NCBI GenBank assembly: GCA_947595635.1
Contig: CANQEU010000002.1
Coordinates: 1-64,000 of the forward strand
Direction of reading: 5' to 3'
Origin: an uncultured Clostridia bacterium
GTDB taxonomy: Bacteria; Bacillota; Clostridia; Oscillospirales; Acutalibacteraceae
DNA: 64,000 nucleotides
Part shown: piece by piece, positions 1 through 64,000 of the stretch
Numbering within the stretch: the stretch's first letter is position 1
Layout of the letters: each line of letters opens with the position of its first letter
Program-made: the position numbers and the translations under genes
The notes under the pieces: generated by a model
Told to the model about the DNA's origin: nothing
Seen by the model: the letters and a program-made list of their open reading frames with translations, nothing else
The model's database searches: none

Positions 1-22
1 AAGCAAAAGCTTGAAAATAAAT

Positions 23-138
23 ATTCCTTAAACGAGAATGATGAGGTGCAGGAGAAGCGAAGCTTCTCCTGCAAAAATTAAATCTTAAGCAGCAGTACCG
101 CTGCGCAGCAGCGCCTACTGCGGTTCAAGGCATACATA
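23..138. repeat. 116-bp direct repeat, copy 1 (perfect match to 322-437)
   Basis: Letter-by-letter identity with 322-437 at an offset of 299. Contains two hairpins: 47-73 (TGCAGGAGAAGC-GAA-GCTTCTCCTGCA) and 92-121 (GCAGTA-C-CGCTGC-GCA-GCAGCG-CC-TACTGC). Confidence 0.95.
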
Positions 139-225
139 GGATAAAAATTTTGTTTTGTATTCCTATGACCGCAGGCCGACCGTCTTGCGACGACCTGCCT
201 GCTACTTTAATATTATGTTATATTA

Positions 226-249
226 ACGGGGGAGCTGACGCTCCCCCGT
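226..249. other. Perfect inverted repeat in the spacer between the two direct repeats
   Basis: ACGGGGGAGC-TGAC-GCTCCCCCGT: 10-bp perfect stem, 4-nt loop. Confidence 0.85.
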
Positions 250-321
250 AAACCCCCATTTGCACGTTCAAAAAATTATTTTATAATCCGCTTTACGGGC
301 ATAAAAGCTTAATTAAGAAAA

Positions 322-437
322 ATTCCTTAAACGAGAATGATGAGGTGCAGGAGAAGCGAAGCTTCTCCTGCAAAAATTAAATCTTAAGCAGCAGTACCGC
401 TGCGCAGCAGCGCCTACTGCGGTTCAAGGCATACATA
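322..437. repeat. 116-bp direct repeat, copy 2
   Basis: Identical to 23-138; same two hairpins at 346-372 and 391-420. Confidence 0.95.
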
Positions 438-457
438 TGCAAATAAATATTTTCAGA

Positions 458-495
458 CAAAAAGCCCTTTATGCAAAAGCACAGAGGGCTTTGAT
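458..495 (-). terminator. Rho-independent terminator of the trkA-trkH operon
   Basis: Minus strand AAAGCCCT...AGGGCTTTTT stem with inner pairing and a T-tract, just downstream of the trkH stop. Confidence 0.7.
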
Positions 496-515
496 GTTAA
501 AATAATTATAATTAG

Positions 516-1964
516 TTACCCGTTCTTTTTCCATGCCGCAGGGAAGAACATAAGTATTAGCGGGAAAAGCTCAAGTCGTCCTGCGAGCATCGTAAACGAA
601 AGCATCAGCTTTGACAGCGGAGAAAACGCCGCATAGCTTCCGACTGGCCCTACCATTGAAAGTCCGGGTCCGGTATTGTTAAGAGTAGCCGCCGCGGCGG
701 TAAAGTTAGTTATGAAGTCAAAGTTGTCAAGGGATATAACAAGGAAGGTTGTGAAAAACAGCACAACGTAAATCGTAAAGAATATTGAAATGCTCCTTGT
801 TGTTTCGTGAGGAACCTTTTTGCCGTCCATCTTAACGGTGTGAACCGTTCGGGGATGAACGATAATCGCAAGCTCCTTTTTAATCTCCTTGAGCAAAATA
901 ATTATTCTTGAAATTTTAAATCCGCCGCCGGTGCTTCCCGCGCAGGCTCCGATAAATGTAATAATTACAATTATAGCCTTGCTGAATGCCGGCCATTGGT
1001 TTGCGTCGGTTATGCCGAAGCCGGTCGTCGTCAAAAGAGAGGTCACATAGAAAAAGCTCTGATGAGCGGAATCGTATGCCGACGGATAAAGACTGCTGAT
1101 ATTTATTGCAATAAGAACTGTTGCAACTACTATTATTCCGAGGTAGACCCAAATTTCGGTTATTTTAAAGGCCTGCTTGAATTTTCGCGTTATTATAAGC
1201 AGGTATGCCGAAAAGTTGATTCCGAACAAAAGCATAAAAACAGCGATTACGGTTTGCAGATAATAGCTGTCATATGCGGCAATTCCGGCGCTTCTGATTC
1301 CGAATCCGCCTGTTCCGGCGGTTGACATACTGACGTTAATAGCGTCAAATATAGGCATTCCGCCGCACATTAAAAGTATAAACTCAAGTGCGGTAAGGCC
1401 GAAATAAACAATATAAAGTATCGCCGCGTAGTCCCTTATTTTAGGAGTTACCTTGCCGAAAATCGGCCCGGGGCTTTCAGCCTTCATCAGATACATATTT
1501 TGCTGACCGCCGACCTTTGGTATAAGCGCAAGCAAAAACACAAGCACGCCCATACCGCCAAGCCAAATTGAAAGGCTTCTCCAGAAATTCATACAATTGC
1601 TCAGTTGTTCAACATTGGGAACAACTGAGGCGCCGGTCGTGGTGAAGCCGGATACCGTTTCAAACAATGCGTCCTCAAAATTCTTTATTTCACCGCTGAG
1701 GAAAAACGGCAGCGAACCGGCAAGCGAAAGCACAAGCCACGAAAGCGCCGTTGAAATAAAGCCCTCTTTTTGATACATCGTCATATTCTTTGGCCTTTTT
1801 CTTACAATCAAAAAGCCGATCGCCGCCAGTGCAAGCCCGACGGCAAGAAAATATATGCCGTTTTTTTCCGCATAAACGATTGAAACTATAAACGGAAGCT
1901 GCATGGCGGCTCCCTCTACAATTAATATCCAGCCGAGTATATACAGAACAATGCGTTTATTCAT
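516..1964 (-). CDS. trkH: TrkH family potassium uptake protein
   Basis: 482-aa polytopic protein with selectivity-filter-like segments (SGFTTTGASV, STAGTGGFG, TTTGFG, GSTGGGFKI); adjacent to trkA. Confidence 0.93.
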   Translation of the reverse strand: MNKRIVLYILGWILIVEGAAMQLPFIVSIVYAEKNGIYFLAVGLALAAIGFLIVRKRPKNMTMYQKEGFISTALSWLVLSLAGSLPFFLSGEIKNFEDALFETVSGFTTTGASVVPNVEQLSNCMNFWRSLSIWLGGMGVLVFLLALIPKVGGQQNMYLMKAESPGPIFGKVTPKIRDYAAILYIVYFGLTALEFILLMCGGMPIFDAINVSMSTAGTGGFGIRSAGIAAYDSYYLQTVIAVFMLLFGINFSAYLLIITRKFKQAFKITEIWVYLGIIVVATVLIAINISSLYPSAYDSAHQSFFYVTSLLTTTGFGITDANQWPAFSKAIIVIITFIGACAGSTGGGFKISRIIILLKEIKKELAIIVHPRTVHTVKMDGKKVPHETTRSISIFFTIYVVLFFTTFLVISLDNFDFITNFTAAAATLNNTGPGLSMVGPVGSYAAFSPLSKLMLSFTMLAGRLELFPLILMFFPAAWKKNG

Positions 1965-1993
1965 AAAAATTCTGTCCTTTGATGAATTAGCTT

Positions 1994-3352
1994 TTATTTA
2001 AGAATATCCTTGAGGTCGGATAATCCTCTGTGCTTCGTAACAACGATAACCGTGTCGTGCAGCTCTATGGTATCCGCGCCGGACGGACGGATGATTTTGC
2101 CGTTTCTGTTAATACAGGCTATCTGTAAATCGTCCTTAAGATTAAGATCCTTAAGCGGTATGCCCGTAACCTTGGACTCCTCGCGCACCCTGAATTCAAG
2201 AGCCTCGGCATCGTTGTGTCTTGATATATTATAAAGCGTTTCAACATTGCTGCCGACCGTGTTCTGCATTGAACGCACATATTCGGCAATAAGCTCGCCG
2301 GCAAGTCCCTTTGGATTGATTATTGAATCAAGCTGTAAGCCGTCTATTATTGAGCCAAACGAGGAGTTGTTTATCTTTGTGATTATTTTTGCGTCCGAGT
2401 TTTTCCGCAGATAAAGTGAAATAAGTATATTTTCCTCGTCGTTGTTCATAAGGGCGACTATTCCTGTAGCGTGCTGAACGCCCTCGGAATTAAGAAGGTT
2501 GAGATCCATACAGTTGCCGTTGATTATAACAGCGTCATGCAGTCTTTCGGCAAGCTCCTCGCAGCGCTCCTTGCTTTTTTCAATAATTTTAACATCAACG
2601 CCTGATTTTATCAAAAACGACGCAAGATAAAACGCCGTTTTGCTGCCGCCGAGTATTACAACACTGCGGCTGCGGCCGGACAATAGCCCAAGCTTTTTAA
2701 GAATTTTTGTAGCGTCTGCGGGCGAGGCGAGAAAAGAAATCCTGTCGTTCGGCAAAATAGTAAAATCACCGTTTGGAATAAAGGTTTCGTTTTCACGCTC
2801 GACCGTGCATATTCTTACCTTGCCCTTGAATAGCTCGGAGGTTGAGCTTACCTTTGCATTTGCCAGAAACGAATCCTCAGGAACTATGATTTTAATTATT
2901 TCTACAACGCCCTTTGCAAACGTATCTATCTCAATGGCTCCGGGGAATTTAAGAAGTCTGTCCATTTCTCTTGCGCACACAAGCTCCGGATTGATTGCAA
3001 GCGAAAGACCGAGAGTATCCTTTACCCTCGGCACGTCCTTGATGTATTCCGGATTGCGAACACGGGCTATCGTGTGCTTTGCGCCGCAGCTGCGCGCAAG
3101 CAGGCAGGCATAAAGGTTAAGCTCGTCGGAACCGGTAACGGCGATTATAAGGTCAGTGTTGTCAACCTCTGCCTCCTGTAGCGTTTCATATGTCGCTCCG
3201 TTTCCTGTAACTCCCATTAAATCAAGTGAGTTTGTAAGATTTGAAACGGCAGCTTCGTCGGTGTCGATTACAACAATCTCATGTCCCTCGCTGTTAAGCT
3301 CGGCGGCAATGGTTGAACCGACCTTGCCGCAGCCAATAATAATTATCTTCAC
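1994..3352 (-). CDS. trkA: Trk system potassium transporter TrkA (two RCK_N/RCK_C units)
   Basis: MKIIIIGCGKVGSTIAAEL N-terminus, second Rossmann motif VVILGGSKTAFYLA; next to trkH. Confidence 0.93.
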   Translation of the reverse strand: MKIIIIGCGKVGSTIAAELNSEGHEIVVIDTDEAAVSNLTNSLDLMGVTGNGATYETLQEAEVDNTDLIIAVTGSDELNLYACLLARSCGAKHTIARVRNPEYIKDVPRVKDTLGLSLAINPELVCAREMDRLLKFPGAIEIDTFAKGVVEIIKIIVPEDSFLANAKVSSTSELFKGKVRICTVERENETFIPNGDFTILPNDRISFLASPADATKILKKLGLLSGRSRSVVILGGSKTAFYLASFLIKSGVDVKIIEKSKERCEELAERLHDAVIINGNCMDLNLLNSEGVQHATGIVALMNNDEENILISLYLRKNSDAKIITKINNSSFGSIIDGLQLDSIINPKGLAGELIAEYVRSMQNTVGSNVETLYNISRHNDAEALEFRVREESKVTGIPLKDLNLKDDLQIACINRNGKIIRPSGADTIELHDTVIVVTKHRGLSDLKDILK

Positions 3353-3504
3353 GTTTTATCACCTGAATGTCTTATGCTGATTGTGTATTTCAGTGAAATT
3401 TTTGTTTTAATATCCGCGCCGAAAATTGCTGATACTTCGACTGAATGAATTTTCAAAAACGGTTCTTTGCGCAATTAAGCGGCAGATATTTAATTTCCCA
3501 AACA

Positions 3505-3533
3505 ATGATACTATAAACCGAGCGTAAAATCAA
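3505..3533 (-). promoter_or_regulatory. Putative sigma-70 type promoter for trkA-trkH
   Basis: Minus strand TTGATT-17 nt-TATCAT; leaves a leader of roughly 145 nt before the trkA ATG. Confidence 0.5.
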
Positions 3534-3564
3534 TAAATTTTACAATATTAATCCAAATTTTACT

Positions 3565-3592
3565 TTGTCTGCGCTATTATTCATATTATACT
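3565..3592 (+). promoter_or_regulatory. Putative promoter for addB-addA
   Basis: TTGTCT-16 nt-TATACT upstream of addB. Confidence 0.4.
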
Positions 3593-3676
3593 TATTTATC
3601 TTGAACTGGAAATTTCTATATGGTAAAATTAAATAAATCGTATATAAAAAATCGGAAGAAGCTAAGGGTGGATAAA

Positions 3677-6600
3677 ATGCTAAAGCTCATTTACGGAAGA
3701 AGCGGTACAGGAAAAACCGAATATATTTTAGATTATCTATGCTCGCTTGCAAAATCGACGGACGAAAAGCTTTTGCTGCTTATACCTGAACAACACAGCT
3801 TTGCAAGCGAGAAAAAAATCCTTTATAAAATAGGGGAAGAGCTTTCACACAGGATAAGCGTATTAAGCTTCAAGCGAATGACGGACGCCGTTTTCAGACA
3901 GTGCGGAGGCTATCCCCAAAAGCCTGTGAACGACGGAATGAAAAATGTGTTTATGTCTCTTGCCCTGCGTGAATGCTGCGACGAGCTCAGGCTTTATAAA
4001 AATCAGGCAAACAGACCTGAGTTTATACCCGTAATTTTAAATACTGTAAATGAACTGAAAAGCTGTGCGCTGTCCGGCGACGACCTTCTTAAATGCGCGG
4101 CGGCGGCAGATAATAAAACGCTCAGCAGCAAGCTTTATGATGTTTCGATTATTTCCTCGGTATATAATGCGCTTTTAAATCAGGCTTATTCCGACCCTCT
4201 TGACGATTTGAGCATAATTTATAAAAGACTTCTCGAAAAAAATATTTTTAAGGATTATATAATAGCCCTTGACGGCTTCAGCGGCTTTACAAGACAGGAG
4301 ATGCTGATAATCGAGCTGTTAATGCGCGATGCTAATGAGCTTTTGCTTACTCTTTGCGGAAGCAAGAGCGATTTTCAAGACGGCAGCGAGGTGTTCAGGG
4401 TTACAAATGAAACAAGAAAAAGAATAATTGAAGCCGCGCATAAAAACTCTGTGCAAATCGCGGCGCCGCTTGAGCTTGAAAAAAGTATGAGGATAAAAAA
4501 TCCGGCGCTTGGTGTGCTTGAAAAAAACATATATTCCTACAAGCCTGTTACAGAGGCATGCGACTGCGGCGGAATAACAGTGTATCAGGGAGCAAGCGTA
4601 TATGACGAGTGCAATTATACCGCCTCTGAAATAAAAAGACTTGTTACGGAATGCGGTTATAAATATTCGGATATAGCCGTGATTTGCAGAAATCTCGCCC
4701 CGTACAGAGGCATACTTTCAAGGGCGCTTGACAAACACCGAATATCATATTTTATGGAGGAGCCTCAGCCTCTTGTGCAAAAGCCGATAATATCATATGT
4801 GCTATCCGTTCTTGATGTTATCAGCAGCGGCTTTTCATCTGAGTATATCTTTAAAATGCTAAAAACAGGTTATTCTCAGCTTGATGAAAACGAAATATTT
4901 GAGCTTGAAAATTATACTTATATCTGGAACATAAGCGGAGGGAAATGGCTGTCTGCGTTTACGCAAAATCCTGAGGGCTTTAAGGAGGGCTTCAGCGAGG
5001 AGGAAAGCTCAAGACTTAACAGGCTTGAGAGGTCGCGAATAAAAATAATTGAACCGCTTGTCAAATTCAGGGGCGGCATAAAGGATAAAAGCGGGGCTGA
5101 GATTACAAAGCAGCTTTATTTTCTTATTGAGAACGAGGGGCTGAGAGAAAAGCTCAGGGAAGAAGAAAAGGTGTATATTGCCGATAAAAATACCGCCATG
5201 CTTGAGGAGCTTGACAGAGTGTGGGACATACTTATCGAAAGCCTTGATATGATGTATTCGTCCCTTAAGGACATAAAGCCGGGTATCAAAGAATATGCCG
5301 ATTTGTTCAGGCTTTATCTCGGAGCCGAGGACATATCGTATATCCCAAGAAGCATCGACGAGGTGACAATCGGAACAGCCGACAGAATAAGAACCGACTC
5401 TCCGAAGGCCGTGTTCCTGCTCGGTTGTATTCAGGACGAATTCCCGAAAGCGCCGGTAGCCGCCGGCATATTCACGGATAACGAGAGGTGTGTTCTGCGT
5501 GAAGGCGGACTCGGACTGTATGAATCAATTGCACAGCTAAGCACAAATGAGCTTTTTTACGCTTATACGGCCGCTTGCGCTCCCGGCGAAAGATTATATG
5601 CAAGCTTCTACACTCAGTCGCTCGACGGCGAGGAGAGAGCGGCTTCGTCGATAATCCGTGAGATTGTCGGGATCTTCAAGCTTGCCGGAAGCGAACACTA
5701 TATTACCGAAAAGCACGACGGCAGATTTATAAGATGCGAGCAGGACGCGTTTGAGTTTTTGGCGTCGAATTTTTCAGATGATTCAACGCTTATAAGCTCG
5801 CTTAAAGAATATTTCGGAAAAACCGAAAGGGCGGCGGCTGTTCAAAAAATTGACGGGCTTTTAAAAGCCGCTCCGCTTGAAATAAACGACTCCGGCACCG
5901 CAAAGCGCCTTTTCGGCAATAAAAATATGAATCTGTCGGCGTCACAGATAGAAAAATATTATCTTTGCCCGTATAACTATTTCTGCACATACGGGCTCGG
6001 ACTAAAAGAGAGAAAAAGGGCGGAGATAAACGCGTCTGAGTACGGAACGATGATGCATTATATTCTTGAAAAGCTCTTGTCTGAATACACTGTCGCTCAG
6101 ATAAGCGAATTTATATCAAACGGGACGCTCAACGAAAAAATAAGCCTAATAATCGAAGATTATCTTCAAGACGTTCTCGGCGGAGCGGAAAACAAGACGA
6201 AAAGATTTTTATATTCGCTCGAAAGAATAAAGCAGGGCGCGTTGATACTTATCGCGCATATAATACAGGAGCTTAAAGCGTCGGAATTTGACCCCCTGCG
6301 CTGTGAGCTTAAAATTGACCTTGAGGAACGCGGAGGCGAGATAGAGCCTATAAGCATTGAGCTTAGCGACGGCACAAAAATCAGCGTCAGGGGCTTTGTT
6401 GACAGGGTTGATAAGCTTGAAAGGGACGGCAATTACTATATAAGGATAATCGACTATAAAACCGGCAGTAAAGAATTTAGGATAAACGATGTTGATTTTG
6501 GGCTTAATCTGCAAATGCTTTTATATCTTGACGCAATATCAAAAAACGGCGAAAAGACCTTCAGCAAAAAAATCAGTCCTGCCGGCGTTTTATATATGCC

Positions 6601-6988
6601 TGCTTCCCCAAGCCTTATTTCAAGGGACGAGGGAGAGGACAGCATTAACAAATCGTTTGCAATGAACGGCGTTGTAGTTAATGATTCTCCGGCGTTGAGT
6701 GAATATATAGACAGGGACGGCGAATATATAAGCTCTGCTTTTAAGATGAGCGAAAAAGAATTAAAGCTTTGCTTTGACAAGCTTGAAACTCTTATAATAC
6801 ATATGGCTAAAAATCTTATTCGGGGCAAAATAAACCCTCTGCCGGTAAAGCACAGCAAAACGGACGCGTGCAGATATTGCCCTTATTCAAGCTCATGCGG
6901 ATTTGACAATACAAAGCAGTCAAACAACCTCAGCGATAAAAAATATTCGCCTGTTTACGGCGAACCGGACGGGGAGGGAAACGTATGA
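3677..6988 (+). CDS. addB: Helicase-exonuclease AddAB subunit AddB
   Basis: MLKLIYGRSGTGKTEYI P-loop; C-terminal nuclease (IIDYKTGS) and Fe-S cysteines (LCPYNYFC, CRYCPYSSSC). Start moved from the ORF-track 3620 to the ATG preceded by AGGGTGG. Confidence 0.93.
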   Translation: MLKLIYGRSGTGKTEYILDYLCSLAKSTDEKLLLLIPEQHSFASEKKILYKIGEELSHRISVLSFKRMTDAVFRQCGGYPQKPVNDGMKNVFMSLALRECCDELRLYKNQANRPEFIPVILNTVNELKSCALSGDDLLKCAAAADNKTLSSKLYDVSIISSVYNALLNQAYSDPLDDLSIIYKRLLEKNIFKDYIIALDGFSGFTRQEMLIIELLMRDANELLLTLCGSKSDFQDGSEVFRVTNETRKRIIEAAHKNSVQIAAPLELEKSMRIKNPALGVLEKNIYSYKPVTEACDCGGITVYQGASVYDECNYTASEIKRLVTECGYKYSDIAVICRNLAPYRGILSRALDKHRISYFMEEPQPLVQKPIISYVLSVLDVISSGFSSEYIFKMLKTGYSQLDENEIFELENYTYIWNISGGKWLSAFTQNPEGFKEGFSEEESSRLNRLERSRIKIIEPLVKFRGGIKDKSGAEITKQLYFLIENEGLREKLREEEKVYIADKNTAMLEELDRVWDILIESLDMMYSSLKDIKPGIKEYADLFRLYLGAEDISYIPRSIDEVTIGTADRIRTDSPKAVFLLGCIQDEFPKAPVAAGIFTDNERCVLREGGLGLYESIAQLSTNELFYAYTAACAPGERLYASFYTQSLDGEERAASSIIREIVGIFKLAGSEHYITEKHDGRFIRCEQDAFEFLASNFSDDSTLISSLKEYFGKTERAAAVQKIDGLLKAAPLEINDSGTAKRLFGNKNMNLSASQIEKYYLCPYNYFCTYGLGLKERKRAEINASEYGTMMHYILEKLLSEYTVAQISEFISNGTLNEKISLIIEDYLQDVLGGAENKTKRFLYSLERIKQGALILIAHIIQELKASEFDPLRCELKIDLEERGGEIEPISIELSDGTKISVRGFVDRVDKLERDGNYYIRIIDYKTGSKEFRINDVDFGLNLQMLLYLDAISKNGEKTFSKKISPAGVLYMPASPSLISRDEGEDSINKSFAMNGVVVNDSPALSEYIDRDGEYISSAFKMSEKELKLCFDKLETLIIHMAKNLIRGKINPLPVKHSKTDACRYCPYSSSCGFDNTKQSNNLSDKKYSPVYGEPDGEGNV

Positions 6989-9900
6989 AAAGAAATTGGA
7001 CTCCGGCGCAGACGGACGCTATAAACGCGCAGGGAGGAGCCGTAATAGTCTCTGCCGCGGCAGGCTCGGGCAAAACCGCAGTGCTTGTTGAGCGTGTTTT
7101 AAGCAGGATAACCAATCCGGCGAGCAGGGTGGATATAGACAAGCTTTTAGTAGTCACATATACAAATGCAGCTGCGGCTGAAATGAAGGAGAGAATTTCG
7201 GCAGGACTTGAAAGACTGTCAAAGGAATTTCCGCAGGACAGCTACTACCGCCGACAGCTGATGCTACTGCCAAGCGCCAATATAAGCACTATCCACAGCT
7301 TTTGCGGAAATGTCATTAAAGAGAATTTTTACCTCCTCGGCGACGTGCCGTCCGATTACAAAATTGCCGACGAGAGCAGACTCTCGATAATCAGGGACAG
7401 GGCGGCTGAAAATATAATAGAAGAAATTTACTCGTCGGACGACGAAGGGTACCGGTATATGGCGGATTGCTTCAGCACCGCCAAGGGAGAGTATAATTTA
7501 AAATCGACGATACTTGATATTTACAACTTTTTATGCTCGCAGCCGTTCCCCGAAAAATGGATGGACGATGTTGAAAGGGCGTATTGCTGCGACAGCGCGT
7601 CCGAAAGCATATGGGGCAGAGCGATACTTGAGGAGGCTGCTCTTGCCGCCGACTTTTTTACAAGAAAGACAGATGAATGTATTGCCCTTTTTAATTCAAA
7701 GCCGGAATTGGGAAAAGCCTTTGGCGAAAAAATAAGCGGTTCATATAAAAGCCTTGTCGATAAATTCTCGTCGCTTGTAAGCGCCGGAGATTGGAACGGA
7801 CTTTATGAATTTGCGCATACTCAGCACAGCTTTGAAAGGCTCAGCGCCGCAAAGGGATATTCTGACGACCCGGTAAAAGTAAGAATATCAAATATTCTGA
7901 AAATGATAAAAAAAGAAATTACGGATTCAATCCCAAAACTGTTTATATACGATGATGAAGAATATTTAAACAGCACAAAAATAGCCCGTCCGGCAATAAA
8001 GGCTCTGTTTAAGGCAGTCAGACTTTTCTCGGAGGAATACAGCCGCTTAAAGCTTGAAGAGAGCTATGCCGATTTTTCCGACCTTGAGCGCTGGACTCTG
8101 CGTCTTTTGTATAAAGACGGCAGCCGTACTCCGCTTGCGATAAAGCTTTCTGAGAAATTCTGCGAGGTTATGGTTGATGAATATCAGGACGCGAACGAGC
8201 TTCAGGATACTATATTTAACTGCCTAAGCGATAACGGAAAAAAGCTTTTTGTCGTCGGAGATGTAAAGCAGAGTATTTACAGATTCAGACAGGCAAACCC
8301 TGAGCTGTTTTTAAAAAGAAAGAACAGCTACGCCCCATATGACAGAAAAATTGACAACTATCCCGCGAAAATTATGCTTGATAAAAATTTCAGAAGCCGC
8401 AGCGGAATTACAGCGGCGGTAAACTTTATTTTTTCAAAGCTTATGTCGCCGCAGGCGGGCGATATGTATTATAAAAGCGAGGATATGCTTGTTGCCGCCG
8501 CAGATTACAGTGAGGACGATAAGCCTGATACATCGCTTGACATAATCTTTGCGCCGATAAGTATGAATATCGCCTCTCATATTGCCGAGGCGAGGCTTAT
8601 AGCAAAGAGAATATCGGAGCTTAAAAGCAGTCTTATGATTGAGGAAAACGGCGTAAAAAGACCGGCGAGGTACGGCGATTTTGCAATACTTCTAAGAAAC
8701 GGCACAAATGCGCTTGAATATATGAATGTGCTTAAAAACAGCGGAATACCGGCAAGGTGCTCGGCAGGCGACAATTTTTTAAAGACTAATGAAATATTAA
8801 TAATGATTTCGCTGCTTCAGGTTATCAATAATCCGCTTCTTGATATACCTTTGCTCAATGTTATGACGAGCCCGATATTCGCATTTACTCCGACAGAGCT
8901 TGCCAAAATAAGAATAGAAAGAAAAAAAGAGCCGCTTTATGCGTCTGTCAAACGCTGTGCCGACAGCGGCGACAGTCATTGCGGAAATTTATGCGATTTA
9001 CTTTCGTATTTCAGAATGACCGCAAGCTCCGTTTCTCTTTCGGAGCTTATAAGCGATATTTTTGACAAGACCTCTTACCCTGAGATTATATCAGCAACCG
9101 ACGGCGGAGACATCAAGCTTAACAATCTGCGCTTGTTCTACAAAAAGAGCATTGAATATTCAGACAGCGGCGGGTGCCTTTCATCATATGTGCGTTATCT
9201 TGACAAGCTGTGTGAGCAGGACGCTAAAATAAAGACCTCGCAAATCAACGCCGAGTCAAGCAAGGTCGAAATTATGACAATACACAGGTCAAAGGGGCTT
9301 GAATTTCCGGTTTGCTTTGTCGCCGGTATTTCTTCACCTAATCAAAATGACGCCGAGCAGCTTGTTATACATCCAAAGCTTGGTGTGGGCGCGGCAATAA
9401 ACGTGATAACGGGGCCATACAAAATAGAGTCGCTGCAAAAGCAGGCAATAAAAATGAAGCAGTCGATAGACGAGGTTTCCGAGGAATTAAGAGTTTTGTA
9501 TGTTGCGCTTACAAGGGCAAAAGAAAAGCTGTTTATGGTCGTTTCAACAAAATCGGGAAAGCCTGGCGAAATGACAGCGCAGCTTGCCTCTCGGCTTGAG
9601 ATTAAAAACGAGAGCATTCATCCTTATGTTGTAAGAAGTCTATCCTCAAACGCACAGCGGCTTATAGCCTGCGCAATTCTCTACGGCAGAAGCAAAGAGC
9701 TGCTTGAATATATAGACGTGCCGACTAAGCCCTTTATAGGAAATGCGGAGGATTACTGGAACGTGAGCCTGCATATGGCAAACGAGCTTTTGCCCGTTGA
9801 CATCGACAGTGAAACGAGAGAGAGCAGAGAGTACGATATTACTGCCCGGGAGATTGAGCGCAGGCTTGCGCTTGAATATAAAAACGGCAGTCTTGCGAAC

Positions 9901-10503
9901 ATGCCTGTAAAGGTGTCTGTGTCTGAGCTCGCGCACGAGGAGCTTGGCAGAAGCTTTTCGTTTTCAAGCCGTCCCGCGTTCTTGTCTAAGGATAATTTGA
10001 CAGGCGCGCAGCGCGGTACAGCCGTTCACACGCTTATGCAGTTTGCCGACTATGCTCGGTTTATAGATACTCCGCAGCAAGAGCTTGACCGACTGGTCAG
10101 AGAGAGGTATATTTCACCTCAACAGGCTGCTGCAATAGACGTAAATATGATACTCAACTGCCTTAACACGCCGATAATGCAAAGCTATATCAATTCGGAA
10201 AAAAGCTACCGTGAATATCGCTTTGCCGTAAAAATAAAGGCAAAGGATGTCTTCGACAGCCTTCCGGCGGATACAACGGAGGATATTGTGCTACAGGGAG
10301 CAGTAGATTGCGCCTTTGTAGAGAACGGTGAAATAATAATAGTTGACTATAAGACAGATAAGGTGCGCTCAATGCAGGAGCTTAAGGACAGATACAGCGA
10401 ACAGCTTAGGCTGTATAGCTTTGCTATGCAGCTTTCAACAGGTATGAAGGTAAGGGAAAGAGTGATATATTCATTTGCCCTTAACGATACTATAACTGTG
10501 TAA
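6985..10503 (+). CDS. addA: Helicase-exonuclease AddAB subunit AddA
   Basis: [65 protein letters not shown]; overlaps the addB stop by 4 nt. Confidence 0.96.
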   Translation: [1172 protein letters not shown]

Positions 10504-10530
10504 ATTAAATGCGAAAGCGAGTGGTTATAA

Positions 10531-12219
10531 GTGACAGCGGAAATTAAAAAAGAGATTATTAACGCTGCTTCGGGCAAAATCGAGGCTGATACCGTGTTTA
10601 AAAACGTGAGGTATCTTGACGTTTTTACGAACAAATTTAAAATCGGTAATATAGCGGTATCAGGCGGATATTTTATCGGACAGGGTGATTACAGCGCAAA
10701 GGAGGAGTTTGACTGCACAGGTATGGCAATGGTTCCGGGGTTTATTGACGGCCATATCCACCTTGAAAGCTCAATAATCTCGCCGCAGAGCTTTGCTAAG
10801 ATAGCCTCTCGGCACGGAACGTCTGCGGTCGTTGCCGATCCGCACGAAATAACGAATGTTCTCGGCTGTGACGGCTTTGATTATATGCTTAAAGCAACGC
10901 GGAATTTGCCTATAGACGTGTTCTTTTGTGTGCCGTCTTGCGTCCCTGCAAGTCCGTTTGATGAAAACGGCGCAAAAATAACCAGCCGTGAGGTAGATAA
11001 ATATATCGGCGATGAGCGTATATTGGGTCTTGCCGAGATGATGAATTTTCCGGCGACGATTTCGGCGGACGATGAAATAATACGGATGATCTTATCAGCC
11101 GAAAACGTGAAAAAAGCGGTGGACGGCCATGCCCCGTCGCTTAGAGGAAAGGCGCTCAACGCCTATGCCGCGGCAGGGATAAAATCAGACCACGAATGCA
11201 CAACGCTAAGCGAGGCGCTCGAAAAGCTTTCCTGCGGTCAGTATATTATGATAAGACAGGGAACGGCAGGAAGAAATCTTGAAGCCTTGCTGCCTCTTTT
11301 AAAAGATGCCTCTTATTCAAGATGCTTTTTTGTTACAGACGATAAGTCGGCTGAGGAGCTTATGGAAAACGGGCATATGGATAATATTATAAGACTTGCC
11401 GTCGCAGGCGGAGTAAGACCGGAAATAGCGTTTAGGGCGGCTTCATTCAATGCCGCGGAATATTTCGGTATGAAAAACAAGGGCGCAATTGCTCCCGGTT
11501 ATATAGCCGATTTTGTTTTGCTGAGCGATATTGACAGCGTTAAAATTGAAGCTGTATATAAGCACGGCAGGAATATTGAGCAAGACTTTAAGGAGTGCGG
11601 CATAAAAATTGAGCCTGAGCTTACGGCAAAGGTCACAAGCACCATGCACGCCGAGAAAATCACGGCTGACAGCATTAAGCTTAAACGCAATAATGAGAAA
11701 ATAATAGGAGTGATCGGCGGCGAAATTATAACGTCTGACGAGGGCGAGGGCAGCAAGATTGATACCGACAACGATATTCTTAAGCTGTGCGTTGTTGAAC
11801 GCCATAAAAACACGGGTCATATCGGCGTTTGTCTGATAAAGGGCTACGGGCTTAAAAGAGGAGCGGTTGCAACAAGTATTGCCCACGATTCGCACAATAT
11901 TATTGCCGTCGGCGCAAGCGACGGGGATATTGTTGCGGCAGTAAACGAAATTATAGATATGCAGGGCGGTATGGCGGTTGCTGAGAATGGAAGGATCAGC
12001 GACAGTCTAAGGCTTAATATTGCCGGATTAATGACGGACGAACCGGCGGAGCTTGTCGCAGATAAAATAACGCGTTTAAAAAATGCGGCTTATGACTTGG
12101 GCGTTTACAGGAATGTAGACCCGTTTATGACCCTATCCTTCATCAGCCTGCCTGTTATACCTAAGCTAAAGCTTACAAGCCTCGGCGTAGTCGATGTTGA
12201 CAAATTCAAGCTGATATAA
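10531..12219 (+). CDS. ade: Adenine deaminase
   Basis: VPGFIDGHIHLESS, ADPHEITNVLG, VDGHAPSLRGKALNAYAAAGIKSDHECT motifs; 562 aa. Confidence 0.95.
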   Translation: MTAEIKKEIINAASGKIEADTVFKNVRYLDVFTNKFKIGNIAVSGGYFIGQGDYSAKEEFDCTGMAMVPGFIDGHIHLESSIISPQSFAKIASRHGTSAVVADPHEITNVLGCDGFDYMLKATRNLPIDVFFCVPSCVPASPFDENGAKITSREVDKYIGDERILGLAEMMNFPATISADDEIIRMILSAENVKKAVDGHAPSLRGKALNAYAAAGIKSDHECTTLSEALEKLSCGQYIMIRQGTAGRNLEALLPLLKDASYSRCFFVTDDKSAEELMENGHMDNIIRLAVAGGVRPEIAFRAASFNAAEYFGMKNKGAIAPGYIADFVLLSDIDSVKIEAVYKHGRNIEQDFKECGIKIEPELTAKVTSTMHAEKITADSIKLKRNNEKIIGVIGGEIITSDEGEGSKIDTDNDILKLCVVERHKNTGHIGVCLIKGYGLKRGAVATSIAHDSHNIIAVGASDGDIVAAVNEIIDMQGGMAVAENGRISDSLRLNIAGLMTDEPAELVADKITRLKNAAYDLGVYRNVDPFMTLSFISLPVIPKLKLTSLGVVDVDKFKLI

Positions 12220-12277
12220 GATAAAATAAAGATGTAATGAGCTTTTGGATAAACCTTTTTTGACAAGGCTCTCGACT

Positions 12278-12315
12278 AAAGCAGCGTTGCCGGCACAAGT
12301 CGGCAACGCTGCTTT
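12278..12315. terminator. Strong hairpin, probable (bidirectional) terminator after ade
   Basis: AAAGCAGCGTTGCCG-GCACAAGT-CGGCAACGCTGCTTT; 15-bp perfect stem. Confidence 0.7.
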
Positions 12316-12524
12316 GCTATATAATTAAGGCAAAAAGGGGAGTGAAAAAGAACACCTTGAAAGGAAATACAGCAGCGCAAATGGGAAGGAATTTGCGGAT
12401 TGAGTACGGCAGAGCCGTTGAGTGCAGTATGCAGGCAGTGAAATATCCCTGCCGACGATCTTTATTTTTTAACATTTTTTACAGTAAAATTTTTGTGATT
12501 TTGACGATTTTATTCATTTCATAA

Positions 12525-12572
12525 AAATGGTATAATTATCTTGGTTAATTATAGATTAAAAAATAAGGAGGA
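12525..12572 (+). promoter_or_regulatory. Extended -10 promoter and RBS for the dockerin/PepSY gene
   Basis: TGGTATAAT (TATAAT at 12531-12536) and AAGGAGG just upstream of the ATG at 12578; no clear -35. Confidence 0.55.
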
Positions 12573-12577
12573 TTATT

Positions 12578-14425
12578 ATGAAAAAAAGAAATTTCTTGAA
12601 AAAACCGACTGCTTTTTTACTCATTGCACTTATGACGGCGCTCTGTGTGCCATCGGCCTTTGCCGCGCAGCCAAACTCCGCAGCCTCCGAAATAAGGCTA
12701 GGTGACGTTAATTTTGACGGCAATATTAATATATCCGACGCAATATTGGTACAAAAACAAGCTCTGAACATAAAAGGACTTAGAAGCGACGCTGTACCGT
12801 TTTCCGATGTCGACAAAAACGGAGATACCACGGTGGTTGACGCGATTAAGGTGCAAAAGCACGCCTTGAGCATTTTAAAAATCGAAGACGACGTTACAAG
12901 ACACTCTTATTTTGACACAAGCGGACAGATTGTCAGCTACAACGACAGTGCCGAGGTCGATCCGAACAGCAACGGCTATATCGGCGGCAAGAGGGCAAAG
13001 GCTATCGCCTATGAACATGCCGGCGTTACCGAGGACGGCGTAAGACGGCTTGAAATTGAGGTCGACCGCAGAAAAGGAGTTGTTGTCTATGAGGTCGAAT
13101 TTGTAATCGACGGCTATGAGTATGAATACGAAATAGATGTAACAAGCGGTGCAATCGTCCATTCATACAAGGAGCTTGACGACGATTTCCACTTTGACGG
13201 CGACATTGATCCGAGCAACAAGGCATATATCGGCGCACAGAAGGCAAAGGAGATTGCCTATGAACATGCCGGAGTTTCCGTTGACAGCCTTAAAAAGCTT
13301 GAAATAGAGCTGAACCGCAAAAGAGGAGTAGTCGTTTATGAAATAGAATTCGAGTCGGGCGGCTATGAATATGACTATGACATAAACGCGGAGACGGGAG
13401 AAATAGTTACCTCTTATAAGGAGCGCGACAACGATTTTACGGCAGATCCCGGCGTTGTGAATCCAGACAGCGGAAATTATATAGGCGAAAACAGGGCAAA
13501 GGAGATAGCTCTCGGTCATGCCGGACTTAGCGCGGAGAATGTAATAGAGCTTGAAACAGAGCTTGACCGAATAGGCGGAGTTGTTGTATATGAGGTTGAA
13601 TTCAAGTCCGGCGGATATGACTACGATTATTATATAAACGCCGAAAGCGGCGAGATAATAAGCTCGTATAAGGAGCATGACGATTACCGCAAGGACACCG
13701 ATGCTGCGCCTCCGAGCGGCAGTGACTATATCGGAGAGGAAAAAGCAAAGGAGATAGCCCTGAGCCACGCGGGACTGAGCGCGGATAAGGTGAGCGCGCT
13801 TGAAATAGAGCTTGACAGCAAAAGAGGCGTGGTTGTCTATGAGATAGAATTTAAATACGGCGGCTGCGAGTACAACTATGATATAAACGCGGCAAGCGGC
13901 GAGATAGTAAGCTCTTATAAGGAGCTCGACGATCACCAAGACCCAATCATCGACCCTGATAATAATGTCTATATCGGAGAGCAAAAGGCAAAGGAGATAG
14001 CCTTTGCACATGCGGAGGTTTCAGCCGACAGCGTGAGAATGGTTGAAATAGAGCTGGACGTTAAAAGAGGAGTCGTTGTATACGAGATAGAGTTTAAATC
14101 GGGCGGCTTTGAGTATGACTATGATATAAACGCATTTAACGGAGAAGTCATAAGCTCTTATAAGGAGCTGGGAGATTACCGCGACGACACAAACAAATTT
14201 GACCCCGACAGTCAAGATTATATAGGTGAGCAGAGCGCAAAGAGTATAGCCTTGAACCATGCCGGAGTTTCGGAGGGCAGCGTAAGGGAATTTAAGATAG
14301 AGCTTGACCGTGAAAAGGGAAAGGTTTTATATGAAATAGAATTCAAATCCGGCGGCTTTGAGTATGAATACGAGATCGACGCCTATACCGGAGATATCAT
14401 CAAGCACGAAAAGGAAAGAGATTGA
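12578..14425 (+). CDS. Secreted protein: signal peptide, N-terminal dockerin-like module, six tandem PepSY-like domains
   Basis: Signal peptide MKKRNFLKKPTAFLLIALMTALCVPSAFAA; two Ca-loop motifs (DVNFDGNINISD and DVDKNGDTTVVD); six YIGxxxAKxIAxxHA...VVYEIEF...YEYDINA units. Confidence 0.9.
   Translation: MKKRNFLKKPTAFLLIALMTALCVPSAFAAQPNSAASEIRLGDVNFDGNINISDAILVQKQALNIKGLRSDAVPFSDVDKNGDTTVVDAIKVQKHALSILKIEDDVTRHSYFDTSGQIVSYNDSAEVDPNSNGYIGGKRAKAIAYEHAGVTEDGVRRLEIEVDRRKGVVVYEVEFVIDGYEYEYEIDVTSGAIVHSYKELDDDFHFDGDIDPSNKAYIGAQKAKEIAYEHAGVSVDSLKKLEIELNRKRGVVVYEIEFESGGYEYDYDINAETGEIVTSYKERDNDFTADPGVVNPDSGNYIGENRAKEIALGHAGLSAENVIELETELDRIGGVVVYEVEFKSGGYDYDYYINAESGEIISSYKEHDDYRKDTDAAPPSGSDYIGEEKAKEIALSHAGLSADKVSALEIELDSKRGVVVYEIEFKYGGCEYNYDINAASGEIVSSYKELDDHQDPIIDPDNNVYIGEQKAKEIAFAHAEVSADSVRMVEIELDVKRGVVVYEIEFKSGGFEYDYDINAFNGEVISSYKELGDYRDDTNKFDPDSQDYIGEQSAKSIALNHAGVSEGSVREFKIELDREKGKVLYEIEFKSGGFEYEYEIDAYTGDIIKHEKERD
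12977..14425 (+). repeat. Six tandem in-frame PepSY-encoding units (243-252 bp each)
   Basis: Units start at the Tyr codon of YIG at 12977, 13226, 13478, 13727, 13970 and 14219. Confidence 0.9.
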
Positions 14426-14509
14426 TTTTAAATCGGCTACGGTCGATTAAACACTATGGTGCATTTGCGATTGTGTTATAAACATTGACTTAATCGCCTG
14501 CAAAAATAT

Positions 14510-14546
14510 AAAACCCGAAATCAGGTAATACCGGATTTCGGGTTTT
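14510..14546. terminator. Terminator, probably bidirectional, between the dockerin/PepSY gene and the fkbM-like gene
   Basis: AAAACCCGAAATC-A-GGT-AAT-ACC-G-GATTTCGGGTTTT. Confidence 0.85.
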
Positions 14547-14624
14547 CTGCGCTCCGGGACTTGCTCTTTGCAAACAAGTCCTTTTGTAATTGTAATATTT
14601 AAATCGTTGATTAATTTGCTTTCT

Positions 14625-15680
14625 TTATATGCAGTATAAATTAGTGTCCCATGCCGGAACGGCAGGATGATGGCGTATAAAAAATTTGTACTCCGGCTGA
14701 ATGCTTTTAATTTTAAGCGGAATTGAGAATATATCCTCGCCCCTGTGATACAGCGCTATATTAAGCTTCGGCTTTTGCGACCTAAGCGTGTTTATAGCGC
14801 CGTCAATAGCCTGCTGCTCGCACCCCTCAACGTCTGCCTTTATATATGAGAAATTGTATCCTTCGCCTATGCTGTCTACCCTTACGGCGGATATCCTTAC
14901 GCCTTTGTCGGATACGCACGAAGCCCTGCCGCCGTTTTTCTCAAGCGTTATATCGCGGTCGTCGCTCCACACAGCGGCGTTTATCGTTCGGCAATTATTC
15001 ATTCCGGCGCAGTGCTCGCAAAGCTTCTTATATGTTTTTGGGTCAGGCTCAAGCGCGGTTATTTGCCTGTAATCTTTCGTAAAGCTAATAAACTCGTCAA
15101 TCGTATCTCCTCTGTATGCCCCAAGGTCAAGATAGCTTTCATTATCGGAAAGCTTCAATATATTATTATAAGCCTCGCTTTTGTCGCTTTCACAGCCAAA
15201 AAGATATTCAAGCTTGCCGCTGTATTGGAATTTAATAATATCCTTATATATACTTCGTGATTTTTCCTCGTTAAACAGCTCGAGAGCGCTTAAAATATTT
15301 TGCTCGTTTTTTTCAATAAATTCGCCGTCAAATATATTGCCGCCGAATACGGGCACAGTCGGAGCAAGCACCTCGTGCCTTTGAGCGACAGACCTTATCG
15401 CCTCGATAACCTCGCTTCTTTGCGAGCCGAAAGCGACAAGTATGATAAAATCCCCGTACTCCGCTTCAATATCGGAAAGCCTTTTTACGGTTTTTCCGTG
15501 AAAGCTTTGTCCTCTTACAAAGCCGTCGCTTGCGAAAAAATCCGCGGCATTAACACCGTCCTGTTCAAGACGGCTGATAATAGCGTCGGCGCCGTTGCCG
15601 GTGCCGTATATAACAATTGGACGGGAGGCGGATTTTAAATATTCCCAAAGCGATATTTCATTTTTAAGAAATTCAAGCAT
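14625..15680 (-). CDS. FkbM family methyltransferase with N-terminal Rossmann-like extension
   Basis: YLDLGAYRGDTIDEFISF, LEPDPKTYKKL, IKADVEGCEQQAI; N-terminal IVIYGTGNGADAIISRL. Confidence 0.85.
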   Translation of the reverse strand: MLEFLKNEISLWEYLKSASRPIVIYGTGNGADAIISRLEQDGVNAADFFASDGFVRGQSFHGKTVKRLSDIEAEYGDFIILVAFGSQRSEVIEAIRSVAQRHEVLAPTVPVFGGNIFDGEFIEKNEQNILSALELFNEEKSRSIYKDIIKFQYSGKLEYLFGCESDKSEAYNNILKLSDNESYLDLGAYRGDTIDEFISFTKDYRQITALEPDPKTYKKLCEHCAGMNNCRTINAAVWSDDRDITLEKNGGRASCVSDKGVRISAVRVDSIGEGYNFSYIKADVEGCEQQAIDGAINTLRSQKPKLNIALYHRGEDIFSIPLKIKSIQPEYKFFIRHHPAVPAWDTNLYCI

Positions 15681-15684
15681 AATT

Positions 15685-16500
15685 TCATACCCTTTTGTAA
15701 ATTAAGAGCGAAAACTCAATTTGCGTCAGCAGACTGTCGAGGCTCTCAAGCTTTTTCTGGTCTGTTGACGATGTTTTGTAATAATAAGGCGTCATCTTAA
15801 AAAGATTTTCAATATCCGACCTGTTGTCTATTTCAAGCTCATATTTTATCTCTATATTTTCGCACAGCTCAAATCCGTCAAGACGGGTGGTGACGGCTTC
15901 GTTTTTATAAGGCGTTTCATATATCCTCTGCTTTAAGCCGTACAGGTGATCTTCAAGCGGCACGGCCCTGAAAAGAAAGCCGCCTTGCTTGATTATCCTT
16001 TTGTACTCGTCGCCGGCAAGCGGCGAGAATATGTTAAGAACGGCGTCGGCACTGCCGCTGTGAAACGGCAGAGAATATGCGCTGCCCACGGCAAGGCTGA
16101 TTTCCTTGCCGCGCCTTGAAGCGCATATCAAAGCGTCCTTTGAAATATCAACGCCGAAAATTTTAAATCCCTTGTCCATGCAATCATCAAGCAAGCCGCT
16201 GCTGTAATAGCAGTCGCCGCATCCGGCGTCGACAATACAGGAGCCGTCTTTAAGATATTTTCGGCAGCTATAGCAAATTTTTTCAAGCAGGGGCTTATAA
16301 TAGCCCTTGTTCAAAAAGTCAAACCTCGCCCTTATCATCATTTTGTCGTCGCCGTGACGTTTAAGCCCCGACTGCTGACTTTGAAGCAGATTGATATATC
16401 CCTGCCTTGCAATGTCATATGAATGTCCCTTGTCGCACTTGTATGAGGAATCGCGTTCAAACAAAAAGCCGCCGCACACGGGACAGGTGAAATTAAGCAT
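15685..16500 (-). CDS. rlmA: 23S rRNA (guanine-N1)-methyltransferase, RlmA family
   Basis: CPVCGGFL...YKCDKGHSYDIARQGYINLL zinc-binding N-terminus and VDAGCGDCYYS SAM motif. Confidence 0.85.
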   Translation of the reverse strand: MLNFTCPVCGGFLFERDSSYKCDKGHSYDIARQGYINLLQSQQSGLKRHGDDKMMIRARFDFLNKGYYKPLLEKICYSCRKYLKDGSCIVDAGCGDCYYSSGLLDDCMDKGFKIFGVDISKDALICASRRGKEISLAVGSAYSLPFHSGSADAVLNIFSPLAGDEYKRIIKQGGFLFRAVPLEDHLYGLKQRIYETPYKNEAVTTRLDGFELCENIEIKYELEIDNRSDIENLFKMTPYYYKTSSTDQKKLESLDSLLTQIEFSLLIYKRV

Positions 16501-16532
16501 AAGCTCATACCTTTCCTAAACGATACAGCAGT

Positions 16533-16561
16533 ATTTTATCACAATTGAAAAATACATACAA
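16533..16561 (-). promoter_or_regulatory. Putative promoter for rlmA-fkbM
   Basis: Minus strand TTGTAT-17 nt-TAAAAT. Confidence 0.45.
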
Positions 16562-16587
16562 GCTTGCGTTTGTGTGCGGCGATGCTA

Positions 16588-19209
16588 TTATTTTTTGATT
16601 AGGTCTCTTATAACCTTATACGCCTGTATAAGCACGGTAGGTATGACCGCGAACAGTGCGACAAAGCCGATGTTTTCAAGGCTTAGCGGCTGAACCGTAA
16701 ATATTGGCTGTAATACGGGAACAAATAAGACGAGCGATAAAAACAGCACTCCAAGGGCAAAGGCGCCGAGACTCCACAGATTAGACGAAATACCGAGCCT
16801 GAAAATTGACTTGCTGCCCCTGCAATTAAATCCGTGGAAAAGACGGGCAAGTGTAAGGGTAGCAAACGCCATTGTCATGGCTGTCGCGTTTGCGATGCTC
16901 TTTACGGGCGACGACAAAAGACCGATATGATAAGCGCACATAGTGCAAATTCCTATTAAAGCGCCGAGAACGAACAGGTCTATGACAAACGGTTTGTTAA
17001 GAATGCCCTCCTTGGGGTCTCTCGGCTTTTGGTCAAGAAGTCCCTTTTCGGCAGGCTCCATTCCGATAGCTATGGCAGGCAGCGAATCGGTTAAAAGATT
17101 TATAAACAGGAGGTGCGTCGGCGCAAAGGGGATAGGCAGCGCGAAAAGCGAGGTGTATAAAACCGAGAGTATCGCGGCCATATTGCCGGAAAGCAAAAAT
17201 CTGATTGAATTTTTTATATTCCTGTAAACATTTCTTCCGTTTGTAACGGCTTTTATTATTGTCGCAAAGTTGTCGTCGGACAGTATCATCGACGCGGCGT
17301 CTTTTGAAACCTCCGTGCCGGTTATTCCCATTGCGACGCCTATGTCGGCTTTTTTTAGCGCAGGCGCGTCATTTACGCCGTCGCCTGTCATGGCAACTAT
17401 ATTTCCCTTGTTCTGCCATGCGTTTACTATCCTTATTTTATTTTCCGGCGAAACACGGGCATAAACGGATATACGCTCGATTTTATCGTTAAGCTCATCC
17501 TCGCTCATTTCGTCAAGCTCAGAGCCGGTAACGGCTATGTCGCCGTCGTCGAATATTCCGATTTGCCTTGCAATAGCCGTTGCGGTTATTTTATGGTCGC
17601 CTGTTATCATAACAGGCTTAATGCCGGCTCTTTTTGCGTCTGCGACTGCCTGCATTGATTCCTCTCTCGGCGGATCTATCATTGATATAAGACCGATAAA
17701 CGTGTAGCCGTTTTCGCTTTCGAGCGTCAGGCTGAAATCATCCGATACCTCTTTATATGCAAACGCCAAAACCCGAAGCCCGTTGTTTGAAAACTCAAAA
17801 TTTTGCTTTGCTATCATTTCCTTGTCGGCAGGAGTTATCTCTCTTGTTCCGCCTGATGTTCTTATATGCGTCGTGCGCTCAAGCAGCACGTCGAGAGCGC
17901 CCTTTGTCAAAACGGTCGGGACGCCGTGAAGACGGTATTTTGTGCTCATAAGCTTTCTGTCGGAATCAAACGGTATTTCCTCAAGCCTTTCAAGAGCTTC
18001 GCGCACAAAGCTGTAGTCAAGCGAAATTTTATCCGCCATTTCAAGCAGGCAAAATTCTGTCGGGTCGCCAATTCCCGACCCGTCCACGATTGACGAATCG
18101 TTTGATAAAATTGCGTCATACAGCAAATATCTGTGCAGTTGATTTTTAATATCAATTTCCTCAGGAGAAATCACCTTGTTGTCGATAAAAATCTTTTGAA
18201 CCGTCATCTTGTTTTGCGTAAGCGTGCCGGTCTTGTCGGAGCATATTACGGATACGCAGCCGAGGCTCTCAACCGCCTTAAGATCCTTGATTATTGCCTG
18301 CTCTTTTGCCATTTTCTGCGTGCCCATAGCCTGAACTATAGTTACTATCGAGCTAAGCGCCTCAGGTATTGCCGCAACCGCAAGCGCGACCGCAAACAGA
18401 AGCGAATTCAATATGTCACCTGTTTGCCAGTAGGTAAGACCGAGAACTATTGCGGATATTACCATTATAATTATCGCAAGCCGGCTGCTGAATTTGTCAA
18501 GACTGATTTGCAGGGGCGTTTTCTTCTCCTTTGTTGCGTTCATAAGACCTGCGATTTTTCCTATTTCAGTTCCCATACCGGTCTCGGTCACCGCAACAAG
18601 CGCTCTGCCGTATGTTACAAGACTGCCTGAAAATACCATATTTTCCCTGTCGGCAAGCGGCGTTTCCTGTAAAATATCCTCGTCCGATTTATCTACGTTG
18701 TTTGATTCTCCCGTAAGAGAGCTTTCGTTTACCTGAAGCGAATAGTTGTTTATTATTCTGCCGTCCGCTGCAACGAGGTCGCCTGCTTCAAGCACAAGAA
18801 TATCTCCGGGGACTACCTGCTTTGACGGAATTTCTATTTTTATTTCGTCTCTTATTACTCTCGCGTTGGGCGACGACAGGCTTTTGAGGCTCTCAAGAGA
18901 TTTCTGCGCCTTTTCGTGCTGAACCGTTCCGAGTATTGCGTTTAAAACGATAACTGCGATAATTACAAGAGTGCTCTCCAAATCTCCGGTTATGGCTGAG
19001 ATAACGGCGGCGATGATCAGTATTATAACAAGCAAATCGAGAAATTGCTCAAAAAACACCCTGAGCATACCCTTTTTCTTGCCCTCAAGAAGCGCGTTTT
19101 CGCCCTTCTCCTCCAAAATTTGTTTCGCCCTTTCGCTTGAAAGTCCGTCCCTATCGGTTTTTAAAAGTCCAAGGATCTCGTCCTTAGGAATTAAATACCA
19201 TGGTTTCAT
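16588..19209 (-). CDS. P2-type cation-translocating ATPase; annotation pipelines would likely say calcium, but probable Mn2+ (Mn2+/Ca2+) exporter given the riboswitch
   Basis: ICSDKTGTLTQNKMTV phosphorylation motif, MITGDHKITA, MTGDGVNDAPALKKADIGVAMG; M4 motif AAIPEALSSIVTIV. Start set at MKPWYLIPKDEI. Confidence 0.93.
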   Translation of the reverse strand: MKPWYLIPKDEILGLLKTDRDGLSSERAKQILEEKGENALLEGKKKGMLRVFFEQFLDLLVIILIIAAVISAITGDLESTLVIIAVIVLNAILGTVQHEKAQKSLESLKSLSSPNARVIRDEIKIEIPSKQVVPGDILVLEAGDLVAADGRIINNYSLQVNESSLTGESNNVDKSDEDILQETPLADRENMVFSGSLVTYGRALVAVTETGMGTEIGKIAGLMNATKEKKTPLQISLDKFSSRLAIIIMVISAIVLGLTYWQTGDILNSLLFAVALAVAAIPEALSSIVTIVQAMGTQKMAKEQAIIKDLKAVESLGCVSVICSDKTGTLTQNKMTVQKIFIDNKVISPEEIDIKNQLHRYLLYDAILSNDSSIVDGSGIGDPTEFCLLEMADKISLDYSFVREALERLEEIPFDSDRKLMSTKYRLHGVPTVLTKGALDVLLERTTHIRTSGGTREITPADKEMIAKQNFEFSNNGLRVLAFAYKEVSDDFSLTLESENGYTFIGLISMIDPPREESMQAVADAKRAGIKPVMITGDHKITATAIARQIGIFDDGDIAVTGSELDEMSEDELNDKIERISVYARVSPENKIRIVNAWQNKGNIVAMTGDGVNDAPALKKADIGVAMGITGTEVSKDAASMILSDDNFATIIKAVTNGRNVYRNIKNSIRFLLSGNMAAILSVLYTSLFALPIPFAPTHLLFINLLTDSLPAIAIGMEPAEKGLLDQKPRDPKEGILNKPFVIDLFVLGALIGICTMCAYHIGLLSSPVKSIANATAMTMAFATLTLARLFHGFNCRGSKSIFRLGISSNLWSLGAFALGVLFLSLVLFVPVLQPIFTVQPLSLENIGFVALFAVIPTVLIQAYKVIRDLIKK

Positions 19210-19260
19210 AATTTGCCCCCTTATAATTAATATATACAAAAGGAAGTTTTTTAAGCAAAA

Positions 19261-19311
19261 AGAAAAACCTTTACCACAAAAGGCGACATAAAACCTTGTT
19301 GTGATAAAAGT
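19261..19311 (-). terminator. Expression-platform terminator downstream of the riboswitch aptamer
   Basis: Minus strand ACTTTTATCACAACAAGG / CCTTTTGTGGTAAAGGT (one bulged C, two G-T wobbles) followed by TTTTTCTTTTT. The 5' arm includes the CTTTT that closes aptamer P1. Confidence 0.8.
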
Positions 19312-19394
19312 CTTGCCATTTAAAATATGAGCGAACTGCTTGCGCGGTCGTACTGACGCAGCATATTACAGGTAACTGCCGGCTACTCCCTTTT
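19306..19394 (-). ncRNA. yybP-ykoY (Mn2+-sensing) riboswitch aptamer
   Basis: Minus strand AAAAGGGAGTAGCC...GCGTCAGTACGACCG...GGCAAGACTTTT. Matches the family hallmarks GGGAGUAGC near the 5' end and GCAAGAC closing P1; located upstream of a P-type ATPase. Confidence 0.9.
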
Positions 19395-19415
19395 ATGTAT
19401 TAATATTATATGTTA

Positions 19416-19444
19416 ATTATAAGTCCGTTTCCTTTATATGTCAA
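19416..19444 (-). promoter_or_regulatory. Consensus promoter for the riboswitch/P-type ATPase transcript
   Basis: Minus strand TTGACA-17 nt-TATAAT, both hexamers perfect. Confidence 0.9.
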
Positions 19445-19490
19445 CGATTTTTAACAAAGAGTAAAAATTTTATTTTCAATATTCTAATTC

Positions 19491-19519
19491 TTGCCCGCGT
19501 GTTAAGTATGTGGTATAAT
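19491..19519 (+). promoter_or_regulatory. Promoter for ruvCAB, divergent from the ATPase promoter
   Basis: TTGCCC-17 nt-TATAAT with extended -10 (TGGTATAAT). Confidence 0.75.
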
Positions 19520-19562
19520 CATATGATAGAATTATGCAATTATGTTATGCGGGAGGATGAGC

Positions 19563-20078
19563 TTGTTGGTCGTTTTGGGAATTGATCCCGGATATGCCAT
19601 AGTAGGCTGGGGCGTAATAAGCTTCAACGGAGTTAATTATGCGCCGTTGGGCTTCGGTGCTGTAACAACCGAACAGAACACGGACTTTAATCTGCGCCTT
19701 GAGCGTATATATGACGAGGTGGATTTGATAATAAAAAAGTCAAAGCCCGACGCAATGGCGATAGAAAGGCTGTATTTTCAAAATAATCAGAAAACGGCAA
19801 TAAACGTCGCGCAGGCAAGAGGAGTAATAATTCTTGCATCTCAGAAAAACAATGTTCCTGTTTTTGAATACACGCCTCTACAGGTGAAAATGGCAATAAC
19901 AGGCTACGGCCGTGCTAAAAAGCCGCAGATAATGGAGATGACCAGAAGACTGCTAAAGCTGCCGGTTGTGCCTGAGCCGGACGATACGGCGGACGCTCTC
20001 GCTATGGCAATAACGCATACGCAGGCTGCCGGTACAAATCTTAAAGCTATGATTTTCAGAAAAGGATATACAAAATGA
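19563..20078 (+). CDS. ruvC: Crossover junction endodeoxyribonuclease RuvC
   Basis: VVLGIDPGYAIVGWG, AIERLYFQNNQKTAINVAQARG, DDTADALAMAITH. RBS GGGAGG favours a TTG start near 19563 over the ORF-track 19542. Confidence 0.95.
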   Translation: MLVVLGIDPGYAIVGWGVISFNGVNYAPLGFGAVTTEQNTDFNLRLERIYDEVDLIIKKSKPDAMAIERLYFQNNQKTAINVAQARGVIILASQKNNVPVFEYTPLQVKMAITGYGRAKKPQIMEMTRRLLKLPVVPEPDDTADALAMAITHTQAAGTNLKAMIFRKGYTK

Positions 20079-20680
20079 TTTACAGTATAAGAGGAACGCT
20101 TACCCATACAGAGCCGGGCTTTGTCGTTATAGAGTGCGGAGGAATAGGCTATAAATGCTCAACAACAATGAATACAAGAAGGTCGCTTCCAAGGCTTAAC
20201 GATGAGGCTATGCTATATACCCATATGTCGGTCAGAGAGGACGCGGTTGAGCTTTTCGGCTTTTCAACAACAGCGGAGCTCTCCTGCTTTCGGCTTCTTA
20301 CAAGCGTAAGCAAGGTCGGCCCTAAAGCGGCTTTGTCAATTCTTTCCGAGCTTTCGCCGGAGCAGCTTGCCGTGTGTATCGCAACGTCTGACAGCAAGGC
20401 GATAACAAGGGCGAACGGCGTAGGCTTGAAGCTTGCGCAAAGAATAATTCTTGAGCTTAAGGATAAGCTCAAGCTGTTTGAAGAAAGCGATATAAGCGTA
20501 GATTGGTCGTCAGATGAAGTCAATCCTTCGGACGAGGGAAATATACAAAAAGCTGTAGAGGCGCTTGCGGTGCTCGGATATGACAGCGGCGAGGTGCTGC
20601 CCATACTTTCAAGGCTTGATTCGTCCCAAAGCGTGGAGGAGCTCATATCGGCTGTATTAAGAGAAATGGCAGCCCGCTGA
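20075..20680 (+). CDS. ruvA: Holliday junction branch migration protein RuvA
   Basis: [28 protein letters not shown]; between ruvC and ruvB. Confidence 0.95.
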
Positions 20681-20696
20681 AACGGAGGAAATACAA

Positions 20697-21752
20697 ATGG
20701 AAATGGATTATGAAAACAGAATATTAAGTCCTTCTGAAATTCCATGCGATATATCGGATAACGATAATCCGCTCAGACCGCAGCGGCTTGAGGATTATAT
20801 CGGGCAGGAAAAGGTAAAGGAGAATCTTGCAGTATTTATTCAGGCGGCGCTGCAAAGAGGAGAAACTCTTGACCATGTTCTGCTTTACGGCCCTCCGGGC
20901 TTGGGCAAGACGACTCTTGCCGGAATTATAGCAAACGAGCTTGGAACAAATCTGAGAATAACGTCCGGGCCTGCAATAGAAAAGCCCGGCGATTTAGCAG
21001 CGCTGCTTACGAGCCTTAACGAGGGCGACGTGCTTTTTATAGATGAAATACACCGCCTATCCCGTTCCGTTGAGGAGATACTTTATCCGTCTATGGAGGA
21101 TTTTGCAATAGACATCGTAACCGGCAAGGGACAAATGGCTGCGTCTTATCATCTTCCGCTGCAAAAATTTACCCTTGTAGGCGCGACTACAAGGGCAGGA
21201 CAGCTGACTGCTCCGCTTCGCGACCGATTCGGCGTAATTCTGCGTTTAGAGCTTTACACGACTGATGAGCTTGCAAGCATTGTAAAAAGAAGCGCTGGAA
21301 TACTGAATATGCCGATTGACAGCGACGGGGCGGCTGAGATAGCCTCTCGCTCAAGGGGAACGCCGAGAATCGCAAACCGCCTGTTAAAAAGAGTAAGGGA
21401 TTTTGCGCAGGTGATAAGCGGAGGAATGATAAACGGTGAGTCGGCAAAAATTGCGCTTGATAAGCTTGAAATAGACAGCCTCGGCCTTGACGCTAACGAC
21501 AGAAGAATGCTTGAGGCTATGATAAAATATTATAAGGGCGGCCCTGTAGGGCTTGAAACGCTTGCGGCGGCAATTGGCGAAGAGGCTGTGACAATTGAGG
21601 ACGTATATGAGCCGTATCTGATGCAGATAGGCTTTTTAAACAGAACTCCGAGGGGAAGATGTATTACAAGCGCGGCGTGCAGGCACCTTGGATATGACTT
21701 TGAGGGAACCGCCGTTGTTTCCCAGCCGACCTTATTTGACCAGGACGGCTGA
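20697..21752 (+). CDS. ruvB: Holliday junction branch migration DNA helicase RuvB
   Basis: [66 protein letters not shown]. Confidence 0.97.
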
Positions 21753-21805
21753 GCAACAAGCTGAAATTAAGCTTAAAAACACATTTTTATATATAGGAGG
21801 AAAAT

Positions 21806-23155
21806 ATGGGAAGATTATTCGGCACAGACGGTGCAAGGGGTGTTGCCAATACGGAGCTTACCCCGGAATTGGCTATGAATATCGGCAGAGCCGCCGCAAT
21901 GGTGCTTGTAAGCGGTGAGAACACCCACCCTAAAATTTTAATAGGCAAGGACACAAGATTAAGCTCCGATATGCTTGAGGGCGCGCTTACGGCAGGCCTT
22001 TGTTCTGTTGGAGCAAACGTGATAAAGCTTGGCGTAGTCCCAACGCCTGCGGTAGCATATCTTCTCGGCAAATACAATGCCGACGCGGGAATTATGATTT
22101 CTGCTTCACATAATCCGTTTGAATTTAACGGTATTAAGATTTTTAATAAGGACGGCTTTAAGCTGCCCGATGAGCTTGAGGAGAGGATAGAGTCAATTGT
22201 TCTTGACGGCTCGCAGCCGTATCCCGAATATTCAAAGGAAAAGCTCGGATATGTGATGCTTGCAGACAAGGCTGCCGACGATTACATAAACCATATAATA
22301 GAAACCGTCGATTTCAGGCTCGACGGTATGAATATAGCGCTTGACTGCTCAAACGGCTCAGCCTCAAGAACAGCCGAAAAGCTCTTTTCCGCACTCGGCG
22401 CAAGATGCCATATGCTAAGCGATAAGCCCGACGGTATAAATATAAACGACAACTGCGGCTCAACTCATATGGATAATATCAGAAGCTATGTTAAAAAGAA
22501 CGGGCTTGACGCCGGAATGGCGTTTGACGGCGACGCCGACAGGTGCCTTGCCGTAGATGAAAACGGAAATACGGTCGACGGCGATTTCATCATAGCCATG
22601 TGCGCGCGCGATTTAAAGTCGAGAGGCAAGCTTAAAAACAATGCCGTTGTCGGCACAATACTGACAAATATGGGCTTTAATATTTTCTGCGGCAAAGAGG
22701 GCATAGATTTTATCTCGACAAAGGTCGGAGACAGATATGTTCTTGAGTCAATGCGTGAAAACGGATACAATCTCGGCGGCGAGCAGTCGGGACATGTAAT
22801 ATTCCTTGACTACTGCACCACAGGAGACGGTCAGTTGACCGCGGCGCAGCTATTGAGTATGATGAACAGGCGAAGGGAAAAGCTTTCGGATATGGCTAAG
22901 CTTATGACAAGAATGCCTCAGGTTATGATAAACGTGACCGTGGACAACGACGCGAAAAGGCTTCTTGACTCCGACAGCGAAATTTTAAATTCAATAGATT
23001 CTGCTCGGCGCCGTCTTGGTGACAGCGGCAGAATACTTGTTCGTGCCTCCGGCACTGAGCCGCTCATTCGTGTAATGGCTGAGGGCTCGGAGCTTAATGA
23101 GATAAAGGAAATTGCTGAAGCTGTAGCGGCGGTAATTGAGAACAGACTGTCATAA
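21806..23155 (+). CDS. glmM: Phosphoglucosamine mutase
   Basis: MGRLFGTDGARGVANTELTPELA, MISASHNPFEFNGIKIF, VRASGTEPLIRVMAEG. Confidence 0.96.
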   Translation: MGRLFGTDGARGVANTELTPELAMNIGRAAAMVLVSGENTHPKILIGKDTRLSSDMLEGALTAGLCSVGANVIKLGVVPTPAVAYLLGKYNADAGIMISASHNPFEFNGIKIFNKDGFKLPDELEERIESIVLDGSQPYPEYSKEKLGYVMLADKAADDYINHIIETVDFRLDGMNIALDCSNGSASRTAEKLFSALGARCHMLSDKPDGININDNCGSTHMDNIRSYVKKNGLDAGMAFDGDADRCLAVDENGNTVDGDFIIAMCARDLKSRGKLKNNAVVGTILTNMGFNIFCGKEGIDFISTKVGDRYVLESMRENGYNLGGEQSGHVIFLDYCTTGDGQLTAAQLLSMMNRRREKLSDMAKLMTRMPQVMINVTVDNDAKRLLDSDSEILNSIDSARRRLGDSGRILVRASGTEPLIRVMAEGSELNEIKEIAEAVAAVIENRLS

Positions 23156-23170
23156 TCGGAGGATTTTGTT

Positions 23171-24031
23171 ATGCGCTTTGCAAGCTTTGGCGATTACGAG
23201 CTTATAGACGCTTCTGAGGGCGAAAGGCTTGAACGCTGGAAAGATATAATTCTTATAAGACCTGACCCACAGGTAATTTGGAGCACACAAAAAGCAAATC
23301 CGCTTTGGGACGATGCTCACGCACGCTACCGCCGCAGCTCAAGCGGAGGCGGGGCATGGCAGATGTATAAGCCTATCCCGGAGGTGTGGACGATAGAATA
23401 CAACTCCTTGCGCTTTAAAATAAAGCCGATGGGCTTTAAGCATACAGGAGTTTTTCCCGAACAAGCAGTCAACTGGGATTTTGTTGAAAAGAAGATAAAA
23501 GCCTGCGGCAGACAGCTTAATGTTCTAAACCTCTTTGCTTACACCGGCGCGGCTACGCTTGCCTGCGCAAAGGCAGGCGCAAAGGTCTGCCACGTTGACG
23601 CTTCAAAGGGAATGGTTCAGTGGGCAAAGGAAAACGCCGCCGCGTCGGGACTTTCCGACAGACCGGTCAGATGGTTGGTAGACGACTGTATAAAATTTGT
23701 GCAGCGTGAGATACGCCGTGGAAATAAATATGACGCGATAATTATGGACCCTCCGTCATACGGCAGAGGCCCAGGCGGCGAGGTGTGGAAGCTTGAGGAG
23801 CAGATTTATTCTCTTGTAAGCCTTTGTTCGGGACTTTTAAGCGATAAGCCGGAATTTTTTATAATCAATTCATACACCGCCGGACTTTCGCCGTCTGTAA
23901 TGGAGTATTTGCTTGGAGTGCTGATAGGAAAAAAATTCGGCGGCAAGATAAGCTCGGACGAAATCGGGCTCAGGGTCACTGAAACAGGACTGATTTTGCC
24001 TTGCGGCTCCACCGCAATTTGGGAATCTTAA
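23171..24031 (+). CDS. Class I SAM-dependent RNA methyltransferase (COG1092-like)
   Basis: LNLFAYTGAATLACAKAGAKVCHVDASKGMVQWAKENAAASGL, IIMDPPSYGRGPGGEVWKLE. Confidence 0.88.
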   Translation: MRFASFGDYELIDASEGERLERWKDIILIRPDPQVIWSTQKANPLWDDAHARYRRSSSGGGAWQMYKPIPEVWTIEYNSLRFKIKPMGFKHTGVFPEQAVNWDFVEKKIKACGRQLNVLNLFAYTGAATLACAKAGAKVCHVDASKGMVQWAKENAAASGLSDRPVRWLVDDCIKFVQREIRRGNKYDAIIMDPPSYGRGPGGEVWKLEEQIYSLVSLCSGLLSDKPEFFIINSYTAGLSPSVMEYLLGVLIGKKFGGKISSDEIGLRVTETGLILPCGSTAIWES

Positions 24032-24040
24032 GGGGAAAAT

Positions 24041-24901
24041 ATGGAAGATTTTATAAATATAGAGAATGTTTCGTTCAGCTATTCTGCGGACGATGAGAAT
24101 ATCGCCGCGCCGGAGTATGTTCTGAAGGATATTTCTATGAAAATTAAAAAAGGCGAGTTTGTTGCTCTGCTTGGGCATAACGGCTGCGGCAAATCAACTC
24201 TTGCAAGGCTGTTAAACGCAATGAGCCTGCCAAATAAAGGAAAAATATATATAAACGGCGTCGATACCTCGCAGACCTCGTCCGTGTTCGACATAAGAAA
24301 AACCGTAGGGCTTGTTTTACAAAATCCCGATAATCAGCTTGTCGCAAGCATTGTTGAGGAGGATGTTGCGTTCGGCCCCGAAAATCTCGGAATTGAGCCG
24401 TCAGAAATACGAAAAAGAGTAGACGACGCCTTAAAGGCTGTTGATATGTACGACTATAGAGCGCACGCGCCGTTTAAGCTTTCCGGCGGTCAAAAGCAAA
24501 GGGTTGCAATCGCGGGTATAATTGCGATGCAGCCGCAATGCCTTGTGCTTGACGAGCCAACGGCTATGCTTGACCCGAAGGGCAGAGACGAGGTAATGAG
24601 CACCGTTAAAAAGCTTAACAGGGAAAACGGAATTACTATAGTTTTAATAACTCACTATATGGACGAGGCTGTTCAGGCGGACAGGGTTATCGTAATGGAC
24701 GACGGCAAGGTGCTTATCAGCGGCAGACCGAGAGAGGTTTTTTCCCAGGTTGAGCTGCTGAAGCGGCACAGACTTGACGTGCCGCAGGCTACCGAGCTTA
24801 TGTATCGTCTAAAGGGCAGAGGCTTCTCCTGCGACGAAATGCCGCTTAACTCCGATGAATGTATAAGGCAGCTTGAAAAGATGCTTAAACGGAATAACTG
24901 A
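24041..24901 (+). CDS. ecfA1: Energy-coupling factor transporter ATPase EcfA1
   Basis: Walker A GHNGCGKSTLARLLNAM, LSGGQKQRVAIAGIIAM, Walker B LVLDEPTAMLDP. Confidence 0.92.
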   Translation: MEDFINIENVSFSYSADDENIAAPEYVLKDISMKIKKGEFVALLGHNGCGKSTLARLLNAMSLPNKGKIYINGVDTSQTSSVFDIRKTVGLVLQNPDNQLVASIVEEDVAFGPENLGIEPSEIRKRVDDALKAVDMYDYRAHAPFKLSGGQKQRVAIAGIIAMQPQCLVLDEPTAMLDPKGRDEVMSTVKKLNRENGITIVLITHYMDEAVQADRVIVMDDGKVLISGRPREVFSQVELLKRHRLDVPQATELMYRLKGRGFSCDEMPLNSDECIRQLEKMLKRNN

Positions 24902-24913
24902 CAGGGGATAAAT

Positions 24914-25780
24914 ATGAATATTATTGAAACAGAAGACCTTTCGTTTGTTTACGGTCAGGGTACTCCCTTTGAAAAGAAGGCGAACGACAGGCTTAATATA
25001 CAAATAAAAGAGGGCGAATTTGTCGGGATAATCGGTCATACCGGCTCAGGAAAATCCACCCTGGTACAGATGCTCAACGGCCTTATAAAGCCTACAAGCG
25101 GCGTTGTAAGGCTATGCGGAAAGGATATATGGGAAGCCCCAAAGGAAATAAGAAGCATACGCTTTAAGGTGGGACTTGTTTTCCAATACCCCGAATACCA
25201 GCTTTTTGAAGAAACGGTTGAGAAGGATATTGCGTACGGTCCGGGCAATATGGGACTTGACGAGGAGGAGATAAGGCGCAGAGTTCTCTCCGCCGCGAGC
25301 TTTGCCGGATTAAGGCAGGAGCTTCTTAATAAATCCCCGTTTGATTTGTCGGGCGGAGAAAAGCGCCGTGCCGCTATAGCCGGCGTAATAGCTATGGACC
25401 CTGACGTTCTTATTCTTGACGAGCCTACTGCCGGACTCGATCCTGCCGGCAGGGATGTTTTGCTTGCCCAAATAAGCCAGTATCACAAAAAAAGAAAAAA
25501 CACCGTTTTGCTCGTGTCTCACAGTATGGAGGACATAGCAAGAACAGCCGACCGCATTCTTGTAATGAACAAGGGCAGGGCGGCGATGCTTGACGATAGA
25601 AAAAACGTTTTTTCACGAGGTGACGAGCTTGAAAAAATGGGGCTAAGAGTGCCGCAGATAACAAGGATTATGTCTCAGCTTAAAAAAATGGGCTATAACG
25701 TGCCGTCGGGTGTGCTCACCGTTGAACAGGCGGCAAACGAGCTTCACAGTCTGCTCGGCAAAGGAATATTTGATGAATAA
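24914..25780 (+). CDS. ecfA2: Energy-coupling factor transporter ATPase EcfA2
   Basis: GHTGSGKSTLVQMLNGLIKPTSG, LSGGEKRRAAIAGVIAMDPDVLILDEPTAGLDP. Confidence 0.92.
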   Translation: MNIIETEDLSFVYGQGTPFEKKANDRLNIQIKEGEFVGIIGHTGSGKSTLVQMLNGLIKPTSGVVRLCGKDIWEAPKEIRSIRFKVGLVFQYPEYQLFEETVEKDIAYGPGNMGLDEEEIRRRVLSAASFAGLRQELLNKSPFDLSGGEKRRAAIAGVIAMDPDVLILDEPTAGLDPAGRDVLLAQISQYHKKRKNTVLLVSHSMEDIARTADRILVMNKGRAAMLDDRKNVFSRGDELEKMGLRVPQITRIMSQLKKMGYNVPSGVLTVEQAANELHSLLGKGIFDE

Positions 25781-25794
25781 TAAGGGATGATATT

Positions 25795-26610
25795 TTGCTT
25801 AAGGATATAACATTTGGGCAGTTTTTGCCCGGGGCGTCCTCTCTGCACAGGCTTGATCCGCGTGCAAAAATACTTTTTTTAATTGCCGTAATAGTTTTCA
25901 TTTTCATAACAGGGAATTATTTTGCGCTTGCGCTTGTCGCCGCTTTTATAATCGCTTTGATGTTTGCGAGTAAAATCCCGTTAAAAATGTATCTCAAAAG
26001 TATGAAAATGATTTTATTCATAGTTTTGTTCACAGGTATTATAAATCTGTTTTACGGCAAGGGCGATCCGCTTGTTCAGATTGGATTTCTCAAAATAACC
26101 GAAGCCGGAATAAATAACGCCATATTTGTCGCGCTTAGAATAGCGCTGCTGATAATTGCAAGCTCAATGCTCACCTTCACCACCTCTCCAACCGATTTGA
26201 CCGACGCAATAGAGCGGCTTTTAAAGCCGCTTGGCGTTTTTCATATTAAGATACACGAGATAGCAATGATGATGACAATAGCGCTGCGCTTTGTTCCGAC
26301 GCTTCTTGAGGAAACGGACAAGATTATGTCTGCGCAGAAGGCGCGCGGAGCCGACCTTGACAGCGGCAATCTTATAAAGCGGGTAAAGGCGCTTATTCCC
26401 GTGCTTATACCGCTTTTCGTTTCCGCGTTTAAAAGAGCGGAGGATCTTGCCACCGCGATGGAGTGCCGTTGCTATCAGGGCGGCAGCGGCAGAACCAGAA
26501 TGAAAAGGCTGCGTTTTGGCAAGATAGATTTTTACGGACTTTTAATTTCTATAGCCGTGCTTGGCGGAGTAATATTATGCAACATATTTTTACCGGCGGT
26601 AGTCAGATGA
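25795..26610 (+). CDS. ecfT: Energy-coupling factor transporter transmembrane protein EcfT
   Basis: HRLDPRAKILFLIAVIVFIF, AQKARGADLD, AMECRCYQGG coupling motifs; follows ecfA1A2. Confidence 0.92.
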   Translation: MLKDITFGQFLPGASSLHRLDPRAKILFLIAVIVFIFITGNYFALALVAAFIIALMFASKIPLKMYLKSMKMILFIVLFTGIINLFYGKGDPLVQIGFLKITEAGINNAIFVALRIALLIIASSMLTFTTSPTDLTDAIERLLKPLGVFHIKIHEIAMMMTIALRFVPTLLEETDKIMSAQKARGADLDSGNLIKRVKALIPVLIPLFVSAFKRAEDLATAMECRCYQGGSGRTRMKRLRFGKIDFYGLLISIAVLGGVILCNIFLPAVVR

Positions 26611-27344
26611 GAAACATACTTTTGACTATAGCCTATGACGGACATAATTATCACGGATGGCAGATTCAGAATAATGCTTTAAGCGTTCAGCAGGTGTTTC
26701 AGCAGGCGCTTGAAAAAATAATCGGAGACAGTTATAATGTCAAGGGTTGCAGCAGAACGGATTCGGGCGTTCACGCCAATATGTACTGCATAAACGTTCT
26801 TACGGAGCACACAATACCGCCCGAAAGATTAAAGTGTGCGCTTAACCGATTTCTCCCGAAGGATATTGCTGTTTTATCGGGAAAGGAAGCGCCGATGGAT
26901 TTTCATGCGCGCTACTCGTGCAAAAGCAAAGAGTATGTATATAAAATATGGAACAGTTCAGAGCGCAACCCGTTTTTGAACAATTACGCCCTGCATTACA
27001 GATATAAGCTTGACGAGAATATGCTCAACCGTGCCGCGCAGGCGTTTGTGGGAACGCACGACTTCACCTCCTTTTGCACTCTTGACAAGCGCGAGAAAGG
27101 CGATTTCACACGCACGGTAAAGAGCTTTTCGGTTAAAAGAAACGGAAATATGGTTGAATTTAATGTCGAGGCGGACGGCTTTCTTTACAATATGGTAAGG
27201 ATTATGGTCGGCACTCTTTTAAGAGTGGCGCAGGGGAAAATCAGCGAGGACGAGCTGCCGGATATAATCAGGGCCAAAAACAGGAGCCTTGCGGGGCCTA
27301 CCGCGCCGCCGCACGGATTATATCTTAACAGAGTAGTTTACTAA
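26607..27344 (+). CDS. truA: tRNA pseudouridine(38-40) synthase TruA
   Basis: MRNILLTIAYDGHNYHGWQIQ, GCSRTDSGVHA; ATGA overlap with ecfT. The ORF-track start at 26463 is internal to ecfT. Confidence 0.95.
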   Translation: MRNILLTIAYDGHNYHGWQIQNNALSVQQVFQQALEKIIGDSYNVKGCSRTDSGVHANMYCINVLTEHTIPPERLKCALNRFLPKDIAVLSGKEAPMDFHARYSCKSKEYVYKIWNSSERNPFLNNYALHYRYKLDENMLNRAAQAFVGTHDFTSFCTLDKREKGDFTRTVKSFSVKRNGNMVEFNVEADGFLYNMVRIMVGTLLRVAQGKISEDELPDIIRAKNRSLAGPTAPPHGLYLNRVVY

Positions 27345-27354
27345 GGAGTTTTAT

Positions 27355-28638
27355 ATGTCAAGGGATAAAAAGGAAAACAGCGAAAAAAAGGAAAACAAAG
27401 AGAATAAGCGCCGATACAAAAAAGGCGGAAAAACAGCAAGTGAAGCCGAGCGTGATTATGAATTTATGCATTATATCGAGGACAGCGGCAATACCGAGGC
27501 GGTGCCGAGGGACGTTATATCCTCAAAGACAAAGACGGTCGTAGTGATATTGCTGCTTTGTCTTGTCTCGGTAATAATAGCAACGGGCTGGAATTATCTT
27601 GCGCCGGATAAGATAATAGAAAATATACAAACCGGCCTGTCGAACAATGGCGGCGAAAGCTACCCCACATTTATTTCGGGGACTAAGATAAGCGACGCAA
27701 ACTTTCAATATGCAAATAATTATCTTACATACATCAGCGATACCTCGCTTGTCTGCCTTAATAAATCGGCTGCAAAAATTGTGGACAGACCTATAAGCTT
27801 TTCACAGCCGGCTATGAAGATTGCCGGCGACAATATTCTTACATACAGCATTAACGGCGTCGGCTATCAAATTGACAAAGCAAGCGACACAAGGATAAAA
27901 AACGAGCTTGAGAACCCTATAATTCAGGGCGATGTTTCGTCAAACGGCAATTATGCCTTTTTGACCGATACAGACGGCTATCTTTCTAAGCTTGTCGCCT
28001 TTGACAGCTCTGACCGTCAGATATTCAGCTACTCGTTTGCCGATTATTACGCAACCTCCGTTGCCCTTAACAACGGCGGCAATCTTGCCGCGGTGTCCAC
28101 TGTGACGACCGAAAACGGGAATTTTAAAACCGTTATATATGTTCTCGATTTTTCTAAGGAAGAGCCGGTTGCCATGCTTGAAGAGGCGAACACTCTTGTT
28201 TATTCCTGCGAATTTATGGATAACGGTGCCATAGCCGTTATATGCGACAATCAGGCGCTGATGATAAAATCAAATTATACCGACATAGACAGATATGACT
28301 ATGAGGGATTATCGCTTACCGCCTTTTCTTATGACGAGAGCTCCGGCGCGGTAATATCGCTTTCTCCGTCAAGCGACGGCGGAAACTGTCATATAGCATA
28401 TCTCAACAAGAACGGCTCTCTTGATAAAATAGTCGATACTGAATACAGAATTTCCTCAATTGATATATACGGGGGCAAAATCGCCGCCCTGTGCGACGGC
28501 TTTACCGCCTTTTACAAAACAAGTGGCGAGGAAGCCGGAACAGCGGATTCGGGACTTGATGCGCAGTCTATAACGATGCACAGCGAAAACAGCGTTTATG
28601 TACTTGGTATGACTGAGATACGCGACGTTACGGTTTGA
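27355..28638 (+). CDS. DUF5711-like membrane-anchored extracytoplasmic protein
   Basis: Charged N-terminus, one TM segment (VVVILLLCLVSVIIATGW), then about 340 aa of beta-rich repeats (GDNILTYSINGVGYQI, NGGNLAAVSTVTTENG). Confidence 0.65.
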   Translation: MSRDKKENSEKKENKENKRRYKKGGKTASEAERDYEFMHYIEDSGNTEAVPRDVISSKTKTVVVILLLCLVSVIIATGWNYLAPDKIIENIQTGLSNNGGESYPTFISGTKISDANFQYANNYLTYISDTSLVCLNKSAAKIVDRPISFSQPAMKIAGDNILTYSINGVGYQIDKASDTRIKNELENPIIQGDVSSNGNYAFLTDTDGYLSKLVAFDSSDRQIFSYSFADYYATSVALNNGGNLAAVSTVTTENGNFKTVIYVLDFSKEEPVAMLEEANTLVYSCEFMDNGAIAVICDNQALMIKSNYTDIDRYDYEGLSLTAFSYDESSGAVISLSPSSDGGNCHIAYLNKNGSLDKIVDTEYRISSIDIYGGKIAALCDGFTAFYKTSGEEAGTADSGLDAQSITMHSENSVYVLGMTEIRDVTV

Positions 28639-28695
28639 GGTTTTATATAATTTTCGTATCTGAGCAGAAAATATTTAAAGGCAAAGGGTGAATAT

Positions 28696-29172
28696 ATGAA
28701 AGCAATATTTGCAAAAAGATCTTCTAAAGTTTTTTTGGCGCTGTCGTTTATTTCGGCTGCCGTGTTTATAGGCAATTCGCTGACAAACGGCGAGCTGTCG
28801 ACAAACGAAAGCGGATTTATAGTCCAATTTCTTGCAAATCACTTTTTTAAAAATCTGAGCGGCGGCGATTATATCGTTTTAAGCATTGTCGTAAGAAAGC
28901 TCGCTCATTTTTTCGAGTTTGCCGTGTTTTTCGCCTTTTTTAATTCCTTTATGATTTCATTCACCGGCTATAAAAACAAAGCGCTTATATTTTTTACGAT
29001 CTTTATCGGCGTTTTCGCTCCGCTTATTGACGAAACGGTGCAGTATTTATCTCCGGGCAGAACTTCTATGGTTTATGATATATGGGTCGATTTTGCCGGA
29101 TGTCTGTTCGGTATGCTCGTTTCAACGGTAATATATCGCATAGTAAGGAGAAAAAGGGCAGTCGAAGGTTGA
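28696..29172 (+). CDS. VanZ family protein
   Basis: RKLAHFFEFAVFFAFF, APLIDETVQYLSPGRTSMVYDIWVDFAGCLFG. Confidence 0.88.
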   Translation: MKAIFAKRSSKVFLALSFISAAVFIGNSLTNGELSTNESGFIVQFLANHFFKNLSGGDYIVLSIVVRKLAHFFEFAVFFAFFNSFMISFTGYKNKALIFFTIFIGVFAPLIDETVQYLSPGRTSMVYDIWVDFAGCLFGMLVSTVIYRIVRRKRAVEG

Positions 29173-29197
29173 AAATTTATGCGCTATAATGTATAAT
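29169..29197 (+). promoter_or_regulatory. Promoter for the MATE transporter gene
   Basis: TTGAAA-17 nt-TATAAT overlapping the vanZ stop. Confidence 0.65.
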
Positions 29198-29236
29198 ACG
29201 AGCATGGTAAGCTGTTTAAAGTTAATCTGAAATTTT

Positions 29237-29275
29237 ATTGGCGGAGATAGCTTCGCCAATAATTTATGTTTTTTT
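29237..29275 (+). terminator. Terminator-like hairpin in the MATE gene leader
   Basis: ATTGGCG-GAGATAGCTT-CGCCAAT followed, after AATTTATG, by a T7 run. Confidence 0.5.
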
Positions 29276-29293
29276 GTGTTAAGAGGGGATAGG

Positions 29294-30655
29294 ATGAATA
29301 GAATCGAGCAGAACAAAATGGGATATGCCCCAATGTTCAGGCTTATAATGACAATGGCTTTGCCTGCAATGTTTTCAATGGTCATACAGGCGCTTTACAA
29401 TGTTGTTGACAGTATGTTTGTCGCAATGGTGAGCGAAAAGGCGCTCAGCGCGGTGTCGCTCGCTTTCCCAATGCAGATGTTTCTTGTGTCTGTGGCTGTC
29501 GGCACGGGCGTCGGATTAAACAGCCTTGTGTCCAGAAAGCTTGGCGAGGGCGATATAAGCACGGCAAACAGCGCGGCAACGCACGGACTGTTTCTTGGGG
29601 TTTGTTCGTGGATAGTTTTCGCCGTGCTCGGATTTACCGTTTCAACGCCGTTCTTTTCAATGTATTCAGACGATCCGCAGCTTATTCAAATGGGCGTTGA
29701 TTACCTGAGCTGTGTTTTTATTTTTTCTTTCGGCACACTCATTGAGATTAATCTTGAAAAGACGCTTCAGGCTACGGGAAATATGATTCAGCCTATGATT
29801 TTTATGCTAATAGGAGCGGTCACAAATATTATCCTTGACCCGTGCCTTATATTCGGCTTTTGGATATTCCCAAGGCTCGGAGTCCTCGGCGCGGCTGTGG
29901 CAACCGTCACGGGTCAGATATTGTCTATGATTTATGCCCTTATAATAATGCTTGCGAAAAAGCATCAGATAAAAATAAAAATCAGGGGCTTCCGTCCGAG
30001 ACTGAGTATAATTAAAAATATTTACACAGTCGGAATACCCTCCGCTGTTATGCAGTCCATAAGTTCTGTTATGCTGCTTTTTATGAATCAGATCCTTGTT
30101 CGCTTTTCAACGGACGCGGTTTCCGTTCTCGGCGTTTATTACAAGCTGCAATCCTTCGTCTTTATGCCTGTTTTCGGATTAAATCAGGGCGTTATGCCGA
30201 TTATGGGCTACAACTACGGAGCACGCAACAAAAAAAGGCTATTGCTTGCGCTTAAATACGGATGTTTGATAGCACTTTGCATTATGGCGCTCGGCACCGT
30301 TATATTTTGGGTGTTTCCGGAGCAGCTTTTGTCAATCTTTTCTCCGTCGAAGTCTATGCTTGAAATCGGCGTGCCTGCGCTCAGGAGCATAAGCCTGTGC
30401 TTTATTCCGGCAACAGTAAGCGTAATGTTTACAACACTGTTTCAGGCTGTCGGCAAGGGCGTAAGAAGCTTGTTTTTGTCCGCTTTGCGTCAGCTTGTCG
30501 TTATATTGCCGGTCGCGTATGTTTTCTCTTTCTACAGCCTTGATCTTGTATGGTATTCTTTCCCGATTGCCGAGGCTGCTGCGCTTGTAACCGCGCTGCT
30601 TTTATACAGAAATTTGTTGAAAAACGACTTTAAAAGGCTTGACGATCCAAAATGA
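29294..30655 (+). CDS. MATE family efflux transporter
   Basis: 12-TM protein with ALPAMFSMVIQALYNVVDSMFVA and QGVMPIMGYNYGARN motifs. Confidence 0.92.
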   Translation: MNRIEQNKMGYAPMFRLIMTMALPAMFSMVIQALYNVVDSMFVAMVSEKALSAVSLAFPMQMFLVSVAVGTGVGLNSLVSRKLGEGDISTANSAATHGLFLGVCSWIVFAVLGFTVSTPFFSMYSDDPQLIQMGVDYLSCVFIFSFGTLIEINLEKTLQATGNMIQPMIFMLIGAVTNIILDPCLIFGFWIFPRLGVLGAAVATVTGQILSMIYALIIMLAKKHQIKIKIRGFRPRLSIIKNIYTVGIPSAVMQSISSVMLLFMNQILVRFSTDAVSVLGVYYKLQSFVFMPVFGLNQGVMPIMGYNYGARNKKRLLLALKYGCLIALCIMALGTVIFWVFPEQLLSIFSPSKSMLEIGVPALRSISLCFIPATVSVMFTTLFQAVGKGVRSLFLSALRQLVVILPVAYVFSFYSLDLVWYSFPIAEAAALVTALLLYRNLLKNDFKRLDDPK

Positions 30656-30714
30656 TATGAATTTTTTTAGTTGCTGCCACATATAGATATACAAAAAATT
30701 AGGGAAGTGGCGCA

Positions 30715-31065
30715 ATGAATAATTTTGAACCGGATCAAAAGGAATTTGAGGACGAATGGCAGTCGATAGCCCCGTATGAGGCGGCTCCCGTCAAGCTTGA
30801 CGATGTGTCCGACGATGAAAATTATGTCGATATGCAGCCGGAGCAGAGCGAAAAGAGGGAAAAAAGACGGCTCACCGGCTCGCAGAGAATAATTAAATAT
30901 CAGCTAATAATCTGTGCGCTCGCCGTTATTTTAATTACCGCTCTCAAGTTTACAAACAGCGGACTGTTTCACACGGTGAGAGATTGGTACTGCCGGCAGC
31001 TTAATTCCGAGCTTGTGATAACTGATTTTTTTGATTTTCATTCGGGAGAAAATAATGAGAATTAA
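30715..31065 (+). CDS. Small single-TM protein, SpoIVFA-position partner of the M50 peptidase
   Basis: 116 aa: acidic N-terminus, RRLTGSQRIIKYQLIICALAVILITALKF TM; overlaps the downstream M50 gene. Confidence 0.6.
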   Translation: MNNFEPDQKEFEDEWQSIAPYEAAPVKLDDVSDDENYVDMQPEQSEKREKRRLTGSQRIIKYQLIICALAVILITALKFTNSGLFHTVRDWYCRQLNSELVITDFFDFHSGENNEN

Positions 31066-31675
31066 TTTAAGGGGGATAAGCTTTGATATAAGCTTTCCAC
31101 TGATTGCTGCGCTCAGCGTCGTCCTTATCGCCGATAAAAGTCTTACAGCCTTTTGCGCGGTTATAAACGCCGTGCTGCACGAGCTTGGACACATTATTAC
31201 TCTTTATAAATTCGGCTGTACGGTTAAGACCGTCAAGCTTAGTCTGTTCGACATCAACATAAAAAAGAATTACTGTCCTCTTTCGTTAAACAGAGAAATT
31301 GCCGTTGCGCTGTCCGGCGCGGCGGCAAATATTTTATGCTTCGCGCTTTTTGGAATTATTCATTTTTTTATATCCGCCGAGCTGTTAAGACTGCTTTCCG
31401 TCTCGGCGCTTGTCCTTGCCTGCTTTAATCTTTTGCCGGTGGAATCCCTCGACGGAGGACGCGCACTGAGCTTTTTAATGATGAAAAGGATTAGCCCTGA
31501 CCTTATATCTAAAATATTGACCGTTGTTTCGGCGCTGATTTTGCTTCCGATGACGGCTTTGGGTCTGATTTTGCTTTTAAAATCAAAATATAATTTTACT
31601 TTATTATTTACAAGCTGCTATCTGACAGGTATTATATTATTAAAGAAAAAGAGTGATTACGATATACTAAGATAA
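31055..31675 (+). CDS. M50 family (SpoIVFB-like) intramembrane metallopeptidase
   Basis: HELGH motif (INAVLHELGHIITLYKFG) and LLPVESLDGGRALSFL second metal-ligand motif. Confidence 0.87.
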   Translation: MRINLRGISFDISFPLIAALSVVLIADKSLTAFCAVINAVLHELGHIITLYKFGCTVKTVKLSLFDINIKKNYCPLSLNREIAVALSGAAANILCFALFGIIHFFISAELLRLLSVSALVLACFNLLPVESLDGGRALSFLMMKRISPDLISKILTVVSALILLPMTALGLILLLKSKYNFTLLFTSCYLTGIILLKKKSDYDILR

Positions 31676-31693
31676 GTGAATGGATGTGAAGCA

Positions 31694-33550
31694 ATGATAA
31701 GCAAAGAGGTAGAAAAAATTTTGCTTAATGTTCAAAAGCCGGGAAGATACACCGGAGGTGAGCTTAACAGCGTTATAAAGGATAAGGAAAGCGTGGACGT
31801 TCGCTTTGCCTTTTGCTTTCCCGACGTGTATGAGGTCGGTATGTCTCATCTCGGTATGAAAATATTATATAGCCAGTTTAACGAGCGTGATGACATATGG
31901 TGTGAAAGAGTTTTTGCCCCGTGGGTCGATATGGAGGAACAGATGACAAAGCATGGCATTCCTCTTTATGCTCTCGAAAGCGGCGACAGCCTTGATAAAT
32001 TTGATTTTATCGGCTTTACTCTGCAATACGAGCTGTCGTTTACAAATATACTCTATATGCTAAGGCTTGGAAATATACCGCTTCTTTCAAGCGAAAGAAC
32101 GCAGCTTTTTAACATAGTTGTCGCCGGCGGGCCCTGCGCCTGCAATCCCGAACCGCTCGCAGACTTTGTCGATTTGTTTTTTATCGGCGAGGGCGAGGAG
32201 GTAGACCTTGAATTAATAGACCTTTACAAGCAGTGCAAAAGCAATAACGAAAGCAAGCAGGAATTTTTGATAAAGGCCGCACAGATAGAGGGGGTATATG
32301 TACCGTCGCTTTACACGCCGGAATATAACAGTGACGGAACGCTAAAATCATTTGCTTCAAGCCACGGCGCGCCTGAGAAGGTCAACAAGAGAATAATTAA
32401 GAACCTTGATTCGCTCTATTATCCGCAAAGCTTTGTAGTGCCGTCAATAGAAATAGTACACGACAGAGCAATGGCGGAGATTTTCAGAGGCTGCATAAGA
32501 GGCTGCCGCTTCTGTCAGGCAGGATTTTTATATCGGCCGGTGCGTGAAAAATCGCCGGAGGTAATAGACAGACAGTGCCGCCTGCTATGTGAAGGTACAG
32601 GCTATGACGAGGTTTCGCTTTCATCTTTGAGCTCAAGCGACTACACAAAAATAGTGCCTCTGCTTACAAAAATGAACGAATGGACCGAAAAGGAAAATGT
32701 GAGCATATCCTTGCCGTCGCTCAGAGTTGACGGCTTTTCAGACGATATTCTCTCAAAGCTGAAAACCGTGAGAAAAAGCGGACTGACATTTGCGCCGGAG
32801 GCAGGCACGCAAAGGCTGAGGGATGCTATAAATAAGAACGTCACCGAGCAGGAACTTATGGAAACCTGCTCAACCGCGTTTGACGGCGGTTGGACAACCG
32901 TAAAGCTTTACTTTATGATTGGCTTGCCGACCGAAACGTTCGACGACGTGGCAGGCATAGCCCGTCTTGGCCAGCAGGTTGTAAACGCGTATTACAGCGC
33001 TGAAAACCGCCCAAAGGGCAAGAGCGTAAGAGTAACGCTGAGCACCGCAAGCTTTGTGCCTAAGCCGTTTACTCCGTTTCAGTGGTTTGCGCAGGATACG
33101 ATAGAAACGCTAAAGGAAAAGCAGATGCACCTTAAGGATTCAATTACAACAAAAAAAATAAATTACAATTATCACGACTCTTCAACAAGCTTTATAGAGG
33201 CGGTGTTTGCACGGGGCGACAGACGTCTTTGCAAGGCTTTGTTAAAAGCAAATGAAAGGGGAATGAAATTTGACGGCTGGAGCGACTTTTTCAGCCTTGA
33301 CAAATGGCTTGAGGTCTTTGACGAGTGCGGCATAGACCCTGCGTTTTACGCAAACAGACAGAGGAGTTTCGATGAGCTTCTGCCGTGGGATCACATAGAC
33401 TACGGCATAAAAAAATTATTCCTCATAGAGGAATGCAAAAAAGCTTATAACAGCGAAACAACCCCGAACTGCCGCCAAAATTGCTCCGGCTGCGGCGCCG
33501 CTCGATGGAAGGAGGGCGTATGCTTTGAAAAACGTAAGGATATGGTTTAA
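31694..33550 (+). CDS. TIGR03960 family B12-binding-domain radical SAM protein
   Basis: RFAFCFPDVYEVGMSHLG, FRGCIRGCRFCQAGF radical SAM CxxxCxxC, adjacent TIGR03936 partner. Confidence 0.92.
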   Translation: MISKEVEKILLNVQKPGRYTGGELNSVIKDKESVDVRFAFCFPDVYEVGMSHLGMKILYSQFNERDDIWCERVFAPWVDMEEQMTKHGIPLYALESGDSLDKFDFIGFTLQYELSFTNILYMLRLGNIPLLSSERTQLFNIVVAGGPCACNPEPLADFVDLFFIGEGEEVDLELIDLYKQCKSNNESKQEFLIKAAQIEGVYVPSLYTPEYNSDGTLKSFASSHGAPEKVNKRIIKNLDSLYYPQSFVVPSIEIVHDRAMAEIFRGCIRGCRFCQAGFLYRPVREKSPEVIDRQCRLLCEGTGYDEVSLSSLSSSDYTKIVPLLTKMNEWTEKENVSISLPSLRVDGFSDDILSKLKTVRKSGLTFAPEAGTQRLRDAINKNVTEQELMETCSTAFDGGWTTVKLYFMIGLPTETFDDVAGIARLGQQVVNAYYSAENRPKGKSVRVTLSTASFVPKPFTPFQWFAQDTIETLKEKQMHLKDSITTKKINYNYHDSSTSFIEAVFARGDRRLCKALLKANERGMKFDGWSDFFSLDKWLEVFDECGIDPAFYANRQRSFDELLPWDHIDYGIKKLFLIEECKKAYNSETTPNCRQNCSGCGAARWKEGVCFEKRKDMV

Positions 33551-34184
33551 AAAGGAGGGGCTTTCAAGGTTTATTTCACACCTTGATTTAAATAAGGTTA
33601 TGACCCTTGCGATAAACAGAAGTAAAATACCAATTTGGCATACCGAGGGCTTCAACCCCCATCCGTTTATAACCTTTGCGCTTCCGCTTTCGCTTGGCTT
33701 TTGCGGCGAGTGCGAAACTATGGACATAAGGCTGACGGACGAAGGCTTTGATATTTCGCTTATACCAGCGCTGTTAAACAAAAGCCTGCCGGACGGTATA
33801 AGGGCATATAAGGCTGCCGAGCCGAAGATGAAGCCTGCCCAAATAGCAAGGGCGAGATATGAAATAATAATAAGCAGCGATGATAAAAGCGCCGATGAAA
33901 TACAAAAGGAAATTTCCGATTTGCTCTCAATGAATGAGATTATTACTCAAAAAAAGACGAAGAAGGGCGTTAAGGAAATAGATTTAAGACCGTATCTTGA
34001 GGATTACGATTTAAAAGCCGACGGCGAGCAGGCAGTTCTTACAATGACCCTGCCGGCAGGAAGCAGTGAAAACATAAATCCGATTTTGTATTTAAATTCC
34101 CTAAAGGAAAAAACCGGCGGCGAATATTTTTATGTCTGCACAAGAAACGAGATAACGGACATAAACGGCAGCGCCTTTGAGTAG
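33525..34184 (+). CDS. TIGR03936 family radical SAM-associated protein (DUF2344)
   Basis: IWFKKEGLSRFISHLDLNKVMTLAINRSKIPIWHTEGFNPHPFITFALPLSLGFCGECETMD. Confidence 0.92.
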   Translation: MKNVRIWFKKEGLSRFISHLDLNKVMTLAINRSKIPIWHTEGFNPHPFITFALPLSLGFCGECETMDIRLTDEGFDISLIPALLNKSLPDGIRAYKAAEPKMKPAQIARARYEIIISSDDKSADEIQKEISDLLSMNEIITQKKTKKGVKEIDLRPYLEDYDLKADGEQAVLTMTLPAGSSENINPILYLNSLKEKTGGEYFYVCTRNEITDINGSAFE

Positions 34185-34270
34185 CTGAAGCGACCGCGCC
34201 GACCTTAATTATAATCTGCGCCGAAAAATCAATGTGCAAATCCTTATACTATGATTTAAAAATAAAAAAC

Positions 34271-34310
34271 AGCCGGTTCGACTTGGCGTCAAAGCCAAAG
34301 CCGACCGGCT
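34271..34310. terminator. Bidirectional terminator between convergent genes
   Basis: AGCCGGTTCGACTTGGC-GTCAAA-GCCAAAGCCGACCGGCT, A-rich upstream and CTTTT downstream. Confidence 0.8.
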
Positions 34311-34334
34311 CTTTTAATAAATTAATATTAGATA

Positions 34335-36698
34335 TTATTCGCTCCTGAGCGCCTCGACAGGATCCTTCTTTGAGGCTATCCTTGCAGGAATCAGTCCGCC
34401 GAGCAGAGTAAGCGCTACGCTGACGACAACAAGAAGCAGTGCATGCAGCGGATTAAGCTGAGCCACATTCGGAAGCTCGGTCATATCTTCGAGTATTGAG
34501 TTTATGGGCAAGCAGAGAAGATATGCAACCGCTATACCCAAAAGACCTGAAAACGCTCCGATAATAAATGTTTCAGCGTTAAATACTCTTGATATATCCT
34601 TCTTTCTTGCTCCGAGCGCTCTCAGCACGCCTATCTCCTTTGTGCGCTCCAAAACAGAAATATAAGTGATAATGGCAATCATTATAAGCGAAACTATAAG
34701 CGATATTCCGGCAAAGGCGATAAGCACAAGGGTGATAGCGTCCATAATGCTTGAGGTCATACTCGTCATTGTGTCGGCAAGGTCTGTATATGTTACTATC
34801 TCATCGTCGCTTTTTCCTGAGTTGTACTTGTCAAGATATTCAATGACGGATTCCTTGTTGTCAAATGTTTTCGGGTAAATATACAGCATCATAGGCTGCG
34901 ACTTTGCGCCGAGATATGAAAGAAGCTGTTCCTTTGAGTCCTTGTCAAGCTGTTCGCTTGTCATAACATTGTTATTGCTCTTTTTCTGAGCCTTTACTAT
35001 GTCAGAATCCTTGTTAAGCTCAATTACCCTGTCAACAAGCGAATCGTTGTATGCTATGCCGGACGCGAGCATACCGATTTTTGTATCCTCCTTCACACGA
35101 ACAACGCCGCATATTTTAAGAGTAATATTGTCCTTTTCGTCATACATTTTTTTATAATCGGTTTTCGGCATAAATAAACCTACGGGAGTTTTCTCATAAT
35201 ACAGGTCGTTAGGCACAAGCTTAAGCTCCGTTCCCACAATATCCTTGAATTTTATTTTTTTAACGTCGTCGGTGTCGAAGCCGAGCATTGACATAACCGC
35301 CGAGTCAACACGGTTTCTGTTGTCTACGACCAAAACGAGCTCAAGCTCGTTTTTTGGATATGAGCCGGCAAGCACATCGTAATTTTTTTCAAGGTACGGC
35401 GTTGAGTTTTTGTCAAGGTTATTCGGATACGTTGTAAGGCCAACCGAGCTCATACTCGTCATATTTCCCATTTTCTGCGGGTCGTTCGCTCCCGACATAC
35501 CAACTGTGAATGAAACCGGCTTTGCCTTGCCGTCGACCTTTCTTAAAAGGTTCATTCCGGTTATTTTTGTGTATCCTATGCTTGAGCAGATATTCGGGTC
35601 AATATCCTTAATATAATCAAGATAATCGTCCGTCAGATTATTTTGGTGCAGAGTTGTTTCCTCCTCTGCGGAATAGAGCAGAACAGAATCCGTGTCGGCA
35701 AATTTCTTTTTGTCGGAAAATCTCTCCTGCATTTTTTCGCTCATTTCCGCCATTTGTTCTGCGTCCATATTCATCGACTGACGCGAAACTATAATCGGAA
35801 ATTCAGAAAGAGCGTCGTTTTGAAATTTTATTATCTGCTCCTGAAAGCCGCTTGAAAGGCTTAAAATAAGGGCTATGCCTATAATTCCTATGCTTGAGGC
35901 AAAAGCGCTTAGAATTGTCCTGCCCTTTTTTGTGGAAATATTTTTTCCCGAGAGCTTAAGCGCCGTTAAAAAGCTCATACTCGTCTTTTTAAGCGCATAG
36001 CTTTCGCTCTCGGCTGTATCGTCATAGGGGTTGCTGTCGTCTGTTATTTTCCCGTCCTTGAATTTTACTATCCTGTCGGCGTACTCCTGCGCAAGCTCCG
36101 GATTATGCGTGACCATAATAACAAGCTTATCCTTGGCGATTTCCCTGATAAGCTCCATTATCTGTCTGCTTGTTGTCGAGTCAAGCGCGCCGGTAGGCTC
36201 GTCCGCGAGTATTATGTCCGGGTCGTTTGCAAGTGCTCTTGCAATGGCGACCCTCTGCATCTGACCGCCCGATAGCTGGTTAGGCTTTTTGTGCATATGA
36301 TCCTTAAGACCTACGCGCTCCAAAACCTCTTTGGCTTTTTCCCGCCTTTTGTGACGGGACACTCCGCTGAGCGTCATACCGATTTCAACATTGTCTATTA
36401 TGTTAAGATGATTTATCAGATTATAGCTTTGAAAGATAAAGCCGACGCTGTTGTTCCTGTATGCGTCCCAGTCCTTGCTTTTAAAGGTTTTTGACGATGT
36501 GCCGTTTATAATCAGGTCGCCGCTGTCGTATTTGTCAAGACCGCCGATTATATTAAGACATGTCGTTTTTCCCGAGCCGCTCTGCCCAAGTATCGCGACA
36601 AACTCGCTTTTGCGAAAGCTAAGCGATATATCGTCGAGCGCAACCTGAGTGAAATCTCCTGTTTTATAGCTTTTTCTAATGTTTTTAAGCTGCAGCAT
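34335..36698 (-). CDS. ABC transporter, fused ATP-binding and MacB/FtsX-type permease
   Basis: GQSGSGKTTCLNIIGGLD, LSGGQMQRVAIARALANDPDIILADEPTGALDS; C-terminal FtsX-like permease with ERTKEIGVLRALGARKKDISRVF. Start set at MLQLKNI. Confidence 0.93.
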   Translation of the reverse strand: MLQLKNIRKSYKTGDFTQVALDDISLSFRKSEFVAILGQSGSGKTTCLNIIGGLDKYDSGDLIINGTSSKTFKSKDWDAYRNNSVGFIFQSYNLINHLNIIDNVEIGMTLSGVSRHKRREKAKEVLERVGLKDHMHKKPNQLSGGQMQRVAIARALANDPDIILADEPTGALDSTTSRQIMELIREIAKDKLVIMVTHNPELAQEYADRIVKFKDGKITDDSNPYDDTAESESYALKKTSMSFLTALKLSGKNISTKKGRTILSAFASSIGIIGIALILSLSSGFQEQIIKFQNDALSEFPIIVSRQSMNMDAEQMAEMSEKMQERFSDKKKFADTDSVLLYSAEEETTLHQNNLTDDYLDYIKDIDPNICSSIGYTKITGMNLLRKVDGKAKPVSFTVGMSGANDPQKMGNMTSMSSVGLTTYPNNLDKNSTPYLEKNYDVLAGSYPKNELELVLVVDNRNRVDSAVMSMLGFDTDDVKKIKFKDIVGTELKLVPNDLYYEKTPVGLFMPKTDYKKMYDEKDNITLKICGVVRVKEDTKIGMLASGIAYNDSLVDRVIELNKDSDIVKAQKKSNNNVMTSEQLDKDSKEQLLSYLGAKSQPMMLYIYPKTFDNKESVIEYLDKYNSGKSDDEIVTYTDLADTMTSMTSSIMDAITLVLIAFAGISLIVSLIMIAIITYISVLERTKEIGVLRALGARKKDISRVFNAETFIIGAFSGLLGIAVAYLLCLPINSILEDMTELPNVAQLNPLHALLLVVVSVALTLLGGLIPARIASKKDPVEALRSE

Positions 36699-36755
36699 AT
36701 TATATCCCCTTTTAAATAACAATAACGCGGAGTTTAGCCCTGTGAAATGTAAATA

Positions 36756-36784
36756 ATTATATTCTTTCTCAAATTTTCTGTCAA
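36756..36784 (-). promoter_or_regulatory. Consensus promoter for the fused ABC transporter
   Basis: Minus strand TTGACA-17 nt-TATAAT, both hexamers perfect. Confidence 0.88.
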
Positions 36785-36857
36785 GGAAAAAAGAGGTTCG
36801 TAAAAATAAATTTACATATTGGTAATATAATAACGATTTTCTCTGTAGTCAAAGCAC

Positions 36858-36886
36858 TTGAAGAATAAGGCTTTTTGTGTTATTAT
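36858..36886 (+). promoter_or_regulatory. Promoter for miaB-mutSL-miaA
   Basis: TTGAAG-17 nt-TATTAT. Confidence 0.6.
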
Positions 36887-36921
36887 ATTTTGTAAGTTTA
36901 ATAGAATGGAGTACAAGCGAC

Positions 36922-38331
36922 TTGAGCGAAATAAATACTTTTGCACAGCAGCAAAATGAATATATAGAGCTTGTTGCGGAAATTATGCAGATAAGGGCGA
37001 GGGGAGAGAAACCGCTTGCCTGCGTGCGTACATACGGATGTCAGCAGAATGTAGCCGACAGCGAGACTATAAAGGGAATGCTTGCTATGATGGGCTATGA
37101 TTTTACAGAAAATCCGGAGGACGCGGATTTTATCCTGTTTAATACCTGCGCCGTAAGAGAACACGCGGAGGACAGGGTGTTTGGCAATGTCGGCGCAATA
37201 AAGAGCATAAAGAAAAAGCATCCTTCAACATTGATAGCCCTTTGCGGATGTATGATGGAGCAGGAGCATATTGTCAACAGAATATACGAAAGCTTCCCAT
37301 TTGTGGGGCTTGTTTTCGGAACCCACTGTCTGCACGAATTCCCAAAGCTTTTGTATAAGAGCCTGACAGGCGGAAAGCGGCAATTCTTAAGAGGTAACGA
37401 CGATTTGCTTGTTCACGAGGGACTGCCAAAGCGCCGTGACGGCGCTTTTAAGGGGTGGCTGCCGATAATGTATGGCTGCGATAATTTCTGCTCCTACTGC
37501 ATAGTGCCGTATGTCAGGGGGCGTGAGCGCAGCCGCAGCAGCAGCGCAATACTTGAAGAGGCGCGGCAGCTTATAAATGGCGGCTACAAGGATATAACGC
37601 TTCTCGGTCAGAACGTAAATTCCTATGGCAAGGGGCTTGAGGAGGATATAAGCTTTTCCGAGCTTTTAAGAAAAATTGATTCAATAGACGGCGATTATAC
37701 CCTCAGATTTATGACCTCGCACCCAAAGGACTGCACGCATGAGCTTATAGATACAATAGCGGCCGGACGTCATATATCAACGCATTTGCACCTGCCGTTT
37801 CAGTCGGGAAGCGACAGGATATTAAAGCTTATGAACAGGAAATATACGCGTGAGAAATACCTTGAAACAGTAAATTACGCAAAGAAAAAAATCCCCGAAA
37901 TTTCTCTGACAAGCGATATTATAGTGGGATTTCCCGGCGAAACCGAGGAGGACTTTAAGCAGACTTTGTCGCTTGTTGAAGAGGTCGGCTTCACTTCGCT
38001 TTTCACCTTTATATATTCAAAGCGTGTCGGTACGCCTGCCGCAGTGATGGATGACCCTACAAGCGATGAGGAAAAGTCCGAGCGCTTTCAGCGGCTTATA
38101 AAGCTTCAGGAAAAAATAGCGGCAAAAAGATGCGCCTCAATGGTCGGCACCGTTCAAAGAGTTTTGTTTGAAGAAAAAGCAAAAAAGGACGGCATAATAA
38201 ACGCAAGAACCTCCGGCAATATTGTAGTTGAGGTCGAGGCTGACCAAAGCGTTATCGGAAGCTTCGGCGAGGTAAAAATAACCGACTCCGGCAACTGGAT
38301 ATTAAAGGGCAGATTAAATAATAATAATTAA
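36922..38331 (+). CDS. miaB: tRNA (N6-isopentenyl adenosine(37)-C2)-methylthiotransferase MiaB
   Basis: RTYGCQQNVADSE, MYGCDNFCSYCIVPYVRGRERSR. TTG at 36922 preceded by GGAG; the ORF-track start at 36877 lies upstream of the predicted -10. Confidence 0.95.
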   Translation: MSEINTFAQQQNEYIELVAEIMQIRARGEKPLACVRTYGCQQNVADSETIKGMLAMMGYDFTENPEDADFILFNTCAVREHAEDRVFGNVGAIKSIKKKHPSTLIALCGCMMEQEHIVNRIYESFPFVGLVFGTHCLHEFPKLLYKSLTGGKRQFLRGNDDLLVHEGLPKRRDGAFKGWLPIMYGCDNFCSYCIVPYVRGRERSRSSSAILEEARQLINGGYKDITLLGQNVNSYGKGLEEDISFSELLRKIDSIDGDYTLRFMTSHPKDCTHELIDTIAAGRHISTHLHLPFQSGSDRILKLMNRKYTREKYLETVNYAKKKIPEISLTSDIIVGFPGETEEDFKQTLSLVEEVGFTSLFTFIYSKRVGTPAAVMDDPTSDEEKSERFQRLIKLQEKIAAKRCASMVGTVQRVLFEEKAKKDGIINARTSGNIVVEVEADQSVIGSFGEVKITDSGNWILKGRLNNNN

Positions 38332-38356
38332 TAAAATAAAAAAGGGAGAGAGAAAA

Positions 38357-38761
38357 ATGGATATAATCAAAATGGCAAGAGAGATAGGAAAGGCAATTCA
38401 GCAGGAGGACGCATATGTAAAGCTGCAAATTGCTCAGCAAAACAGCGACAACGATAAGGAGCTTCAGAATTTAATAGGCGAATTTAATTTAAAAAGGATT
38501 GCCATAAACAACGAGGCGCAAAAAAGCGACAGGGACGACGACAAGCTTCAGCAGCTTAATGCCGAAATGCGCAAGGTTTACGCCGATATTATGAAAAACG
38601 AAAATATGACCGCATATAACGAGGCTAAGCAACAGCTTGATTCGGTACTGCAAAGGGTGCTTGCAATAATAAGCCAGTCGGCAAACGGAGAGGACCCCGA
38701 AACGACGGACTATTCTCCAAGCTGCACAGGAAGCTGCTCAAGCTGCGGCGGCTGTCACTGA
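38357..38761 (+). CDS. YlbF/YmcA family regulator (RicA/RicF-like) with C-terminal Cys cluster
   Basis: MDIIKMAREIGKAIQQEDAYVKLQIAQ helical family N-terminus; C-terminus CTGSCSSCGGCH; located between miaB and mutS as ymcA is in B. subtilis. Confidence 0.8.
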   Translation: MDIIKMAREIGKAIQQEDAYVKLQIAQQNSDNDKELQNLIGEFNLKRIAINNEAQKSDRDDDKLQQLNAEMRKVYADIMKNENMTAYNEAKQQLDSVLQRVLAIISQSANGEDPETTDYSPSCTGSCSSCGGCH

Positions 38762-38801
38762 TAATGGGTGTTAAGATTTTATTTTAAAGAGGTAAGGATA
38801 A

Positions 38802-41423
38802 ATGGCTGAGCTTTCTCCTATGATGAAGCAATACCTGAAAATTAAAGAGGAAAACAAGGATTGTATTATCTTTTTTCGTCTTGGCGATTTTTACGAGATG
38901 TTTTTTGACGATGCAAAACTTGCGTCAAAGGAGCTGGAGCTTACCCTTACCGGGCGCGACTGCGGTCAGGAGGAGCGCGCGCCTATGTGCGGCGTTCCGT
39001 ACCACAGCTGCGAGGGATATATTGCAAGACTTGTCGCAAAGGGATATAAGGTTGCCATATGTGAGCAAATGGAGGATCCGGCGCTTGCAAAGGGACTTGT
39101 TGAACGTGACATTGTAAGAATAATAACTCCCGGCACCGTAATGGAAAGCAGTATGCTCGACGAAGCAAGAAACAACTATATAGCCTGCTGCTATGCCGAG
39201 GGCGAAACAATAGGCTTGTGCTTTGCCGACATTTCGACCGGCGAGCTGCACTGCACCCAAATTTCAGGCAGCGGCTGCTTTGACTCTCTTAAAAACGAGC
39301 TTTTCAGATTTTCTCCCAGAGAATTGCTTATTGGCGGAGACGTATTGAATTTTAAGGAGCTTCCCTCGCTTATAAGGGATAAGCTTTCAGCCGGCGTTGA
39401 AATGCTTGAGGATGAAAGGTTTGATTACAACTCTTCGCTTGAGGCAGTAAAGGCTCAATTCAGCCGTGAGCAGGCAGACAGCCTTGTTGAGAGGAATTAC
39501 AAAACCGTTATTTCTTCGCTCGGCGCGCTTATAGGATATTTGCGCATGACCCAAAAGAGCGGCCTTGAGCGGATGAATCAGCTTGATTTATATTTTGAAA
39601 ACCAATATATGAATCTCGATTTTAATACAAGGCGCAACCTTGAATTGCTTGAAACTATGCGCAGCCGAGGCAAAAAAGGCTCGCTTTTGTGGGTGCTTGA
39701 CAAAACAAAAACGGCTATGGGAAAAAGGCTTATAAGGTCTTGGATAGAGCAGCCGCTTGTAAGCTGCGCCGCTATAGTCAAACGTCAAAACGCAGTGGAC
39801 GAGCTTTACCGTGAAACCGTAACGCGCCTTGAGCTTGAAAACGCTCTTTCCGGAATGTACGACATAGAGCGGCTGATGACAAGAATTGTTTACGGCAGCG
39901 CAAACGGCAGGGAGCTTAGAAATCTTTCGGCGGCGCTTGAAAAGCTGCCTGAGATAAAGTCCGTTTTAAAGGATGTAAAATCGCCTCTATTATGCGAGCT
40001 GCTTAATAATATAGACACTCTTGAAGACATAGTCTCGCTTATCAACAGTGCCATTGTGGAGGATCCGCCGTTTTCGGTAAGAGAGGGCGGAATAATCAAG
40101 GAGGGCTATAACGAAGAGCTTGATTCGGTAAGAGGTGATATGAACAACACCTCGGCAATACTTGCTAAGCTTGAGGCAAGGGAAAAGGAAAAAACAAATA
40201 TTCCAAAGCTCAAGGTCGGCTACAACAGGGTGTTCGGATATTATCTTGAGGTTTCAAATTCATATAAAAGCCTTGTGCCGGATGAATATATAAGAAAACA
40301 AACTCTTACTAACTGCGAAAGATACATAACAGAGGAGCTTAAGGAGCTTGAGGGAAGAATAATAGGCGCAAAGGAGCGTTCGCAGGGACTTGAATATAAG
40401 ATTTTTGAAGAGGTAAGGTCAAGCACCGCCTCTAATCTCGAACGCATACAGCGCACAGCTTCGTCAATTTCCACTCTTGACGTTATATCTTCCCTTGCTT
40501 CGGTGGCGTCCGATAACCGCTACTGCAAGCCGAATATTTCTTTAAGCGGCGGCATTCGGCTTAAGGAAAGCAGACATCCCGTTGTTGAACAGCTTTTACT
40601 CGGCGCGCCGTTTGTTCCTAACGACGCATTGCTCGACAGCGGCGAAAACACCGTCGCGATTATAACAGGGCCGAATATGGCAGGAAAATCAACGTATATG
40701 CGTCAGGTAGCTTTGATCGTGCTTATGGCGCAGATTGGTTCTTTTGTTCCGGCAAGCAGTGCGGATATTGAAATATGCGACAGCATATTCACAAGGGTCG
40801 GCGCGTCCGACGACCTTGCTTCGGGTCAGTCTACATTTATGGTCGAAATGAGCGAGGTTGCGGCAATCGTTAAAAACGCTACCTCAAAAAGCCTGCTTAT
40901 ACTTGATGAAATAGGCAGAGGAACATCTACGTTCGACGGTATGAGCATCGCAAGGGCTGTGCTTGAATATGTAGCCGATAAGAAAAAGCTCGGCGCAAAG
41001 ACTCTGTTTGCAACGCATTATCACGAATTAAGCGTTATGGAGGACGTGCTTGACGGCGTAAAGAATTATAATATTGCCGTAAAAAAACGAGGCGACGACA
41101 TAACGTTTTTAAGAAGGATAGTGCCGGGCGGAGCCGATGACAGCTACGGAATAGAGGTAGCAAAGCTTGCCGGCGTGCCGGATTGGATAATAAGGCGCGC
41201 AAAGCAAATATTAAAGGAGCTTGAAGGCGCGTCGCACGACTCCGAGCCGGCTGCAAAGCGCAGAGCCGACACGGATGAAAGGGCCGATAATACAAATCAA
41301 CTGTCCCTTTTCGGCGCTGGAAATCCGCAGATAGAAGAAAAGCTTAAATCAATTGATATAAACACCTTAACTCCTATTGAGTCTATGAACATATTGTTTG
41401 AACTGATTAAAATGTGCAATTAA
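38802..41423 (+). CDS. mutS: DNA mismatch repair protein MutS
   Basis: SPMMKQYLKIKEENKDCIIFFRLGDFYEMF, ITGPNMAGKSTYMRQVALIVLMAQIGSFVPA. Confidence 0.97.
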   Translation: MAELSPMMKQYLKIKEENKDCIIFFRLGDFYEMFFDDAKLASKELELTLTGRDCGQEERAPMCGVPYHSCEGYIARLVAKGYKVAICEQMEDPALAKGLVERDIVRIITPGTVMESSMLDEARNNYIACCYAEGETIGLCFADISTGELHCTQISGSGCFDSLKNELFRFSPRELLIGGDVLNFKELPSLIRDKLSAGVEMLEDERFDYNSSLEAVKAQFSREQADSLVERNYKTVISSLGALIGYLRMTQKSGLERMNQLDLYFENQYMNLDFNTRRNLELLETMRSRGKKGSLLWVLDKTKTAMGKRLIRSWIEQPLVSCAAIVKRQNAVDELYRETVTRLELENALSGMYDIERLMTRIVYGSANGRELRNLSAALEKLPEIKSVLKDVKSPLLCELLNNIDTLEDIVSLINSAIVEDPPFSVREGGIIKEGYNEELDSVRGDMNNTSAILAKLEAREKEKTNIPKLKVGYNRVFGYYLEVSNSYKSLVPDEYIRKQTLTNCERYITEELKELEGRIIGAKERSQGLEYKIFEEVRSSTASNLERIQRTASSISTLDVISSLASVASDNRYCKPNISLSGGIRLKESRHPVVEQLLLGAPFVPNDALLDSGENTVAIITGPNMAGKSTYMRQVALIVLMAQIGSFVPASSADIEICDSIFTRVGASDDLASGQSTFMVEMSEVAAIVKNATSKSLLILDEIGRGTSTFDGMSIARAVLEYVADKKKLGAKTLFATHYHELSVMEDVLDGVKNYNIAVKKRGDDITFLRRIVPGGADDSYGIEVAKLAGVPDWIIRRAKQILKELEGASHDSEPAAKRRADTDERADNTNQLSLFGAGNPQIEEKLKSIDINTLTPIESMNILFELIKMCN

Positions 41424-41438
41424 CGGAGGTGAGCCTGT

Positions 41439-43478
41439 ATGGGCAGGATTAACGTGCTTGACAAACACACGGCAGAGCTTATTGCCGCCGGTGAGGTCGT
41501 TGAAAGACCGGCGTCCGTAATAAAGGAGCTTGTTGAAAATTCCATTGACGCAGGCTCTAAATCCATAACGGTAGAAATAATGCGAGGCGGAGTTTCATAT
41601 ATCCGCGTCACTGACGACGGCTGCGGAATTATGAGGGAGGACATAAAAAAGGCATTTATCCGACATGCTACGAGCAAGCTCTCAAAAGAGGAGGATCTCG
41701 GTTCAATATCAACTCTCGGCTTCAGGGGAGAGGCTCTTGCCTCCGTAAGCGCGGTTGCAAGGGTAGAGCTTATGACTCTGAGCGACAACGAGGAGCTCGG
41801 CAGCAGATATGTTATACACGGCGGAGAAGAGGTAATGCTTGAAAGCGCGGGATGCCCGAAGGGAACAACAATAATCGTAAGGGATATTTTTTATAACGTG
41901 CCTGCAAGAATGAAGTTTCTGAAAAAGGATACTTCCGAGGGCAACGCGGTAACTGCCGTTATAGACAAAATTGCGCTTTCACATCCTGAAATAGCCTTTA
42001 CCTATATCAAGGACGGCAGGCAGGCGCTTAAAACCTCCGGCGACGGAAAGCTTTTGTCTGCGATTTATTCGGTATACGGCAGAGATTTTGCAAAAGGGCT
42101 TATTCCTGTTGACTATTCTTTAAACGGAGTAAAGGTAAGCGGATATGTCTCGCTGCCGTACAACGCAAGAGCAAACAGAAATATGCAGAATTTTTTTATA
42201 AACAATCGCTATGTAAGATGCCGCACCGCAATGGTGGCGCTTGAGGAGGCGTGCAAGGGAGCCGTTATGGTCGGGAAATTTCCTGCCTGCGTTTTGCATA
42301 TCGCCCTTTCCTTTGCAGGAGTAGACGTAAATGTTCATCCGGCAAAGACGGAGATAAGATTTATAAACGAAAGACCTGTTTTTGAGGCGGTCTATCACGG
42401 CGTTAAGTCAGCGATTTTTAACAATCACAGGGAAAAAGAAGCTATAATATCTCAAAAGAGCGAAAATAACAATGCTTATGCGGCGGCAGGTACTAAAAAT
42501 CCGTTCACCTTTGACAGCGCAAGGCTTGCTCGAATGAAAAACGAATACGAGCAGAAAAAGCAAGTCAAGGACTCCGAAAAAAGCGGCGTCGGCGAGCCGT
42601 TTGTATATATGTCCAATAAAAGCGAACCGCTGCAAAACGTAAGATTTTGCGACAGCTCAAAGGATAAAGAGCAGATAAAATCGTATCTTGAAATGCTTGA
42701 TAAAAGCGTTGATTTTACCGTACCGACGGAGGAAAATGCGCAATCGGAGGAATTAAAAACGCCTGTTGTTGAAAATGAAAACGCGTCATTGACGCACAGC
42801 GGAGAAAACGTGATTACTAATAATGACGGCGATAATACGGATAAATCAACGCAGGAAGCTGAGCAGGACGCAATTCTGCGCAATAATCCTATAACACAGA
42901 TAACAATGCCTTCGCTTAAATACATAGGAGAAGCGTTTAATACATATATAATCGCCCAAAGGGGCGACAGCGAGCTGCTTTTTATCGACAAGCACGCGGC
43001 GCATGAGCGAATTATTTATGAGCGCTTAAAGGCTGAAAAGGGCAGGGCATATTCTCAAACACTGCTTGAGCCGGAGGCGGTTCTTTTAAGCGCCGGCGAA
43101 TATGACGCTGTGCTTGACAATCTGAGCGCCTTTTCCGACCTTGGCTTTGATATTGAGGACTTCGGCTCTTCAACCGTGCTTGTAAGAGCGTATCCGCAAT
43201 ATTTAAGAATTGACGATATTAAATCGACAGTCGAGGAAATGGCAGGCTATCTGCTTGAAAACAAAAAGCAAATCCAAAGCGAAAAAATGGACTGGGTATA
43301 TCATAACGCCGCTTGCAGAGCCGCAATAAAGGGCGGTAACCTTAATTCGCCGCAGGAGCTTGAGGAGCTTTTAAGAATAATACAGTCCGATGAAAGAATA
43401 AGATATTGTCCCCACGGGCGGCCTGTAAGCACGGCCATTAAAAAAAGTGAATTTGAAAAAATGTTTGGCAGGGTGTAA
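41439..43478 (+). CDS. mutL: DNA mismatch repair protein MutL
   Basis: IAAGEVVERPASVIKELVENSIDAG, GFRGEALASVSAVA, CPHGRPVSTAI. Confidence 0.97.
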   Translation: MGRINVLDKHTAELIAAGEVVERPASVIKELVENSIDAGSKSITVEIMRGGVSYIRVTDDGCGIMREDIKKAFIRHATSKLSKEEDLGSISTLGFRGEALASVSAVARVELMTLSDNEELGSRYVIHGGEEVMLESAGCPKGTTIIVRDIFYNVPARMKFLKKDTSEGNAVTAVIDKIALSHPEIAFTYIKDGRQALKTSGDGKLLSAIYSVYGRDFAKGLIPVDYSLNGVKVSGYVSLPYNARANRNMQNFFINNRYVRCRTAMVALEEACKGAVMVGKFPACVLHIALSFAGVDVNVHPAKTEIRFINERPVFEAVYHGVKSAIFNNHREKEAIISQKSENNNAYAAAGTKNPFTFDSARLARMKNEYEQKKQVKDSEKSGVGEPFVYMSNKSEPLQNVRFCDSSKDKEQIKSYLEMLDKSVDFTVPTEENAQSEELKTPVVENENASLTHSGENVITNNDGDNTDKSTQEAEQDAILRNNPITQITMPSLKYIGEAFNTYIIAQRGDSELLFIDKHAAHERIIYERLKAEKGRAYSQTLLEPEAVLLSAGEYDAVLDNLSAFSDLGFDIEDFGSSTVLVRAYPQYLRIDDIKSTVEEMAGYLLENKKQIQSEKMDWVYHNAACRAAIKGGNLNSPQELEELLRIIQSDERIRYCPHGRPVSTAIKKSEFEKMFGRV

Positions 43479-43484
43479 TATATA

Positions 43485-44450
43485 TTGGAAAGCTTAAATA
43501 AAATACCGGTAATTGCGGTGTTGGGGCCTACTGCTTCGGGGAAAACCCGTCTTGCAGTGGAGATTGCGTTAAAATACGGCGGCGAGATAGTTTCTGCCGA
43601 TTCAATGCAGATATATAAATATATGGACATAGCCACGGCAAAACCGACCGCCGAAGAAAAGCGCGGTATACCTCATCATCTTATAGATTTTCTTCCGCCC
43701 GACAAGCCGTTTTCCGTCGCTGATTATGTTGACCTTGCAAGGGAGAAAATACTTGATATTTACTCAAGAGGCAAAACCCCGATAATTGCGGGCGGCACAG
43801 GACTTTATGCTTCGTCATTGCTAAGCAATATTGTTTTTACTCCGTCCGGCTCCGATGAAGTGCTGAGGTCATCGCTTGAAAGGCTTGCGAAGGAGCAGGG
43901 CGTTGAACGGCTTTTGCAAATCCTTTCGGAATTTGACCCCGAAAGCGCCGAAAGGCTCGGCAGTCAGAAAAACACAAAGAGAATTATAAGGGCGATTGAG
44001 ATTTACAAGACGACGGGAAAAACAATGACCGAAAGCATTTCAAACTCGCGTCCCTCGGAGCCGCCTTATAACGCGGTTAAAATCGGTCTTACCGCCGAAC
44101 AGCGCAGCTTTTTGTATAACAGGATAAATAAAAGAGTTGACATAATGCTAAGCTCAGGGCTTATTGAGGAAACAAAGCGCATAATGTCATTAAACCTCGG
44201 GAAAACCGCGAAAATGGCGATAGGCTATAAGGAGCTTATTCCCTACATAAACGGCGAGGTTTCATATGAATATGCCGTTGAAGAGCTTAAAAAGGAAACG
44301 CGCAGGTATGCAAAGCGACAGCTGACATGGTTTGGGCGGGATAAAGAGATAAGCTGGCTTTATATAGATAAAGCAAATGAAAACGAGATAATCGACGCCG
44401 CGTGTAAAATTATTGACAACAAAGGCGTATTAAACAGACAGACAGGGTGA
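43485..44450 (+). CDS. miaA: tRNA dimethylallyltransferase MiaA
   Basis: VLGPTASGKTRLAVEIA, SADSMQIYKYMDIATAKPT, IAGGTGLYASSLL. Confidence 0.96.
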   Translation: MESLNKIPVIAVLGPTASGKTRLAVEIALKYGGEIVSADSMQIYKYMDIATAKPTAEEKRGIPHHLIDFLPPDKPFSVADYVDLAREKILDIYSRGKTPIIAGGTGLYASSLLSNIVFTPSGSDEVLRSSLERLAKEQGVERLLQILSEFDPESAERLGSQKNTKRIIRAIEIYKTTGKTMTESISNSRPSEPPYNAVKIGLTAEQRSFLYNRINKRVDIMLSSGLIEETKRIMSLNLGKTAKMAIGYKELIPYINGEVSYEYAVEELKKETRRYAKRQLTWFGRDKEISWLYIDKANENEIIDAACKIIDNKGVLNRQTG

Positions 44451-44457
44451 AAATATT

Positions 44458-45759
44458 TTGGAAAAAAAACTGATAAAAAAGGTATGTATATTTTTACTGT
44501 GCTTTTTTATTTTACTTTATATAATCTACTTGCTGTACGGGGCAAATTTTTCCGTAGTAAAAACAGAAACGGCGTCTCTTGCAAATGTTGCCGATTCAAT
44601 TTATACAAACGGCTACATAGTAAGAAACGAAACGCTTATTAAAAACGATGTCAACGGCGTAGTGGCATATGAATACGACGGAAACAGAAAGGTGTCCAAG
44701 GGCGGCGTTATCGCAAAGGTTTACGCCAGCGAGCAGGACGCAAGCAATCACAAGCAAATGAAGCAGCTTCAGGAGCAGATAGACATTTTTGAAAAGCTCA
44801 ACCGCTCCGCAAAGCGAGAAACTACAGGTCTTGACAGCGTGCGAAACAGCATCAGAGACAATATAATCAGCGTCAATAAAAATATTATTGGCGGCAATTT
44901 GGCTGAGCTTGTCGATAATGAGGACGATTTGCTTTTTGCTCTTAACGAGAGCAAGCTCATAATCGGAGAGGTTAAGGATTATTCATCCAAGGTATCTCAG
45001 CTTCAAAAGGAATATAACGACCTCAAGGGCGTTACCGGCGAGGCTATAGCCGAAATAAAATCGCCCGTATCCGGCTATTTTACAACGTCAACGGACGGAT
45101 ATGAAAAGAAGAACGATTATAAAAACGCCGTAAAAATGTCTTATTCACAGGTAAATAAGGCGCTTGAATATAAGCCGGACAAGGTTGCGGATAATGTAAT
45201 AGGCAAGGTCATCAGCGACTTAAACTGGTATATGGTCTGCCCGATAGAATCAAAGCTTACCCTTGCGATAAACCGAAACATAAACTCGTCTTATATAAAA
45301 GTAAATATGCCGTATGCGGCCGCGCAGAGCCTGCCGGTTGATATAATGGCTCTTAATCAAAAAACAAAGACCGACAACGGCGCTTTAGTGCTTCGCTGTA
45401 ATTATATGAGCCCTGTTTTGTCATCGTTAAGGCAGGAGGAGCTTCAAATTGACATTCAAAGATTTGAAGGTCTGAGAATAAGCAAATCGGCTCTGCACGA
45501 GGATTATGTAACGGCGACAGTAACCGATAAAAACGGAAAAGAAAAGGAAGAAACAAAAAAGGTTTTGGGCGTTTATGTTGTAAGCGGAAGCGTCCTTGAA
45601 TTTAAAGAGATTGCAATAGAATACTCCGGCGATGACTATATTATATGCAAGCAAACGCCTGAGGAGGACGAGCTTTTCAGCGGAAGAACTGTTGAGCTTT
45701 ATGACAGAGTGGTAACGGAAGGAAGCGATTTGTATGACGGAAAAAGTGTTAGAGTGTGA
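44458..45759 (+). CDS. HlyD-like membrane-anchored protein upstream of the yggS-sepF cluster
   Basis: N-terminal TM, SVVKTETASLANVADSIYTNGYIVRNETLIKNDVNGVVAYEYDGNRKVSKGGVIAKVY biotinyl-lipoyl-like segment, central coiled-coil-like stretch. Confidence 0.7.
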   Translation: MEKKLIKKVCIFLLCFFILLYIIYLLYGANFSVVKTETASLANVADSIYTNGYIVRNETLIKNDVNGVVAYEYDGNRKVSKGGVIAKVYASEQDASNHKQMKQLQEQIDIFEKLNRSAKRETTGLDSVRNSIRDNIISVNKNIIGGNLAELVDNEDDLLFALNESKLIIGEVKDYSSKVSQLQKEYNDLKGVTGEAIAEIKSPVSGYFTTSTDGYEKKNDYKNAVKMSYSQVNKALEYKPDKVADNVIGKVISDLNWYMVCPIESKLTLAINRNINSSYIKVNMPYAAAQSLPVDIMALNQKTKTDNGALVLRCNYMSPVLSSLRQEELQIDIQRFEGLRISKSALHEDYVTATVTDKNGKEKEETKKVLGVYVVSGSVLEFKEIAIEYSGDDYIICKQTPEEDELFSGRTVELYDRVVTEGSDLYDGKSVRV

Positions 45760-46468
45760 TGAAGGCAGGCTTAAGGATATTGAGTATAATTACTCAAAAA
45801 TCGAAGAAAATATATCAAATGCCGCAATAAAGGCAGGAAAAGCAAGAGAGGATATAACCTTTCTTGCGGCGACAAAAACAGTAGAGCCTGTTTATATTAA
45901 CCACGCGATATCCTGCGGATTGAAATATATAGGTGAAAACCGTGTTCAGGAGCTTTTGGCAAAATATGATTATTACGACCTTAAAAGCTCGCAGCTTCAT
46001 TTTATAGGTCATTTGCAAAGCAATAAGATACGCCAGATAGTCGGCAAGGTAAGCCTTATTCAATCTGTTGACAGCATTAAGCTTGCAAAGGAAATATCGC
46101 GCCAAAGCCAAATGAAAAATATAAGCACGGATATTTTGATTGAGGTGAATATAGGGGGCGAGGAGAGCAAATCCGGCGTATCAGCGGAAAAGCTTGAGGC
46201 GCTGCTTGAAGAAATTTCCGTTCTTGATAATATTTCAGTGAAAGGTTTGATGACAATTCCGCCTATTTGTGATAAAAAATCGGATATTTGTAACTATTTT
46301 TCAAGAATGAGAAAACTATTTGTTGACATTAGCGGCAAAAAAATGGATAATGTTAATATGGAGTTTTTGTCAATGGGTATGTCCTCCGATTATACGGAGG
46401 CAATTTTGGAAGGCGCCAATATGGTAAGGATCGGCTCAGCCTTGTTCGGGCCGAGAATATATAAGTAA
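45734..46468 (+). CDS. yggS: YggS family pyridoxal phosphate-dependent enzyme
   Basis: FLAATKTVEPVYINHAISCGLKYIGENRVQEL, LHFIGHLQSNKIRQIVG, LSMGMSSDYTEAILEGANMVRIGSALFG. Confidence 0.94.
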   Translation: MTEKVLECDEGRLKDIEYNYSKIEENISNAAIKAGKAREDITFLAATKTVEPVYINHAISCGLKYIGENRVQELLAKYDYYDLKSSQLHFIGHLQSNKIRQIVGKVSLIQSVDSIKLAKEISRQSQMKNISTDILIEVNIGGEESKSGVSAEKLEALLEEISVLDNISVKGLMTIPPICDKKSDICNYFSRMRKLFVDISGKKMDNVNMEFLSMGMSSDYTEAILEGANMVRIGSALFGPRIYK

Positions 46469-46483
46469 CGGAGGAAGAGTAAA

Positions 46484-46981
46484 ATGGCAGGCTTGGTAGA
46501 TAAATTTAAGCGTATGTGGGATGTTCCCGAGGACGATTATAACGATTATGATGACGACGATTACAATTCGTCGTATGAGGACGACGACAGCGACAGCTAC
46601 ACGTCCTCCCGCGGCAGCTCATATTCATCATCGGCATATCAGAACTTTGCTCCTGACCCGGAGGAAAGAAAAAATAAGGTTGTAAATATAAGCGCAACCG
46701 CAAAGCTTCAGGTCGTTTTGTTTAAGCCTGAAACATTCGGTTCTGAAACTAAGTCTATTGCGGACGAGCTTATAAAATCTCATACAGTCGTTTTAAATCT
46801 TGAAAACACTAACCGCGACGAGTCAAGAAGAATACTTGATTTCTTAAGCGGATGCGCATATGCAAACAACGGCTCAGTAAGAAGAATTGCAACAAGCACA
46901 TTCCTTATTATACCGAATAATGTCGATCTCACCGGCGACGATCTTCTTGACGAGCTTGAAAACAGCGGACTTTATTTTTAA
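46484..46981 (+). CDS. sepF: Cell division protein SepF
   Basis: MAGLVDKFKRMWDVPEDDY; C-terminal SepF core VVLNLENTNRDESRRILDFLSGCAYANNGSVRRIATSTFLIIPNNVDLTGD. Confidence 0.93.
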   Translation: MAGLVDKFKRMWDVPEDDYNDYDDDDYNSSYEDDDSDSYTSSRGSSYSSSAYQNFAPDPEERKNKVVNISATAKLQVVLFKPETFGSETKSIADELIKSHTVVLNLENTNRDESRRILDFLSGCAYANNGSVRRIATSTFLIIPNNVDLTGDDLLDELENSGLYF

Positions 46982-47727
46982 TGGACGGTTCAGACAGCAT
47001 AGCTGTTCAAATTAACGATGCGCTTCGCCTTTGCAGACTTAGAGAAAAGCCTGTTTTTGTCGGCTTTTTAAACGAAGAAGAAATTGCGGCGGCGCTTGAC
47101 ATAATAAAGCGAAACGAGTTTTCGGATTATATGCTCTGGGGCGGCAGAAGCGACAGCGAGCGCTCTGTGATAGGGCTGTTTCCGAATGGCATAGAGCCCT
47201 CAGCCGACTGCTTTCCCATAAAAACGCTCAGGCTTTCATATTCGTCAAGATTTAATCCCGGACACAGAGATTTCCTCGGCTCGCTTATGGCTCTCGGAAT
47301 AAAGCGTTCGTGCGTTGGAGATATATTAACCGGCAGCGGAGAAGCTTTTGTTTTTGTGAAAGCCGAAATTTCCGATTATATTGCCGCTCAGCTTAACAGA
47401 ATAGGGAAAATCGGCGTAAAGGTCAGCTGCGGCGAGCTGCCCGACGACCTTATAACCGATGACTCGACACTGTTAAATTTAACGGTATCTTCTCTCAGAC
47501 TTGACAATGTTGTGTCTGAAGTATTAAACTTAAGCAGAGATAAGGGAGCAAGGGCTGTAAAATCCGGGCTTGTTTCCGTAAATCATACGGTAAAGCTTTC
47601 TCCGTCCTTTAATCTTAAAGAGAACGACAGCGTTGTTTTCAGAGGCAAGGGTAAATTTGTTTTGCTAGAGCTTGCCGGCGAAAGCAAAAAGGGCAGAAAA
47701 AGAATTATTATAAAAAAATTCAGATAG
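46981..47727 (+). CDS. YlmH family S4-domain RNA-binding protein
   Basis: RFNPGHRDFLGSLMALGIKRSCVGDIL; C-terminal S4 domain. Confidence 0.9.
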   Translation: MDGSDSIAVQINDALRLCRLREKPVFVGFLNEEEIAAALDIIKRNEFSDYMLWGGRSDSERSVIGLFPNGIEPSADCFPIKTLRLSYSSRFNPGHRDFLGSLMALGIKRSCVGDILTGSGEAFVFVKAEISDYIAAQLNRIGKIGVKVSCGELPDDLITDDSTLLNLTVSSLRLDNVVSEVLNLSRDKGARAVKSGLVSVNHTVKLSPSFNLKENDSVVFRGKGKFVLLELAGESKKGRKRIIIKKFR

Positions 47728-47738
47728 GAGAGATACTA

Positions 47739-48425
47739 ATGCTTACAATTGATGAAGTTAAGAATATCAGCTTCAGAAAGGCGAATCTCGGCGGCTACCG
47801 CCCGGAGGACGTTGAAAACTTTATTGACGAGGTAGTGGCTACCTTGGAGCAAAACAAGAAGGATAAGGTGGAGCTTGTTAAAAAGCTTGACATTCTTGCA
47901 AAGAGAATTGAAGAATACCGCAAGGATGAAGAGAACGTAAGAGGTGCTCTGATAAACGCTCAAAAGGTAATGGACGCCGCCAAAAAGGACGCGGACATTA
48001 AGGCTGAGGAAATAATTAACAACGCAAAGCTTCAGGCACAGGATATAATAGTACAGGCTAATTCCTCTGTAGTCGAGCAGAAAAACAGCTATCTTAAGCT
48101 TCAGGCGGACGCCGTGGTTTTAAGGGAGCAGCTTCTTGAGATTTATAAAAACCATATAGGACTTATAGAGGGACTTCCGTCAGTCGACGATATGAGCAAT
48201 AAAAAGGCGGAGCTTGACAAGCAGTTCCCGACTACGGAAAACGCGGCGTATAATCCTGTAGCACAGGCTGAAATTAAAAAAACAGTCGACGAGGTTACAA
48301 AAGAGACAGCGCCTCAGGATAAGGACGTTGTTGACATTACATCCGAATTTTCAACCGACGCGGTGCAAAAGGCGGCTGAAGAGGCTGTAAGCGCGGCAGG
48401 AGCGGAAGCTGAGGATAAGGAATAA
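47739..48425 (+). CDS. divIVA: DivIVA domain-containing protein
   Basis: LTIDEVKNISFRKANLGGYRPEDVENFIDEVVATLEQ. Confidence 0.92.
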   Translation: MLTIDEVKNISFRKANLGGYRPEDVENFIDEVVATLEQNKKDKVELVKKLDILAKRIEEYRKDEENVRGALINAQKVMDAAKKDADIKAEEIINNAKLQAQDIIVQANSSVVEQKNSYLKLQADAVVLREQLLEIYKNHIGLIEGLPSVDDMSNKKAELDKQFPTTENAAYNPVAQAEIKKTVDEVTKETAPQDKDVVDITSEFSTDAVQKAAEEAVSAAGAEAEDKE

Positions 48426-48446
48426 TTACATACTTTTAAAGTATAA

Positions 48447-48480
48447 AAGCGGCGTGTCGTCCGATGCGCCGCTTGTTTTG
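48447..48480 (+). terminator. Terminator after divIVA
   Basis: AAGCGGCG-TGTCGTCCGATG-CGCCGCTT-GTTTTG. Confidence 0.65.
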
Positions 48481-48548
48481 CATATTGGCAGGATTTGCGC
48501 GCTCTCCCTTAAACAAGACTGCCAACAAGTTTTATTTTGGGGTGTTTT

Positions 48549-49043
48549 ATGAAAAAGCTTATAACCTTTATAATTGCCGCCGCGGTTATTGTTGTTGACC
48601 AGGTGTTAAAGCTTACGGCGATAGCCCTTCTTAAGCCTGTCAAAACGGTAACGCTTATTGATAATTTGTTAAGCCTTACCTATGTTGAAAACAGGGGTAT
48701 GGCGTTTGGACTGCTTGCTAACCAACGATGGATATTTATTGCCCTGACAACAATTGTTATACTTGCGCTTTTAATAGCCGTTGTAAGATTAAATAAACTT
48801 CATTTTACATTTTATATTTCCGCCGCTCTGCTTATAGGCGGAGGAATAGGAAATATGATAGACAGGATATTATACGGCTTTGTTGTTGACTATATACAGC
48901 TTTCGTTCTTTCCGCCGGTCTGCAATTTTGCTGATTACTGCGTAACGGCAGGCGTTATAATTTTTCTCGTCTATCTGTTCTTTTTTTCTGATTTTCTGAA
49001 AAGTGGCGAAAAGAAAAAGGTTGAACCCGATGACAGATTATGA
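48549..49043 (+). CDS. lspA: Signal peptidase II
   Basis: AAAVIVVDQVLKLTA, YVENRGMAFGLL, GGGIGNMIDRILYGFVVDYIQL, NFADYCVTAG. Confidence 0.94.
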   Translation: MKKLITFIIAAAVIVVDQVLKLTAIALLKPVKTVTLIDNLLSLTYVENRGMAFGLLANQRWIFIALTTIVILALLIAVVRLNKLHFTFYISAALLIGGGIGNMIDRILYGFVVDYIQLSFFPPVCNFADYCVTAGVIIFLVYLFFFSDFLKSGEKKKVEPDDRL

Positions 49044-49956
49044 ATTTTTGATTGATAAAGAAAGCGCCGGAAGCAGGCTTGATAAATTTTTGTCGGAAAA
49101 CATCGCAGAGCAGACCCGCTCGTTTCTCGCGCGCCTTACCGAATCAGGCGGCGTTTTGATTAACGGAGAGCAGGAAAGCAAGAATTACAAACTGAAAACG
49201 GGCGATGAAATAACGGTGCGGATACCGGAGCCTGTAAGCATTTCGGCTCAGCCGGAAAATATACCTCTTGATATAATTTATGAGGACAGCGACCTTCTTG
49301 TTGTAAATAAAAGTCAGGGTATGGTAGTGCATCCGGCTCCGGGCAATTACAGCGGCACGCTTGTAAACGCGCTGCTCTACCACTGCAAGGACTCGCTTTC
49401 GGGAATTAACGGCGAGCTAAGACCCGGGATAGTTCACAGGATAGACAAAGACACAAGCGGTCTTTTGATAGTAGCCAAAAACGATACTTCCCACCGCCTG
49501 CTTGCTCAGCAGATTAAGGAGCATTCCTTTACAAGAGAATATCAGACCGTGGTATGCGGCGCCGTAAGCGAAGCTTCAACTGTAAACGCGCCGATAGGCA
49601 GGCATAACACGGACAGAAAGCGTATGACCGTTACAGATAAAAATTCAAGACCGGCAATTACGCATTATTTTGTAAAAAAGCAATATTTAGGATATACACA
49701 CCTTGTTTGCCGCCTTGAAACCGGGCGAACGCATCAGATAAGGGTGCATATGTCGTATATAGGTCATCCCGTTGCCGGTGACCCCGTGTACGGAGGCGTG
49801 AGAAGGGACAACGAAAAATATTTAAACGGGCAGTGCCTTCATGCTTGGAAAATAGGCTTTATTCACCCGATCGGCGGAAAATATCTTGAATTTACATCCG
49901 AATTGCCGCCGTATTTTTCCAATTTTATTTCATATCTTGAAAAAAAGGAAAAATAA
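49030..49956 (+). CDS. RluA family (RluD-like) pseudouridine synthase
   Basis: S4 domain GSRLDKFLSENI; PGIVHRIDKDTSGLLIVAKND; overlaps lspA by 14 nt. Confidence 0.92.
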   Translation: MTDYEFLIDKESAGSRLDKFLSENIAEQTRSFLARLTESGGVLINGEQESKNYKLKTGDEITVRIPEPVSISAQPENIPLDIIYEDSDLLVVNKSQGMVVHPAPGNYSGTLVNALLYHCKDSLSGINGELRPGIVHRIDKDTSGLLIVAKNDTSHRLLAQQIKEHSFTREYQTVVCGAVSEASTVNAPIGRHNTDRKRMTVTDKNSRPAITHYFVKKQYLGYTHLVCRLETGRTHQIRVHMSYIGHPVAGDPVYGGVRRDNEKYLNGQCLHAWKIGFIHPIGGKYLEFTSELPPYFSNFISYLEKKEK

Positions 49957-49959
49957 TGC

Positions 49960-49988
49960 TTGATTTAAATTTGCCAATATGATATAAT
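49960..49988 (+). promoter_or_regulatory. Promoter for rplS
   Basis: TTGATT-17 nt-TATAAT. Confidence 0.7.
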
Positions 49989-49994
49989 GTTAAA

Positions 49995-50112
49995 GCATTT
50001 GAAATCCGTTACCTGCTTAACGGGATTCAACAGCCCGATTTTATATCGAGATATTGAAACGGACAGTCCTCTGCATATGCAAGAATGTCTTAAAAACAGG
50101 AGGAAAAATATT
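49995..50112 (+). ncRNA. Candidate ribosomal protein L19 leader RNA
   Basis: About 118-nt leader with a strong hairpin at 49999-50030 (TTGAA-A-TCCGTTA...TAACGGG-A-TTCAA) and a second segment GACAGTCCTCTGCATATGCAAGAATGTC; the CCGTT could alternatively pair with AACGG near 50080. Confidence 0.5.
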
Positions 50113-50460
50113 ATGTCAGAAGCTCTTAAGAAAATCGCAGCGGATTCACTCAAGTCTGAGCTGCCTCAGTTCGGAATCGGCGACACCGTAAAGGTAAGCG
50201 TTAATATCCGTGAGGGCGAAAGAGAAAGAATCCAGATGTTTGAGGGAACAGTAATCGCCAAGAAGGGAAGCGGCATTTCCGAAACCTTTACTGTAAGACG
50301 CGTTTCATACGGCGTCGGCGTTGAAAGAGTATTCCCGGTTCACTCACCGAACGTAAAGGATGTTCAGGTTGTAAGATACGGTAAGGTTCGCAGAAGCAAG
50401 CTTTACTATCTTCGTGACAGAGTGGGCAAGGCTGCCAAGGTTAAAGAGCAAATACGCTGA
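50113..50460 (+). CDS. rplS: 50S ribosomal protein L19
   Basis: [62 protein letters not shown]. Start moved from 49987 to the ATG after AGGAGG. Confidence 0.97.
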
Positions 50461-50469
50461 TAGCGTGTT

Positions 50470-50492
50470 AAGGGACAATATGTCCCTTTTTT
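50470..50492 (+). terminator. rplS terminator
   Basis: AAGGGACA-ATA-TGTCCCTTTTTT. Confidence 0.85.
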
Positions 50493-50537
50493 GCTATAAT
50501 TAATGTATTACAGCTATTAGCTGCGGAGGTGAAAAAT

Positions 50538-51173
50538 ATGGCAAATGATTTGGAATTTTTCAATAAGGATGAAGCAGTCGGCGGCGAAAACAAGCCCTCC
50601 GCTCCGGAGCCTGACACGGAAGAGGATGCTGATAATAAAGAGGGACTCCTCTCAAGCGCCTTTGATTTGATACAGTCAATAGCCGCTCCGATGCTGATAG
50701 TAGTGCTGCTGCTTACATTTGCCTTTCGTATAGTTAATGTTGACGGTACGTCGATGCTTAATACTCTGCACGACCAGGACAAGGTGTTTGTTACAAACTT
50801 TCTGTATCAGCCGCAGGACGGCGATATTGTTGTAATCAGTCACGGTCAGGAGTTTGCTACTCCGATAATAAAAAGAGTAATTGCCACGGCAGGACAGTCG
50901 GTGAGGATAGATTATGAGAAAAATCAGCTTATAGTTGACGGAATCATAATCGACGAGCCGTATATAAACGAGGCAATGCTGTATATACCAAGTGAATATG
51001 ACCAGCAAATACCTGAGGTCATACCTGAGGGAAAGGTTTTTGTAATGGGCGATAACAGAAATCACTCCCTTGACAGCCGCTCAAAGAGAGTCGGCTTGAT
51101 AAACGAAACGGATATAATAGGAAAAGCGCAGTTCATCATTTTCCCGTTTAACCGTTTTGGAAATTTATATTGA
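50538..51173 (+). CDS. lepB: Signal peptidase I
   Basis: VDGTSMLNTLHDQDKVFVTNF (Ser), IIKRVIATAGQSVRID (Lys), GDNRNHSLDSR. ATG at 50538; the track's 50529 GTG lies in the RBS. Confidence 0.95.
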   Translation: MANDLEFFNKDEAVGGENKPSAPEPDTEEDADNKEGLLSSAFDLIQSIAAPMLIVVLLLTFAFRIVNVDGTSMLNTLHDQDKVFVTNFLYQPQDGDIVVISHGQEFATPIIKRVIATAGQSVRIDYEKNQLIVDGIIIDEPYINEAMLYIPSEYDQQIPEVIPEGKVFVMGDNRNHSLDSRSKRVGLINETDIIGKAQFIIFPFNRFGNLY

Positions 51174-51179
51174 TGCTTT

Positions 51180-51209
51180 GGGCGTACACATTGTACGCCC
51201 TGATTTTTT
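51180..51209 (+). terminator. Terminator after lepB
   Basis: GGGCGTACA-CAT-TGTACGCCC-TGATTTTTT. Confidence 0.85.
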
Positions 51210-51221
51210 GGAGGATATAAT

Positions 51222-52094
51222 ATGGCGGATAAACAAAACATACAATGGTTTCCGGGTCATATGACAAAGGCAATCAGAAGAATAAAGGAAAGCCTTAGAA
51301 TGGTTGATGCCGTTGCTGAGATTTTAGACGCGAGGATACCGTACAGCAGCCGAAATCCTGATATAGACAGGCTGATAAAAAACAAGCCGAGGCTTGTGCT
51401 GCTCAATAAAAGCGATATGGCAAATCCCAACGTAACGTCAAGGTGGGTCAGATTTTTTGACAAAAGCGGTATAAAGGCAATACCTATCGACTGCAAAAGC
51501 GGCAAAGGCGTCAAGCTTGTTATGCCTGCCGTCAGGGAATTGATGCAGGCGCAAATTGAAAAATGGAATCAAAGCGGAATGACAGGCAGAAGCATCAGGA
51601 TAATGGTCGTGGGAATACCAAACGTCGGGAAATCGTCTTTAATAAACAAGCTCGCCGGCAAAACGAGAGCAAGGGCGGAGGATAAGCCGGGAATAACAAG
51701 GGGCAATCAGTGGTACACCATAGACGGAAATATAGAGCTTCTTGATACGCCCGGCGTGCTTTGGCCTAAATTCGACGACAAAGAGGTTGGCGAAAAGCTC
51801 GCCTTTACCGGCGCGGTAAAGGATCAGGTCGTAGACATAGAGCTGCTTGCCGTAAGGCTGCTTGAGGTGTTTACACGCTGCCCGAACACTTTGTTTGCCG
51901 AAAGATTCAAGTTAAAGGACGAAAAACTTGAGGATTACACGCCGTATGAGCTTTTGGAGCTTATCGGAAGAAAAAGAGGTATGCTTATTTCAGGCGGTGA
52001 GGTGGACTTAGAGCGTGCCGCAAATGTCCTGTTGGATGAATACAGGGGCGGAAAGCTCGGCAGGGTAAGCCTTGAGCTTCCGGAAGAGGTGTAA
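51222..52094 (+). CDS. rbgA: Ribosome biogenesis GTPase YlqF/RbgA
   Basis: IQWFPGHMTKAIRRI, LLNKSDMANP, GIPNVGKSSLINKLAGK, LLDTPGVLWPKF (circularly permuted GTPase order). Confidence 0.95.
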   Translation: MADKQNIQWFPGHMTKAIRRIKESLRMVDAVAEILDARIPYSSRNPDIDRLIKNKPRLVLLNKSDMANPNVTSRWVRFFDKSGIKAIPIDCKSGKGVKLVMPAVRELMQAQIEKWNQSGMTGRSIRIMVVGIPNVGKSSLINKLAGKTRARAEDKPGITRGNQWYTIDGNIELLDTPGVLWPKFDDKEVGEKLAFTGAVKDQVVDIELLAVRLLEVFTRCPNTLFAERFKLKDEKLEDYTPYELLELIGRKRGMLISGGEVDLERAANVLLDEYRGGKLGRVSLELPEEV

Positions 52095-52097
52095 ATT

Positions 52098-52715
52098 ATG
52101 GATTGGTTGGAATACGAAAACAATGCTGCGGCAGGCGGCTTTAAATTTATCTGCGGCGCTGACGAGGCAGGCAGGGGGCCGCTTGCGGGCCCTGTTTGCG
52201 CTGCCGCTGTGATTCTGCCTGAAAACACTGTAATTGACGGCGTGAACGACTCAAAAAAGCTATCCGAAAAGAAAAGGGAGGAGCTTTTTGACGTTATAAA
52301 GGAAACGGCGCTGTCCTATTGCGTTGCGTGGTCAAGCGTTGAGGAAATAGAAAATATCAACATTCTGAATGCGGCAATGCTTGCAATGAAGCGTGCGGTA
52401 GAGGGACTGAAAATAAGCGCGGATTATGCGCTAATAGACGGCAACAGACTGCCTGAGCTGAATATTCCCGCGCTTGCCGTTATAAAGGGTGACTCGCTTT
52501 CAATGTCGATAGCGTCAGCGTCTATTCTCGCAAAGGTGAGCCGAGACAGGCTCATGCGCGAATACGATAAAAAATATCCGCAGTACGGCTTTGCCGTCCA
52601 CAAGGGCTACGGAACAAAGCTTCACAAAGAGGCGCTTTTAAAATACGGGCCGTGTGAGATACACAGACCTTCGTTTCTTAAAAAAATACTCGGTGACAAT
52701 AATGAAGAAGGATAA
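52098..52715 (+). CDS. rnhB: Ribonuclease HII
   Basis: ICGADEAGRGPLAGPVCAAAVIL, VKGDSLSMSIASASILAKVSRD-like (IKGDSLS...), YPQYGFAVHKGYGT. Confidence 0.95.
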   Translation: MDWLEYENNAAAGGFKFICGADEAGRGPLAGPVCAAAVILPENTVIDGVNDSKKLSEKKREELFDVIKETALSYCVAWSSVEEIENINILNAAMLAMKRAVEGLKISADYALIDGNRLPELNIPALAVIKGDSLSMSIASASILAKVSRDRLMREYDKKYPQYGFAVHKGYGTKLHKEALLKYGPCEIHRPSFLKKILGDNNEEG

Positions 52716-53088
52716 TTATGAAATCGGACGCTTAGGCGAACAAAGAGCCGAGCGGTATCTCATAAAAAACGGTTATGAAATCCTCTGCAAAAATTTTCGC
52801 ATTAGGGGCGGAGAGATAGACATAATAGCGAAGAAGAAAAATATAATAGCATTTGTAGAAGTAAAAACAAGAAAGACAGGCTCGCTTGTAAAGCCGGTTG
52901 AGGCTGTAGACAAAGCGAAAATCAAAAGAATTACAGAAACTGCCGCGAAGTATATGATTGAAAACGGGATAAAGCTCCAGCCGAGGTTCGATATATGCGA
53001 GGCTGCTCTTTATCCGAACGGCGACATAAGGGTGACAAACTACATTAAAAATGCTTTTATTTCGGAGGATGAGTATGCGCTATTTTGA
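52702..53088 (+). CDS. YraN family endonuclease-like protein
   Basis: GRLGEQRAERYLIKNGYEILCKNFRIRGGEIDIIAKKKNIIAFVEVKTR. Confidence 0.92.
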   Translation: MKKDNYEIGRLGEQRAERYLIKNGYEILCKNFRIRGGEIDIIAKKKNIIAFVEVKTRKTGSLVKPVEAVDKAKIKRITETAAKYMIENGIKLQPRFDICEAALYPNGDIRVTNYIKNAFISEDEYALF

Positions 53089-53983
53089 TTTGCACTGTGA
53101 CACGCTGTATCGGGCATTAAATGAAAAGGGCTCGCTCAATAATAATGAGTTTGAGGTCTTTTTAAGCGCCAATGATAAATTTAAATCATGGGCGCAGTGC
53201 TTTGCAATTTGGCTTCCCGACAGCCTGTCTGTAAATAAGGCGCGCAGTATGTTTTTTAAGGCCGCGTCTGAATTATCTGAGGAAGCCGCAGAAAACGGCT
53301 TTCAGCTTTATAGGGGCGGTTCTTTCGGCAAAAGCACCGCTGTATTCACGGTTGAAAACGGCAAGCTTATCGGAAACGACCTTGATATGATAAAACGCCT
53401 TGCCGAGTATGGGGTGAAAATGCTCACGCTGACGTGGAACGGCGATAATACTATAGCCTGCGGCGCTTTGACAGAGAACGACAAGGGAATTTCAGATTTC
53501 GGCACAATGGCCGTAAGAGAGCTTGAGAAGCAAAAAATAATAATCGACGCGTCGCATTTAAGCGATAAGTCATTTTACGGGCTTGCCCGAATATCGAAAA
53601 AACCGTTTGTCGCCTCTCATTCCAACTCACGGGCAGTGTGCGATAACCGAAGAAATCTTACAGACGGACAGTTTGCGCTGATAAGGGACAGGGGAGGCAT
53701 AGTCGGTCTTAATTTTCACAGATTTTTTCTTAATAAAGACGGCAACGCCTCCATAAAGGATGTCGCCGCTCACCTTGAGCATTTTCTGTCGCTCGGCGGA
53801 GAAAATACGGTTGCAATCGGAAGTGATTTTGACGGAAGCGACATTCCCTGTGATATAAAAAATATTCTTGGAATAGAGAGAATTTATGAATATTTACTTC
53901 GGCTTAACTACAGCGAAGAGCTGCTTGATAAGCTCTTTTGGACTAATGCCGCCAATTTCTTTGAAACCTTTGACAATCGGTAA
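53075..53983 (+). CDS. Membrane dipeptidase (peptidase M19)
   Basis: FDLHCDTLYRAL, LTLTWNGDNTIACGA, VASHSNSRAVCDNRRNLTD, IGSDFDGSD. Confidence 0.92.
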   Translation: MRYFDLHCDTLYRALNEKGSLNNNEFEVFLSANDKFKSWAQCFAIWLPDSLSVNKARSMFFKAASELSEEAAENGFQLYRGGSFGKSTAVFTVENGKLIGNDLDMIKRLAEYGVKMLTLTWNGDNTIACGALTENDKGISDFGTMAVRELEKQKIIIDASHLSDKSFYGLARISKKPFVASHSNSRAVCDNRRNLTDGQFALIRDRGGIVGLNFHRFFLNKDGNASIKDVAAHLEHFLSLGGENTVAIGSDFDGSDIPCDIKNILGIERIYEYLLRLNYSEELLDKLFWTNAANFFETFDNR

Positions 53984-54049
53984 CTTTTGTTATAGAATAT
54001 AGTGTAACTTGCCGTAAAATCACGGTTTTATGTGAAAGGATGATTACTG

Positions 54050-55558
54050 ATGATGTATAACAGCACGACCGATAAGAGTGTGTCTGTTTCTGCCGCGCAG
54101 GCAATAGCACAGGGAATTTCCTCTGACGGAGGTCTTTTTGTCCCCTGCGAAATACCAAGCTATTCGCTCGATGATATTAAGGAGCTTGCAAGCCTTGATT
54201 ACTGCGGAAGAGCAAAGAAGATACTCGCGGATTATCTTGACGACTTCACGCAGTCCGAAATAGACGAATGCGTTGCCAAGGCGTACACCGCGGAAAAATT
54301 CGGCGGCTCCAACCCTGCTCCGGTGGTGTTTTGTGAAAACGGCGGAGTGAATATGAATATACTTGAGCTATGGCACGGGCCCACCTGTGCGTTCAAGGAT
54401 ATGGCGCTTCAGATTTTGCCTCATCTTCTCACAAAATCCCTAAAGAAAACCTCAAACGGCAAAAAAGCCGTAATTCTTGTTGCAACCTCCGGCGATACCG
54501 GCAAGGCTGCGCTTGAGGGCTTTAAGGACGTTGACGGCACACAGATAATCGTGTTTTACCCTGTTGACGGCGTAAGTCCGATGCAAAAGCACCAAATGAA
54601 CACACAGCTTGGCGGCAATGTTAATGTTTGCGCTATCAAGGGCAATTTTGACGACGCCCAAACAGGCGTTAAGGAGATATTCACAACAGATTATATAATA
54701 GATAAGCTAAAGAGCGGCAATATGCTCTTTTCAAGCGCGAATTCAATAAACTGGGGCAGACTTTTGCCGCAGATAGTTTATTATTTCTCCGCATATTGCG
54801 ACATTGCAAACAGCGGCAGAATAAAGCTTGGCGAGCAGGTGAATGTCTGCGTTCCGACAGGTAATTTCGGTAATATACTCGCTTCCTACTATGCAATGAA
54901 AATGGGTCTGCCTGTTAAAAAGTTTATCTGCGCTTCAAATTCCAACAACGTGCTTACGGATTTTATCAACACAGGAGTTTATGATAAAAACAGAAGCTTT
55001 TATACAACTGTTTCTCCGTCTATGGACATTCTTGTTTCAAGCAATCTTGAAAGACTGCTGTATCATCTTTCCGATAACGACGATAAAGCCGTGAGCGAGT
55101 GGATGACAGCGCTTAAATCGGGAGGCAGATATGAAGTCGGAGACGAAGTGAAAAACAGAGTTTCAAAGCTTTTCTTCGGCGGCTTCTGCAATGACGGCGA
55201 AACTAAGAAAACAATAAATAATATGTTTTCGGAGTCGTCATATCTTTGCGACACGCATACAGCCGTTGCTGTCAATGTATATCAAAACTATGTTAAAAGC
55301 ACAGGCGACAATACTGAAACGATTGTCGTTTCAACAGCAAGCCCTTATAAATTCTCACGCTCGGTGCTTGAAGCCGTATGCGAAGGCGAGGCGCTTCCTG
55401 AAAATGAATTTGATATGGTTGAACAGCTTAATAAGGTCACCTCACGTCCTGTTCCGGCTCCGCTTGCCGCGCTGAAGGACAGGCAGGTTCGCTTTAACAA
55501 TGTTATAGCGGCAAATGAAATGCCCGAATACGTTTTAAAATCACTTGGTATAAACTGA
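54050..55558 (+). CDS. thrC: Threonine synthase
   Basis: ELWHGPTCAFKDMALQILPHLL, LVATSGDTGKAALEGFKDVDG, SANSINWGRLLPQIVYY. Confidence 0.96.
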   Translation: MMYNSTTDKSVSVSAAQAIAQGISSDGGLFVPCEIPSYSLDDIKELASLDYCGRAKKILADYLDDFTQSEIDECVAKAYTAEKFGGSNPAPVVFCENGGVNMNILELWHGPTCAFKDMALQILPHLLTKSLKKTSNGKKAVILVATSGDTGKAALEGFKDVDGTQIIVFYPVDGVSPMQKHQMNTQLGGNVNVCAIKGNFDDAQTGVKEIFTTDYIIDKLKSGNMLFSSANSINWGRLLPQIVYYFSAYCDIANSGRIKLGEQVNVCVPTGNFGNILASYYAMKMGLPVKKFICASNSNNVLTDFINTGVYDKNRSFYTTVSPSMDILVSSNLERLLYHLSDNDDKAVSEWMTALKSGGRYEVGDEVKNRVSKLFFGGFCNDGETKKTINNMFSESSYLCDTHTAVAVNVYQNYVKSTGDNTETIVVSTASPYKFSRSVLEAVCEGEALPENEFDMVEQLNKVTSRPVPAPLAALKDRQVRFNNVIAANEMPEYVLKSLGIN

Positions 55559-56247
55559 TGTCCCTTTTTGCAATTGCAGACCTTCACCTTTCACTCGGAG
55601 CCGATAAGCCGATGGACATATTCAGCGGCTGGAACAACTATGTCAGCCGAATTGAAGAAAATTGGAGAAGGCTTGTCAGTGACGACGACTCGGTGGTGAT
55701 AGGCGGGGATATATCCTGGGCTATGAAGCTTGATGATTCATATGAGGATTTGAGCTTCATTGATTCCTTGCCCGGCAAAAAGATACTCGTAAAGGGCAAT
55801 CACGATTACTGGTGGCAGACCATGAGAAAAATGGAAGATTTCGTTCAAAAAAACGGCTTTTCAACGATATCCTTTTTATTCAACAATGCTTACGAATGCG
55901 GCGAATATTCAATTTGCGGCACAAGAGGCTGGTTTTTTGACGCCGAGGAGCAGGACGATAAAAAAATACTTAACCGTGAGGCAGGGCGACTGAAAGCCTC
56001 AATAGAAGCGGCGCTAAAATTCGGCAAGCAGCCCGTTGCGTTTCTTCATTATCCGCCTGTTTTTCAGGGCAGGGAATGCGAGGAAATTTTCGACGTTCTG
56101 CTTGAGTATGACATAAAAAAATGCTGCTATGGCCATTTGCACGGAAAAAGCGCGTTCAGATACGCCGTGACAGGCGACTACCGCGGAGTTGATTTGCAGC
56201 TTATTTCCTGTGATTATCTTGATTTTATTCCAAGGCTTGTAAGATAA
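55558..56247 (+). CDS. Metallophosphoesterase
   Basis: IADLHLSLG, VVIGGDISWAM, VKGNHDYWW, YGHLHGKSA. Confidence 0.9.
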   Translation: MSLFAIADLHLSLGADKPMDIFSGWNNYVSRIEENWRRLVSDDDSVVIGGDISWAMKLDDSYEDLSFIDSLPGKKILVKGNHDYWWQTMRKMEDFVQKNGFSTISFLFNNAYECGEYSICGTRGWFFDAEEQDDKKILNREAGRLKASIEAALKFGKQPVAFLHYPPVFQGRECEEIFDVLLEYDIKKCCYGHLHGKSAFRYAVTGDYRGVDLQLISCDYLDFIPRLVR

Positions 56248-56341
56248 AAAGTTTATAAAATATTTACATAAAAAGGTATGGTAAAAATTTACCGTCTGTG
56301 TTACAATATAAAATACACTGTTATTATGGAGGAATTATAAA

Positions 56342-57622
56342 ATGAGTTTAAAATCGACGAGAGAGGTTGAAATAAACCGTCATGAGCTTGAGGTAGAGGT
56401 TGACGGCGAGGCGTTTCAAAATGCAATAAATAATGTATTCCGCAGAAAGGGCAAAAATATAAATGTTCCGGGCTTCCGCAAGGGCAAGGCGCCGAGATCT
56501 ATAGTAGAAAAATTATACGGCAAAGAGATTTTTTATGAAGACGCGATGCAGGAGCTTTATCCTGAGGCTCTTTCAGAGGCTGCCAAGGAAGCCGGAATTA
56601 TCATTATAAACGATAAAATTGATTTGGACGTTACCGAGGTTGGCGACAACGGCTTTACATTTAAGGCTGTTGTTACCGTTAAGCCGACAATTGATATAAA
56701 CAATTATTTTGGCATAGAGGTAAAGGCTAAGTCAACAGAGGTTACAGATGAAATCATCGACAAGGAGATAGAAGCTGTAAGAGAGCGCAACAGCCGTTTG
56801 GTAACGGTTGAGGACAGAGCGGCTCAGGACGGAGATATTGCCGTTATAGACTTCGAGGGCTTTGTTGACGGCGTTGCGTTTGAGGGGGGAAAGGCGGAAA
56901 GCTATAACCTTAAAATTGGCAGCGGCAGCTTTATCCCCGGATTTGAGGAGCAGATAATCGGTCACAGCACTAACGACGAATTTACAATTAACGTAACCTT
57001 CCCGGAGGAATATCAGGTTGATGAGCTTAAGGGCAAGGACGCTGAATTTAAAATTGTTTTGCATGAAATAAAAGAAAGACAGCTTCCTGATTTTGACGAG
57101 GATTTTGTCAAGGACGTAAGCGAGAAGGAAACTATAGAGGAGTACAAGGAGGAGCTCAAAAGCGAGCTTGCCGAAAGACTTAAAACCGAATCTGAGAACG
57201 ATGTTGAAAATCAGCTTAGCGATAAGCTTATCGAGCTTATAGAGGGTGAAATTCCGCAGGCTATGTATAAAAACGAAGCCGACGAAATGCTCAGAGAGTT
57301 CGATATGCGTCTGCGTCAGCAGGGTATGGATATAAATACATATATGCAGTACACAGGTATGAACGTTGAATCGCTCACCGAAAGCTATATGCCGCAGGCT
57401 GAAAAGAGAATCAAGCTTCGCCTTGCGCTCGAAAAAATCGTTGAAAAGGAATCTGTAACCGTATCCGACGAGGATATTGAAAACGAATATTCAAGACTTG
57501 CGGATTTATACAAGATGGAAGTTGACAAGGTTAAAGATGTTATTGCTTCCGATAATCTTTCGCAGGATCTTGCGGTTGAAAAGGCAATGCAGCTTGTAAA
57601 GGATAACGCGAAAATTTCTTAA
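56342..57622 (+). CDS. tig: Trigger factor
   Basis: NVPGFRKGKAPRSIVEKLYGKEIFYEDAMQELYPEAL ribosome-binding and PPIase architecture. Confidence 0.95.
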   Translation: MSLKSTREVEINRHELEVEVDGEAFQNAINNVFRRKGKNINVPGFRKGKAPRSIVEKLYGKEIFYEDAMQELYPEALSEAAKEAGIIIINDKIDLDVTEVGDNGFTFKAVVTVKPTIDINNYFGIEVKAKSTEVTDEIIDKEIEAVRERNSRLVTVEDRAAQDGDIAVIDFEGFVDGVAFEGGKAESYNLKIGSGSFIPGFEEQIIGHSTNDEFTINVTFPEEYQVDELKGKDAEFKIVLHEIKERQLPDFDEDFVKDVSEKETIEEYKEELKSELAERLKTESENDVENQLSDKLIELIEGEIPQAMYKNEADEMLREFDMRLRQQGMDINTYMQYTGMNVESLTESYMPQAEKRIKLRLALEKIVEKESVTVSDEDIENEYSRLADLYKMEVDKVKDVIASDNLSQDLAVEKAMQLVKDNAKIS

Positions 57623-57693
57623 CCCGGTGAATAAACGGCATATTTTTTGACTATCCTTTACTGAACATATTTTTATAAAGAGGATTGATTATT

Positions 57694-58275
57694 ATGAGTT
57701 TAGTACCTTATGTTGTAGAACAGGACGGAAGAGGAGAGCGTTCCTATGATATTTTTTCCCGCCTTTTAAAGGACAGGATCGTTATGCTTAACGACGAGGT
57801 GAACAGCGCTACCGCAAGCCTTGTTGTTGCTCAGCTTTTATTCCTTGAAGGTCAGGATCCGTCAAAGGATATTTCGCTTTATATAAACAGCCCCGGCGGC
57901 AGTGTTACCGACGGACTTGCAATTTTTGACACAATGAATTATATTAAGTGTGACGTATCTACTATTTGTATGGGAATGGCTGCGAGCATGGGTGCTTTTC
58001 TTCTTGCGGCAGGCGCAAAAGGAAAAAGACTTGCGCTGCCTAACGCGGATATTATGATACATCAGCCGAGCGGAGGCGCAAAGGGTCAGGCGACCGATAT
58101 TATGATACACGCCGACCATATTCAGCAGACGAAGAAAAAGCTTAACACGATTCTTTCCGAAAAGACAGGTCAGCCGTATGACGTAATCGCGAGAGATACT
58201 GAGAGAGACAACTTTATGACTGCTCAGCAGGCTCTTGAATACGGCTTGATAGACAAGGTTATTGAAAGCAGATAA
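57694..58275 (+). CDS. clpP: ATP-dependent Clp protease proteolytic subunit
   Basis: [42 protein letters not shown] (Ser), [12 protein letters not shown] (His). Confidence 0.97.
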
Positions 58276-58309
58276 AGAAGTGTAATTAAGGATAGGAGCT
58301 TAATTTCAA

Positions 58310-59629
58310 ATGGCAAACAAAGATGACTCAAGCAGAGACAGAAATATTCACTGCTCTTTTTGCGGAAAGCCACAGGAGCTTGCCGGAAGATTGATTGCGG
58401 GCAACGGCGTATATATTTGTGACGAATGTATAGAGCTTTGCAACAGCATCCTGCAGGATGAGCTATCTGCGAAAAAGAACAAAAAGAAAAATAAAAATCT
58501 TGATTTTGAGAACCTGCTCAAGCCTGAGGAAATAAAAGCAAAGCTTGACGAATATGTCATAGGTCAGGATAAAGCAAAGGTTACGCTGAGCGTAGCCGTG
58601 TATAATCACTACAAAAGGATAACTCATTCCGATGAGGATTCCGATTTTGTCAAGAGCAACGTGCTTATGCTCGGCCCTACCGGCACGGGCAAAACCTATT
58701 TGGCTCAAACGCTTGCAAAGGTTCTTGAGGTTCCGTTTGCAATTGCCGACGCCACAACGCTTACTCAGGCGGGATATGTCGGAGAAGATGTTGAAAATAT
58801 TCTTTTAAGGCTCATTCAGGCTGCGGATATGGATGTTGAAAGAGCCGAAAAGGGCATAATCTATATTGATGAAATCGACAAGATCTCACGCAAGTCCGAA
58901 AACCCGTCTATAACGCGTGACGTCAGCGGAGAGGGCGTTCAGCAGGCTCTGCTTAAAATCCTTGAAGGCACTGTTTCCAACGTGCCGCCGCAGGGCGGAA
59001 GAAAGCATCCGCAGCAGGAATTTCTGCAAATCAACACAAAAAATATTTTGTTTATTTGCGGCGGAGCTTTTGACGGAATGGAAAAGGTTGTCGAAAAGAG
59101 AACCGGCGGTTCAAGCCTCGGCTTTGGAGCACAAGTAATGACCAAGAGCGAGCTTAACGAAACCCAATGGATGAGCGAGGTTATTTCACACGACCTTGTA
59201 AAATTCGGGCTTATTCCTGAGCTTGTCGGCAGGCTTCCTGTCATAACGGCTCTCGACGGTCTTGACAAGGCTGCTCTCGTCAGGATTTTAACAGAACCTA
59301 AAAACGCGCTTGTTAAGCAATATCAGCAGCTTTTTGCGCTTGATGACGTTCTTCTTGTTTTTGAGGACGCTTCGCTTGAGGCAATTGCCGATAAAGCGAT
59401 AGCTGAAAAAACGGGAGCAAGAGGATTGCGTTCTATTCTTGAGAATATTCTTAGGGATTTGATGTTCAAGGTTCCCTCGGATTCTACAATTGAAAAGGTT
59501 ATCATTTCTGCCGAAACGGTTCATAATCCGGAAAATGTAACGATTATTCATAATCAGCTTAAGGCGCCAATAGCCATGAACATTAACGAGAATGAAACCA
59601 AAAAGCCAAGGAAAACCAACGCATCTTAA
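58310..59629 (+). CDS. clpX: ATP-dependent Clp protease ATP-binding subunit ClpX
   Basis: CSFCGKPQE...[10 protein letters not shown] zinc finger, [32 protein letters not shown]. Confidence 0.97.
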
Positions 59630-59654
59630 ATTTCTTATATTTGATTTTTAATGT

Positions 59655-59689
59655 GAGCTGTAACTTATTCCGAGGTTACAGCTCTTTTT
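59655..59689 (+). terminator. Terminator after clpX
   Basis: GAGCTGTAAC-TTATTCCGAG-GTTACAGCTC-TTTTT. Confidence 0.85.
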
Positions 59690-59709
59690 AACAGCAGGAG
59701 GTATGATAT

Positions 59710-62154
59710 ATGAGCTTGAATAAAACCGAACAAAAAAATCTGACTCTGCCAATGCTTCCGCTTCGAGGTTTAGTTCTTTTTCCGAATATGAAGCTTCATT
59801 TTGATATAGGAAGAAAAAAATCCGCAAGAGCGGTTGAGGCTGCAATGAAAAGCTCCCAGATTATCTTCATTGCAACACAGAAAAACATAAATAATATTGA
59901 TCCGGGGCGCAAGGATATATATTCGGTCGGCGTAGTTGCAAAGGTTATTCAAATAATAAAACAGCCCGATAATGTAATAAGAGTTGCGGTAGAGGGAATT
60001 TACAGGGCTTCCATCAACGATGTTTACGATTCTTCCTCATACCTGACCGCCGACGTAACACAGCTTCCTTACAATCCGAAAAAGGCTACGACGACCTACG
60101 ACATAGCCATGCTTAGAAGCGCAAAGGATATTTTTGAAAGGTATCTTAACCTTATCCCAAGAGCGCCTGCCGATTTGATATTCAAAATGAATAATATCAA
60201 CTCGACAGAGGAGCTTTCAAGCTTCATTTCCGCAAATTGCAGTTTGTCGTATGTAAAGAAGCAGGAAATACTTGAAACCGACGACCCCACCATGCGATTG
60301 GAGCTTTTGATAGATTATCTTACTCAGGAGGTTTATATTCTGAGCGTTGAGGAGGATATTGCTCGCAAGGCAAAAAGCAGAATAGACGAATCGCAGCGTG
60401 AGTATTTCCTTAGAGAACAGATGAAGGTTATAGAGTCCGAAATCGGCGTTGAGGACGAGGAGTATGCGGAGATAGACGAGCTCAGAGAGCGCATTGTTCA
60501 GCTTGGGCTTCCTCAGGAATGCGAAGCACCCCTGCTCAAGGAATGCGACAGGCTTGAAAGAATGCCTTTTGCCTCGCAGGAAGCAGTTGTAATGCGCACA
60601 TATATTGAAACCTGCGTCGAATTGCCGTGGAATAACAGTAGCGAGGAGAAAATTGAAATCTCTCAGGCTCGTGAGGAGCTTGATAAAAATCACTTCGGAC
60701 TCAAAAAGGTAAAGGAAAATATACTTGAAAACCTTGCTGTGCGCAAGCTTTCGCCTGATGTTAAGGGACAAATATTATGTCTTGTCGGCCCTCCGGGAGT
60801 CGGAAAAACCTCAATAGCTCAGTCGGTTGCGGCGGCAATAGGCAGAAAATGCCAAAGAATAGCGCTGGGCGGCGTAAGAGATGAGGCTGAAATAAGAGGC
60901 CACAGAAGAACATACATCGCTTCAATGCCCGGAAGAATAATAAACGCGATAAAGCTGTCGGGCGTTAATAATCCCGTGCTTATTCTTGACGAGATAGACA
61001 AGCTCGGCAACGACTTCAGAGGCGACCCTACCTCGGCTCTGCTCGAGGTACTTGACAGCGAGCAGAACAAGAAATTTTACGACCATTACATAGATATTCC
61101 GTTTGACCTGAGCAAGGTTATGTTTATAACCACGGCAAACGACCCGTCGATGATACCGCCGCCGCTCAAGGACAGAATGGATGTAATATACCTTGACAGC
61201 TATACAAGAGAGGAAAAATTCCACATAGCAAAGGAACATCTTATTCCAAAGCAGATGAAAAACTGCAAAATCACAAAAAGAATGTTCAAAATAAGCGACG
61301 AGGCGATTTACGCGCTGATAGACGGCTACACAAGAGAGGCCGGAGTAAGAGAGCTTGAAAGAAAAATAGTAGAGCTTTTGCGCAAGGCTGCGATAATGTT
61401 TGTCGAGGGCAAGGCCAAATCTCTGACCGTAAACGACAAAAGACTTGAATCGCTTATCGGGCCTGTAAAGTACAAGACCGAGAGGGCAAAGAAAAAGTCT
61501 GAAATCGGCGTTGCAACAGGTCTTGCGTGGACGTCTGTGGGCGGTGAAACGCTGCCGATAGAGGTTGCGGTCATCAACGGCTCCGGCAAAATTGAGCTGA
61601 CAGGCTCACTCGGCGACGTTATGCAAGAATCTGCCAAGGCAGCAGTAACTTGCATAAGGACAATGACCGATTACCTTAATATAGAAAAGGATTTTTACAA
61701 AAAATACGACATCCACATTCATGCGCCGGAGGGAGCTGTTCCAAAGGACGGGCCGTCTGCCGGCATTACAATGGCTACAGCGGTTGCCTCGGCGCTTACA
61801 AAAAGACCCGTAAGACCGAATATAGCCATGACAGGCGAGATTACCCTAAGAGGCAGAGTGCTGCCGATAGGCGGATTAAAGGAAAAATCAATGGCTGCGT
61901 ACCGTTACGGAGTTGATACGGTAATATATCCGGAGGATAACACCTCTGATATTTCCGAAATCGACGACGCAGTAAAGAGATCTATAAACTTTGTGCCTGT
62001 CGAAACAATAACTCAGGTGCTCGGTCTTGCTCTTGAAAAGACCAAGACGGAAAAAATAAAGACTGAAAAAACCAAGACTGAAAAATCCAAGCTTGAAAAA
62101 ACCAAGCCTTCAAAAAAGCTTAAGCCGTCCGACGTCAGGAGGGAGTCGCTGTGA
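59710..62154 (+). CDS. lon: Endopeptidase La (Lon), with Lys-rich repetitive C-terminal tail
   Basis: [79 protein letters not shown]. Confidence 0.97.
62044..62118 (+). repeat. 15-bp tandem repeat (about 5 units) encoding K(T/L)EKx at the Lon C-terminus
   Basis: aagacggaaaaaata / aagactgaaaaaacc / aagactgaaaaatcc / aagcttgaaaaaacc / aagccttcaaaaaag. Confidence 0.85.
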
Positions 62155-62750
62155 ATATAAACAACTGCGCTTTTGAGGCGTCATACGGCACAGCCGCTCA
62201 GCTTCCGCCGTCAAAGCTGCCTGAGATTATTTTTTCGGGACGCTCAAATGTGGGTAAGTCCTCTTTAATAAATAAGCTTTTAAACAGGAAGGCTTTGGCT
62301 AAGGTAAGCGCGACGCCCGGAAAAACCGCGACGATAAACTTTTTTGACGTTGACAAAAGGGCAAAGTTTGTAGACCTTCCCGGATACGGCTACGCCAAGG
62401 TTTCCAAATCGGAGAAAAACCGCTGGGCTGACCTTGTTGAGGGATATTTTGCAGGCGACAGGAATTTTTGCGTTGTTGTCCAGATAATAGATATGCGCCA
62501 TAAGCCGACCACCGACGACCTCGGTATGCTCGACTTTTTGCTGCACAACAAGCTGCCGTTTATTGTCGTGCTGACAAAAAATGATAAGCTTAACAAATCT
62601 CAGCAGGAAAAGCAGCTTGAATATTTTAGCGAGCTTTTCGCAAAATACAACAATGCGGCATTCTTTCCGTTTTCTGCCCTTAAGGGCGACGGCAGGGACG
62701 AAATTCTTGAGTATATCAGTAAGGCGGTTGACGATTTCAGCAATTCTTAA
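62151..62750 (+). CDS. engB: Ribosome biogenesis GTP-binding protein EngB/YsxC
   Basis: IIFSGRSNVGKSSLINKLLNRKALAKVSATPGKTATINFFDV, FVDLPGYGYAKVSK. Confidence 0.95.
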   Translation: MNINNCAFEASYGTAAQLPPSKLPEIIFSGRSNVGKSSLINKLLNRKALAKVSATPGKTATINFFDVDKRAKFVDLPGYGYAKVSKSEKNRWADLVEGYFAGDRNFCVVVQIIDMRHKPTTDDLGMLDFLLHNKLPFIVVLTKNDKLNKSQQEKQLEYFSELFAKYNNAAFFPFSALKGDGRDEILEYISKAVDDFSNS

Positions 62751-62794
62751 TTTGCTTTTATAATTACAAATTATTTAATGGGGAGATAAGGGTA

Positions 62795-64000
62795 ATGTTT
62801 GTGAACGACTGTTTGAACGTTAATGAAAAGGGACATCTGACAATTGGCGGATGCGACACAGTAGAGCTTGCCGAAAAATACGGCACGCCTGCTTATGTGC
62901 TTGATGAAAATGTAATCAGAAACACCTGCAAATCATATGTAAATTCTTTTAAAAAGTATTACAACGGAAACGGACTTCCTCTTTATGCGAGCAAGGCGCT
63001 TAGCTGTAAGGCTCTTTGCGAAATAGCAAATCAGGAGGGAATGGGTCTTGACGTTGTATCGGGCGGAGAGCTTTACACAGCGGTTAAAGCAGGCTTCCCC
63101 GTTGAAAAAATACATTTTCACGGCAACAATAAAACATATGACGAGCTTTGCTTGGCGGTTGACAGCGGCATTGGCAAAATCGTTGTAGATAACCTCACAG
63201 AGCTTGAAACCCTTGATAAAATATGCGCCGACAAAAATAAGGTACAAAAAATATCAATGAGGATCAAGCCCGGCGTTGACGCGCATACGCATAATTTCAT
63301 AAGAACAGGGCAGATTGATTCAAAATTTGGCTTTGCGCTTGAAACAGGCGAGGCGCTCAGCGCGGTTAAAGAGGCTATCGAGCTTAAAAATATAGAGCTT
63401 ACGGAGCTTCACTGCCATATAGGCTCTCAGATATTCGATATTGACCCCTTTGTAACGGCGGCTGAGATAATGATGGACTTCATTGGCACAATAAAGAGGG
63501 AAACCTCTCACACCGTTACTGAGCTCAACCTCGGCGGAGGATTCGGTATCAAATATACCGACGGCGATAATCCGGAAAAGTACGACAGCTATATGAACGC
63601 GGTGTCCGACGCGGTTCATAAAAAGGCTGAGGAGCACGGACTGCCAATTCCTTTTGTTTACATTGAGCCGGGACGTTCAATCGTAGGCGAGGCAGGCGTC
63701 ACGCTCTATACCGTCGGCGCGGTAAAGACAATTCCAAACATAAGGACATATGTCTCAATAGACGGAGGTATGTGCGATAATATAAGATATGCGCTTTATG
63801 GCTCCGAATACACGGTAGTGACCGCGAACAAGGCGGACAAGCCTGCCGATACTGTTGTGACCGTTGCCGGAAAGTGCTGTGAAAGCGGAGATTTAATTCA
63901 GGAAAATACGTCTATCGCAAAAGCCGAGCCGGGCGACGTTTTGGCTGTTCTTTCCACAGGCGCGTACAACTATTCCATGGCGTCAAATTACAATAGGATA
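62795..64000 (+). CDS. lysA: Diaminopimelate decarboxylase (3' truncated by window end)
   Basis: YGTPAYVLDENVIR, YASKALSCKALCEIA, LHCHIGSQIFD, LNLGGGFGIKY, IEPGRSIVGEAG. Open frame to base 64000. Confidence 0.93.
   Translation, partial: MFVNDCLNVNEKGHLTIGGCDTVELAEKYGTPAYVLDENVIRNTCKSYVNSFKKYYNGNGLPLYASKALSCKALCEIANQEGMGLDVVSGGELYTAVKAGFPVEKIHFHGNNKTYDELCLAVDSGIGKIVVDNLTELETLDKICADKNKVQKISMRIKPGVDAHTHNFIRTGQIDSKFGFALETGEALSAVKEAIELKNIELTELHCHIGSQIFDIDPFVTAAEIMMDFIGTIKRETSHTVTELNLGGGFGIKYTDGDNPEKYDSYMNAVSDAVHKKAEEHGLPIPFVYIEPGRSIVGEAGVTLYTVGAVKTIPNIRTYVSIDGGMCDNIRYALYGSEYTVVTANKADKPADTVVTVAGKCCESGDLIQENTSIAKAEPGDVLAVLSTGAYNYSMASNYNRI

Follow-up and report, generated by a model that had tools for sequence, protein, structure and literature searches.

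Six PepSY domains on a dockerin: a candidate amylosome component with an array resembling that of an RsgI-like sensor

Environment sensing in bacteria with amylosomes or cellulosomes is known mainly for sigma-I/RsgI systems with sugar-binding modules, and the sensing modules of C. thermocellum bind what the complex acts on. PepSY domains have several roles elsewhere besides those related to proteases, and those of TseB/CopD and YpeB act with PBPs and SleB. A precedent for a module common to an RsgI sensor and a cellulosomal enzyme comes from C. thermocellum, where the GH10 module of RsgI6 is 57% identical to Xyn10D (PMC4711584), and in V. cholerae a sensor domain is the binding target through which the PepSY protein DbfQ acts (PMC12714742). 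Ruminococcus bromii carries dockerins on GH13 amylases with CBM26 (PMC5814915), encodes 27 dockerin proteins that include only five GH13 enzymes and possesses, in Sas20, a non-catalytic starch-binding dockerin protein (PMC9112005, PMC5814915). In that species, membership of the complex has been examined by releasing proteins with EDTA and by proteomics (PMC9112005). Against this background a dockerin protein free of any enzyme is not unusual, but the PepSY cargo of the protein described here is.

The gene in question (P0001; 12578..14425, + strand) lies in a 64,000-nucleotide stretch of DNA from a gut bacterium that we refer to as the window, and encodes a protein of 615 amino acids. It has an ATG start with AAGGAGG 6 bases upstream. 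Orthologues that are 89% and 87% identical over the full length, together with a gene-wide dN/dS of about 0.13 from the orthologue comparison, argue that this is not a chance reading frame and demonstrate that it is under purifying selection. Residues 1-29 (MKKRN...PSAFA; 12578..12664, +) constitute a signal peptide when the translation is judged by eye, and are followed by a type I dockerin at residues 41-94 (12698..12859, +; Pfam PF00404, E=1.5e-7), which scores 32 bits against the Dockerin_1 cut-off of 22.9. In addition to this score, the type I assignment draws on two 12-residue calcium-binding F-hand loops, DVNFDGNINISD (residues 43-54; 12704..12739, +) and DVDKNGDTTVVD (residues 77-88; 12806..12841, +), recognised in the translation and when the domain is aligned with the 24 other dockerins that the genome encodes; in a genome-wide dockerin search the protein matches with E=1.3e-8. 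PepSY (PF03413) is matched in six stretches (E=4.8e-51; 171 bits against a cut-off of 24). From Pfam and repeat comparison, repeats 1 to 5 lie at 12977..13180, 13226..13429, 13478..13681, 13727..13930 and 13970..14173, and from repeat comparison and the repeat tree, repeat 6 lies at 14219..14422 (all +). The repeats are spaced 81-84 amino acids apart and share 54-72% identity. Antisense ORFs within the array, such as one of 282 amino acids (13163-14011, -), were treated as probable by-products of repeat coding.

Modelling of the full-length protein by AlphaFold, from a shallow alignment of 19 sequences, yields six alpha-beta4 beads (one helix and four strands each) joined by low-confidence linkers. 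The mean pLDDT is 64.7, with the PepSY beads moderately confident and the dockerin and linkers poor, and for this reason no relative arrangement of the domains is claimed. The closest folds in the PDB are the C-terminal domain of YpeB (5boi, probability 1.00) and then CD1622 (4exr), both PepSY proteins; many lower matches were beta-propellers with TM-scores near 0.1 and were disregarded. Pfam match and modelled alpha-beta4 fold thus both place the beads in the PepSY family. No third family, and no catalytic domain, was found above cut-off in a Pfam scan of the protein. That scan likewise found no fused peptidase domain of the kind expected were the array an M4-type propeptide, no serpin domain and no RsgI_M, a signal peptide and dockerin being present instead of the last. 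Judged by its domains, therefore, the protein is not itself an anti-sigma factor. These results bear out an original prediction, made from the letters of the DNA, of a secreted 615-residue product with the two dockerin loops as written, six PepSY units and no catalytic domain: both Pfam families are supported, and no characterised homologue with an enzymatic role turned up.

The same prediction had the gene forming a single-gene unit with its own extended -10 promoter and flanking terminators, and this too is upheld. The extended -10 element of the putative promoter, TGgTATAAT (12528..12536, +), is kept in both orthologues, whilst most other upstream sequence and the flanks further out diverge. 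A terminator-like 3' inverted repeat (14510..14546, +; -20.7 kcal/mol, z -4.8) is also kept in both, and a strong hairpin between the adenine deaminase gene and the dockerin-PepSY gene (12277..12316, no strand assigned; -32.7 kcal/mol, z -9.95) is likely to be the terminator of the upstream gene; both hairpins fold far better than shuffles. An automatic consensus promoter scan did not report TGgTATAAT at 12528-12536 because there is no good -35 element at 16-18 nt, and the promoter and terminator scan counts were no higher than in shuffled sequence, so the case for a single-gene unit is built on conservation and folding.

Does the genome offer this dockerin a partner? A search for cohesins found four loci, as the prediction of scaffold docking would have it, alongside 25 dockerin matches (24 besides the 615-residue protein). 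Several of these dockerins are borne by GH13 amylases with CBM26, and there is one CBM48-GH13-MucBP-CBM26 protein; other carriers are a papain-family protease (the dockerin of which, at 21.5 bits, is just below cut-off), transglutaminase-like, CotH, RCC1-repeat and LRR proteins and two proteins with GH25 muramidase domains. Genes for two M4 peptidases are found at G000:C1:102266 and C16:16379, G000 being the window genome, the second of them a few kb from two GH13-dockerin genes. With dockerin-borne GH13 amylases, starch-binding modules and cohesin proteins all encoded, the system is, on its gene content, of the Ruminococcus bromii amylosome kind. This makes docking of the 615-residue protein to a scaffold credible, and the protein may be viewed as a candidate amylosome component.

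As regards the cohesins themselves, cohesin-repeat proteins on contig 22 (L074:1-1919, -) and contig 21 (L070:1-1641, +) run off the contig ends and have near-identical cohesin sequences. They are probably parts of one scaffoldin gene split in assembly, with a CBM26-like start, several cohesins and a C-terminal dockerin. Three single-cohesin proteins, on contigs 21 (L071:850-1947), 69 (L072:895-1590) and 56 (L073:1-7414), have membrane segments predicted by eye and are possible surface anchors for dockerin proteins; one exceeds 2,400 amino acids and runs off its contig, and one has an N-terminal zinc-ribbon-like stretch.

The dockerin-PepSY fusion was seen in three genomes, all from a single genus: the window genome itself and two MAGs derived from rabbit (G152 and G153). 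Searches with the protein across roughly 900 distinct genomes gave no further example, and 80 loci from a GTDB contig scan added none beyond these two sister genomes; the architecture check covered fetched loci rather than all matches, and the fusion may occur elsewhere. Our literature search, the scope of which excluded subscription papers, found no paper with both 'dockerin' and 'PepSY' and none with 'PepSY domain' and 'RsgI' together, and the combination of dockerin and PepSY appears undescribed within what could be searched. A conserved gene neighbourhood was ruled out: the gene lies between those for adenine deaminase and FkbM in G000 but between BioY and FHA-FtsW genes in G152 and G153. 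The adenine deaminase-FkbM site lacks it in G150 and G151, being occupied by LytTR and DUF3021 genes in the latter.

A genome-wide PepSY search returned ten domains in two genes only, the dockerin-PepSY gene and an RsgI-like gene on contig 26. The product of the latter carries four PepSY repeats, two of them sharing 95% identity, as well as an RsgI_M domain (E=5.4e-26); its gene directly follows an ECF sigma factor gene (the pair spans L075:205-2674, -), with GH13-dockerin genes some 4 kb away. In this genus a PepSY sensor accompanies the dockerin-PepSY protein in each of the three genomes that encode it, and the remaining three lack PepSY domains altogether, though they do have dockerins. The fusion-bearing genomes form one clade in a tree of the three proteins, however, and since the split in the genus coincides with that clade the co-occurrence counts as very few independent events.

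Sampling beyond the genus places the array in a wider context. Among 132 distinct multi-PepSY ORFs in fetched relatives, 70 are RsgI-like and 3 carry dockerins, the other 59 being lipoproteins, secreted, membrane or truncated proteins; in Clostridia, then, PepSY arrays are most often the outer part of RsgI-like anti-sigma proteins. An ECF gene is directly upstream of 56 of the 63 distinct RsgI-PepSY genes and absent from that position in five, two lacking upstream room (56/61 where there is enough upstream sequence), so the ECF and PepSY-RsgI pairing is frequent across the sampled Clostridia. The 'multivalent surface-regulatory' character originally proposed for the protein fits well with an array of the type that these sensors use. 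Further support for a sensor-type array comes from eight loci (L128, L132, L159, L193, L194, L195, L197 and L199) at which a PepSY-RsgI gene has the gene of a distinct secreted PepSY protein nearby, linking the two and suggesting a two-part system of secreted protein and sensor.

The repeat tree gives some indication of where the dockerin-borne array came from. Repeat 6 groups with the final repeat of the sensor in the two sister species, its nearest non-dockerin relative, with moderate support (SH-aLRT 78, UFBoot 83), and repeats 1-5 form one clade, also with moderate support, whilst the sensor repeats of the window species itself fall outside the clade of repeat 6 and the sister sensors. Such a tree fits a history in which a sensor-type array acquired a signal peptide and dockerin and grew longer by subsequent duplication. 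The six-PepSY array is homologous to the outer part of an RsgI-like anti-sigma factor and probably descends from it.

Three species (L075, L126 and L127) share a conserved block before the ECF-rsgI operon, TGCAATAAAA...TGCATTAACC, also written TGCAATAAAAyTGCC...TGCATTAACC, which is a candidate autoregulated promoter. Regulation of the dockerin-PepSY gene by the sensor's sigma factor was considered and rejected: nothing corresponding to the block is conserved ahead of this gene in the three species, and no shared regulon is therefore claimed.

Taken together, these observations lead us to propose that the secreted protein would serve, without catalysis of its own, as an accessory subunit of a cohesin-dockerin complex like the amylosome. 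Docking would be to cohesins of surface proteins, whether scaffoldin-type or anchored in the membrane, and the six acidic PepSY beads would form a multivalent module that binds whatever the PepSY-RsgI/ECF-sigma pair detects outside the cell, a putative ligand that is most likely a protein or a component of the cell envelope. The docked complex, located beside the sensor, would thus accumulate this ligand or share in it. We consider this docked, sensor-type ligand-binding array the most likely function, at a little under an even chance, and favour it because of the RsgI6/Xyn10D and DbfQ precedents. It is supported by the finding that the only other PepSY protein of the genome is an RsgI_M sensor beside an ECF gene and near GH13-dockerin genes, by the co-occurrence of the two proteins in 3/3 genomes and the absence of PepSY from the other three, by the prevalence of RsgI-like proteins and upstream ECF genes in the wider sample and by the grouping of repeat 6 with the terminal sensor repeat of the sister species. 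It is weakened by the lack of linkage between the two genes and of any evident shared promoter sequence, by the moderate tree support and the outlying position of the species' own sensor repeats and by the small number of independent events behind the co-occurrence. We infer that the protein docks and, as the comparisons suggest, that complex and sensor have a ligand in common, along with any effect of the array on ECF signalling.

The original prediction also offered a protease-modulating role, in which the PepSY domains would shield the amylosome by binding secreted peptidases as inhibitors or chaperones, as is thought of cellulosomal serpins. PepSY was first described in M4 propeptides, as cited in PMC10653890, dockerin-borne serpins are known (PMC3413522) and the two M4 peptidases and the dockerin-borne papain-family protease are candidate targets. 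The array, however, is neither fused to nor beside a peptidase, its neighbours being adenine deaminase and FkbM, its relatives are mainly on anti-sigma sensors and not on peptidases, and the orthologues, in their different neighbourhood, have no peptidase among the adjacent genes identified. M4 and papain-type proteases are encoded but nothing links the 615-residue protein to them, and we regard the role as rather unlikely. What endures of the prediction's overall reading is a secreted, non-catalytic dockerin protein with its own transcription unit in a genome with cohesins; protease modulation is without specific support. We think it quite unlikely, too, that the array, carried in trans by the complex, acts on the membrane sensor as a bridge or a competitor and thereby couples amylosome assembly or substrate engagement to ECF-sigma signalling.

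A metal-binding or spacer role is improbable. The beads might take up cations such as calcium or iron, or might do no more than hold the complex out from the surface as an acidic spacer: the mature protein has a pI of 4.4, the array contains 111 D/E against 52 K/R (net charge about -58) and PMC12714742 cites uranium and iron binding by the PepSY protein UipA. Against the former, no discrete metal site was identified in the array. As for the latter, most PepSY repeats have the lowest dN/dS against the window species (0.05-0.1) and the dockerin the highest (0.25-0.3), a repeat-specific conservation of folded-domain residues that exceeds the need of a spacer. Least probable of all is envelope targeting, in which the beads would attach to proteins of peptidoglycan synthesis or lysis and so keep the complex where growth occurs, for although TseB binds PBP2A (PMC10653890), the best fold matches are YpeB and then CD1622 and two dockerin proteins carry GH25 domains, the YpeB match merely restates the PepSY family, the window shows no linkage of the gene to cell-wall genes and the FHA-FtsW gene downstream of it in the orthologue genomes has no dockerin protein beside it in G000.

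With PepSY arrays the common outer part of many ECF-linked RsgI-like sensors in Clostridia, a dockerin-borne array is a natural soluble, multivalent reagent that could serve to fish for their ligand. It could also help to test whether a scaffolded enzyme complex communicates with a surface sensor.

How, then, does the protein compare with known systems? It resembles Sas20 and the other non-catalytic 'Doc' proteins of the R. bromii amylosome in being secreted, in having a dockerin but no catalytic domain and in its genomic setting, which includes GH13-dockerin amylases, CBM26 and cohesins at the surface, but Sas20 bears starch-binding domains (PMC9112005) and the cargo here is six PepSY domains, a family with no known starch binding. 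Like the RsgI sensors of C. thermocellum and A. cellulolyticus (PMC4711584, PMC3413522), it involves a module common to a surface sensor and a dockerin-borne protein; those sensors, however, pair sigma-I with CBM, GH or PA14 modules, as opposed to an ECF-type sigma factor with PepSY. DbfQ, YpeB and TseB/CopD (PMC12714742, PMC10653890) likewise have the PepSY fold and are extracytoplasmic, DbfQ binding a sensor domain, but they are membrane or periplasmic proteins with one to three PepSY domains and no dockerin, compared with six and a dockerin here. Cellulosomal serpins (listed in PMC3413522) also present a dockerin-borne non-catalytic domain with a possible role in protease control, though the 615-residue protein has no serpin domain. 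The protein is best filed among the known non-catalytic dockerin proteins, from which it differs by its PepSY cargo.
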